IMG/VR virus record: IMGVR_UViG_3300035665_000143
Location: 1 to 35,215 of that record
DNA: 35,215 nt
Source: a virus
Strand: one strand, 5' to 3'
In this document: piece by piece, positions 1 through 35,215 of the stretch
How positions within the stretch are numbered: position 1 is the stretch's first letter
Layout of the letters: the number at the start of each line of letters is the position of its first letter
Translations under genes and position numbers: made by a program
The notes under the pieces: model-generated
The model's database searches: none
Told to the model about the DNA's origin: nothing
Seen by the model: the letters and a program-made list of their open reading frames with translations, nothing else

Positions 1-14
1 CCGAGGCACAACCC
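1..14. repeat. Left copy of 14-bp terminal direct repeat
   Basis: Bases 1-14 (ccgaggcacaaccc) are identical to 35202-35215. If the two copies are collapsed, an open reading frame continues across the join without a stop. The simplest reading is the overlap of a circular assembly that stopped inside a C7 run (12-18). A short virion end such as a cos overhang is possible but not shown. Confidence 0.85.
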
Positions 15-63
15 CCCCATCCCCCCCTTTGGTCGGCACGAACGGTTTGCGCTTGCTGTTCAT
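1..63 (-). CDS. N-terminal part of the HTH protein that crosses the contig join
   Basis: On the minus strand an ATG at 63-61 follows a GGAGG ribosome-binding site at seven bases. It reads MNSKRKPFVPTKGGDGGV and then joins in frame to the open frame at 35210-34674 once the 14-bp duplicate is collapsed, giving 196 codons. The N-terminus is basic and crosses two G7 tracts. The rest of the protein is described at 34674-35215. The join is inferred from the repeat, so a linear genome would leave this piece truncated. Confidence 0.65.
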   Translation of the reverse strand, partial: MNSKRKPFVPTKGGDGGVVPR

Positions 64-145
64 TACGCGCCCTCCGTTGGTTCCGATTCTGTTCCTGTTT
101 AGTGAACAGCCCCACCGCCTTCGCGTGGTCTTGCTCGGTGAACAT
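1..145 (-). CDS. Small ORF of unknown function running to the contig join
   Basis: An ATG at 145-143 lies two bases after the stop of the preceding gene and eight bases behind GGAGG. It reads MFTEQDHAKAVGLFTKQEQN, then a Q/R/N-rich stretch, and stays open across the join to a stop near 35122. That would overlap the next gene by about 140 bases in another frame, which is unusual for this compact genome. One base fewer in either G7 tract (12-18, 21-27) would fuse it to the downstream gene instead. I do not recognise a family. Confidence 0.4.
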   Translation of the reverse strand, partial: MFTEQDHAKAVGLFTKQEQNRNQRRARNEQQAQTVRADQRGGWGGCAS

Positions 146-146
146 G

Positions 147-410
147 CTACTTGCCTCCTGCCCGCGTTCGGGCCTTCGCTGCGGGCTTGCGGTTGAGGAT
201 GGCGAAAACTTCGTGGGCGCAACGTTCTCGCATTCCTTGCATGCCGCGCACTTCTCGCATGTCAAACCTGTCGATTAGGTCGCCAAAAATCTGCCCCAGT
301 GTGCCCTGACTGTCCGCCCACTCCCTCACCAACCTCACCGTCTCCGCGTCGTGCGCGGCAGTATCAACTGCTGGCAACTTTCGGGATTTTGACAGGTCAC
401 GTTTGGGCAT
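147..410 (-). CDS. 87-residue charged protein of unknown function
   Basis: The ATG at 410-408 sits behind AAGGAGGGGGCA, a strong ribosome-binding site, and overlaps the end of the previous small gene. The product begins MPKRDLSKSRKLPAVDT, has a helical, acidic middle (GTLGQIFGDLIDRFDMREVRG) and a basic C-terminus (RKPAAKARTRAGGK). No catalytic motif is visible. A longer frame open upstream of this ATG is low-complexity Thr/Ser/Pro and is better explained as read-through of other genes. It is the second-last gene before the contig join in the early operon. Confidence 0.6.
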   Translation of the reverse strand: MPKRDLSKSRKLPAVDTAAHDAETVRLVREWADSQGTLGQIFGDLIDRFDMREVRGMQGMRERCAHEVFAILNRKPAAKARTRAGGK

Positions 411-555
411 TGCCCCCTCCTTCCCCATCGCCGTCGCTGGTGGGTGACGGCGGGATGGTGACGCGGGCCGTGTCGGATTCTGGCTCTGGTTCGCCGAGGA
501 ACCAGTCGTGTGGGTGTTTGCCGTAGAGAGCGTGTGGGTAGTTGTCGTCATCCAC
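397..555 (-). CDS. 52-residue acidic small protein
   Basis: A GTG at 555-553 is preceded at six bases by AGGGGAGG, one of the best ribosome-binding sites in the region. The product starts MDDDNYPHALYGKHPHDWFL and continues into a Pro/Glu/Gly-rich acidic tail ending at a TGA at 399-397. It overlaps the stop of the upstream gene (548) and the ATG of the downstream gene (410), the pattern of translationally coupled early phage genes. Codons look natural in this frame, whereas the competing frame from an ATG at 551 is low-complexity Thr/Ser. No known family. Confidence 0.6.
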   Translation of the reverse strand: MDDDNYPHALYGKHPHDWFLGEPEPESDTARVTIPPSPTSDGDGEGGGNAQT

Positions 556-988
556 TCTTCACCTCCCCTTCTGCCTTCAACGCGGCGAGGGCAATGCTCG
601 TCGCCTTGTCGAGAAACACCGGCACGAGTCTCGGGTTGATTGACCGCGAGTCCGGCATTGACGCGATGTGGTGCAAAGCCTCCCTCATGGCCTTGATTTC
701 GGCAGCGGGGTCGGCGAGGCCGGTGCAGGCGTTGACGCAGGCGACGATGCGGCGTGCGTTGGCCTTCTCTTCGTCTCGCGGAATGTCTTTGCCTTCGACG
801 TACGCGATGCGAAGGGGAACGCGAGTCATGCCGCCAAATCCATCCGGAGTCAGCGGCATTCGGTCGTCGTCGTCTTGGCGGTAGACGCTGGAAAACGGCT
901 GTCCTGTGTCTCCGTAGTAGGACTGCGCATCTTCGCGTCCGGTCTGCCACGGCTCCGGCGTCCACTTGTTGATGTTGTTCTCGTTCAC
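548..988 (-). CDS. Phage early protein with NARRIVACVNAC motif
   Basis: This 146-residue product starts with GTG at 988-986, overlapping the previous stop as GTGA and preceded by AAGGAAGG. Residues near 76-88 read ANARRIVACVNAC, a motif often seen in small uncharacterised phage early proteins, followed by a helical segment (PAAEIKAMREALHHIASM). The N-terminal third is polar with a W-x-P-x-P-W-like start. The first bases repeat those of the upstream gene (shared 16-nt junction). Function unknown; cytoplasmic by composition. Confidence 0.7.
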   Translation of the reverse strand: MNENNINKWTPEPWQTGREDAQSYYGDTGQPFSSVYRQDDDDRMPLTPDGFGGMTRVPLRIAYVEGKDIPRDEEKANARRIVACVNACTGLADPAAEIKAMREALHHIASMPDSRSINPRLVPVFLDKATSIALAALKAEGEVKSG

Positions 989-991
989 TTG
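976..991. repeat. 16-nt junction repeat, copy 1
   Basis: The sequence tgttctcgttcacttg here is identical to 1326-1341. Both copies carry the GTG start and the first codons (M-N-E-N) of consecutive genes on the minus strand. It looks like a duplicated gene-start module. Confidence 0.8.
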
Positions 992-1338
992 GCCTTCCTT
1001 TCGTGTTCGATCTTCTCGACGGCGAGGCGGAGGGCGAAGCGGGCGGCGAGTTCGGTGTCGCCAGTTCGCTCAAATACCGCGTCGTCGTTCGTGGCGTGGG
1101 CGATTGTGACGCCGTGCTGATTGACGTAGACGCGCACCATCCAGTCGCCGCCGATCTTTGCCGCTTCGTCGAGGGTGTTGGGTATGGGGTGAACGTATTC
1201 CCCTTCGGCGTCCAAGCACGGGTACTCGTCATCGTCAGCGACAATCCAATGAGGAAACGATGCGGTGCTCGTAAACTGCACAAACCGCCACCCCGCCAAC
1301 CTCGCCAGTTCGTCGCGGACTTCGGTGTTCTCGTTCAC
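985..1338 (-). CDS. 117-residue phage protein of unknown function
   Basis: The GTG start at 1338-1336 overlaps the stop of a 20-codon mini-gene, and the mini-gene supplies the AAGGAGG ribosome-binding site. The product has an N-terminal W-F-V-Q-F segment, an acidic centre (VADDDEYPCLDAEGEYVHP) and a helical C-terminus (AARFALRLAVEKIEHERKAK). The overall shape, with an alanine-rich final helix containing ALRLAVEK, resembles small phage proteins that modulate host or phage recombination, but I cannot assign one. Confidence 0.65.
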   Translation of the reverse strand: MNENTEVRDELARLAGWRFVQFTSTASFPHWIVADDDEYPCLDAEGEYVHPIPNTLDEAAKIGGDWMVRVYVNQHGVTIAHATNDDAVFERTGDTELAARFALRLAVEKIEHERKAK

Positions 1339-1341
1339 TTG
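1326..1341. repeat. 16-nt junction repeat, copy 2
   Basis: Identical to 976-991 (tgttctcgttcacttg) and placed at the same point of the neighbouring gene: stop/start overlap plus first codons. The two proteins diverge directly after it. Confidence 0.8.
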
Positions 1342-1397
1342 CTCGCCTCCTTCACCTCAACGCCAGCGGCGGCGAGGGTGTCAATGTCGTCGCTCAT
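1335..1397 (-). CDS. 20-codon coupling mini-ORF
   Basis: The ATG at 1397-1395 overlaps the stop of the DnaA-like gene as ATGA, and its TGA overlaps the next GTG as GTGA. The peptide is MSDDIDTLAAAGVEVKEASK. Its last codons contain AAGGAGG, which is the ribosome-binding site of the downstream gene seven bases later. It may function mainly as a translational relay. The short length makes a peptide function uncertain. Confidence 0.5.
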   Translation of the reverse strand: MSDDIDTLAAAGVEVKEASK

Positions 1398-1828
1398 GCT
1401 GCCACCGTCCTTTCAATGTGTCCCTTGATCGCCTCATACACCTTCTGCGGGTCGTAGGCTTTCGCGCCCACGGGTATCAGTGCGGTTCGGTCGCCCTCTC
1501 GCATCCGCCGCAGACGTTCACGCCATGCGTTGCGGCCTGTCAGGATTGACGAGTGGTTCGGCCTCTTCATCGCGGCGGCAATCTGCGGTGCTGAAAGGTT
1601 CGTGAGTTCGTAGGCCAGGGCCACCACCAGATGCCGCGCGGTCCAGACTTGCATGGTCCGCTTGGTGCCGAAGAAGTGTTCAAACGATACCCCGAGCGTG
1701 CCGCAAACTGCGCCGATGATGGTGTTCATGGGCACGCTTTTCGTGTGGTGGCGGTTGCGGTGCCCGCGTTCGACAACGGCGGCGCAGTCGCGGCCAACGA
1801 CGGGGGTGTAAGCATCAAGGCAACTCAT
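1394..1828 (-). CDS. Stand-alone DnaA domain IV-like DNA-binding protein
   Basis: Residues about 37-102 follow the layout of the C-terminal DNA-binding domain of the replication initiator DnaA: a helix with GVSFEHFFGTKRT, then ARHLVVALAYELTNLSAPQI, and PNHSSILTG at the place of the DnaA signature RDHTTVLHA. There is no AAA+ ATPase domain (144 residues only), so it can bind DNA but not act as a full initiator. It follows the replisome-organizer gene with an ATGA overlap. Inference: it binds DnaA-box-like or phage-specific sites to direct or block host DnaA. Confidence 0.75.
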   Translation of the reverse strand: MSCLDAYTPVVGRDCAAVVERGHRNRHHTKSVPMNTIIGAVCGTLGVSFEHFFGTKRTMQVWTARHLVVALAYELTNLSAPQIAAAMKRPNHSSILTGRNAWRERLRRMREGDRTALIPVGAKAYDPQKVYEAIKGHIERTVAA

Positions 1829-2724
1829 GCTGCTCCCTTCTGCCGGTACTCGTTCACGATGGCGACAAGTTTCGGTGCCATGACTTTCAGAATGTCCTCA
1901 GTCGATGCGGTCGATCCGCCGCTGGCAGTCCGGTACTGCTGAACGATCCGCTCGCGGAGTCCGTAGTTCTGTGCTAGGAGCCATTGGCGGGCCGCTGTTG
2001 CGTTCTCGTCCAATTGACGGGGCGGCGGAGCCTTCGGGGTCGCCCGAGCCGTCTCGGGGAAAAGCCCCGACCAGCCCTTCGTGATGGCTTCCTCAATCGC
2101 GGCGACAGCCAACGCCTCGCCGTACTTGGCGAGTTGGGTGAGTTGGCGGTCGATCGTGCTGGGCGTCAGCCGCTTGCCCCGTTCGCGGCGGTACGCGGCC
2201 CACGACTCCCACGCCTTGCGGAACGCCTCGCCTTGCAGCCCAGCGGGGAACTCCACCCCCACCCCCCCTTGGGGGGCTTTGGGGGGTTTGTCTTTCTCTT
2301 CTCTTCTCTTCTCTTCTCTTCTCGGTTCTTGATGGGTTTCCAGTGGGTTAGCCATGGGATACCCATGGGTTTCCGGTGGGTTATGAATGGGTTTCTTTCT
2401 CGGCCTCCCGCCCTTCGCTCCGTTGTCCCAGTTCGCCACCAGAGAGGCGTTGTACTTGTCCCATTTGAGTGCTGTAAGAGTCCCGTCTTCATCGCGGCGA
2501 ACAAAGCCCGAGGCCACCAAAGCGGATTCCAACTGATTGGCGTGTCCGTTATAGCGACAGAGAGCCTTGAGAGCGGCGGGAGGAAGAACCTCAAACACCC
2601 ATTTGCGACGGAGTTGGCAATGCTCCCAGATTCGCTGAACGTAGATAGGCGCGGCAGGATCATTGAGGGTGTCAATGAGCATCCGCGTCTTCCAGTGGTC
2701 GAAAAATCCTGGTTCAACGATCAT
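1825..2724 (-). CDS. Replisome organizer / replication initiation protein (phage O-like)
   Basis: This 299-residue protein has an N-terminal winged-helix-type domain (about 1-110, with HCQLRRKWVFEVLPPAALKALCRYNG and ALKWDKYNASLVANWDNG), a disordered linker of repeated NP(P/L)ETH, charged REEK repeats and KPPKAPQGG, and a C-terminal helical domain (WESWAAYRRERGKRLTPSTIDRQL... AAIEEAITKGWSGLF) typical of helicase-loading or DnaA/DnaB-interacting phage proteins. Position beside DnaA-IV, RusA, SSB and RecT supports a replication role. The linker is encoded by repeats that resemble an origin, as in lambda O. ATG at 2724 is chosen because the domain starts there; no strong ribosome-binding site is seen. 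Confidence 0.75.
   Translation of the reverse strand: MIVEPGFFDHWKTRMLIDTLNDPAAPIYVQRIWEHCQLRRKWVFEVLPPAALKALCRYNGHANQLESALVASGFVRRDEDGTLTALKWDKYNASLVANWDNGAKGGRPRKKPIHNPPETHGYPMANPLETHQEPRREEKRREEKDKPPKAPQGGVGVEFPAGLQGEAFRKAWESWAAYRRERGKRLTPSTIDRQLTQLAKYGEALAVAAIEEAITKGWSGLFPETARATPKAPPPRQLDENATAARQWLLAQNYGLRERIVQQYRTASGGSTASTEDILKVMAPKLVAIVNEYRQKGAA
2294..2323. repeat. Six tandem copies of TTCTC
   Basis: Bases 2294-2323 are six perfect copies of the pentamer TTCTC (GAGAA on the coding strand), encoding alternating R/E/K residues in the linker of the replisome organizer. Gain or loss of one unit would shift the frame. The strand asymmetry (pyrimidine only) also fits the polypurine tract of phage origins. 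Confidence 0.9.
2332..2395. other. Candidate replication origin with iteron-like repeats
   Basis: Two 19-nt repeats, 2332-2350 and 2365-2383, differ at one base (atgggtttcc[a/g]gtgggtta). A third, partial copy (atgggtttc) is at 2387-2395. The offsets are 33 and 22 bp, multiples of 11. A 7-3-7 palindrome, ccatggg-ata-cccatgg (2353-2369), lies between them, and the TTCTC tract is directly adjacent. Iterons plus a purine/pyrimidine-biased tract inside the initiator gene is the arrangement of the lambda origin. Part of the repetition could simply be protein repeats. Confidence 0.5.
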
Positions 2725-2739
2725 CTTCGCATCCTTGCG

Positions 2740-2931
2740 TTACTTCCACCACGTCTCGCCGGTCTTCTTGGTTCCCTGCCGCTTCTGGAACCCTTTTGCA
2801 TTCAACTTCGCGGCGTGAACCGCCTGCATGTGCGTGTTCTCCCCCGTGCTTTTCACGGCATCGCCTATGCAAGAAACACACAACTTGCGGGTAGGGTTGT
2901 CGAGGGGTCCAAAACATTGGGGGCACTTCAT
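2740..2931 (-). CDS. 63-residue zinc-ribbon protein
   Basis: ATG at 2931-2929 overlaps the RusA stop as ATGA. The product begins MKCPQCFGPLDNPTRKLCVSC, a CxxC...CxxC zinc-binding arrangement, followed by a basic tail (KLNAKGFQKRQGTKKTGETWWK). Small zinc-ribbon proteins commonly accompany phage resolvases and replication proteins. DNA or protein binding is likely, exact role unknown. Confidence 0.65.
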   Translation of the reverse strand: MKCPQCFGPLDNPTRKLCVSCIGDAVKSTGENTHMQAVHAAKLNAKGFQKRQGTKKTGETWWK

Positions 2932-3296
2932 CCGGTCCTCCTTACCGTCATCACCAACTTCGCCTCGTCGCCCTTCTCGATAGTCATCGGAAGGTGCGTG
3001 AGGCCCGAGTCGTCGTCGATCAAGCCCGCGTCCCGCAGCCCGTCGAAGTACGCCTTGCAACGGGCGAGCAGGTTGTCCTGGTCACGCTTCCGCTTGTCGG
3101 GGAACGTCCACGCGAGTTGGACCGATGCCCGCGACCATCGCGGCTCGTCGCGGTTGAGGGCACCCATCGCCACCAACTTCGCGGCCTGCCGGTGCTGCTT
3201 TGTTACCTTTGCCTTCGCCATGTAGTGCGGGCGTGCGTTGGGCGACAGCATGGGGCTGGGGACGGGGAGTGTGAGCGTGACGTGGTTCATGTTCAT
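2928..3296 (-). CDS. rusA: RusA-family Holliday-junction resolvase
   Basis: The 122-residue length matches RusA. The family signature is visible at residues 68-96: KRKRDQDNLLARCKAYFDGL followed by RDAGLIDDDS, which provides the metal-binding aspartates (D72, D74 and the DDD near 94-96) and the conserved lysine (K81). RusA enzymes cut four-way junctions, resolving recombination intermediates made by the RecT/SSB system encoded in the same operon or debranching DNA before packaging. The ATG overlaps the preceding stop (3293) as ATGA. An internal Met at residue 3 is an alternative start. Confidence 0.9.
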   Translation of the reverse strand: MNMNHVTLTLPVPSPMLSPNARPHYMAKAKVTKQHRQAAKLVAMGALNRDEPRWSRASVQLAWTFPDKRKRDQDNLLARCKAYFDGLRDAGLIDDDSGLTHLPMTIEKGDEAKLVMTVRRTG

Positions 3297-3481
3297 CCCT
3301 CGTTCATCTCCGCGCGTTCATCGCGGGCCTTGCGTTCTGCGAAGTCCTCTTCAAGCAACACGCGAAGTTTGGCAAGGGCGCGTTTCTCAGTCTGAATCAC
3401 CGCGTTCTTGCTGATGCCCAGGATGCGGCCAACCTCGCGGCAGGAGCGGATCGGGGCTGTGAGCGGGTCGCGGTCGATCAA
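3293..3481 (-). CDS. Sigma-70 region 4-like HTH protein (62 residues)
   Basis: Start is a TTG at 3481-3479, overlapping the upstream stop as TTGA, inside the repeated junction cassette GGAGGTGCCCATTGA. The product contains SCREVGRILGISKNAVIQTEKRALAKLRVLL (residues about 13-43), which matches the pattern of the -35-binding helix-turn-helix of sigma factors (EIGxxLGxSxxxVxxxExxALxKLR). A charged tail follows. It may act as a small transcription regulator. A very similar HTH is encoded at 4297-4512. Confidence 0.6.
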   Translation of the reverse strand: MIDRDPLTAPIRSCREVGRILGISKNAVIQTEKRALAKLRVLLEEDFAERKARDERAEMNEG

Positions 3482-3492
3482 TGGGCACCTCC
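3478..3492. promoter_or_regulatory. Gene-junction ribosome-binding cassette, copy 1
   Basis: Minus-strand GGAGGTGCCCATTGA combines a strong Shine-Dalgarno sequence with an overlapping start and stop. Near-identical cassettes stand at 4509-4523 (AATGA form) and at about 7114-7128 (CGAGGTGCCCATTGA). The three downstream proteins are unrelated or only distantly related. Confidence 0.7.
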
Positions 3493-3723
3493 AAACTTCT
3501 CTGCACCCAGAGGCGGATCGCCGTGCCACCACATGATCCGGGCGCATTCGCTCATCATGTCTCCCAGCATTGACGCAAACGCATCGAAGTCGCTTTCGTC
3601 CAAGTCCCCATATCCACGGAGACAGGCACACGACGGGAAGCCGTAGTTCCATGACATGACAATGCCATCCCACTTGCCAAGCCAATCCAGTTTGGGCATG
3701 TGCCCGTGGTTTCCGAACCTCAC
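3478..3723 (-). CDS. 81-residue protein of unknown function, Trp- and Met-rich
   Basis: GTG at 3723-3721 overlaps the previous stop as GTGA. The product reads MRFGNHGHMPKLDWLGKWDG, then an acidic centre (GYGDLDESDFDAFASMLGDMMSE) and ends WWHGDPPLGAEKFGGAH. It has several aromatic residues and three Cys, and no membrane segment. Small phage early protein; no family recognised. Confidence 0.55.
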   Translation of the reverse strand: MRFGNHGHMPKLDWLGKWDGIVMSWNYGFPSCACLRGYGDLDESDFDAFASMLGDMMSECARIMWWHGDPPLGAEKFGGAH

Positions 3724-3998
3724 ACCCCACCCCCGATCTTCTTGCGGCCATCCGCAAACCAGTGAACACCCGCCGTCGCTACCGTCGCCGGGATCGCGTA
3801 GGCCGCGACCAGCCAGTACCACGACTCGCTGTTCATCACGGCGGACGCACCTGCGGCAACGAACGCGATCCGGGTGGAGCAAACGCCGAACGTGGACGCG
3901 ACGGACTGCCAAGAGAAGCGGTCAACGGCGGTGCGGTATCGCCAGAGGTACGCGACGGCTTCGACGATGCCGAGAGCGGCGAGGAGGAGGAGTGTCAC
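3720..3998 (-). CDS. 92-residue membrane protein
   Basis: Two or three hydrophobic segments are visible: MTLLLLAALGIVEAVAYLW at the N-terminus, about residues 35-55 (GVCSTRIAFVAAGASAVM), and WYWLVAAYAIPATVATAGVHW (61-81). The C-terminus is basic (DGRKKIGGGV). ATG at 3998 overlaps the upstream stop as ATGA. A holin-like or superinfection-exclusion role is possible, but its position in the early replication operon argues against a classical late holin. Confidence 0.6.
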   Translation of the reverse strand: MTLLLLAALGIVEAVAYLWRYRTAVDRFSWQSVASTFGVCSTRIAFVAAGASAVMNSESWYWLVAAYAIPATVATAGVHWFADGRKKIGGGV

Positions 3999-4300
3999 TT
4001 CTTCCCCCCCGCCGCGTCTTCGGCGGCTTGCTTGGTGGAGTCGGACACAAAGGCGGCGCGAATGATGTTCAGTGCGCCCTGAACGCGGCCTGGTGCTTCA
4101 GCCCAATGGGGCCACCCACCGCGATGATCGGTGAGTTCCGCACAAACCTCCGAAAGCGCCTTCCGCAGTCTCTCGTTCTCCGCCGCGAACTTCGCACGCT
4201 CGGCTGCGAGTGCGGCGGCGTGGTCGCTGTAACGCACCCACATGCCTTGCTCATGCTGAACAACCAAATCGCTAGTCACCAAGTAACGATTAACGCTCAT
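3995..4300 (-). CDS. 101-residue early protein with short coiled coil
   Basis: ATG at 4300-4298 overlaps the preceding stop as ATGA. The N-terminus (MSVNRYLVTSDLVVQHEQGMWVRYSDHAAALAAERAKFAAENERLRKAL is the overall pattern, broken here for length) leads into a heptad-like helix AAALAAERAKFAAENERLRK, a layout common in small phage ead/Ea22-like proteins. The C-terminus is Ala/Lys rich. It likely forms homo-oligomers. Function unknown. Confidence 0.6.
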   Translation of the reverse strand: MSVNRYLVTSDLVVQHEQGMWVRYSDHAAALAAERAKFAAENERLRKALSEVCAELTDHRGGWPHWAEAPGRVQGALNIIRAAFVSDSTKQAAEDAAGGKK

Positions 4301-4512
4301 CCTCCGCTCCTTTCGCTCGCCGTCGCCCTTCCATCCATCCACTCCACCAACTTGACCTTCACCTTCGCCATGCCGCTCTCGAAATGGCGGGCGACTTCGT
4401 ATTTGCTCATGCCCAACTTCGCCCCGATTTCCGCGAAGGTCATGGGCTTGTTCGCGGCGATTGCCGCGTGTGCGGGGTTGCGCTCGGGGCGTAGGCGGTT
4501 GCGGCGGGTCAT
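4297..4512 (-). CDS. Sigma-70 region 4-like HTH protein (71 residues)
   Basis: ATG at 4512-4510 overlaps the stop of the winged-helix gene as ATGA within the repeated cassette GGAGGTGCCCAATGA. Residues about 23-55 read PMTFAEIGAKLGMSKYEVAR and then HFESGMAKVKVKL, again the sigma region 4 pattern. The N-terminus is strongly basic (MTRRNRLRPERNP). Compared with 3293-3481, the E-I/V-G-x-x-L-G-x-S-K-x-x-V core and AK-spacing agree, suggesting paralogues. Likely DNA-binding regulator. Confidence 0.6.
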   Translation of the reverse strand: MTRRNRLRPERNPAHAAIAANKPMTFAEIGAKLGMSKYEVARHFESGMAKVKVKLVEWMDGRATASERSGG

Positions 4513-4523
4513 TGGGCACCTCC
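4509..4523. promoter_or_regulatory. Gene-junction ribosome-binding cassette, copy 2
   Basis: Minus-strand GGAGGTGCCCAATGA, one base different from 3478-3492. It contains the Shine-Dalgarno sequence, ATG start and TGA stop of two coupled genes. Confidence 0.7.
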
Positions 4524-4835
4524 ACTCACCCGATACTCCCAAGCCCCATCGCTCACGCGCCGACGCTCGACGGTGTACGCGCCAAACTTCTCTTTGCGAA
4601 AGTCCCGCAGCCGCGCCGAAATCGACTGGGTTGGGATGCCGGTCAACTGCTCCAGTTGGTACAGCGTCCGCCACACGCCGTCACGCATGATGCCAAGTAC
4701 CTTCGCGTGCTGGCCTGCGAGACGGTCGGCATCGCGTGCGGGGTCGAAGGTGGTGCCGCCGCGTGCTGCGTACTCGACTCGGCCCGAGAACGTCGTGCGT
4801 GCGGCGAAGAGGGTGCCCTGTGCGTTCGCGTCCAT
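4509..4835 (-). CDS. Winged-helix DNA-binding protein
   Basis: ATG at 4835-4833 follows AGGAG at seven bases, a better start than an in-frame ATG at 4907 with no site. The 108-residue product has an N-terminal polar region and a C-terminal winged-helix pattern at about 40-95: VLGIMRDGVWRTLYQLEQLTG, IPTQSISARLRDFRKEKFGA, then a beta-wing YTVERRRVSDGAWEYRV. This architecture is typical of phage proteins that read DNA at replication or regulatory sites. A hairpin leader lies about 105 bases upstream. Specific target unknown. Confidence 0.7.
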   Translation of the reverse strand: MDANAQGTLFAARTTFSGRVEYAARGGTTFDPARDADRLAGQHAKVLGIMRDGVWRTLYQLEQLTGIPTQSISARLRDFRKEKFGAYTVERRRVSDGAWEYRVSGGAQ

Positions 4836-5054
4836 GCGTTCACTCCTGAATCCCCTGCCGTCGCTCTCGCGCTGGCAGGTTGTCGCGCCCTCACGCTGTT
4901 TGTTCATTCACGCGAGGGCGGTCTGCTCGGCAACACGCCGGGCTTGAAACCCCCGCGCCGCAACAAGCGACACGGGAGGGATGTGATACCGGGCGGAGGT
5001 GTGAGAACCGACCGGAATCGCGCGCGGCCGCTTTCGCAGACGCGCACGGGTAGA
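4836..5054. other. Non-coding leader between coiled-coil and winged-helix genes
   Basis: This 219-base gap holds no convincing gene on either strand. It contains the leader hairpin at 4952-4976 and, near 5022-5045, a weaker GC-rich inverted arrangement with a TTTC/GAAA loop. It may contain a promoter, but I see no clear -35/-10 pair on the minus strand. Confidence 0.6.
4941..4976 (-). promoter_or_regulatory. Leader hairpin element B
   Basis: On the minus strand CCCGTGTCGC pairs with GCGGCGCGGG (4952-4976; 10 pairs including two G-U) around a five-base loop. It is followed by GGTTTCAAGCCCGG. The tail GGGGGTTTCAAGCC is shared with element A at 6151-6187. The T-run is short, so a leaky terminator, antitermination or processing site is possible. 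Confidence 0.6.
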
Positions 5055-6095
5055 TCACAGTTCAGAGGCGAGACGTTCGATCGCCTCGCTCACGTCGCGG
5101 AGCATGTTCGCGGCGCGACGCATCGCGGCGATCCCTTCCGGAGTCGTCGCCTCGGGGATGACAACGGCCCGGACGCCAGCCGCCAGCGTCTTCACCTTCT
5201 CGCGGTCGGGGGCACGCTTGGCCTTCGCCTCGGCTGCGGCCCGCTTCTTGGCCTCCGCAGCTTCAGCGGCCTTGCGATCAGCCTCGGCACGCTCGGCAGC
5301 CTCACGAGCTTCGCGGGCCTCACGCTCCGCACGCTCGCGGGCTTCGCGTTCGGCGCGGGCCTCGGCCGCCAGCCGGTCGCGTTCCTTCTTGGCCTCGGCT
5401 TCGATCCGCTCACGCTCGGCACGGGCTTCGGCGTCGCGGCGTTCCTGTTCCTTGCGGGCGGCGTCGGCCTCGGCCTTCAGCCGGGCGTTCTCGGCACGGA
5501 TGCGGGCCTCTTCAGCCTCGCGTTCCTGCCGGGCCTTCTCAGCGGCCTCCGCCGCCTTGCGCTCGGCCTCCAGCTTCGCCTCACGCTCACGGGACAGCAT
5601 CCCCACAAGCTGATCGAACGCCTCGTCGGTCATCTCGCGGAGGCCGTAGTGCAACGGGTCCACGCCGAACGGACGAAGACGCTCGGTGCGAGCCGCGACC
5701 AAGGCGGCGATGCGGGCAGCTTCGACGCGCTCGGCGAACTTCTCGCACTCTTCCAGCCGAGCCTCTTCCGGCTCCAGCATCAGCTTCAGCACGTTGGCGA
5801 TGCCGTCGATCGCCTTGCCGGTGCGGAGCGATTCTTCCTTCAGCTCCTTGCGCTTCTTCTCGGCCTCGACACGGACCTCGCGGAGCGCGAGACGTGCGGA
5901 CCGTGCCGCCTTGATCTGCGCGACCTGCGTCGCGTCGGTCACGGTGATCGCCCGCGACTTCTCCAGCAACGCCTGCGCTGAAGCAAAGAAGGGGCTGTAC
6001 ACGTCCAGCAACGGCTTGGCGCGGTCCACCGCCAATCCCTGCTCGGACACGATGAGGGCAAGATCGGTCGTCTTCTGCTCAGCAACTGCACTCAC
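5055..6095 (-). CDS. Long coiled-coil protein beside SSB and RecT
   Basis: Start is GTG at 6095-6093, six bases behind AAGGAG. An open frame further upstream has no such site and crosses a hairpin. The 346-residue product has an N-terminal domain (about 1-165; SEQGLAVDRAKPLLDVYSPF, ARSARLALREVRVEAEKKRK), a very regular Glu/Ala/Arg coiled coil (about 168-300) and a small C-terminal domain (KTLAAGVRAVVIPEATTPEG... AIERLASEL). The N-terminal part resembles DUF1351-type phage proteins found next to recombination genes. Probably a cytoplasmic dimer or scaffold. Function unproven. Confidence 0.7.
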   Translation of the reverse strand: MSAVAEQKTTDLALIVSEQGLAVDRAKPLLDVYSPFFASAQALLEKSRAITVTDATQVAQIKAARSARLALREVRVEAEKKRKELKEESLRTGKAIDGIANVLKLMLEPEEARLEECEKFAERVEAARIAALVAARTERLRPFGVDPLHYGLREMTDEAFDQLVGMLSREREAKLEAERKAAEAAEKARQEREAEEARIRAENARLKAEADAARKEQERRDAEARAERERIEAEAKKERDRLAAEARAEREARERAEREAREAREAAERAEADRKAAEAAEAKKRAAAEAKAKRAPDREKVKTLAAGVRAVVIPEATTPEGIAAMRRAANMLRDVSEAIERLASEL

Positions 6096-6247
6096 GGGAA
6101 ACTCCTTGTGTTCGGGGAATCCGGCCCGCCCCCTTTCGGAGACGCGACCGGCTTGAAACCCCCGCGTTACCGTCAAGCAACGCGGGGTAGGGGAGAGGAG
6201 AAGAACAAACCGCACCCGTCGCCGTCACGCGGCGGGGCGGTGTGGTG
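6096..6247. other. Intergenic leader with hairpin A
   Basis: The 152-base gap between the SSB stop and the coiled-coil GTG contains hairpin element A and the AAGGAG site. No gene seen. Confidence 0.6.
6151..6187 (-). promoter_or_regulatory. Leader hairpin element A
   Basis: Minus-strand CCCCGCGTT and AACGCGGGG form a perfect 9-bp stem (6160-6187) with a 10-base loop, followed by GGTTTCAAGCCGG. The 3' half plus tail matches element B almost exactly, although the loops differ. It lies about 60 bases before the coiled-coil gene start. Confidence 0.65.
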
Positions 6248-6679
6248 TCAGAAGGGGATGCTCGGGTCTTCGTCCATCGCCGCAACCGTCGCATGTCGAG
6301 TCGCGGGCCTGCTCGTCCGTGCCGCTGGCTTCTGCTCCGGCTCGCCGCTGGGCTTGCCGCCGAGAAACTGGAAGTCCTCGACTTCGATGCGGGTCTTGCT
6401 CTGCTTCACGCCGTTCTTGTCGTCCCACTGTTCCAGCCGCAGACGGCCCTGGACGCTGAGTGCATCGCCCTTCTTGACGAACCGCGCGATCGCTTCGCCA
6501 CGCTTGCCCCAGCACTGGCATTCGCCGAAGTAGACTTCTTCCTTCTTCTCGCCGTCCTTCGATTGCCACTTGTGATTCGTGGCGATACCAAAGTTGGTAA
6601 CGCTCGTCTCGCCAACGGCTCGCGTCTCGGGGTCGCGGGTCAAGTGCCCGATGAGAAACACCTTATTCAGATTCGGCAT
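6248..6679 (-). CDS. ssb: Single-stranded DNA-binding protein
   Basis: Start [20 protein letters not shown] (ATG 6679-6677) is the usual SSB beginning; an in-frame extension upstream is discounted. The OB-fold core is residues 1-105, including the NFGIATNHKW and GDALSVQGRLRLEQW strands, and the C-terminus ends MDEDPSIPF, the acidic tail that recruits replication and repair proteins. Length 143 residues is normal for phage SSB. It overlaps the upstream gene by 17 bases. It coats phage single strands and works with the RecT annealase two genes upstream and the replication genes downstream. Confidence 0.93.
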   Translation of the reverse strand: MPNLNKVFLIGHLTRDPETRAVGETSVTNFGIATNHKWQSKDGEKKEEVYFGECQCWGKRGEAIARFVKKGDALSVQGRLRLEQWDDKNGVKQSKTRIEVEDFQFLGGKPSGEPEQKPAARTSRPATRHATVAAMDEDPSIPF

Positions 6680-7118
6680 CGTCGATGTCCTTTCCGCCCG
6701 GCAACATGCGGGCACGCTTCACAACCAGCTCGTTCTTGACTTCTTCCTTGAACCACTCGGGCGGCATGACGTGGCCGTAGTCCTTCATCACGCTCGCGGG
6801 CTTGAACGCGCCAGCCGCCAGATACCGCGTCATCTCTTCAACCCCGCCCTGCTCCAACAGGAACGCGGCAACGTCCTTCGGGTTGACGATCTTCTTGGTG
6901 CGCTTCTTGCCGACGTAGTACCGAACGTCCCCGTTCACTACCTCGCGGTCGCCGAGGTGGGCAATCGCCGCCGTCGCCAGTGCGTCTGAGAACTTCTTCA
7001 ACTCAGCCCGCAGCGTGTCGATCGCGTCGTAAGCACGGATGAGGTCGGCATCGTCGGCCATGCCGGACTCGATAACCGCTATCGCGTCACGCGCGGATGC
7101 CACGAGGTCACTGTTCAA
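6663..7118 (-). CDS. 151-residue protein between RecT and SSB
   Basis: A TTG at 7118-7116 follows CGAGGTG in the repeated junction cassette and overlaps the RecT stop. The product has a helical N-terminus ([19 protein letters not shown]), a beta-rich centre ([20 protein letters not shown]) and a charged end. Its position between annealase and SSB is where many phages keep an accessory recombination protein, often a small nuclease partner or unknown. I see no nuclease motif. Alternative start GTG at 7103 lacks a ribosome-binding site. Confidence 0.65.
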
Positions 7119-7953
7119 TGGGCACCTCGCCAGTCTTGAGCGTGTTCACCGTCTCGATTGCAAAGATGGCCGACTTCGCATCCTCATCCGACAGGGGCAG
7201 CGTCGGCTCACGGCCGAGGATGCGGGCCAACTCCGGCAGCCACGTGTCCTTGTTCTTGCCCGTGATCTGGATGCCGAGCTCTTCGCCCAGCATCTTCATC
7301 AGTTTGGCCTTGTGGTTCTCGCCAGCGGGCAGGGATGCGACGGCCTGCTTTGCAACGTCGGCGTGCGACGGGCGCGGCGTCTCGACCTGCTCGGGCGTCT
7401 CGGCCTGTGCCATTTCGTCGCCGGTGTAGAGGCCCGACAACTCCTGCGGGAACGCTCGGCGAAGTGCCAGGGCTTCCGCACACTTGGCGAGCATGAGGTC
7501 CGGCATCTTGCGCCACATGCCCATGAGCGCGCCGTCCTTCTTCACCTGTGCGTAGGACTCCCATCGCGCCACCGCGTAGATCGGGGCGTTGAAGCCCACG
7601 CGGTACACGCCCACGCGAGCGGCGGACGGCGGCTTGTCGCTGAGCCAAACGTCCTTCCACACGCCGTCCTCGCCGCACCAGTACGGGCCATCCTGCCCCG
7701 CGTACTGGTTGGAACGCTGAGCGATAAGGCGGAACCCGTCGATGCTGGTCTGCACGGCCATGACTTCGCGGCGTTGGTTGTTGTCCCACCGCTTGACCGC
7801 GAAGATTTGACGGGCGAACGGGTCAAGCCCCGTGCGGCGGCAGACGTTGGCGAACAACTCAAACTCATCGTCGGTGGAACCCTGACAGATGGTGCGCTTG
7901 AGCAGGTCCAACTTCTCGGGCGTGAACGCGATGATTGCAAGTTCGGTAGACAT
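7108..7953 (-). CDS. bet: RecT/Bet-family single-strand annealing protein
   Basis: ATG at 7953-7951 lies behind GAGGAG and hairpin C. The 281-residue product shows the Bet/RecT core: [54 protein letters not shown], and [20 protein letters not shown] followed by [10 protein letters not shown]. These are quoted in parts; together they define the family. It anneals complementary strands during phage recombination and replication fork rescue, cooperating with SSB and with RusA. No exonuclease partner is apparent nearby. The C-terminal 80 residues are variable, as usual. Confidence 0.93.
7114..7128. promoter_or_regulatory. Gene-junction ribosome-binding cassette, copy 3
   Basis: Minus-strand CGAGGTGCCCATTGA matches 3478-3492 in 14 of 15 bases. 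Here TTG is the proposed start of the 151-residue gene. Confidence 0.6.
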
Positions 7954-7965
7954 GGGTACTCCTCT

Positions 7966-7998
7966 AAAACCCCTCCCCGCGTTTCCGCAAGGGAGAGG
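7966..7998 (-). promoter_or_regulatory. Leader hairpin element C upstream of RecT
   Basis: Minus-strand CCTCTCCC pairs with GGGAGGGG-type sequence, capped by GCG-GAAA-CGC (7970-7998). It is followed by TTTTAGAGGAGTACCC and the RecT ATG. The hairpin end is within about 20 bases of the start codon, so it could govern both termination and ribosome access. Confidence 0.6.
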
Positions 7999-8003
7999 CG
8001 GTG

Positions 8004-8123
8004 TCAATCGCGTTCGTCGTACATGCCCAACATGTCGCTCACGAGAACTGCGACGATGGGCAGCAGAAGGACGGCGCACAGGGCACAGAACACGGCCCAG
8101 CCGTAGAGGGTCGTAGCGGTCAT
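8004..8123 (-). CDS. 39-residue single-span membrane protein
   Basis: ATG at 8123-8121 overlaps the preceding stop as ATGA. The peptide [20 protein letters not shown] then [18 protein letters not shown] has one hydrophobic helix (about 5-28) and an acidic C-terminal end. Translational coupling supports it being real. Possible roles are membrane modulation or exclusion. No family can be named at this length. Confidence 0.6.
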
Positions 8124-8332
8124 GCACCACCCCCTTCGTTCGTCGCGTTGCCGTACACCGCCGCGCGTGCCTGACGCTTCGCGTCGTTGACGGCGTTCCC
8201 AATCGCGGCGGCGATGATCGCTTCCAGCACAAACACGCCGCCCTGCTTGTTGAAGTCGATCAGGTGAGAGTGGCCGGTCGGGTCGATGATTTCGGCGATG
8301 CCCTTGTCGCGGTAAATGCACTGGTAGTTCAT
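8120..8332 (-). CDS. 70-residue small protein
   Basis: ATG at 8332-8330 overlaps the upstream stop as ATGA, so an upstream in-frame start is rejected. The product is [20 protein letters not shown], then [20 protein letters not shown], an alanine helix [19 protein letters not shown] and a short tail. The centre is moderately hydrophobic. Function unknown. Confidence 0.6.
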
Positions 8333-8847
8333 TCCGTCACCTCCTTGCCGCACAACGGGCACTCGTAGTCGGTGCCGTCCTCGGTTTCACGCTGGATGAG
8401 CGTCACGCCGCAGCAACCACGGCGAGAATCCGGCTCCACGTCGCGCGGCATCTCGCCACGCAAGCCCGTGACGATGCGTTCGAGAACGTCCGCAAGCCTG
8501 CTCGCGTCTGGCACGTCAAACTCCATCGAAGCAAGTTCTTCCTGTGCCCACAGCATGGCCTTCGTGCCCTCGGTGATAAATGCGTCGATGCGACTGAACA
8601 CGGGCACGCCAGGCCTTCCGGGTCCGATCGGGTGATGCCGTTCCTTGTCCGCACGCTCGCACGCGCGGCTCAGCGCCATCGCACGCCGAGTCGCTTCCAT
8701 TTCCCGTCCGCTCGCGGCCTTCGCTGCTGCGGCGTTCTCTTGGGCGATGAGTTCCATCGCCTGCTGGTATGTGGACGCGATCGGGTGACCGTTAGCAATC
8801 GCTTTGGCGAGTCGATCATCGCCGGGGTGCGTACCATTCGTCTGCAT
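8329..8847 (-). CDS. 172-residue protein with C-terminal zinc-binding motif
   Basis: ATG at 8847-8845 sits seven bases after AGGAAAGG; the much longer open frame upstream crosses two hairpins and is not coding. The N-terminal two thirds are helical (DDRLAKAIANGHPIASTYQQ, AMELIAQENAAAAKAASGRE, RIDAFITEGTKAMLWAQEEL). The C-terminus carries RRGCCGVTLIQRETEDGTDY followed by [11 protein letters not shown], a CC...CPLC zinc-ribbon-like end. Possibly a nucleic-acid-binding early protein. No family is recognised. Confidence 0.65.
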   Translation of the reverse strand: MQTNGTHPGDDRLAKAIANGHPIASTYQQAMELIAQENAAAAKAASGREMEATRRAMALSRACERADKERHHPIGPGRPGVPVFSRIDAFITEGTKAMLWAQEELASMEFDVPDASRLADVLERIVTGLRGEMPRDVEPDSRRGCCGVTLIQRETEDGTDYECPLCGKEVTE

Positions 8848-8872
8848 GGGAAACCTTCCTTTCCTGTGCTGT

Positions 8873-8942
8873 GCGGCCTCGCGGTAACGACGCGGGGCCG
8901 CTTCTGTTGAAACCCCGCCAGCCGCGTTTCCGCGCCTGCGGG
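8873..8942 (-). promoter_or_regulatory. Leader hairpin element D (two hairpins)
   Basis: First hairpin on the minus strand (8914-8942): outer CCCGC/GCGGG and inner CGCG-GAAA-CGCG, followed by GGTTTCAACAG, like the tails of A and B. Second hairpin (8873-8901): GCGGCC and CGCG pairing with CGCG and GGCCGC around a 7-base loop. Both lie in the leader of the 8329-8847 gene, downstream of the excisionase-like gene. Confidence 0.6.
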
Positions 8943-8953
8943 ATGTGGTGCAT

Positions 8954-9151
8954 CTACTTGATCCGCTTGTCGTTCCTGCCCCCGCCCTTGCCGCCGTTGC
9001 GGTCCAGCCAGTTCTCGACGGCGCTTGGCACGTACCGAACCAAGCGACCGATGCGAACGTGGGGCATTCCCTGCTTGGACATGCGATCGACGGTGCGAAC
9101 GCTGACGCGGAGCGATTGGGCAATCTGCTGCTTGGTCGCGTAGGTGTTCAC
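8954..9151 (-). CDS. Excisionase-like / AlpA-type HTH protein
   Basis: GTG at 9151-9149 overlaps the previous stop as GTGA. The 65-residue product starts MNTYATKQQIAQSLRVSVRTVD and continues RMSKQGMPHVRIGRLVRYVP, SAVENWLD. This is the MerR-like winged helix-turn-helix of the excisionase/AlpA group (helix 1 T-K-Q-Q-I-A, recognition helix S-V-R-T-V-D, wing G-R-L-V-R-Y). As second gene of the leftward early operon, it is the best candidate for the directionality factor that lets the integrase excise the prophage. It could also be an early transcription regulator. Confidence 0.75.
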   Translation of the reverse strand: MNTYATKQQIAQSLRVSVRTVDRMSKQGMPHVRIGRLVRYVPSAVENWLDRNGGKGGGRNDKRIK

Positions 9152-9339
9152 GCGGCACCGCCTACCAGCGGGTGCCCAATGACCGCCGTTTTCTCAGAGT
9201 CGGAAGCCGACTCCCAAAGCCTGACCATCGCGGCCAGAATTGCCGGACGCTTCATGCCAAACCGCTTGGCCTCGGCACGGATAGCGTCCCTGTCCCGTTC
9301 CGTGGCCTGTACCGTGATGACTTTGATGCGAACATCCAT
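9148..9339 (-). CDS. Small ribbon-helix-helix-like regulator (Cro-like position)
   Basis: I start it at ATG 9339-9337 (63 residues), because this ATG lies exactly six bases after a -10 box. A GTG at 9345 is possible. The product begins MDVRIKVITVQATERDRDAI, a beta strand followed by helix, then RAEAKRFGMKRPAILAAMVR and LWESASDSEK. Strand-helix-helix order and size fit Arc/CopG-type DNA-binding proteins. It is the first gene of the early operon, facing the repressor, the position of Cro in lambdoid phages. A regulatory role at the CTAG boxes is inference. Confidence 0.6.
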   Translation of the reverse strand: MDVRIKVITVQATERDRDAIRAEAKRFGMKRPAILAAMVRLWESASDSEKTAVIGHPLVGGAA

Positions 9340-9345
9340 GCCCAC

Positions 9346-9374
9346 AGAATATCGACAACAACGCCGATTGTCTA
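9346..9374 (-). promoter_or_regulatory. Early leftward promoter
   Basis: Minus-strand -35 TAGACA (9374-9369), 17-base spacer, -10 TATTCT (9351-9346). The ATG of the first early gene follows six bases later, so the transcript would begin at or about the start codon. The -35 overlaps the outermost CTAG operator box (9371-9376). Confidence 0.65.
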
Positions 9375-9428
9375 GCCGAAATCTAGCAGAAATCTAGCGT
9401 ATTGACACAAGGCTAGATAAATGCTAGT
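9371..9428. promoter_or_regulatory. Operator array of five CTAG boxes
   Basis: TCTAGC occurs at 9371-9376, 9382-9387 and 9393-9398; the inverted form GCTAG(A/T) occurs at 9412-9417 and 9423-9428. CTAG-to-CTAG steps are 11, 11, 19 and 11 bp, so most boxes lie on one face of the helix. Box 1 overlaps the early -35, and box 5 overlaps the repressor -10. This is the pattern of a lysis/lysogeny switch where repressor and early regulator bind the same sites. Confidence 0.75.
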
Positions 9429-9430
9429 CT
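9402..9430 (+). promoter_or_regulatory. Repressor promoter
   Basis: TTGACA (9402-9407) with a 17-base spacer to TAGTCT (9425-9430). The -35 is perfect and the -10 is poor, suggesting dependence on an activator. The ATG at 9437 follows six bases after the -10, so the mRNA would be leaderless or nearly so, as with lambda cI from PRM. Confidence 0.6.
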
Positions 9431-9436
9431 TACGGC

Positions 9437-10117
9437 ATGGTGAGCGAACCGTCTTTTTCCACGCCGTACCTTTGGGTTGTGGAAATCGGAAAGTACATCC
9501 GAGAACGCAGGGAAACCCTGGGCATGTCAGCCGCCGACCTCGCGCGGCTGGTCAGCCTTTCAACAGGAGCAATTACCAGTCGCGAACGGGGCGACACGCG
9601 TGTACGTATGGGAGAACTTCCGCGCCTCGCAAAGGCGCTCAAGGTCAAACCGTCTGACCTTGAATCACTCATGGCTTCTGGACCGAAGCCGCGCATTCCG
9701 ATTATCAACCGCACGGCTGCGGGCCAGCAAATTGACAATACGGAGTGGGATGTGAACTCACGAATCGGTTACGCCTACACGGACGTAGACATACAGACCG
9801 ACATCGATAACGTGTTTGCCATCGTCGTAGACGGTCAAAGCATGGCACCGACGCTAAACAGCGGTGACCTTGTGATCGTTCGCAACGTGCCGCCGGACGC
9901 GGATGCGATGCCAGCGCCGGGATCGGTGGTGTACGTGAGGATCGGGGCAGACGCGGCAAAGCCGGGCGGTATGCTCTGCCGGTGGTATCCACAGGAAAGC
10001 GGGGCGTTCTTGCTGACGAAGGACAACAAGGCTTATCCGCCGCAGCACGTACCCCGCGAGCATATTGAGCAGTTCGGGGTTGTGATCCAGCATCGGCGAA
10101 CGCTTCCGGCGATTTAG
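9437..10117 (+). CDS. Phage repressor, HTH plus S24/LexA-like domain
   Basis: The 226-residue protein has an N-terminal Cro/CI-type helix-turn-helix (about 17-70: GKYIRERRETLGMSAADLAR, LVSLSTGAITSRERGDTRVR) and a C-terminal LexA/CI fold (125-226) with VDGQSMAPTL holding the expected serine (S135). A possible cleavage region is TAAGQQ (Ala95-Gly96). Where LexA-type proteins have V-x-V-K-R, this one reads GGMLCRW, so the catalytic Lys position appears to be Cys181. It maintains lysogeny by repressing the leftward promoter and probably its own. ATG 9437 is supported by the promoter position. The integrase follows after two bases. Confidence 0.88.
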   Translation: MVSEPSFSTPYLWVVEIGKYIRERRETLGMSAADLARLVSLSTGAITSRERGDTRVRMGELPRLAKALKVKPSDLESLMASGPKPRIPIINRTAAGQQIDNTEWDVNSRIGYAYTDVDIQTDIDNVFAIVVDGQSMAPTLNSGDLVIVRNVPPDADAMPAPGSVVYVRIGADAAKPGGMLCRWYPQESGAFLLTKDNKAYPPQHVPREHIEQFGVVIQHRRTLPAI

Positions 10118-10119
10118 CC

Positions 10120-11349
10120 ATGCCCCGCGTCTACCGCAAGAAACGATCCATGCCCATCCCGGCAGGTGCGCGGCCCGTGACAAAGCGTGGCGTACGCGGG
10201 GTCGAGTTTGACCTGGCTAGACGCGGCACCGTATGGGGCGCGGCTCGCGGCCAGCGGTGCATCGTCGTTGACGACAAGTGGACGATCAGGTACGCCGACG
10301 CGACCGGCAACATCCGCGAAGTCGGCAGCGGCACCGACGACTACGACACGGCGTACGCGATGGCGAAGGACATCGCCGAACGTGAACTGCGGATCAAGCG
10401 GGGTCTGCCCGTGCCCGTGCCGGTGGCGAAGCATGCGGACGCGACGATAACCGACAACCTTGACGGCACGCCCACGCTTGTAGGCTACAGGCAGTACCTA
10501 GCCGACAAGGGCAACACGCCCGCGTACGTGGACGGGACAATCGAGAAGATTCGCCGCGTGCTAGATGCTGCTGGCAAGATGGATTCGGCTGCGGTGCTGC
10601 GGGCTATCCGCTCGTTTACGCGGGGTAAGTCGCCGTTGTTGGGTCAGACGGTGAACTCGTACATACGGGCGTGCAAAGGGTTTTCCTCGTGGTTGTACCG
10701 CCGCAAGCGTGCATCCGAGGACTACCTGCGAGACCTCGACCTCGTGGACGCGGAGCGGGACAGAACACGCTACAGGAGGGCGCTCACGCCGAAGGAACTG
10801 GATGCACTGGTGCAGGCGGCGAACGCCAACCCCACGCCCACGCTGGCGAACGGGCGGCGGGTCACGGTCGAGAACCGGGGGCTGCTCTATCAACTCGCGG
10901 CGGGTACGGGCTTCCGTGCAAAGGAACTGGCAAGCCTCACCCGCGAGTCCTTCGACCTTGACGCCAAGCCGCCCACGGTGACCGTGCAGGCCGCGTACAG
11001 CAAGCGGGGCAGGCGAGACACGCAGCCGATTAGTGACACGCTGGCGAAGGTGCTGCGGCCCTACATCGCGTCCCTGCCGGCCAAAGGTGCGGCGTTCCAA
11101 CTGGACTGGCCCAGGCTCGCGGAGATGGTCAGGGCAGACGCCAAAGCCGCTGGCGTCAAGGTGACGACTGCGGCGGGCACGCTGGACTTCCACGCCCTGC
11201 GGCACACGTACGCGACATGGATCGCGGCGAGAACGGACGCGAAGACGGGGCAGAGCTTGACGCGGCATTCGTCGGCGCACCTGTACCTGAATGTCTACGC
11301 CCACCAACAAGACGCGGCACGGGCAAAAGCGGTACGCGGGCTTCCGTGA
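10120..11349 (+). CDS. int: Tyrosine-recombinase integrase
   Basis: This 409-residue enzyme has an N-terminal arm-binding part (about 1-105), a SAM-like core-binding domain (about 110-205: TLVGYRQYLADKGNTPAYVD, SYIRACKGFSSWLYRR) and a catalytic domain with AAGTGFRAKELASLTRESFD (first Arg), a beta-turn Lys (SKRGRRDTQPI), HALRHTYATWI (HxxR), RHSS and the nucleophile in YLNVYAH. It cuts and joins attP and the bacterial tRNA site. attP starts right after the stop codon. It is co-transcribed with the repressor (ATG two bases after that stop). Confidence 0.93.
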   Translation: MPRVYRKKRSMPIPAGARPVTKRGVRGVEFDLARRGTVWGAARGQRCIVVDDKWTIRYADATGNIREVGSGTDDYDTAYAMAKDIAERELRIKRGLPVPVPVAKHADATITDNLDGTPTLVGYRQYLADKGNTPAYVDGTIEKIRRVLDAAGKMDSAAVLRAIRSFTRGKSPLLGQTVNSYIRACKGFSSWLYRRKRASEDYLRDLDLVDAERDRTRYRRALTPKELDALVQAANANPTPTLANGRRVTVENRGLLYQLAAGTGFRAKELASLTRESFDLDAKPPTVTVQAAYSKRGRRDTQPISDTLAKVLRPYIASLPAKGAAFQLDWPRLAEMVRADAKAAGVKVTTAAGTLDFHALRHTYATWIAARTDAKTGQSLTRHSSAHLYLNVYAHQQDAARAKAVRGLP

Positions 11350-11350
11350 A

Positions 11351-11370
11351 CTGTCCCCTTCCTGTCCCCT
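11351..11370. promoter_or_regulatory. attP left-arm integrase-binding repeats
   Basis: CTGTCCCCT occurs at 11351-11359 and 11362-11370, direct repeats 11 bp apart, directly after the integrase stop. The same motif recurs at 11624-11632 and, with changes, at 11612-11620 on the other side of the core. Paired flanking repeats are what lambda-type integrases use as arm sites. Confidence 0.65.
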
Positions 11371-11448
11371 CGCCGGTGTCTTTTCATGTCCGCGTGTGTC
11401 GCGTTATGTCCGCCTGCGTCAACCACGCCAAAGCACCCAAAAACGCAA

Positions 11449-11472
11449 AACGCCCGGCATTTGCCGAGCGTT
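11449..11472 (-). terminator. Intrinsic terminator ending the leftward late transcript
   Basis: AACGC-C-CGGC and GCCG-A-GCGTT form a 9-bp stem with one mismatch and an ATTT loop. On the minus strand it is followed by TTGCGTTTTTGGG, a T-rich tail. The plus strand lacks a T-run, so it acts on leftward transcripts and protects the integrase/repressor unit from antisense read-through. Confidence 0.7.
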
Positions 11473-11503
11473 CGTGCGAAACCTGCGGTGATTTATGGGC
11501 GAA

Positions 11504-11553
11504 AGGCCGGGGTGGGATTCGAACCCACGAAGCTTGCGCAACGGATTTGCAAT
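11504..11553 (-). other. attP: attP core: 3' part of tRNA-Cys(GCA)-like gene
   Basis: Read on the minus strand, ATTGCAAATCCGT (11553-11541) is the anticodon loop (GCA) and 3' stem of a tRNA-Cys. It is followed by a 12-base variable region with a small GC-GCAA-GC hairpin, a perfect T-arm GTGGG-TTCGAAT-CCCAC, the acceptor strand CCCGGCC and discriminator T. The expected 5' acceptor strand and D-arm are absent upstream and the 5' anticodon stem does not pair, so this is not a whole tRNA. It is the identity block by which integration would restore the host tRNA. No CCA is encoded. Confidence 0.8.
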
Positions 11554-11611
11554 GTGTACGGGCGTTCTCTAAACCGTTGATAATGCGTCGTCTATGCACA
11601 CGGGCTGCTGC

Positions 11612-11632
11612 TTGTCCCCGTTGCTGTCCCCT
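11612..11632. promoter_or_regulatory. attP right-arm integrase-binding repeats
   Basis: TTGTCCCCG (11612-11620) and CTGTCCCCT (11624-11632) repeat the left-arm motif in the same orientation, about 60 bp beyond the tRNA-derived core. Confidence 0.6.
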
Positions 11633-11653
11633 CACAAACGCGAATGTCGGCAC

Positions 11654-11845
11654 CTACGGCCACACGTGAACGGCCTTACGCGGCACCACCTGCCACTTGT
11701 CCGTTGGCTTTTCCTCGCCGTCAACTTCCAGCAATACAAGCTCGTCGTCTGCGAACCCCATCCGCGCGAAGATGGCGTACTCGCGCATGAGCCTCCGCTG
11801 TTCGGCGGCGGGGATCCCTTTGCGGCGGTGCGGGGGGATTAGCAT
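11654..11845 (-). CDS. 63-residue last gene of the late operon
   Basis: ATG at 11845-11843 lies ten bases after GGAGG and overlaps the stop of the 36-residue gene upstream. The product begins basic (MLIPPHRRKGIPAAEQRRLM), continues REYAIFARMGFADDELVLLE and ends in a W-x-V-V-P-R-K strand. Function unknown. It sits between the metallophosphoesterase and attP, where moron-type or tail-accessory genes often sit. Confidence 0.6.
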   Translation of the reverse strand: MLIPPHRRKGIPAAEQRRLMREYAIFARMGFADDELVLLEVDGEEKPTDKWQVVPRKAVHVWP

Positions 11846-11949
11846 GGTGCGTCAACCTCCGGCTGTTCGTCTGGGTCGATCCACTCCAACGGTGCGGCGT
11901 AAGCCTCACCATCCCGAATCGTCGGCCACGGCAGCATCGGCACCCCCAC
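11839..11949 (-). CDS. 36-residue acidic mini-protein
   Basis: The frame from GTG 11949 (or ATG 11937) ends at a TAA that overlaps the next gene's ATG (ATGCTAA). It encodes MLPWPTIRDGEAYAAPLEWI followed by DPDEQPEVDAPC. It fills the gap between two convincing genes and contains the ribosome-binding site of the next one. Acidic, proline-rich, no known family. Confidence 0.45.
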   Translation of the reverse strand: MGVPMLPWPTIRDGEAYAAPLEWIDPDEQPEVDAPC

Positions 11950-11951
11950 GG

Positions 11952-12842
11952 TTAGAGTTCGTCCGCAATGATCCTTTGACAGTTGGCAATCACGTTCGTC
12001 TCGTCACGTTCGCCACGGCTGGCGGTGAACGTCAGCCAGTACGCACCGCTCACCTTCGGCGGCATTTCCTTCTCGTGTTCCCAGGAGAGGGCCTTACCCG
12101 TCGAAGAGTCTTTCAGGCTCGGGACGCTGATATGTAGCTGCTCGTCCTGCGTCTCGTTGCCGTGGATGGTCAGGCGGTAGCGAGCGATGCGAAGGTTCCA
12201 ATCCTCGTGGATGTGCCCGCTCACAACGATGTCCGCGTCCGGCGTGTACGCAGCCCGGCGCTTGACCTTCAGCGTGCCGAATGTCATCTCGCCACCACCG
12301 CCCGCGCCGTGGCACCAATACATGTTTTTCGACCGCTTGCACGAGTCCCGTAGCGTGAACTGCCACCGGACCCACCCGCGATAGCCACCGGGGACGATGG
12401 TCTTGCCCGTGCGGTGGCGAAGCTCCTGGCACAGCCGCGTTGTGAGGTTCGTACCCGAGTGCTTCAGCACGGACGTTTCGTGGTTGCCCATGCCGATGTA
12501 GGCGAGCTGGTCCGCATATGGCTCGTACACGTCGGCGGCGGTGTTCACGAGTCGATCGAAATAGTCTTGCCCGTCCAAGTCCGCCCGCGTGCTGCCCTTC
12601 GCGGATCGCTTGTCGTGCGGCCCTTGCATGGCATCGAAGGTGTCGCCGAGCTTGATAATGGGGGCGTTGGCTTCCTTCGCCGCGTCCAGAATCTTGCGGT
12701 GCGTGCGGTCGAGGTGGCACTTGCTGTCTATGTGAACGTCGGCGAGTAGAAGAGCCTTGAAGTGACGCACGCCCGTAGGCATCTGCACGTTGACGATTGT
12801 ACAGACTTGGTTTACGGGTTCTAGTTCCCACTTCGCGGCCAT
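11952..12842 (-). CDS. Calcineurin-like metallophosphoesterase
   Basis: ATG at 12842 is preceded by AGGAGG four bases away; a longer upstream frame overlaps the neighbouring gene and is rejected. All metal-binding blocks are visible in the 296-residue product: LLLADVHID (D35, H37), KLGDTFD (D67), GMGNHET (N120, H121), CHGA (H178) and VSGHIHE (H210, H212). Members hydrolyse phosphomono- or diesters, including nucleic acids and nucleotides. It lies at the end of the tail genes, an unusual place. Roles might be DNA processing, nucleotide signalling or a host-takeover function. Confidence 0.85.
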   Translation of the reverse strand: MAAKWELEPVNQVCTIVNVQMPTGVRHFKALLLADVHIDSKCHLDRTHRKILDAAKEANAPIIKLGDTFDAMQGPHDKRSAKGSTRADLDGQDYFDRLVNTAADVYEPYADQLAYIGMGNHETSVLKHSGTNLTTRLCQELRHRTGKTIVPGGYRGWVRWQFTLRDSCKRSKNMYWCHGAGGGGEMTFGTLKVKRRAAYTPDADIVVSGHIHEDWNLRIARYRLTIHGNETQDEQLHISVPSLKDSSTGKALSWEHEKEMPPKVSGAYWLTFTASRGERDETNVIANCQRIIADEL

Positions 12843-12850
12843 GTGTCCTC

Positions 12851-13708
12851 CTAGTCGGTCCTTCGTGGGAACGCGGCGGTGGCGTCCCCGTGATTCATCG
12901 CGGCGGTTGTCGGGGCGATCGCGCGTACGGCAAGCTCGCCGTAGGGACCGATTTGCTTCATGGTGCAGTTGGCGGATGAGTACCAGAGAACGGCACCGTC
13001 GCACCCCAAGTCCCGCAGCGTCTTGATCTGCGTCTGCCAGAACTCCGGCGAGATAAGGCCGCGTCCGGCTGACGGGTGAATCTCAGGGCTGATGAACGGG
13101 ATGATCGGCAGGCCGATGCCATACGCACGCGCGAGCCTGCGGCACTCATCGACCTGCCAGCGTGCAAACCGCTGCCAGTGCTGGATGTTGGTGCTGTTGA
13201 CGTACAGGCTCGGGTGCAGCGTGTCGAAGCACTCAATCAGTTCCAACGCAAGGAAGTCGTTTGCGATCTGCGACCGGCGCAACTCGTTCGTGTCGTTGGT
13301 GATGACCGAGTTGAAGACGTTGAAGCCCGTGGGCAGAATGCCGTACAGCCCCACGGGTGCCGTCTCGCTGCCGGTGCGAACGTCGGCGATGACCTGACGG
13401 ATAAACGCACAGTCGTTGGAAATGTCACGCCCAACGTGAATGCGGGTGTCCGAACGCAGCGGGCGGTGAGCCTCGCCAATGCGATCGGCACGGCTTTCGA
13501 TGTTGACGACTACCAACGCGCCCGGTGAGAGCGTGGGCCACTTGCGGGCTTCTGCCGCGTCGTAGCGGGACACGTCACGCGCCCCGCCCGTGTTGGGCTT
13601 TACGGCGTAGAACCGCTGGCCGTCTACCAGAACGTCCACCATGCCCGACAGGGGCGCACGGGGCGTGAAGGGCCGATCGTGCGGGTACAGGCAGTCGTAG
13701 AGCTTCAC
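12851..13708 (-). CDS. TIM-barrel glycoside-hydrolase-like protein
   Basis: GTG at 13708-13706 overlaps the preceding stop as GTGA; an in-frame ATG farther up is not needed. The 285-residue product has alternating strands and helices consistent with a barrel: VVVNIESRADRIGEAHRP, VGLYGILPTGFNVF, HPSLYVNSTNIQHWQRFARW, IGLPIIPFISPEIHPSAGRG and CDGAVLWYSSAN. The P-I-I-P-F-x-x-P-E segment with later D-G-A-V-L-W resembles glycosidases with barrel-end carboxylates. It may degrade cell-surface polysaccharide, as part of the tail tip or as the lysin. No signal peptide is seen. Fold call is moderate, substrate unknown. Confidence 0.55.
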   Translation of the reverse strand: MKLYDCLYPHDRPFTPRAPLSGMVDVLVDGQRFYAVKPNTGGARDVSRYDAAEARKWPTLSPGALVVVNIESRADRIGEAHRPLRSDTRIHVGRDISNDCAFIRQVIADVRTGSETAPVGLYGILPTGFNVFNSVITNDTNELRRSQIANDFLALELIECFDTLHPSLYVNSTNIQHWQRFARWQVDECRRLARAYGIGLPIIPFISPEIHPSAGRGLISPEFWQTQIKTLRDLGCDGAVLWYSSANCTMKQIGPYGELAVRAIAPTTAAMNHGDATAAFPRRTD

Positions 13709-13962
13709 GGGGCTACCCAGTCCTTGAGCCGCTTGATGCACCCGCAGCCCGCGAACACGTCGGGGTCCGGGATGTTGACCGCTTCACCCGTTCGCATCGC
13801 CAGCACGATCGCGCGGGTAGCGATGATCCACAGCCGCAACGGGTACGGGATGCCGTACCAATCAACGCCGAGCCATGTCACGATGCCGTCCCGGTACGGA
13901 AGTCCGTACAGGGCCAGTGCCGCGCGGGTCGCGGGGTCGATGTTGGATTGGCAACCGCACAT
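13705..13962 (-). CDS. 85-residue Cys-containing tail-region protein
   Basis: ATG at 13962-13960 overlaps the previous TAA as TAATG. The product starts MCGCQSNIDPATRAALALYG, has a hydrophobic centre (VDWYGIPYPLRLWIIATRAIVLAM) and ends DVFAGCGCIKRLKDWVAP. Two Cys-x-Cys pairs frame it (C2/C4 and C-G-C near residue 74). Possibly a tail-tip component or membrane-interacting protein. No family known to me. Confidence 0.55.
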   Translation of the reverse strand: MCGCQSNIDPATRAALALYGLPYRDGIVTWLGVDWYGIPYPLRLWIIATRAIVLAMRTGEAVNIPDPDVFAGCGCIKRLKDWVAP

Positions 13963-14825
13963 TACGAAAAGAGGGCGGCGTCGAGGTCGTCGGACAGCGA
14001 CAACGCGCCGGGCGGGGTTGATCCGCACGTGATGCCGGAGCCGGTACATCCAACCAGCTTGTTGCAGATTGCTACTACGCTGTATCCCGACATCGTTTGC
14101 GTCACAAGCGGATGGTTTGGAAACGGACCAGACGGAAACGTGCGAGACGCATTGAAATCTGCGCGGATGCCGACAAGGCACGATCCGTCAAGGATGAGGC
14201 TTGGTGTAATCGTGCCGGTCCACGATTGCGTAAGAACGGCGTAGGGAACGCCAGCATTTATTCCTATTGTTGCGTCAAATCCTGATTGTGCCCTGAACCC
14301 ATTTGCTGCTCGTAAATCTACGATGTTTGTTACTCGTACGTTTAGTGTGGATGTTTGCACGCCACCAGCGCCGCCACCAAAGTACCACCCCGCAACAGTT
14401 GCCAACGACGGCCCACCTGGAAAATCCGGAGAGTTTGGAATATAGATTGTCGTGTTGCTTTGTACCGTCCCGCCCGTCGCGCTTGCCGGAACGGAGCACG
14501 CAGCAGATTCGTAGAACACAGTGGTTGTGGCAGAACCACCCTGCGAACACGGCCAAGAGTTATCTATTTGGCTGACGGTAAAGTTTGCGGAGCTGTACGC
14601 CCGTTCGCATGATCCCGAGTACGCGGCACCAAGAACACCAAACTCGGTGTACGTGCCAGAATACGAAAAGTTAGTCCACGTTCTGTATGAGAATGGCGAA
14701 TTGGGCACCGCGAAACGGCAGTTGCCCCCGTTCTGGCAACACTGAAACGTCGGCGTGCATCCACAAACCGCCAGCTTGCGGCCCGTGGTACACAGCTTTC
14801 TCCCTGACAGCTTGAGCTTTGGCAC
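13962..14825 (-). CDS. Cysteine-rich tail/structural protein
   Basis: GTG at 14825-14823 follows the previous stop by three bases. The 287-residue product has a Cys-dense N-terminus (KLCTTGRKLAVCGCTPTFQC then CQNGGNC) and a long Ser/Thr/Gly/Asn beta-rich body, 13 cysteines in all. This composition suggests an extracellular, disulphide- or metal-stabilised tail-tip or adhesin protein. The DNA is visibly less GC-rich than its neighbours, hinting at recent acquisition. Exact role unknown. Confidence 0.55.
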   Translation of the reverse strand: MPKLKLSGRKLCTTGRKLAVCGCTPTFQCCQNGGNCRFAVPNSPFSYRTWTNFSYSGTYTEFGVLGAAYSGSCERAYSSANFTVSQIDNSWPCSQGGSATTTVFYESAACSVPASATGGTVQSNTTIYIPNSPDFPGGPSLATVAGWYFGGGAGGVQTSTLNVRVTNIVDLRAANGFRAQSGFDATIGINAGVPYAVLTQSWTGTITPSLILDGSCLVGIRADFNASRTFPSGPFPNHPLVTQTMSGYSVVAICNKLVGCTGSGITCGSTPPGALSLSDDLDAALFS

Positions 14826-14828
14826 GGG

Positions 14829-15683
14829 TTAGAAGTTGATCGGGGGCGTGCCGTACATCGTGGACGGGCCGGAGTTGGTGCCGACGTAGGTGATGTTGGC
14901 GGTCGTCCAGGTGACCGTTGCACCGGGGGCACGCATGAGGGCACCCGCAAAGCCCGGATAGATCGTTGCCGCCGTACCCGCGATCGTCGCATCCCGGCGA
15001 AGGGTCTGGTTCGTGTACGCGCCACCCTCAGCCGTGAACGTGGCAATGTCGCCCGAGCGGTGATCGACGTTACCGCCAGACTGCCGGAGCGTGGTAACGC
15101 TGATTCCGTCGCCGTCGATGATGAGCGTACCGCCCAGCACAACCACGTTGGTAGCGGAACGCTTGAGGTACACCGTTGCGCCGGGGAACACGTACAGCGT
15201 GGTAATCGCCGTGGCGTTGGCGTCGATCGTGACCGATGACGACATGGCGTACATCGTGGTAACGACCGTCGATGCGTTGACGTAGCACTGCCCTCCATAG
15301 ATGCGGGCCTCAGTGAACGTGCCGCCCTGCAAGTACGCCGCGCCACCCGTGCCGGTGGGCATCTCAAACAGCACCGTCGTGTTGCTGGCCGGGCCTGCCG
15401 ACTGAAGGTACAGCGAACCGCCGCCAGCCGCGTAGTACGTCGCACTGGACGTGTTCACCTTCAGCGGGCCAACGCTGCTGTTTCCGATGCTGCCGGTGAA
15501 CGGCTTACGGATGTGCAGGTACGCCACGCGGGTTGTGGCGATGGCCGAGAAATCCAGGTTGGTGACAATCGCCTGCCCGCCGCGATCAATCACGCACTCG
15601 GCAGACGACACCAAACCCGTAGCGTCGGACCAGTTCGCGGCAGCAAGAGACACCGCGCCCTCATTGAGATAGGCGATAGCCAT
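14829..15683 (-). CDS. Beta-rich tail spike/fibre-like protein
   Basis: ATG at 15683 follows AAGGAAA. The 284-residue product is a succession of short strands with V/I/T/Y alternation and Gly-Gly turns, such as GGSLYLQSAG, GGTFTEARIYGGQCYVNAST, VTIDANATAITTLYVFPGAT and VVVLGGTLIIDGDG. This ladder-like repetition is typical of a right-handed beta-helix. In a tail gene cluster it is best read as a receptor-binding spike or fibre. No N-terminal anchor domain is recognisable. Confidence 0.55.
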   Translation of the reverse strand: MAIAYLNEGAVSLAAANWSDATGLVSSAECVIDRGGQAIVTNLDFSAIATTRVAYLHIRKPFTGSIGNSSVGPLKVNTSSATYYAAGGGSLYLQSAGPASNTTVLFEMPTGTGGAAYLQGGTFTEARIYGGQCYVNASTVVTTMYAMSSSVTIDANATAITTLYVFPGATVYLKRSATNVVVLGGTLIIDGDGISVTTLRQSGGNVDHRSGDIATFTAEGGAYTNQTLRRDATIAGTAATIYPGFAGALMRAPGATVTWTTANITYVGTNSGPSTMYGTPPINF

Positions 15684-15703
15684 AGATCGGATTTCCTTGT
15701 GAG

Positions 15704-16057
15704 TCAGGCCGCCGCGTACAAGCAGGCAGCGATGTCAAGAACGACGCCAGATTCAGCCGTCGTCACATCGAGGACGGCAAATGCGTAACCGCGCACGTCC
15801 ACCACAGCGGAGACGGGCGCGGAATTGGTGATCGTGATAGTGGACGGAAGGGCCATGAACGGACCCTCACGGTGGTTGGACACCTTGAGCGTGAGTACGC
15901 CCGCAGACCATGCGGTGCTGCCAATCGACGCGGCGGTAACGCTCATGTACTCAGCACCCATGAGCGAGAACACGGATGAGCCGCCGTTCGATGGAGAGGC
16001 ACGCCCCGCGTACGCGATGGAGACGGGGGACATGGGGATGACTTGCTTGTTCAGCAT
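15704..16057 (-). CDS. 117-residue structural-type protein in tail cluster
   Basis: ATG at 16057-16055 overlaps the end of the previous gene by seven bases. The product (MLNKQVIPMSPVSIAYAGRA, PSTITITNSAPVSAVVDVRG, YAFAVLDVTTAESGVVLDIA) is beta-rich, with small residues and an alanine end. It resembles small virion proteins placed between tape measure and fibre genes. The strand pattern suggests a beta-sandwich. No family assigned. Confidence 0.55.
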   Translation of the reverse strand: MLNKQVIPMSPVSIAYAGRASPSNGGSSVFSLMGAEYMSVTAASIGSTAWSAGVLTLKVSNHREGPFMALPSTITITNSAPVSAVVDVRGYAFAVLDVTTAESGVVLDIAACLYAAA

Positions 16058-16323
16058 GATTGCCAGTCGGGGAACTCGTAAATGATCGCCTGCATGAATC
16101 CGCTTACAAACCACACCTCGCACGCAGTACCAGCAGCAACGGCTTTCGTGTCGATCGTGTCCGGCGGGCGGTTGTTGGCTGGCTTGACGCCGACATAACG
16201 GACAATGCCGCTCTCGTGGTTGACGTCCAGCGTGTACGAGATGCCAGACGCCGGGCCGGGATTGGTGCCCTGAACGGACACGACAATCGCATGGCACTTG
16301 GTGTTTTGGTACAAGCTGCTCAC
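16051..16323 (-). CDS. 90-residue beta-rich tail-region protein
   Basis: GTG at 16323-16321 overlaps the upstream stop as GTGA. The product reads MSSLYQNTKCHAIVVSVQGT, PGPASGISYTLDVNHESG, IVRYVGVKPANNRPPDTIDT and ends in a hydrophobic segment with WQSC. The size and strand-rich layout are compatible with a tail-assembly or tail-hub component. Function unknown. Confidence 0.5.
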   Translation of the reverse strand: MSSLYQNTKCHAIVVSVQGTNPGPASGISYTLDVNHESGIVRYVGVKPANNRPPDTIDTKAVAAGTACEVWFVSGFMQAIIYEFPDWQSC

Positions 16324-17201
16324 AGGTTGGGCACCACAGACAGGCCGGGCAGCGTCGTCCAACCGTTTGCGTTGAGGGAATACGGCATGATGGCGTAGAA
16401 GACCGGCCAGAACGTCGGGCCGTTGTCGGCTTGCTTCATCAGCAACACCTCGTGCGGCTTGCGTTCAATCTCGGGAAACAGCACAGTCTTTTCGCTACTG
16501 ACAAGCTGCGGGTCGTATGCGTTCTTGTTGGCAATTGGTCCAACGCCAGCCTGCCACGCCAAGTCTCCGCTATCGCGTCTCCACTGGTACTTTACAAAGT
16601 CTTCCGTGTCGGACGCAGACGACACATTGCCGCCGATGAACAGCCACTTACCCGCGCCGCCGTCAGCGTTGAAAGTGTGGATGCGGTACGCCTGCTGTGC
16701 GATCAGCGACACGCCAGACAGCCCCAACCGTGGGGGGCGAACTTCGATTGTCAGCGTTACGTCTGTTTTGTAGACCTTCTGCTTGTTTGGCACCCACATC
16801 TTCTGGGTTGGCGGCGTTGCGTTGGCAACGGTGTGCGTGATGCGGACGCCAAACGGCACATCAACCGTGTAGTCGTACGTGCTGAAGTTGACGCGGTAGT
16901 ACGGGGCGCTCGGCAGGTTCTTCTTGTTGGTGCTCTCAAGGACAAACAGATTTGTCGATGAGTAGTTGCCGCCAACGTCGTACGTGCCGTCGTCGTTCGG
17001 TTCGTAGGCGATCGAATCCAAGAACAGATTCGAGAACTCGGGATGTGCGGACCCGATCGACACGCCCGCCGTGGCAAGGTACGTCGCGGCCTCGGCCCTG
17101 CTTGTAGCCTCGGTGCGCCATCGCCTTGTGGCTACGGTGCGTCCGCCAGAGTCGGTCGAGTAAGACCGACTGGTAATAATTTCGCGTCCGGTTGCGGGCA
17201 T
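16320..17201 (-). CDS. 293-residue tail-hub/distal-tail-like protein
   Basis: ATG at 17201 follows the tape-measure candidate by three bases, the normal place of distal-tail or hub proteins. The product is mostly beta-strand with many aromatic residues (YYRVNFSTYDYTVDVPFGVR, KVYKTDVTLTIEVRPPRLGL, FVKYQWRRDSGDLAW, VGPIANKNAYDPQLVSSEKT). No enzyme motif is seen. Position is the main argument. Confidence 0.5.
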   Translation of the reverse strand: MPATGREIITSRSYSTDSGGRTVATRRWRTEATSRAEAATYLATAGVSIGSAHPEFSNLFLDSIAYEPNDDGTYDVGGNYSSTNLFVLESTNKKNLPSAPYYRVNFSTYDYTVDVPFGVRITHTVANATPPTQKMWVPNKQKVYKTDVTLTIEVRPPRLGLSGVSLIAQQAYRIHTFNADGGAGKWLFIGGNVSSASDTEDFVKYQWRRDSGDLAWQAGVGPIANKNAYDPQLVSSEKTVLFPEIERKPHEVLLMKQADNGPTFWPVFYAIMPYSLNANGWTTLPGLSVVPNL

Positions 17202-17204
17202 GGT

Positions 17205-18248
17205 TTAGAGTCCAGCGGATTTGCGCTGGTCTGCGATCTTTTCGATGTTGGCGGCGAGCTGGTTGACGGTCATTGTCAACTGGTTCAGGTTGAACATGCT
17301 GTTGAACTGGCTAGCAACGCCAGACAACGCGCGGGCCATTTCTTTAGCCGCTGCTTCGGCAATCTTTGCGTTTGCCTCGTTCGTTTTGTTGATGAGGTCC
17401 ATGTACGCGTTCTTGCGATCTGCAATTTCGTCAAGCTCGCGCTGCTCTCTTCTCTTGTCCATCTGTTCTCGTGCAGCCTCGATTTCTCGATTTGCCGCAA
17501 GCTCCGCGTCTTTGCGAAGGTTGATGGACTCAATCACAGCGGCTGCGTGCTGCTTGTATTTCTTCTTTGCGGCGTCAATCTCCATCTGCCGCTCAATCTC
17601 GATGCGCTCTTCGCCCTTCTTGGTTGCCAACAGGTTTTTCTGTGCGGCAAGGTCTGCCTCCGCCTTGAGAGCGTCGTCTTCCTGATTCTTCAGGCTGCGC
17701 TTGAGCGTGTCTCGTTCTTTAGCCTTTGCCGCGTCCCGCTTGGCCTCAAACTCCGTGCCGAAGATTCCATCGAACGTCTTGCGCCACGAGTTCTTGTACA
17801 ACTCCCAGAAGTTGGAGCTAAGCCACTCTTTCTCTAAGTCCTTGATCTGCTGGCGAAGGATGTTGGCTGGGGATTGCCCCTCATTGGCTAGCGCCTTAGC
17901 CGCCTCGCCAACCACGTCAGGAATGCCGAGCAGTTTTTCTGCTACTGCCTCAATTTCTGTTCCGAGCTGGTAGAAGTCCCTTGCAATCCTGACGGGTGCC
18001 TCAAGTTTTGCAAGCACCGTCAATAGCGAGTTGACATCGCGTAGAGACGCCTTGACTTCATTTAGGGCGGTCGTGACGCGGCCCATGTCCGCAGCCGAGT
18101 CCGTCGCCTGTTTCTGTTTCTCGGCAAGCGTCTGAGCAGCCGCGCCGAGTTCGTCCATCTTGGCGCGCAGGTCTTTGAGCGCCTGCTCTGCCTTAGAGGT
18201 TTCGGCCTCTACTCGAATCTGTGCGGATGAAAAGACGTTATCGGCCAT
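17205..18248 (-). CDS. Short tape-measure-like coiled-coil protein
   Basis: The 347-residue product is almost all helix, with heptad-rich stretches (ETSKAEQALKDLRAKMDELG, KRSLKNQEDDALKAEADLAA, AANREIEAAREQMDKRREQR) and an amphipathic C-terminus (GVASQFNSMFNLNQLTMTVN). It follows the major tail protein, where the tape measure is expected, and its N-terminus resembles tape-measure starts. It has no long hydrophobic segment and is short. If it is the ruler, about 1.5 angstrom per residue predicts a tail near 50 nm. An alternative is a tail chaperone-like or hub component. Confidence 0.55.
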   Translation of the reverse strand: MADNVFSSAQIRVEAETSKAEQALKDLRAKMDELGAAAQTLAEKQKQATDSAADMGRVTTALNEVKASLRDVNSLLTVLAKLEAPVRIARDFYQLGTEIEAVAEKLLGIPDVVGEAAKALANEGQSPANILRQQIKDLEKEWLSSNFWELYKNSWRKTFDGIFGTEFEAKRDAAKAKERDTLKRSLKNQEDDALKAEADLAAQKNLLATKKGEERIEIERQMEIDAAKKKYKQHAAAVIESINLRKDAELAANREIEAAREQMDKRREQRELDEIADRKNAYMDLINKTNEANAKIAEAAAKEMARALSGVASQFNSMFNLNQLTMTVNQLAANIEKIADQRKSAGL

Positions 18249-18252
18249 TGGC

Positions 18253-18258
18253 TACTAT
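18253..18258 (+). promoter_or_regulatory. Weak -10-like box before small membrane gene
   Basis: TACTAT ends six bases before the ATG at 18265, the same distance as in the other plus-strand genes, but no clear -35 is visible. A weak or activator-dependent promoter at best. Confidence 0.3.
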
Positions 18259-18264
18259 TCCGGC

Positions 18265-18423
18265 ATGGCTACTAAAGACGAAATGATTCAGGCAATGCGG
18301 CAGGCAAGAACTGAAGAACGCCGAGAGCAAACACGGCGCACGTTCAAGCTTCTTGGCGCTGCCGTTGTTGGGGCTGTCGTCGTCTTCTTGCTTGGCGGCG
18401 TTCTGTTGCTGATTTTCAATTAG
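18265..18423 (+). CDS. 52-residue single-span membrane protein on the opposite strand
   Basis: The only gap in the tail operon between 17205 and 19325 (about 170 bases) is filled by a plus-strand frame starting MATKDEMIQAMRQARTEERR and continuing EQTRRTFK, then a strong hydrophobic helix LLGAAVVGAVVVFLLGGVLL-LIFN. A charged cytoplasmic segment plus C-terminal membrane helix fits a tail-anchored or N-in membrane peptide. It ends three bases inside the opposite gene's stop. Being on the lysogenic strand, it could be expressed in the prophage state. Confidence 0.55.
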   Translation: MATKDEMIQAMRQARTEERREQTRRTFKLLGAAVVGAVVVFLLGGVLLLIFN

Positions 18424-19325
18424 GCATACGCCGGAGTCAGCACGCCCGTGCCCTGTGCGGTCCACGAGACGCGGATCGGCTGGTCAACGTCGCACGTGAT
18501 GTTGACGCTGGTCAGGAACGCCGTACCGCTGAGCGACACGTCCGACGAACCATCGGCGAGCTTGATGAGCATGGTCTTATTGGGCACGCCGTTGGTGCCG
18601 TTGTCGTACGTCGGCATGGTTACGGCCACGCCCGAAGTGCTGCCGGGTAGCACGTTGATGCCGAAGGTGCTGGACCCGTCGCCGCTGGAAGACAGGCAGT
18701 TCATCGCACCCGACACGGTGAAGTTGTAATCGAGCGTGTCCAACCCGCCCGCCTGGATCGGCATACCGATACCGGCGCGGGTGATGATCGCATCGGCGAT
18801 CGTGAATGAGTTGTCGTTGCCGCCGTCCTCGGAGAGTTTCAGCGTCATCGCCTTTGCGCTCGTGTTCGTCCACGGCGTAACCAGCGTCAACGCGGCTGCA
18901 TCGTCCACCAGCCCCCGGAAGGAACCCGTGAACTTGCCACGGAACGACGGGCGGAACGAACGCCACAGGATGCCGGACGCATTGAACTCGGTCACGTCCA
19001 GTGCGTCCCACGCCATGTTTAGCGACCAGCCGCGAACGTGCTGCGTGTACCCGCTGGCGTACGTGACAAGCCCCTGAGCGCCCACGTACGCATTCGCACG
19101 CGGCCAGAGGCTTTCGCCCGTGACGGTCCACGAGGCCAGCATGTTGCGGTACGTGCGATTCGACGAAGGCCCGCCGATGGATGTGGTATCCATCTCCGGC
19201 CCTTCGACGTTCACCGTCACGTTTGTTGGTGCGGTGCCGGTCGCAATCAGGTGATTGTGCCAGTCGGACGCGCCCGAACCCCAAGAGGTGATCGTGCCTT
19301 CAAGACCTGTGACTTGCCTGCCCAT
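18420..19325 (-). CDS. Major tail protein
   Basis: ATG at 19325 follows AAGGAA. The 301-residue product has the features of siphophage tail-tube proteins: MGRQVTGLEGTITSWGSGAS at the N-terminus, beta-rich segments (NHLIATGTAPTNVTVNVEGP, RSFRPSFRGKFTGSFRGLVD, DTLDYNFTVSGAMN) and an extra C-terminal part (VSLSGTAFLTSVNITCDVDQ, RVSWTAQGTG). It lies after the tail terminator and before the tape-measure candidate, which supports the tube-protein call. It polymerises into the tail tube. Confidence 0.7.
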   Translation of the reverse strand: MGRQVTGLEGTITSWGSGASDWHNHLIATGTAPTNVTVNVEGPEMDTTSIGGPSSNRTYRNMLASWTVTGESLWPRANAYVGAQGLVTYASGYTQHVRGWSLNMAWDALDVTEFNASGILWRSFRPSFRGKFTGSFRGLVDDAAALTLVTPWTNTSAKAMTLKLSEDGGNDNSFTIADAIITRAGIGMPIQAGGLDTLDYNFTVSGAMNCLSSSGDGSSTFGINVLPGSTSGVAVTMPTYDNGTNGVPNKTMLIKLADGSSDVSLSGTAFLTSVNITCDVDQPIRVSWTAQGTGVLTPAYA

Positions 19326-19337
19326 AGTGATTCCTTC

Positions 19338-19784
19338 TCAGGTTCCGAGCGAACCCGTGACGCGGTACGTTTCGATGTAGTGGAGAAAATCGCGCTCGTG
19401 CGCGGTCGTGCCACCCACACGCATGATCTGTGAAATCTGCCAGCCGCTAGGCATCTCGCCGGGGATGCGACGGTGCAGCCCGTACGTCGGTACCTTGTTC
19501 GTCTGTGTCGCCGCATCGCCCCGAATCTGGTCGATGATCTGGCGTGACACGTCGTTCGTGTTGCCTTCGGCGTAGTCGTAGATGTGAAACTCGATCGTCG
19601 CGGTTACGCCGTCGCCGCGCATCGTGTCCGACTCTTGATCCTCGGTGATCTGGTAGACGACATAGGGGCATACCAGCGTCGAACGACTGCCGTAGATGTT
19701 GGTGATGCGGGTACTCACCAACGCGGTAAGTCCGGTCTGCGCTTGCAGCGTGTCGTAGATGTACGTCTCAAGTTCAGGGATCAT
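19338..19784 (-). CDS. Tail terminator / head-tail completion protein (DUF3168-like)
   Basis: The 148-residue product starts MIPELETYIYDTLQAQTGLT and has ALVSTRITNIYGSRSTLVCP, YVVYQITEDQESDT, and TATIEFHIYDYAEGNTNDVS. That is the common plan of gp17/DUF3168 tail terminators: N-terminal helix, P-Y-V-V-Y strand and a helix near I-I-D-Q-I. ATG overlaps the upstream stop as ATGA. It caps the tail tube and docks it to the head connector. Confidence 0.65.
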   Translation of the reverse strand: MIPELETYIYDTLQAQTGLTALVSTRITNIYGSRSTLVCPYVVYQITEDQESDTMRGDGVTATIEFHIYDYAEGNTNDVSRQIIDQIRGDAATQTNKVPTYGLHRRIPGEMPSGWQISQIMRVGGTTAHERDFLHYIETYRVTGSLGT

Positions 19785-20419
19785 GCCGCGTTCCTTCCAA
19801 CGGACGCCGCCCGGATGAACGCCGCCGCCATTGCGGGGCGTGCGCGGTCAAGGGATGGACGGAGCCAGGGGCGGGGCTTGACGGTTACGGACTTCTTCAG
19901 CACGAACAGGGGCACGATGGAACCGCGCGGGCCCTTGCGGGCGAGTAGCGGGGGCTTGCCGGGACGCCGCACCATGAACAGCTGCGGGTTGTTCCGCACC
20001 ATGTTCCGCTCGAGCAGTCGATGTGCCTCGGGCTGCAACGGGACAAGCAACGCGCCGCCGCGTGCGGTTGCGGTGAAGCCTCGATCAAGCGAAAGGCCGT
20101 ACTGCCGACGATTCGGAAACCGCGACAAGTTCTCGCCAGCACGTGCCGACACAACCGAACCCTTCACCGTTGCGATTGTCGATCCGATCGACCGATGCAA
20201 CGCGCCACGCTGCATCGCGGGCGGGCTTCCGGGGCTGCTAGGCGAGACGCCACCGGCACCGGAGCCAAGACCGCCACCAGCACCGCCGCGACTCGATAGC
20301 GTGTCTTTCATCGCAGCGGCTAACGCTTCTGCCGCCGCCTCCACGCCCATGCGGACATTGCCCATCGTCCGCTGCATGAACGCATTCGAGTTGTCAACGA
20401 TGCGGACGGTGATAGCCAT
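19781..20419 (-). CDS. HK97 gp10-like neck/minor structural protein
   Basis: ATG at 20419 overlaps the preceding TAA as TAATG. The 212-residue product begins MAITVRIVDNSNAFMQRTMG then NVRMGVEAAAEALAAAMKDT, a helix typical of gp10-type proteins (subunit-helix then basic domain), and continues with a Gly/Ser/Pro-rich insert and a basic C-terminus (KPRPWLRPSLDRARPAMAAA). Gene order between head closure and tail terminator supports the call. Confidence 0.55.
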   Translation of the reverse strand: MAITVRIVDNSNAFMQRTMGNVRMGVEAAAEALAAAMKDTLSSRGGAGGGLGSGAGGVSPSSPGSPPAMQRGALHRSIGSTIATVKGSVVSARAGENLSRFPNRRQYGLSLDRGFTATARGGALLVPLQPEAHRLLERNMVRNNPQLFMVRRPGKPPLLARKGPRGSIVPLFVLKKSVTVKPRPWLRPSLDRARPAMAAAFIRAASVGRNAA

Positions 20420-20772
20420 TACGTGTTCCGCGAACAGAGAACGCGAATCATGCCGCCGTCACCTGCAGACACCGCACCCGAGCCGATGACCCGGTACGTG
20501 TTGCCGTTGAAAACGATCTTGTCCTGTGCGTTGACGACAACCGCCGTGCTGCCAACCGTGGGCGGAAGGAAGAACGTGTCTGTGACTTCGCCCATCTCAC
20601 GCCCGAGCCGGAGCGAATCCGAGTAGCCGGCCGGCTGATACCGACACGGAACCGCCGATAGGCCCGTCTTGGTGGCGAACGTGTACGCGGGCATGCCGTT
20701 CACCGCCGTACCCGCCGTGCCGTCGTGAATCGCGCACGTGCCGTTTGTCAGGTGGTACGGGAATCGGATCAT
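20419..20772 (-). CDS. Head closure / head-tail joining protein
   Basis: ATG at 20772-20770 overlaps the connector stop as ATGA. The 117-residue product (MIRFPYHLTNGTCAIHDGTA, ... FLPPTVGSTAVVVNAQDKIV, FNGNTYRVIGSGAVSAGDGG) is beta-rich, with a strand pattern like SPP1 gp16-type stoppers, ending with F-N-G-N-x-Y-R-V-I-G. Position after the gp6-like connector fits. Confidence 0.6.
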   Translation of the reverse strand: MIRFPYHLTNGTCAIHDGTAGTAVNGMPAYTFATKTGLSAVPCRYQPAGYSDSLRLGREMGEVTDTFFLPPTVGSTAVVVNAQDKIVFNGNTYRVIGSGAVSAGDGGMIRVLCSRNT

Positions 20773-21410
20773 GCCACGCTCACAATCCACTCTTGCAGGC
20801 GGTCACGCACTTCCTGCGAGATGAGGCCCGCCGCAGCCTCTTTCGTGTACGAGTAGTCGCCGATGCTCTCAGACTTCAGATCGCCAGGCACGCGGCGATC
20901 GGCGATCATCTGGTCAATCATCCGGTAGCAAACCCACTTGAGCCGGGACGGGACGGCTGCATACCCGCCCGTGTACGTCACCGTGTAGTTCTTCATGCCC
21001 TCAAGGAACTGCGGGCGTACGCCGGTCTGGTTGGGGGCGAAGTAGCCCTCAAAGCTGCCGTCCGTTGCCATGAGCGCCCGGCCCATCATGGAGCCGGTCA
21101 TGCAGACCGCACGCCCGCTGGGGTCGATCGCGTACCGCGACGAATCCAACGTCGATGACGTGCCGTCCGCGTCCACGAACGACACCGACGCAATAGCCGT
21201 GACCGGCCAATTGCGAAGGTACTTGCACGGCGTCTCGGCACCGCTAAACGTCTCGGTCCACGATGCGGACTCGAAACCTCCTGCGGATCGGCCACACAGC
21301 GATTCGATGGTGTCCTGCACCGCTGGAACAGCGACGGCCAGGAACGCATCGAATGATGTGTCAGAGATGCCAGCGTAATCCTTGTAGTTGGCACTTGTTA
21401 TCAACGCCAT
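20769..21410 (-). CDS. Head-tail connector (gp6/gp15-like)
   Basis: The 213-residue product starts MALITSANYKDYAGISDTSF, DAFLAVAVPAVQDTIESLCG, with N-terminal helices followed by FSGAETPCKYLRNWPVTAIA and SVSFVDADG, the usual pattern of phiE125 gp8/gp6-like connectors (L-x-x-x-P-V-x-x-V/I-x-S-V). The connector forms a ring under the portal. The ATG (21410-21408) lies 13 bases from the start of the divergent HNH gene. Confidence 0.7.
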   Translation of the reverse strand: MALITSANYKDYAGISDTSFDAFLAVAVPAVQDTIESLCGRSAGGFESASWTETFSGAETPCKYLRNWPVTAIASVSFVDADGTSSTLDSSRYAIDPSGRAVCMTGSMMGRALMATDGSFEGYFAPNQTGVRPQFLEGMKNYTVTYTGGYAAVPSRLKWVCYRMIDQMIADRRVPGDLKSESIGDYSYTKEAAAGLISQEVRDRLQEWIVSVA

Positions 21411-21418
21411 GCTATAAT
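21388..21418 (+). promoter_or_regulatory. Promoter of the HNH endonuclease gene
   Basis: TTGGCA (21388-21393), 19-base spacer, perfect TATAAT (21413-21418). The ATG follows five bases later at 21424, so initiation would give a leaderless mRNA. The promoter lies within the first codons of the connector gene on the other strand. Confidence 0.6.
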
Positions 21419-21423
21419 CCGTT

Positions 21424-21966
21424 ATGGCAAAACCGAGCCGTTATTGGTACTACGACTGCGGCGATACTTGCCTTATCCCAATCCATCGCCGAGGCGGAAT
21501 AGTTTGTGGCTACGCACTGGTTGACACTGCGATCAAAGATCAATTTGTCTTGCGCGGTTGGACGATTTCCGGTGCCAATTACTTGTCGTCTGCGTCCAAA
21601 ACTGGACATCGCTTCCGCGACTACATGCACACAATCGCCATTGGCTCCGATGCTCCGATCGGCTACGAAATCGACCACGTCAACGGCGACAAGTGGGACA
21701 ACCGGCGATGCAACCTTCGCTTTGTAACCAAGTCAGAGAACCAACGAAACCGCGTCATTCAGCGGAACCGAAACCAGTACGGACGCGGCGTTTCGTTTGA
21801 CAAGCGGCGCGGAACGTTTATGGCCTATTGCCACTATCGCGGCAAGATGATCAACCTCGGAACGTTTGCCACTGCCGCCGACGCACGCCAGGCTGCTCGT
21901 GATGGACGCGCCAAGTACGGGTACCTGAACGTAAACGATTGGCTGAACGCACATCCAGCTGCCTGA
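21424..21966 (+). CDS. HNH endonuclease with C-terminal AP2-like domain
   Basis: The 180-residue protein shows a free-standing homing-endonuclease layout: N-terminal strand segment (CLIPIHRRGGIVCGYALVD), the HNH core YEIDHVNGDKWDNRRCNLRF (H85, N93 and N97 region) with VTKSENQRNR, then an AP2-type DNA-binding repeat (GVSFDKRRGTFMAYCHYRGK, MINLGTFATAADARQAA). It nicks or cuts DNA so that its own gene is copied into phages lacking it. It lies in a gap of the late operon, on the opposite strand, with its own promoter. It does not interrupt a recognisable gene. Confidence 0.88.
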   Translation: MAKPSRYWYYDCGDTCLIPIHRRGGIVCGYALVDTAIKDQFVLRGWTISGANYLSSASKTGHRFRDYMHTIAIGSDAPIGYEIDHVNGDKWDNRRCNLRFVTKSENQRNRVIQRNRNQYGRGVSFDKRRGTFMAYCHYRGKMINLGTFATAADARQAARDGRAKYGYLNVNDWLNAHPAA

Positions 21967-21976
21967 GTGCCATTGG

Positions 21977-22081
21977 TTACGCGGCTTTCGTGGTGCCTGC
22001 GGTCGCAATTAGGACGCGGGGCGTGCCCTTGTTCTTGATCTTGTCCGGCTTGACCTTCTTGTTCTTTGCGTTCTGTTTCAT
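21977..22081 (-). CDS. 34-residue lysine-rich peptide
   Basis: The minus-strand ATG at 22081-22079 encodes MKQNAKNKKVKPDKIKNKGT then PRVLIATAGTTKAA. The N-terminal half is lysine/asparagine-rich. It fills the gap between the three-domain enzyme and the HNH gene and follows the hairpin at 22087-22114. No convincing ribosome-binding site. Could bind nucleic acid or be a scaffold fragment. Short length keeps confidence low. Confidence 0.4.
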   Translation of the reverse strand: MKQNAKNKKVKPDKIKNKGTPRVLIATAGTTKAA

Positions 22082-22086
22082 AACCC

Positions 22087-22114
22087 GGCGCGAAAGGGTT
22101 TCCCCCAACGCGCC
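22087..22114 (-). promoter_or_regulatory. Intergenic hairpin after the three-domain enzyme
   Basis: GGCGCG (22087-22092) pairs with CGCGCC (22109-22114), with an inner GGG/CCC pairing around a short A/T-containing loop. Followed on the minus strand by GGGTTATG. The T-run needed for an efficient terminator is absent. It may insulate or stabilise the upstream mRNA. Confidence 0.5.
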
Positions 22115-22163
22115 GAGGAAAGGAGGCGCGGAGCGATGATTTGGGTGGTTACTAGGTCCGCGC

Positions 22164-23966
22164 CTACTGCCGCCGCTCGTCCGGTGGCCCGTAGTTGTTG
22201 TAGTTGTCCATGTACTGGTGATGCACCCGCATGTTCTCTGTCGGCCAACTAATCACGCTCTGGATGTGCCCGACGCTCACGCGGGTTGCAACGCACAGAC
22301 GGTTGCCAACCTCGCGGAACTTCTTCCAGAAATAGATGTCGTCGTCGGTTCGGCCCTCGCCCCACTTGTTCTCTGCGTTCGGCTGTGCCCAGAACCACGG
22401 GTGCGGCATCTTCTTCAACGCCGACACGCGGATCAGCGTGCATCCAAAGTGCGCCATCGTTGCGTCAAACAGCGGGCCGATCAGTTCCTTTGCGCCAGCC
22501 GCCTTGTCAGACGCGACCAGCATGAAGTCACGCCCGCGACCAACCTGGAGCGGAGCGATCGCGTCCACGTCGGGGTTCGCGTCCATGAGCATGAACAGCC
22601 GCCCGAGGACGTTGGAATCGAAGATCGTGTCGTAGTCCACCGCAAGGATGAACTCGGTCCCGTCGTTGCGGTTGGCGATGCGGTCCATCGCACGCTCAAG
22701 GCATTGGCCCCAGAACGCGCCCGTCTCCATGTCCCACGGGATTTGGTGCCTGCGGAAGACTTCCTCACAGCATCGGGCCGTGTCGGTGAACAAGATGCGG
22801 GGCACGCTCATAACCGCCCGCGTCTTGCGTGACATCTCCTGAAGGTTCAGCGACGGCTTGTAGCCCTCAAGGTTCAGCGACACCGACAGGGATGAGCACT
22901 CGTTCGGGATGTCTGCTTTCCATCGGTCGATGCCAACCAGCCCCGCCCGTTGCATCATCACGAACAAGCCGCCGTAATCGAACATCGATTTGTGGTAGTC
23001 GTTCGCGTCGGTCTGTCCGCCAAAGGTCACGTTCTGCACGCCGAACTCGGACACCCGCTTGCCGTCGTAAACCTCCACCAACTTGCCGAAGTCAGGCACG
23101 GCAATACGGATGCGTCCGCCGGGCTTCAGCACCCGCACCCACTCGTTCAGAACGTCCTGCGTCTGCGTGTGCGAGAAATGCTCAAGGATGTGCGAGGCCC
23201 GAATCTCATCGACGCTGGCATCGTCGTAGTCGAGCGGGTACGCCTCCGTTCCGTTGTTGCGGTCGATGTTCGTGAAGCCGTCAATCTTGATGTCGTATGA
23301 GCCGATGTTTAGCCGGATCGGGTCTTTGCCTGCGGGCGTTCGCTTGCGCTCCAGCCGCCCCGCAAGGTCGCTGCGGACATACAGACCGTTGATCCGCCCA
23401 ACCCACACCGGCACGTACCCAGCCGCCGCCATGCTCTCAGCCACGGCAACGCTGTTGGCCTGCTTCGTAAACTCGCGGTCGGTCCTTTCGCCAACGCGGA
23501 CGGGTCGAGCTGCCGCACGCGGGTTGTTGTCGTCGCCCTCGTCCCAATGTTCAATCAGGAACGCGGCGGGCTTTGACTTGATCGCCAACGCCAGGTCAAG
23601 GTCGTTCGCGTCAACGTCAATCACCACAAGCGTTGGCGGTTCTCCAAACGCTTTGTCTACTACGTCGATCGTCTCGGGCGTCACACGCTGCGCGACCACT
23701 TCCGCAGACGGGTAGCGGTTCGCCAGCGCCTTCGCAGCCTCCGTGTCTTCCTCAATCAGCCGGGCCTTCCACCCCGCGTCAATCAAAGGGCCGGTCAGGA
23801 CCGGCAGACGCAACCCATCCCCAGCCCCAAACTCGACACACGTTTTCGGCTGGTCGTGCAGGGCAGAGACGACGCGGGCCAGAACGCCCCGCTCGCCGAA
23901 CTGCCACCCATCCTCGTGTGCGATAAGCCAACGAAACTCCGGCGCAACCTTTGTGCGATAATCCAC
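22164..23966 (-). CDS. Three-domain enzyme: two methyltransferase-like domains plus glycosyltransferase
   Basis: GTG at 23966-23964 follows AAAGGAGG. The 600 residues divide into: (1) about 1-205, Rossmann-type FkbM-like methyltransferase with TCVEFGAGDGLRLP (44-51) and LIEED; (2) about 215-385, a second class-I methyltransferase-like domain with IRLNIGSYDIKIDGFTNIDR (219-236), ASHILEHF (257-264), LKPGGRIRIAVPDFG; (3) about 388-590, a GT-A/GT2-like domain with LAVDYDTIFD (444-447 acidic motif), FGCTLIRVSAL and GRTDDDIYFWKKF (541-543). It likely glycosylates and methylates a surface structure, either virion proteins or host glycans. It sits amid head genes after a terminator. Substrate unknown. 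Confidence 0.75.
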   Translation of the reverse strand: MDYRTKVAPEFRWLIAHEDGWQFGERGVLARVVSALHDQPKTCVEFGAGDGLRLPVLTGPLIDAGWKARLIEEDTEAAKALANRYPSAEVVAQRVTPETIDVVDKAFGEPPTLVVIDVDANDLDLALAIKSKPAAFLIEHWDEGDDNNPRAAARPVRVGERTDREFTKQANSVAVAESMAAAGYVPVWVGRINGLYVRSDLAGRLERKRTPAGKDPIRLNIGSYDIKIDGFTNIDRNNGTEAYPLDYDDASVDEIRASHILEHFSHTQTQDVLNEWVRVLKPGGRIRIAVPDFGKLVEVYDGKRVSEFGVQNVTFGGQTDANDYHKSMFDYGGLFVMMQRAGLVGIDRWKADIPNECSSLSVSLNLEGYKPSLNLQEMSRKTRAVMSVPRILFTDTARCCEEVFRRHQIPWDMETGAFWGQCLERAMDRIANRNDGTEFILAVDYDTIFDSNVLGRLFMLMDANPDVDAIAPLQVGRGRDFMLVASDKAAGAKELIGPLFDATMAHFGCTLIRVSALKKMPHPWFWAQPNAENKWGEGRTDDDIYFWKKFREVGNRLCVATRVSVGHIQSVISWPTENMRVHHQYMDNYNNYGPPDERRQ

Positions 23967-23987
23967 GATTCCTCCTTTGCGAGAAAA

Positions 23988-24015
23988 CCGAAGCGGGGAT
24001 TCACCCCCGCTCCGG
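23988..24015 (-). terminator. Intrinsic terminator between head genes and modification gene
   Basis: Minus-strand CCGGAGCGGGG pairs with CCCCGCTTCGG (11 pairs, one G-U) around a six-base loop, followed by TTTTCTC. It lies 7 bases after the decoration-protein stop and 21 bases before the next GTG. It should reduce expression of the downstream genes relative to capsid proteins. Confidence 0.8.
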
Positions 24016-24022
24016 TGAGTTG

Positions 24023-24490
24023 TTATCCGGCAGCGGTCACGCGAGTGACGACGCCAGCCTCGGCAGCCGTGGACGGAATCTCATCCGCGCGGAAGCCAAA
24101 GCCGATGACGCTGGTCGTGTTGTAACCAGTCGGACCCTGCACAACGACGCGGTAGTAACGGTCACGGGGCACAAAGTTAAACTCCGCGATGTAGTTCAAG
24201 TTCGTGTTGTTGTTGCCCGCAATCACGAACTGCGAGGTGTTCGTGGTCGAGGTGTTGGTGGTGCCCTGGAACTGAGTCACCCAGCCCGCGTTCGACGCGC
24301 TGGAGTATTCCAGAGTCAACGAATCGAACTTGGCGCTGGCGTTGGTGGCGGTCGCGGCAGCGGCAATGACGTACATCTTGCCAGCCTTGTAGCCGTTCAT
24401 GTCAAACGCAGCAGACGACGCCGTGGCGTTGGTCGCCGCGCTCGTCGCCAACCGAAGAATCTGAATGTTCTCATTCTGTCCGCAAATCAT
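24023..24490 (-). CDS. Probable head decoration / accessory capsid protein
   Basis: The 155-residue product follows the major capsid gene with its own site (GGAGGAG at nine bases). It is an alanine/threonine/asparagine-rich beta protein (KMYVIAAAATATNASAKFDS, LTLEYSSASNAGWVTQFQGT, NLNYIAEFNFVPRDRYYRVV) ending VVTRVTAAG. Small beta proteins next to HK97-type capsid genes often trimerise on the shell. The strong terminator behind it marks the end of a high-expression unit. Confidence 0.55.
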   Translation of the reverse strand: MICGQNENIQILRLATSAATNATASSAAFDMNGYKAGKMYVIAAAATATNASAKFDSLTLEYSSASNAGWVTQFQGTTNTSTTNTSQFVIAGNNNTNLNYIAEFNFVPRDRYYRVVVQGPTGYNTTSVIGFGFRADEIPSTAAEAGVVTRVTAAG

Positions 24491-24526
24491 GTGTGGAACT
24501 CCTCCGGCGTGGCCGGTGGTTGTGGT

Positions 24527-25936
24527 TTAGTTACCGAGGGCGAGGATCGGGCCGTAGGTCGCAGCGCGGCCGTCAAGGTGGATGTTGATCGCGTACCGCA
24601 TTGTGCCGCGCCACGCCAGAAGGCCGTTGGCAAAGCCGTAATGCTCGCTATACATGATCTTCAGTTCATCGCGGAGGCCGATCTTGCTGCCGCCAGCAAA
24701 GTCACCGATGAACACGCCGGGGGTGGCGGCGGTGGTTTCGGGAGCCGTCTGGCCTTCCCAAAGAACCTGCGCAAAGTGGTACGGGAGCGAGAGGAACGAC
24801 TTGTCAGCGCCCTCAACGCCGGGGCCAACCAACTGCGAAAACTGATTCGTGTTGGTCTGGAGGCGATTGGGAGCTGCGTAGAAGTTCTGACGCGAACCGA
24901 TCATGCGGAGGCGAGCCGAGTTGACGAACTCCAAGCGGCCAATGGCCTTGTTGAAGTCAGCCGAGGTCCAGCCCGACCACGCGCCGCCGGCGGCCTGCAC
25001 GTACTTGTTGCCCGACGTGCCGAGCTTCGTCTTGAGACCGATGAAGTTGTTGTACGCGCTGGTGCCGTCGCCGAGGAAGTAATCAAGGTCGATGCGGCGG
25101 GCGGCAGACTCAGCGAAGTTGCGGGCGAACGTATCGCCGACGTTAACAGCCGAGTCCTCGTACCACTGATACGAAGCCTGCTTGATGAGCGAGGCTTCGC
25201 GGCAGGTGAGGGTCACGCTGTCGAAGGTGTCGTCAGCCGTGGACTTGACCGCACCTTCCGCCGAGGGCGTCATGGGCTGAATAACGGTCTGACGCGGGAA
25301 GTTGCCAACGTCGCTGGTCATGCGCTCGACCGAAGCGACCTTGAGGGCAACGCCGTACTGCTCAGTCAACCAGATAAGCTGGTTCGAAAACTGCTGCGGA
25401 ACGGTCGCGCCGCCGAGGGTGTTGTCGAACTCAACGTTGGCCTTGCCAATGATTTCAAGGTCGGTGGCCTTTTCCGAGTAGCTCGTGCCAGGATTGGTGC
25501 TCGCCAAACGGAAAAACGCGGTGAAGGCTTCGGCGGTTTCGCCGTCCTCCCAAATCGCACGCTTCTCGATGGGCGTATCAACCGACTGGTTACGGGCGCG
25601 GGCGGTGTACGCCTTGACAGCGCGTTCACGGTCAGAGCGGATCGCGGGAGCGCCAATCACACCCTTGCTTTCGACCTTGCCAACGGTGTTGGCGTAGCCG
25701 GTGGACGCCTTCTTGGTGGGCTTGACGATGACGGGCTCATCGGCCTCGGCGTCCACCTTGGCGCTCAGGGGAGCCGCCTTAGCGAACACGTCGTCGATCT
25801 TGTACGTCTCGTCGTTGATGGTGATGCTGTCGGAATCTCGGCCTTCGTTGGCGAGATACTGCTTGATTTCGGCGAGGTCAGCCTTGCCGGTGTAGCCCGC
25901 AGCGGTCAAGGCTGCGAGCAGTTGCTTGCGATTCAT
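24527..25936 (-). CDS. Major capsid protein, HK97 fold
   Basis: The 469-residue product has an N-terminal charged delta-type region (about 1-150, MNRKQLLAALTAAGYTGKAD with acidic and lysine stretches) that the protease would remove, then the HK97-fold core beginning near NTLGGATVPQQFSNQLIWLT (about 172-192). Core features include REASLIKQASYQWYEDSAVN, FAESAARRIDLDYFLGDGTS, the insertion with TNQFSQLVGPGVEGADKSFL and the end GLLAWRGTMRYAINIHLDGR. It assembles the icosahedral shell. A 147-base leader with two 12-bp repeats precedes it. Confidence 0.88.
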   Translation of the reverse strand: MNRKQLLAALTAAGYTGKADLAEIKQYLANEGRDSDSITINDETYKIDDVFAKAAPLSAKVDAEADEPVIVKPTKKASTGYANTVGKVESKGVIGAPAIRSDRERAVKAYTARARNQSVDTPIEKRAIWEDGETAEAFTAFFRLASTNPGTSYSEKATDLEIIGKANVEFDNTLGGATVPQQFSNQLIWLTEQYGVALKVASVERMTSDVGNFPRQTVIQPMTPSAEGAVKSTADDTFDSVTLTCREASLIKQASYQWYEDSAVNVGDTFARNFAESAARRIDLDYFLGDGTSAYNNFIGLKTKLGTSGNKYVQAAGGAWSGWTSADFNKAIGRLEFVNSARLRMIGSRQNFYAAPNRLQTNTNQFSQLVGPGVEGADKSFLSLPYHFAQVLWEGQTAPETTAATPGVFIGDFAGGSKIGLRDELKIMYSEHYGFANGLLAWRGTMRYAINIHLDGRAATYGPILALGN

Positions 25937-25955
25937 GGGTATGTGTCTCCGGTTG

Positions 25956-25967
25956 GAACGTGGGAAG
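25956..25967. repeat. 12-bp leader repeat, copy 1
   Basis: GAACGTGGGAAG is identical to 26051-26062, 95 bp away. The two copies flank the capsid leader. Confidence 0.75.
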
Positions 25968-26050
25968 TCCGTTGCTCAGCCGGGCATCACGCGATCGACA
26001 CGCGGGCGCGCAGTAGACACGCGCCGTAGTGGTCAGGCGTTGGCCGTCGT

Positions 26051-26062
26051 GAACGTGGGAAG
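26051..26062. repeat. 12-bp leader repeat, copy 2
   Basis: GAACGTGGGAAG, same orientation as 25956-25967. Confidence 0.75.
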
Positions 26063-26083
26063 GGGAAAGACCGCGCGGGCCGG

Positions 26084-26767
26084 TTAGGACACGGGCGGGA
26101 GCTTGATTGACAGGCGGGGTAGCTTGATGCTGAGAATGTCGCGCGCCTTCGCGTCAACGTGAGCGGCGATGTTCGCGGCCTTGCTGTCGTCGATGCTCAC
26201 ACGCTGCGTCTGGCACGACACGTTGCAGGGCAGGCAGGTAAACGATGCTTCGAGCAGCTTGGACTTGCGGACGATTGACGACGCGCCGGGGTACTTGATC
26301 CGCTCGTCTGCGGTCGGTGCGCCGTAGTCCAGTGCCAGGAACCCGATGCTGATACCGATTCCGTCCTGTGCGATGATCTTCTGGACAGCCTCGGCAGCGG
26401 GGTAGGGCATGCCGTCGTAGAGGCGTGCCCGAATCGACCAGCCCTTCATCGCACCCTTCGACGGGTACGGGGCCATCGAGCGAAGGGCACCGACACAGTG
26501 CGAGATGTCGTACTGGTGGTCTACGAACAGCTTGCGATTCGCGTTGAGGTACGACCAATCGCAACCGCTCGGAAGCACGACCTCATCATCGAGGTCTACG
26601 TTGTCGGTCGTGGCAATCGCCAGCACGTCGTTGTTGCCGTTCTCGGTGTCGAGTGCGGCCTTCGTGTCGAACGTGGCGAAGATGCCAACGGGCGCATCCT
26701 CGGCCAGCCCGTGCCGCGACTTGATCGCCGCGATGCGGGATTTGATCGTCTGTATCTCGAATGACAT
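26084..26767 (-). CDS. HK97-family prohead protease
   Basis: The 227-residue product matches the S78/U35 family: an N-terminal strand region with FATFDTKAALDTENGNNDVL, the catalytic His in FVDHQYDISH (H84), the nucleophile Ser in GIGISIGF (S140) and the following acidic motif LLEASFTCLPCN (173-182). It cleaves the delta-domain of capsid subunits and itself during head maturation. It lies between portal and capsid genes, the canonical order. The ATG follows the portal stop by three bases. Confidence 0.9.
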   Translation of the reverse strand: MSFEIQTIKSRIAAIKSRHGLAEDAPVGIFATFDTKAALDTENGNNDVLAIATTDNVDLDDEVVLPSGCDWSYLNANRKLFVDHQYDISHCVGALRSMAPYPSKGAMKGWSIRARLYDGMPYPAAEAVQKIIAQDGIGISIGFLALDYGAPTADERIKYPGASSIVRKSKLLEASFTCLPCNVSCQTQRVSIDDSKAANIAAHVDAKARDILSIKLPRLSIKLPPVS

Positions 26768-26770
26768 GGG

Positions 26771-29488
26771 TTAGGCTCGGAAGACGGGCCGGATAGAGCA
26801 GTTGCAGTTGGGGTGCAGCGGCGGGGCGTGGATGCCGTACTCGAACGTGCCAGCTTGCCTGCCGTCCGCCTGTCCAGCGGCTTGCAGCCATGCCATATGG
26901 CGAGCCGCCGCGTCGTCGTCTACGTCGATGTTGCCGAACGCTTGGCCCGGTTGCCCGAACGCCCGACCCAGCGGCACGGTGAAGTTGGCACCCGATGCCA
27001 TGATGGACGCACCCAGCGCGGCCAACTGCGGCTTCGTGTTGTCGTTGTAACCGGGTCCGATCGCCTCGGCTTGTTGGCGGAATCCGGCAGCGGCTACGGG
27101 GTCCATTGACCCATTGGCCTGTGCCGTGTCGATGGCGAGCAGGATGCACGCTTGGCACGGCACCGCAGACAGCACCCATTCCACGCCTTCAACGCGACCG
27201 CCAGCGGAGTACGCCCAGATATTGGTGTAGTTGTCGGTAGCGGCAATCTCAGTGCGGGCGACGGCTACAGAGCGGTAGTTTGCCGAATCAACCGCAGACG
27301 AACGGGCGGACATGAGGGCCGCATCCAACGGCACGCCGCCAGCCTGGGCCGCTACGACGGCGCTGGTAATCAGCGTCCGCTGCGTGTTCGCCATGCCGGA
27401 CGCGACACGGCGGGCGTAACGGTTGGCCGCACCGCCCAAGCCACGGGCACGCCGGGCCTGTTCCGCGATCAAGGCACCCAACGCGGCAAGGCTCAAGAGC
27501 TTGCCGTAGGAAGCCTGAATCACCGGGGCCGCACTGCCGGAGCCGTCCGTTTCCGCCCACTGGTACACGTCCGCAGCAACGCCGCGTGCGACTTCCTTCG
27601 CGTCACCGTCGAGCTTCGCAATCACGTTGCCGACGTTGCCTTGTTCACAATGCTGCTTAATGCTCGCCGCGACCGAACGCCGCATGGCTTCCTTGTCGGC
27701 CTCGTTCATCGGCGAGGATCGGTAGCGCGCAACCGCCTTGTCAATCTCAGCCGCAGCCGCGTCCGCGTCACGCTTGGCGTAGTTCACCTTGCCGAACAGC
27801 ACGCCGAACAGTGACACGCCCACGGCAGCGAGGATGTACGCCGACAGCGTGTCACCCAGCCCCGACTCGTCCACGTTCACGGCGCCGTCGATGCCGATGC
27901 TGGCGTTCTCAGAGTTGGCGATGATCCACGCGGCAACCGCATCCTCGAAGTCGTCGGCAATCTCACCGAATGCGGGGTCAATCGCTTCGCCGTCGTATTC
28001 CTTGACAGTGCAGCACCCGCAACCGGCCTTGTGGGTCAGGTCGTGGATGGCCTTCGTTGCACGCTTGGTCGCTTCCTCGGTCGGGTCAATGTCGTCTTCT
28101 TGCTCGGCCTCTTCGCCCGCCTCGTTCTCGCCCGGTTCGGTTTCCGCGTCGTCAGCCTCTTCCTCTTCCGTCTCGACCGCCAACGGCTGGCCGTTGTACC
28201 GCAGCACGTCGCCGATCGCAGCGTCTACCGGGTCAAGACCCTCAAGGGCGCGGGCCTCGTTGATGGTCATAACGCCGTAGCTGGTCAACTTCTGCACGCG
28301 ATCGGTACGGGCTTGCGTGTCCTCGGCTACCGGGTTGTCGTAGGCAAGCCAATACTCGCCGGGGGTCAGGCCGAACAGGGGCAGAAGGAACTCCGTCAAC
28401 TCTTCCGCGTCGTTGCTGAGACGGGGAAGGATCGTCTGCCGTGCGTACTGCGTCTCGCCAGCCTGTGCCGATGCCCGGTTCGCGTCGTTCATCTTGGAAC
28501 GCGACTCAGGACGCCCCGCCGCAACGTCGATCATGCGGCGGTAGTAGTCCATCTCGGCCTCGTACCCGCGATCCTTCGGGGCGTAGCCGAGCGTGTGTAC
28601 GTTGGTGCCCTCGGGGGCAACCATGAACCCGCCGCGCTTCTGCGGGCCGCGATGCTCGTTCTGAATCTGGGCCTTGATCGACTTCTGGGTATCGACCGAC
28701 GCACCTTGCGGCAACGTGAGCAGCCAATCGGGGCGAGCACCGTTGCGCCAATGCGCGAGCTGTGCGTCAACCGCAGCCTGCAACACGTCCGCAGCCTGAA
28801 TGAGTCCATGCGTCCACGACTCGCCGATACGCCAATCGAGCATCGACGGGCGGAACTTGCCGTGCTGCACCTGCTCGGGGGCGATGTCCAGATACCTGTC
28901 ACCCATCCTCGAGTAGCGGTAGGCAGACACCGGCTCATCCATCGAAGCGACAACGCGCACGCCTTGCGGGGGCAGAAAGTACGCCTCAAGCTCCGGCCCG
29001 TCCGTGGCAACCCACGCGAACGAGTTACCAACGGTTTCTTTGCTCTTGAATCGCAGGTACGTCCAGTCCCGCCCGCTCATCCACGGGTTGGGCCTGCGGA
29101 GGAACGCGAGAAGGTCGCCGTTCACAACCTCCTCGATGTCCTCACCCTGAGTCGCCCACGCGATCGCCTTCAGGCTCGGGTAGTCGCCCGTATCGCCACG
29201 CAGGTACGCCGTACGTGCCTTGTCAACCTTGACGCCGCCCCACTGCTTGCCACGCCCCGACGCCTTCGCAGAGCGGTACAGACGCATCGGCACGCCCGCG
29301 CACGTCTGGGCGTTGTCGTGCGCGGCAATCTCTAGCCACTGGTTGATACGGGGGAGCAGAAGGTCCGCACGCCCCGCGACGGTGAACCGTGCGCCGCTCG
29401 TATCCTGCGGGCGTACGTACGCCAGCGAATACTCGACAGACGCATCGGTGGGTTTGATCGTGCGCGGCTTCGCGCGTGCCTTTGCCAT
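26771..29488 (-). CDS. Portal protein fused to MuF/SPP1 gp7-like minor head protein
   Basis: The 905-residue product has an N-terminal portal domain (about 1-435; SAYRYSRMGDRYLDIAPEQV, RRMIDVAAGRPESRSKMNDA, TQYARQTILPRLSNDAEELT, LTPGEYWLAYDNP). This is followed by a strongly acidic linker (439-472), a Cys cluster (HKAGCGCC, about 487-493), helices, and a C-terminal MuF domain (RTEIAATDNYTNIWAYSAGG, EWVLSAVPCQACILLAIDTA and the ending PPLHPNCNCSIRPVF). Portal and MuF are usually two genes; here they are one chain. It forms the DNA gate and carries the minor head domain inside the capsid. Confidence 0.85.
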   Translation of the reverse strand: MAKARAKPRTIKPTDASVEYSLAYVRPQDTSGARFTVAGRADLLLPRINQWLEIAAHDNAQTCAGVPMRLYRSAKASGRGKQWGGVKVDKARTAYLRGDTGDYPSLKAIAWATQGEDIEEVVNGDLLAFLRRPNPWMSGRDWTYLRFKSKETVGNSFAWVATDGPELEAYFLPPQGVRVVASMDEPVSAYRYSRMGDRYLDIAPEQVQHGKFRPSMLDWRIGESWTHGLIQAADVLQAAVDAQLAHWRNGARPDWLLTLPQGASVDTQKSIKAQIQNEHRGPQKRGGFMVAPEGTNVHTLGYAPKDRGYEAEMDYYRRMIDVAAGRPESRSKMNDANRASAQAGETQYARQTILPRLSNDAEELTEFLLPLFGLTPGEYWLAYDNPVAEDTQARTDRVQKLTSYGVMTINEARALEGLDPVDAAIGDVLRYNGQPLAVETEEEEADDAETEPGENEAGEEAEQEDDIDPTEEATKRATKAIHDLTHKAGCGCCTVKEYDGEAIDPAFGEIADDFEDAVAAWIIANSENASIGIDGAVNVDESGLGDTLSAYILAAVGVSLFGVLFGKVNYAKRDADAAAAEIDKAVARYRSSPMNEADKEAMRRSVAASIKQHCEQGNVGNVIAKLDGDAKEVARGVAADVYQWAETDGSGSAAPVIQASYGKLLSLAALGALIAEQARRARGLGGAANRYARRVASGMANTQRTLITSAVVAAQAGGVPLDAALMSARSSAVDSANYRSVAVARTEIAATDNYTNIWAYSAGGRVEGVEWVLSAVPCQACILLAIDTAQANGSMDPVAAAGFRQQAEAIGPGYNDNTKPQLAALGASIMASGANFTVPLGRAFGQPGQAFGNIDVDDDAAARHMAWLQAAGQADGRQAGTFEYGIHAPPLHPNCNCSIRPVFRA

Positions 29489-29491
29489 TGG

Positions 29492-30790
29492 TTACGTGAG
29501 CCGTTCGGCCCATTCGTCGTCGTTAGAGAGTGAATCCCAGATGTCCCGGTCTTCCTTGCCGAGTCCAACCCATTCAACTTTGATCTGGCCCGCCACCTTC
29601 ACGCGGTCATGCCGAAGGGCAGCAAGGGCCAGGGCTATTACGCAGTCGTCGTGCAGGCCAGCAGGTGCCGAATACGACACGCGGCCAGTTCTCCCAACCT
29701 CGTACTCGTACGCTTCAAGCTCACCCTGAATCTGACACTCAGGGCTGTTCGGGGGGTATGCGATCGTCCGTTGCTGGATGGACATGCACAGCCCTTCCAG
29801 CAACATCTGTTTCTTCGCGCCGGTCTGGAAGCCTTCCACATTCGGACACACACGCCGCAGACGATCGACAACCGGCGAACCTACGCCAGCCTCGTCCACC
29901 ATCGCGGGCAGTTCGCCGATGATCTTCGCCAGCTTCTCCGTCGTCAGTTCCCAACCCAGCTTGTGCCACCGCTCAAAGAAACACGTTGCCCCGTCCTCAT
30001 CCAACCCCACGATGACGGTGTAATCCTGAGCGTTTCCTAAGTCGGCACCGAAGCAGACCGGAGGCTTTGACGACATCGGGCGGATGCACGCGCGGATGTG
30101 GGACAAGCCAAAGGGGTTGGCCCCGTCCTCGCTTGGCTCGCACAGGTAGAGTTCCTTGAAAACGTGTTCCGGCAGTACCCGCTTAGCGTCCTCGACTTCC
30201 TCGGGATTCGTCACCCCGTCCGCGATGGCGTCCATTGCCGTGCGGACGTGGTACGCGAGTCCTTGCTCTCCCTGCTTTGCTTTCAGCCCCAGTGCGTACG
30301 CCCAGTTCGCCCGGCCCTTGACGTTGCCGATGATCCTGATAGGCCCGCGTGTCGCCGTCGTCGTAGACCGAACCGCGTGCCAGGCTTCCACGTTGACGCG
30401 GCTGGCCTCGTCAATCACCGCCGATGCGTAGTCGGCACCGTACACGCTGTCTGCGTTGTCGCCGCCCTTGAAGAACCACCGCGAGCCGTTGGCGAACTTG
30501 ATGCACAGCTCGGACTTGTTCTCATCCCAAATGATCTTGCCGGGGTCTGCCTTGCGGAGCCACCGGGTAAGCCGGTCGTACGCAATCTTCGCCTGCGGGT
30601 ACACCGACGCCAGCCACAGATGCGACTTGCCCGCGCCCGTTCCGAAGCACTGGCCGAACTGCCAGATCAGCCCGCCAACCGTCTTGCCGCTCTTGGTCGA
30701 TCCGTCACAGACAACGATGCGGGCGGGGTCGTAGAAGATCTTGCGCTGGTGTGGTGTCAGCGCGGGGAGGTTGATCTGTACCTTGTCCAT
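29492..30790 (-). CDS. terL: Terminase large subunit
   Basis: The 432-residue product has Walker A (CDGSTKSGKT, 29-38), Walker B (AVIDEAS, D127-E128), a motif III-like region after RIIGNVKGR, and the nuclease domain with GADLGNAQDY (D250), MVDEAGVG (D299) and HDDCVIALALA (D381/D382). It pumps DNA into the prohead and cuts it. The ATG overlaps the TAA of the preceding gene as TAATG. Its sequence type could be compared with known terminase groups to predict whether ends are cos or headful, but that cannot be read directly. Confidence 0.92.
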   Translation of the reverse strand: MDKVQINLPALTPHQRKIFYDPARIVVCDGSTKSGKTVGGLIWQFGQCFGTGAGKSHLWLASVYPQAKIAYDRLTRWLRKADPGKIIWDENKSELCIKFANGSRWFFKGGDNADSVYGADYASAVIDEASRVNVEAWHAVRSTTTATRGPIRIIGNVKGRANWAYALGLKAKQGEQGLAYHVRTAMDAIADGVTNPEEVEDAKRVLPEHVFKELYLCEPSEDGANPFGLSHIRACIRPMSSKPPVCFGADLGNAQDYTVIVGLDEDGATCFFERWHKLGWELTTEKLAKIIGELPAMVDEAGVGSPVVDRLRRVCPNVEGFQTGAKKQMLLEGLCMSIQQRTIAYPPNSPECQIQGELEAYEYEVGRTGRVSYSAPAGLHDDCVIALALAALRHDRVKVAGQIKVEWVGLGKEDRDIWDSLSNDDEWAERLT

Positions 30791-31095
30791 TAGCCCGCGT
30801 CGTCGAAGCGGATTTCAATGACCATTTCCTTGCGGTCGGTCGCTTTGCCGCCGTCTACCCGCTCCTCGGCTGCGATTTCGGACGCGAGCTTGTCGCCGCG
30901 AGCAATCACACCGATAATGATTTCAGCCGCCTTCAGCCGTTCCTTGTCGCTGGCAAGCGGGTTATCACGGATGTTGCGGACCATCGCCACCGTCTGGTCG
31001 AAGTCGCTCCGCAGCACGTTGTCAGATTTGAGCAGGCGTTCGGCGCGGGAGAGAACCCCGCTCACCTGAAGCCCGCCGCCGATGGTGTCTGACAT
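30790..31095 (-). CDS. Possible terminase small subunit
   Basis: The 101-residue product lies directly upstream of TerL. It is helical (SRAERLLKSDNVLRSDFDQT, VAMVRNIRDNPLASDKERLK, AAEIIIGVIARGDKLASEIA) with a charged C-terminus. The D-K-E-R-L-K-A-A-E-I-I segment resembles the oligomerisation helices of small terminases, and the neighbourhood fits. I see no clear HTH at the N-terminus. The HTH proteins at 34442 and 34674 are rivals for this role. Confidence 0.5.
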   Translation of the reverse strand: MSDTIGGGLQVSGVLSRAERLLKSDNVLRSDFDQTVAMVRNIRDNPLASDKERLKAAEIIIGVIARGDKLASEIAAEERVDGGKATDRKEMVIEIRFDDAG

Positions 31096-31097
31096 GG

Positions 31098-31640
31098 CTA
31101 GTTCAGGAACATCACTTCAGCCGTGGGCGTGCCGCCGTTGGTCAGGCCCGCACCTGCGGTCTGGACCAAGAGCAGGAAGTAAGCCGCGCCGCTCACGTCG
31201 AAGGCTGAGGAAGGGTTGGTGTACAGGAAGGTCGCGTCCTTGACCTGCGTGTTACCGGACGCCGCCGCGAACGTCAGCGTGGTACCCGTGCCCGCCAGGG
31301 TCGTCGCGTCGATACGCATGATCGTGGCATCGCTCGGCACCGTCGATGCCGTCACTTCCTGATCCGTGTACACCGCGTAGCAGTACACCACGGGCGAGGT
31401 CGAGACAGCCGAGATAGCCACCGCACACTTGCCCCGCACGATCGCGCGGGTGCAGTTGTCGGGCACACGCACCCACACGGCGTTCGTGTCCGCCGCGTTG
31501 CTGGGCGTGGCGAGGTTCGTGGCGCTTGACGCCGTGGCAATCAGGCTGTTGTGGCACGTGATCCACTTGCCCTTGACGCTCGCCGGGTACACGACATTAC
31601 CCGCGAGGAAGTTCGCTCCCGCGTTTGCTACTGCTGGCAT
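31098..31640 (-). CDS. Beta-rich structural-type protein
   Basis: The 180-residue product (MPAVANAGANFLAGNVVYPA, SVKGKWITCHNSLIATASSA, RVPDNCTRAIVRGKCAVAIS, STSPVVYCYAVYTDQEVTAS) has the Ala/Thr/Val composition and strand rhythm of small virion proteins, and resembles the putative decoration protein at 24023. It is odd to find it before the terminase. It could be a head-fibre or adhesin-like protein. Function inferred from composition only. Confidence 0.5.
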   Translation of the reverse strand: MPAVANAGANFLAGNVVYPASVKGKWITCHNSLIATASSATNLATPSNAADTNAVWVRVPDNCTRAIVRGKCAVAISAVSTSPVVYCYAVYTDQEVTASTVPSDATIMRIDATTLAGTGTTLTFAAASGNTQVKDATFLYTNPSSAFDVSGAAYFLLLVQTAGAGLTNGGTPTAEVMFLN

Positions 31641-31652
31641 GGTTTGTTCTCG

Positions 31653-32297
31653 CTATCTGCTAGAGCGTGCAATGCCGATCGGCCTGCCCGCGCGGGATCG
31701 GAACCCGTCCGCTTCCCAAGTTGCTGTTACGTACATTGCATCCACGAACGGCGTGCGACCGGCGCCGCCGTTGTTGTCGTTCTGGAGCAGGCCCATCACG
31801 ATCTTGAAGTCAGCCCCGCGAATGTCAGACACCACGATCGGGGTGCTGACGCGGTTGCCGAAGATTCCGTTGAGGCTCGACCCGCTGTTCATCGACAGCA
31901 GGGCAAGCGGTGCCGTGGACAGGGAGAACCCGCCCTCTCGCGTACCCGCACTGGCGTTCGTGCGTGCCGAGTTCACGCGCCCGTAGGCGAGCAGGCCCGC
32001 AACGCTTGTGTACGCCCAGATGCCCACAGACAGGCCCGTAAGCGTGGCCGTCTCCGGTATCGTCTGGCTAATCGTGCTGGTCGCGTCCGCTTCGTTGATC
32101 CAAGTGCCGAATACAAGGTTGTTGATGACCCAGCTCGTGCCCGTCAGGGGTGCTGCCGGTGTCGCGTACGTCGTGTCTACCGGGCCTGCTGCGTTGCCCT
32201 CGGTGCCGTTCCAGGTCGTCACGCCCACGCCAACGTCACCGCCGAACGCGGAAGCCGATGCCGTCACGTTGGTTGCGTAGAACGTGGCGGTAGGCAT
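31653..32297 (-). CDS. Beta-rich structural-type protein, paralogue 1
   Basis: This 214-residue product begins MPTATFYATNVTASASAFGG and runs as a beta sandwich (GLSVGIWAYTSVAGLLAYGR, DFKIVMGLLQNDNNGGAGRT, DAMYVTATWEAD) with a basic end (RSRAGRPIGIARSSR). It shares its opening M-P-T-x-x-F-Y-x-T, middle W-I-x-x-A-D/T and the basic tail with the next upstream gene, so the two look like diverged duplicates. Possibly virion fibre or head-associated proteins. Confidence 0.5.
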   Translation of the reverse strand: MPTATFYATNVTASASAFGGDVGVGVTTWNGTEGNAAGPVDTTYATPAAPLTGTSWVINNLVFGTWINEADATSTISQTIPETATLTGLSVGIWAYTSVAGLLAYGRVNSARTNASAGTREGGFSLSTAPLALLSMNSGSSLNGIFGNRVSTPIVVSDIRGADFKIVMGLLQNDNNGGAGRTPFVDAMYVTATWEADGFRSRAGRPIGIARSSR

Positions 32298-33025
32298 TAC
32301 CAGATGACTCGGCTACGGACACGGGAGGGGCGGATGCGGGCGGATGCTGTGCCAGGTTCGGTAAACGTCACGGACATACGCACGCCGTTGAAGCCCATCG
32401 CTGGCGAGTTGTCGAAAACGTCGCCGGTAAACCCAAGCCGTGCGTTCAGGGCGTACGTCGAATCCCGCAGTTGCGTTGTTGTCGGGAGCGTGGCCGCGAG
32501 GTTGATGAAGTTGGTCGATGGTCGGTAGAAATAGAGCGGGACAATCGAGCCGAAGTCAAAGAACGATGTGCTTGTCACTACCGAACCAAACGCGCCGCCG
32601 CTCGTGCGTTGCTGTGCTTGGAACTGATAGCTGTTGACGCCCGGTCCACCCGTTCCGCTGATGCCGAGGTCTGCGTCGTTCACCCTGAAATCAAACGTGA
32701 TTGCCGTGATGGTTGCGGACGCTGAAAGGACCGTTGCAACGTCGGCGTTGTCTGTAATCCGCAACCATGTACCCAGCCGGAACATCTTCGAGAACCCGCC
32801 CGCGCCGATGCTTGTGGTGGCCGTGTACGCAAACTCATCAACCGATCCGGCGTATGGGAGGGCCGCGCCCTGCGTCAATGATCCAGCGTTCGTGAGGCTG
32901 TCCGAATCCTTGTTGTACTTAGTCGTTATGTTGGTCCAGCTTGTCGCGCCCGCGCCCTCAATCAACGAGCCCTCACCCGCGACAGGCTGTGAACCCGCCG
33001 TGGGGTAGAACACTTCCGTAGGCAT
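32297..33025 (-). CDS. Beta-rich structural-type protein, paralogue 2
   Basis: The 242-residue product (MPTEVFYPTAGSQPVAGEGS, LGTWLRITDNADVATVLSAS, TITAITFDFRVNDADLGISG) is beta-rich and ends with a basic tail (ASARIRPSRVRSRVIW). The start, the G-T-W-L/I strand and the end correspond to the 31653 gene. ATG to stop coupling with neighbours (TAATG) suggests an operon. Likely virion surface protein, receptor-binding possible. Confidence 0.5.
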   Translation of the reverse strand: MPTEVFYPTAGSQPVAGEGSLIEGAGATSWTNITTKYNKDSDSLTNAGSLTQGAALPYAGSVDEFAYTATTSIGAGGFSKMFRLGTWLRITDNADVATVLSASATITAITFDFRVNDADLGISGTGGPGVNSYQFQAQQRTSGGAFGSVVTSTSFFDFGSIVPLYFYRPSTNFINLAATLPTTTQLRDSTYALNARLGFTGDVFDNSPAMGFNGVRMSVTFTEPGTASARIRPSRVRSRVIW

Positions 33026-33027
33026 GG

Positions 33028-33240
33028 CTAGGCAAGGGTCAGGGCCGAATAGACGAAAGCGCCGACAACAAGCTCTGCGGCATCGGGGTCGGACACGTCA
33101 TCAAACACGCGGGTTCCGGGGGCACGGACAAGCCCGGCGTTCATCGTCAATCCTTCGGGGTCGTTCGCAAGGGCAAACCGAACGATGAGGTTCCCGCCCA
33201 CCTCCACGCGATCTGTCACGATGAGCTTGCGGGTTTGCAT
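33028..33240 (-). CDS. 70-residue beta-type small protein
   Basis: ATG at 33240-33238 overlaps the preceding TAA as TAATG. The product MQTRKLIVTDRVEVGGNLIV then RFALANDPEGLTMNAGLVRA and ELVVGAFVYSALTLA looks like one small beta domain. It precedes the two paralogous structural proteins and could be an accessory of them. No family. Confidence 0.5.
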   Translation of the reverse strand: MQTRKLIVTDRVEVGGNLIVRFALANDPEGLTMNAGLVRAPGTRVFDDVSDPDAAELVVGAFVYSALTLA

Positions 33241-33572
33241 TACTTGTGTGCCTGCTGACTTGCCTTCGCGTCGTTGCCGCTGGCGACCACCTTGACGCCA
33301 AGCCCGATCAACGCGGTGATTGATGCGGTGATTGCAGCCGCCACCCACCCGTTCACGCGCAGGTTGCGGGTCTTGTCCGCTTCCGCTTTTTCGCGGGCCT
33401 GTCGCTCCATTTCGGCCATGCGGAACAACAGCCCGCTTGCGGGGTCGCCGTTGCCGGTCAGGAACTTCTCAATACGGTACTGGCCCTCAATGAGCCTTCG
33501 CACGTCCTGAGCGATGATCGCCAGTTCGTAGCCTGCGGTATGTTCGGTGGGGTCGCTTTGCGGGGCACTCAC
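33240..33572 (-). CDS. Holin-like / XhlA-type membrane-anchored protein
   Basis: GTG at 33572-33570 overlaps the lipoprotein stop. The 110-residue product has an acidic N-terminus, a helical segment (YELAIIAQDVRRLIEGQYRI), a coiled-coil-like linker (RMAEMERQAREKAEADKTRN) and one C-terminal membrane helix (GWVAAAITASITALIGLGVK) before a polar end. Coiled coil plus one C-terminal span is the layout of XhlA-type lysis proteins. Together with the neighbouring lipoprotein it may form the lysis cassette. Confidence 0.5.
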   Translation of the reverse strand: MSAPQSDPTEHTAGYELAIIAQDVRRLIEGQYRIEKFLTGNGDPASGLLFRMAEMERQAREKAEADKTRNLRVNGWVAAAITASITALIGLGVKVVASGNDAKASQQAHK

Positions 33573-34345
33573 GCCTTGACTCCGATCTTCTTCTTCGCGT
33601 ACTGCTCAGCGTCAATCACCGCTCGCGTGACGCGATCCTGCACGCGGTTGGCGATCGGGGTGAACTTGTCCCACACGATGGCCCCTTCCTTGCGGGCCTC
33701 ATCGACGGTCTGCATGACTTCGCGCAGGCTCTTGTTCTTGACCCACACGAGGTAGACGAAGTACGCAACGGCTGCACCCACGGACACGGCACCGATCCAC
33801 CACGCATACGCCAACAGCCAATCGAACACAAGGATGCTGGCGAGGGTGCAGGCGAAGATGCCGGACAGGGTGAGGTTGGGGAGTTTGCCGAACAGGAAAA
33901 GGGCAACGGTCACGCCCAGACCGATCACGCAGACGACGGCAGACAGGCCCAGCACGCGGTTCTGTAGGCGGTCGCGGTCAGACTTCAGGCTCGAGTTCTC
34001 GCGTGCGAGGCGGTCAATTTCGCCCTGTGCAGCCCGGAGCGAGCCAGCGGCGGCGTGGATCGCGTGTGCGTCGTCGCGGATTTCCTGCGACTTGGCGGCG
34101 ATTGCGGCGGCTTCCTCGGGGGCGCGGTCGCTTGCAGCCTGTGCTTGGCTGTCGATCTGCTCCGTCGCGTTGATCTGAGCCTTCGCACGGGCCTTGATGT
34201 CGTCGCCGACGCCTTCGACGCCGGGCACCTTGATCGGGGCGGGCGTGGTGTTGCAACCCGCCAGCGTCATAAACGCAAGCAGGAACAGCACCGCAAGGGC
34301 ACCGACGCCGACGCGGATCAGGGTGTGACGGAGGTTCTTCGACAT
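33569..34345 (-). CDS. Lipoprotein with coiled coil and C-terminal membrane segments
   Basis: Starting at ATG 34345 (258 residues), the product has a signal sequence (MSKNLRHTLIRVGVGALAVL) with lipobox LAGC (Cys31), a coiled-coil region (about 45-130, IKARAKAQINATEQIDSQAQ, AARAAQGEIDRLARENSSLK type), then two or three hydrophobic helices (about 134-205: VLGLSAVVCVIGLGVTVALF and the VFDWLLAYAWW-ending region) and a basic tail. Lipoprotein plus coiled coil suggests an outer-membrane spanin-type function, but the extra spans are not typical. Needs a diderm envelope. Confidence 0.55.
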   Translation of the reverse strand: MSKNLRHTLIRVGVGALAVLFLLAFMTLAGCNTTPAPIKVPGVEGVGDDIKARAKAQINATEQIDSQAQAASDRAPEEAAAIAAKSQEIRDDAHAIHAAAGSLRAAQGEIDRLARENSSLKSDRDRLQNRVLGLSAVVCVIGLGVTVALFLFGKLPNLTLSGIFACTLASILVFDWLLAYAWWIGAVSVGAAVAYFVYLVWVKNKSLREVMQTVDEARKEGAIVWDKFTPIANRVQDRVTRAVIDAEQYAKKKIGVKA

Positions 34346-34349
34346 GATG

Positions 34350-34437
34350 AAAAACGCACCCACGCGGGTAGGCGGGGGTACGCGGCGAGGCGTGATCGCA
34401 GGTAGTCGGGCGTGTGCCCGTGGAGGTGCGCGCCTCG
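34350..34437 (-). terminator. Structured gap with possible terminator
   Basis: Between two genes (34346-34441), CGAGGCG (34386-34392) can pair with CGCCTCG (34431-34437) around an inner CGGGC-GTGT-GCCCG hairpin (34407-34420). A second small hairpin (34355-34374, CGC-ACCC with GGGT-AG-GCG) is followed by five T on the minus strand (34354-34350). The T-run makes a leftward terminator plausible, though weak. No coding sequence seen. Confidence 0.4.
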
Positions 34438-34441
34438 GCGA

Positions 34442-34672
34442 TTAGATGGTTTCGGCTTGCTCTTCTGCGAGACGCACCTTGCGGTACTTGTCACCAAACG
34501 CACGCAGGCGGTTCTTGGCGGCGTGCAAGGTCCGGTGCGGTATGCCGTGCTTCTTTGCGGCTTCTCGCAGGCTCATGTTGTTTTCGATCAAATCGCGTAA
34601 TGCGAGGTAAACCTTGACGTTGGCGAACGCCGCACAGAACACACCGAACTTCGCGGTGTCGCTGTGAATCAC
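34442..34672 (-). CDS. 76-residue HTH protein
   Basis: GTG at 34672-34670, one base after the preceding stop, is chosen by coupling. The product MIHSDTAKFGVFCAAFANVK then VYLALRDLIENNMSLREAAK, KHGIPHRTLHAAKNRLRAFG has a clear helix-turn-helix (M-S-L-R-E-A-A-K-K-H-G-I-P-H-R-T-L). This kind of HTH occurs in small terminases and in late regulators. It sits at the entry into the late genes, before the lipoprotein. Confidence 0.6.
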   Translation of the reverse strand: MIHSDTAKFGVFCAAFANVKVYLALRDLIENNMSLREAAKKHGIPHRTLHAAKNRLRAFGDKYRKVRLAEEQAETI

Positions 34673-34673
34673 G

Positions 34674-35215
34674 TCAACTGTCGCCTCCCCGCTTGGCCCA
34701 CGCCTGGAGATCGACACCGTGAGTAGCGGCCCAGCGGTCTGCGGCGCGATCGGCTGCCATTTCTTTCTTCGACCTGCCGTCGGATGACTTCGCCCGCATC
34801 GCATCGTGTTTCTGCTTGGAATCAGGCAGTTTTGCGAGCGTAGCCTTGACGATCGCGGCAACGGCTGTGTAGCCCATGCCGGGTACGCCGTGCAATCCGG
34901 CTTCGGCTTCGGCCAGCCATTCGTATGCGGTTTCAAAGGACACCCCTGCGGATGTCATGTAGCACTTGGGATACAGACGCGGCACCGCTCGCAGGTCTTT
35001 GTTGACTGCCACCGATCGTCCTCGGCGTGTCGCTGCGGGTACCAGCATGTTCGTCGCGTCATCCCTAACGCTGTGTGCTCTATCGAACGGGTCGCGTGTT
35101 GCTTGGAGTCTACTCCAATCGTCAGGCGGTACGCAGGTCATTGCGCGCCTGCTGTTCGCATTTCTGTTGATTGTTGTGGTTGTGCCAAGTCGAACGACAA
35201 TCCGAGGCACAACCC
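34674..35215 (-). CDS. HTH protein spanning the contig join (C-terminal part)
   Basis: The open frame runs from the contig end to a TGA at 34674 and, on a circle, begins at 63 (196 residues in total). After the basic start it has VVRLGTTTTINRNANSRRAM, an arginine-rich segment, KDLRAVPRLYPKCYMTSAGV and SFETAYEWLAEAEAGLHGVP, which looks like a helix-turn-helix (A-G-V-S-F-E-T-A-Y-E-W-L), then AAIVKATLAKLPDSKQKHDA. A-G-V-S-x-x-T-A-Y-x-W-L is common in small terminases and transposase-type HTHs. Small-terminase role is possible because many phages place TerS at the packaging end. If the genome is linear, the start here would be a GTG at 35210. Confidence 0.6.
   Translation of the reverse strand, partial: VVPRIVVRLGTTTTINRNANSRRAMTCVPPDDWSRLQATRDPFDRAHSVRDDATNMLVPAATRRGRSVAVNKDLRAVPRLYPKCYMTSAGVSFETAYEWLAEAEAGLHGVPGMGYTAVAAIVKATLAKLPDSKQKHDAMRAKSSDGRSKKEMAADRAADRWAATHGVDLQAWAKRGGDS
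35202..35215. repeat. Right copy of 14-bp terminal direct repeat
   Basis: Identical to bases 1-14. It ends inside what continues as a C7 run at the left end. Confidence 0.85.

What the first reader, a model, noticed from the sequence alone, without database searches (positions are those of the whole stretch)
22164..23966. Fused methyltransferase-methyltransferase-glycosyltransferase among head genes
One 600-residue chain combines an FkbM-like domain (VEFGAGDG), a second SAM-binding domain (LNIGSYD...HILEHF) and a GT-A-like domain (DYDT, DDD). Such a trio could build a methylated sugar on capsid or tail protein, masking virions or changing adsorption, or alter host glycans to block superinfection. 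Location immediately after the capsid/decoration unit, separated by a strong terminator, suggests lower, catalytic expression and a virion substrate. This is the strongest candidate for an undescribed system in the window.
Basis: partly seen in the sequence, partly recalled or inferred. Interest (0 to 1): 0.8.

Follow-up and report, generated by a model that had tools for sequence, protein, structure and literature searches.

The report
Phage sugar-adding enzyme beside capsid genes
An uncultured bacterial virus carries, right after its shell genes, an enzyme that probably attaches a sugar to a small Ser/Thr/Asn-rich shell-associated protein and may cap the sugar with a methyl group; over 200 related contigs share the arrangement but no sequenced isolate does, so a glycan-coated phage group may have gone unstudied.

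Summary
The 600-aa ORF is real, on the minus strand (23966..22164, GTG start, GGAGG), and under purifying selection in all three domains (88 synonymous vs 10 non-synonymous changes against the nearest relative). Domain 3 is a GT-A glycosyltransferase: the DxD, second Asp pair and metal-type His are invariant in 159 distinct relatives, and the best structural match is STIV A197 (Z 18.6), an essential viral glycosyltransferase proposed to glycosylate that virus's coat. Domain 2 is methyltransferase-like, but its SAM motif is broken here (LNIGSYD) and it is eroded or absent in most relatives, so it is probably not catalytic. Domain 1 resembles FkbM methyltransferases only remotely. Undoubted FkbM genes, and another methyltransferase type, have joined the same spot in other phages. 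The gene belongs to a cassette: major capsid, small all-beta protein ('DECO'), glycosyltransferase, head-tail connector. Sampling by DECO, 76 of 76 readable loci have the glycosyltransferase next; sampling by capsid, 49 have both, 16 DECO alone, none glycosyltransferase alone. DECO loops are richer in Ser/Thr/Asn when the glycosyltransferase is present. Best reading: virion glycosylation, probably of DECO, with optional methyl capping. The principle is known from mycobacteriophages; this family, partner and clade were not found described.

The parts
22164..23966 (-). 600-aa fused ORF: FkbM-like domain + degenerate methyltransferase-like domain + GT-A glycosyltransferase
   Evidence: Open frame, GTG start with GGAGG; purifying selection; AF2 mean pLDDT 84.5
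23971..23975 (-). Shine-Dalgarno GGAGG, 4 bases before the GTG start
   Evidence: Sequence read directly
23337..23966 (-). Domain 1 (residues ~1-210), FkbM-like Rossmann methyltransferase, motif VEFGAGDG
   Evidence: Found only in the window lineage and in contigs L002 and L007; similarity to FkbM-like neighbour gene of L091; no Pfam family
22851..23327 (-). Domain 2 (residues ~214-372), COG4627/Methyltransf_11-like domain with broken SAM motif I
   Evidence: PF08241 32.3 bits; structural match 7pd7 Z 13.5 over 214..372; architecture survey
23292..23312 (-). Motif I of domain 2, LNIGSYD (residues 219-225), second Gly lost
   Evidence: Relatives L007/L008 read LNIGGG
22164..22841 (-). Domain 3 (residues ~376-600), GT-A glycosyltransferase
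   Evidence: Best structural match STIV A197 Z 18.6, then LH3, mimivirus R699, B4GALNT1, COLGALT1
22629..22637 (-). DxD motif D444-Y445-D446
   Evidence: D444 and D446 invariant in 159 distinct relatives
22338..22346 (-). D541-D542-D543, probable catalytic base region
   Evidence: D541 and D543 invariant in 159
22266..22268 (-). H567, probable third metal ligand
   Evidence: Invariant in 159
24023..24490 (-). DECO: small all-beta, Ser/Thr/Asn-rich (30%) protein, proposed acceptor
   Evidence: Partner gene in nearly all GT loci and 76/76 readable DECO-sampled loci; model pLDDT 72, beta-sandwich
24527..25936 (-). Major capsid protein (HK97 type)
   Evidence: PF05065 E 6e-21; phrog_10
20769..21410 (-). 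Head-tail connector, downstream border of the cassette
   Evidence: phrog_442 head-tail adaptor E 3e-27
21977..22081 (-). 34-aa basic small ORF between GT and connector
   Evidence: Identical in L002 and L008
23990..24007 (-). Stem-loop between DECO and the fused ORF
   Evidence: not more than shuffled sequence gives

Best explanation
The ORF is a virion-protein glycosyltransferase of an uncultured temperate tailed phage. Its C-terminal GT-A domain transfers a sugar, from a host nucleotide-sugar pool, to a particle protein made at the same time, most likely the small Ser/Thr/Asn-rich beta-sandwich protein (DECO) encoded immediately upstream after the capsid gene. Domain 1 probably O-methylates the attached sugar (FkbM-type). 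Domain 2 is a worn-out methyltransferase fold that most likely survives as a structural or docking module. The sugar coat would shield or tune the particle surface. Shown: the cassette and its conservation, the GT-A fold (predicted) with invariant catalytic residues, purifying selection, loss of the SAM motif in domain 2. Inferred: acceptor, donor, linkage (O or N), methylation and biological purpose.
For: GT-A model with best match STIV A197 (Z 18.6, 161 residues) and protein glycosyltransferases LH3, R699, COLGALT1; invariant R390, D444, D446, R477, H506, G508, D541, D543, W547, H567. Capsid-DECO-GT-connector order in nearly all of 88 GT-sampled loci; DECO-sampled 76/76 readable loci carry GT next; capsid-sampled 49 DECO+GT, 16 DECO only, 0 GT only. 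DECO S+T+N 27-28% with GT against 23% without, concentrated in the loops at window residues 15-22 (3.2 vs 0.9) and 44-56 (5.0 vs 1.5). FkbM genes (PF05050 E 2e-16, 2e-12) and Methyltransf_9-like genes sit between DECO and GT, or fused to GT, in other members. No transmembrane segment. All domains under purifying selection. Literature precedent: mycobacteriophage capsid/tail-tube glycans with GT and O-methyltransferase genes (PMC11600133, PMC12619734); A197 essential in STIV (PMC10551542).
Against: No glycan, virion or enzyme data exist. DECO's place on the particle is inferred from gene order, fold and co-conservation, not shown; fold matches are weak (best Z 8.6). All loci belong to one broad capsid clade, so conserved synteny partly reflects shared descent; GT absence needs three changes at most on the capsid tree and possibly one, so the DECO composition contrast rests on few independent events. 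Domain 1 fails the Pfam FkbM model. The GT domain does not reach Pfam cut-offs for GT2 families.
Confidence: 0.6

Rival explanations
1. The enzyme glycosylates another virion protein (capsid, connector or tail subunit); DECO is only a neighbour, or even a lectin-like reader of the glycan.
For: In mycobacteriophages the acceptors are capsid and tail-tube C-termini (PMC12619734). DECO also exists without GT in 16 loci, so DECO has a role of its own; its weak structural neighbours include carbohydrate-binding modules.
Against: No GT without DECO in 65 readable capsid-sampled loci; Ser/Thr/Asn enrichment in DECO loops only when GT is present.
Confidence: 0.22
2. The enzyme alters host surface glycans to block superinfection or change serotype.
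For: Phage glycosyltransferases with this role exist (general knowledge of Gtr seroconversion cassettes; mentioned in PMC12619734); the phage is temperate, with integrase and repressor.
Against: No membrane segment and no flippase-like partner seen beside it; fixed position inside the head gene block, not near the integrase; linked to a small presumed structural protein.
Confidence: 0.06
3. The enzyme modifies phage DNA.
For: Phage glycosyltransferases often act on modified bases (mentioned in PMC12619734).
Against: No base-modifying genes among the replication ORFs tested; linked to DECO rather than to DNA genes; the closest structures are viral, protein or glycan glycosyltransferases.
Confidence: 0.04
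4. Domain 2 is still an active methyltransferase here despite LNIGSYD, so two different methylations occur.
For: Purifying selection on domain 2 (dN/dS 0.34 vs L007, 0.04 vs L002); the D of NID and HILEHF are kept.
Against: Motif I glycine lost in the window lineage; the domain is reduced to its C-terminal part in about 54 of 215 loci and absent in 111 without loss of the GT.
Confidence: 0.15

Closest known systems
Mycobacteriophage virion glycosylation (Freeman et al. 2023; cluster O GT trio plus O-methyltransferase, PMC11600133)
   Same: Phage-encoded glycosyltransferases with a methyltransferase gene acting on capsid/tail-tube proteins
   Different: There, several separate genes act on capsid/tail subunits (PMC11600133, PMC11256854); no close sequence relative of this GT, DECO or capsid was found in 50,697 phage records. 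Here one fused enzyme sits in the head gene block beside a dedicated small partner gene.
STIV A197 (archaeal virus glycosyltransferase, PDB 2c0n)
   Same: Minimal GT-A fold, DxD and catalytic Asp; viral; proposed coat glycosylation, essential for the virus
   Different: Stand-alone 197-aa enzyme of an unrelated virus, 16% identity, no methyltransferase domains
Mimivirus R699 / human LH3 and COLGALT1 collagen glycosyltransferases
   Same: GT-A fold at Z 14-18; act on protein-linked acceptors
   Different: Collagen hydroxylysine acceptors; 10-17% identity
FkbM methyltransferases (PF05050)
   Same: Motif pattern VEFGA.DG and IDVD; undoubted FkbM genes sit in the same place in L183 and L218
   Different: Domain 1 itself does not match PF05050
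phrog_1574 and phrog_5707
   Same: Distant PHROG matches of the GT (E 6e-7 in L011) and DECO (E 2e-8 in L004)
   Different: Both annotated 'unknown function'

Membership tests
GT-A fold glycosyltransferases | Rossmann-like GT-A fold | tested here: met
   Z 18.6 to 2c0n, rmsd 2.4, 161 aligned; many GT-A chains at Z 13-17
GT-A fold glycosyltransferases | DxD motif and acidic base | tested here: met
   D444, D446, D541, D543 invariant in 159 relatives
GT-A fold glycosyltransferases | Sugar-nucleotide-dependent transfer | not testable with these tools
   Needs an enzyme assay
Pfam GT2 (PF00535 / PF13632) | Score above curated cut-off | tested here: not met
   No hit for the window protein; relatives reach 20.2 of 23.3 and 23.2 of 27 bits
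FkbM methyltransferase (PF05050) for domain 1 | Match to the PF05050 profile | tested here: not met
   No PF05050 hit up to E 10
FkbM methyltransferase (PF05050) for domain 1 | SAM motif (E/D)xGAxxG and acidic IDxD | tested here: met
   VEFGAGDG and IDVD, kept in L007; aligned with the L091 neighbour gene
Methyltransf_11 / COG4627-like for domain 2 | Profile match | tested here: met
   32.3 bits against 21.2, C-terminal half only
Methyltransf_11 / COG4627-like for domain 2 | Intact motif I GxG for SAM | tested here: not met
   LNIGSYD; relatives LNIGGG/LNLGAG
Mycobacteriophage-type virion glycosylation | Glycan covalently on capsid/tail subunits | not testable with these tools
   No virions available
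Mycobacteriophage-type virion glycosylation | Homologous glycosyltransferase genes | tested here: not met
   No full-length relative in 50,697 GenBank phage records; mycobacteriophages were not queried one by one
Capsid decoration proteins (for DECO) | Binds the capsid exterior | not testable with these tools
   Only gene order and beta-sandwich model

The most novel reading that the evidence does not exclude
A broad, so far uncultured clade of tailed phages makes a glycan-coated particle as a normal trait: a dedicated decoration-like protein and its own GT-A enzyme form a cassette after the capsid gene, and different methyltransferases (FkbM, Methyltransf_9, COG4627 types) have been added, fused or worn down independently to vary the sugar cap.
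Probability: 0.42. Interest if true: 0.75.

Novelty: new variant of a known kind. Interest (0 to 1): 0.6.

Why it matters
Virion glycosylation in phages has been shown in few systems, mainly mycobacteriophages. Here a presumed structural protein and an enzyme occur as a genetic pair in hundreds of environmental phage contigs with three kinds of optional methyltransferase, which makes enzyme, acceptor and cap testable by co-expressing two genes. It also warns that methyltransferase-like domains in such fusions may be dead scaffolds.

Tried and rejected
D1 relatives: the A5 scan of viral contigs gave only the L002 and L007 contigs, so D1 is a rare add-on. The first idea that DECO and GT are obligate partners (76/76) was softened after the capsid-seeded control found 16 DECO loci without GT. 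DECO alignment A3 was too divergent to scan. Isolate-phage searches with GT, DECO, D1, capsid and the head-region DNA gave no close match. Terminator and promoter scans were no better than shuffles. The SGNH-hydrolase guess for the 585-aa DECO-like proteins was not confirmed by Pfam. hhalign of D1 against neighbouring FkbM genes was inconclusive (38% probability, 35 columns).

Full report
What is there. The window is a 35,215-base linear virus record of a temperate tailed phage: integrase, repressor, RecT, SSB, RusA, portal, terminase and HK97-type capsid were recognised. The finding is one open frame of 600 codons on the minus strand, 23966 down to 22164, starting at GTG after GGAGG. It is a real gene: against its nearest relative (L002) there are 88 synonymous and 10 non-synonymous changes, and against L007 dN/dS is 0.24, 0.34 and 0.15 for the three domains. 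It has no membrane segment and the base composition of its neighbours.

The domains. Domain 3 (about 376-600) is a GT-A glycosyltransferase. AlphaFold gives pLDDT around 90 there and the best structural match is A197 of the archaeal virus STIV (Z 18.6, 161 residues, rmsd 2.4), followed by the collagen glycosyltransferase LH3, mimivirus R699, B4GALNT1 and COLGALT1. D444, D446, D541, D543, H506, H567, R390 and R477 are invariant in 159 distinct family members. Domain 2 (about 214-372) has a methyltransferase fold, but its SAM motif reads LNIGSYD where L007 and L008 read LNIGGG. Among 215 GT loci, 34 keep a full domain with GxG, 5 entries (3 of them the same L002 contig) have it full length but altered, about 54 keep only a C-terminal remnant, 9 have a Methyltransf_9-type domain instead and 111 have no such domain (counts include near-duplicate contigs). 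Domain 2 is therefore probably a structural leftover here. Domain 1 (1-210) is FkbM-like by motif, with no convincing Pfam match and modest similarity to an FkbM-like neighbour gene of L091; it was found only in this lineage.

The cassette. A GT-domain profile found 401 relatives in IMG/VR, of which 80 were kept, and 4 contigs in genome assemblies, but only short weak matches in 50,697 phage records. In nearly all 88 loci the order is capsid, DECO, GT, connector. DECO is 130-160 residues, all-beta in the model (pLDDT 72), with no clear solved relative (best Z 8.6, YomS). Loci sampled through DECO alone carry the GT directly downstream in 76 of 76 cases with enough sequence; 5 are cut. Loci sampled through the capsid show DECO+GT 49, DECO without GT 16, GT without DECO 0. 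So DECO is the core and the GT a common, dependent companion. The tree of capsids needs three changes of GT presence at most and does not exclude one.

Why DECO is the likely acceptor. DECO is 30% Ser/Thr/Asn in the window. Where the GT is present DECO has more S+T+N (0.27-0.28 against 0.23) and fewer acidic residues. The excess sits in two loops, window residues 15-22 (3.2 against 0.9 residues) and 44-56 (5.0 against 1.5). The p values are small but the sequences are related, and only one to three independent events stand behind the contrast, so this is suggestive.

Why methylation is plausible. Between DECO and GT, L183 and L218 carry FkbM genes (PF05050 E 2e-16 and 2e-12), L091 an FkbM-like gene, L003 a Methyltransf_9-type gene; L103 has a fused COG4627-like plus Methyltransf_9-like gene there, and L005, L059, L068 and others have the Methyltransf_9 type fused to the GT. 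Repeated recruitment to one spot argues that a methyl cap goes with the sugar.

Mechanism proposed. The GT domain takes a host nucleotide sugar and glycosylates DECO, or less likely another particle protein; domain 1 then O-methylates the sugar. No sugar-nucleotide pathway gene was recognised among the window proteins scanned, so the donor would be the host's, as proposed for STIV (PMC10551542). Shielding, stability or adsorption are possible purposes and cannot be separated here.

Comparison. Mycobacteriophage virions carry glycans on capsid and tail-tube subunits, made by glycosyltransferase genes accompanied by an O-methyltransferase gene in cluster O (PMC11600133, PMC12619734). This works like that system, but is not a homologous member by the searches made. 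STIV A197 is the nearest solved structure and is essential in its virus (PMC10551542). I found no paper describing this family, within an open-access library only.

Limits.

Noticed in passing
L044:4202-5959, also L047, L049-L052: A second DECO-like ORF of 574-585 aa with a large domain inserted in the beta-sandwich, directly before the GT; GDSN and DTLH motifs suggest an SGNH-type esterase, but Pfam shows nothing.
   Followed up: partly
window 21424-21966 (+): HNH endonuclease gene inserted antisense between the fused ORF and the connector; absent in L002, so probably a recent mobile insertion.
   Followed up: partly
window 21977-22081 (-): 34-aa basic ORF identical in L002 and L008 although the L008 GT is only about 54% identical; other relatives have a different ~70-aa protein with a basic tail in this gap.
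   Followed up: partly
window 12851-13741 (-): 296-aa protein with a sub-threshold hyaluronidase-like (PF01630, E 6e-5) match downstream of the tail genes.
   Followed up: no
L011, L029, L044 and others: Methyltransferase domain worn down to its C-terminal half yet still fused to the GT; a series of domain decay whose structural reason is unknown.
   Followed up: partly
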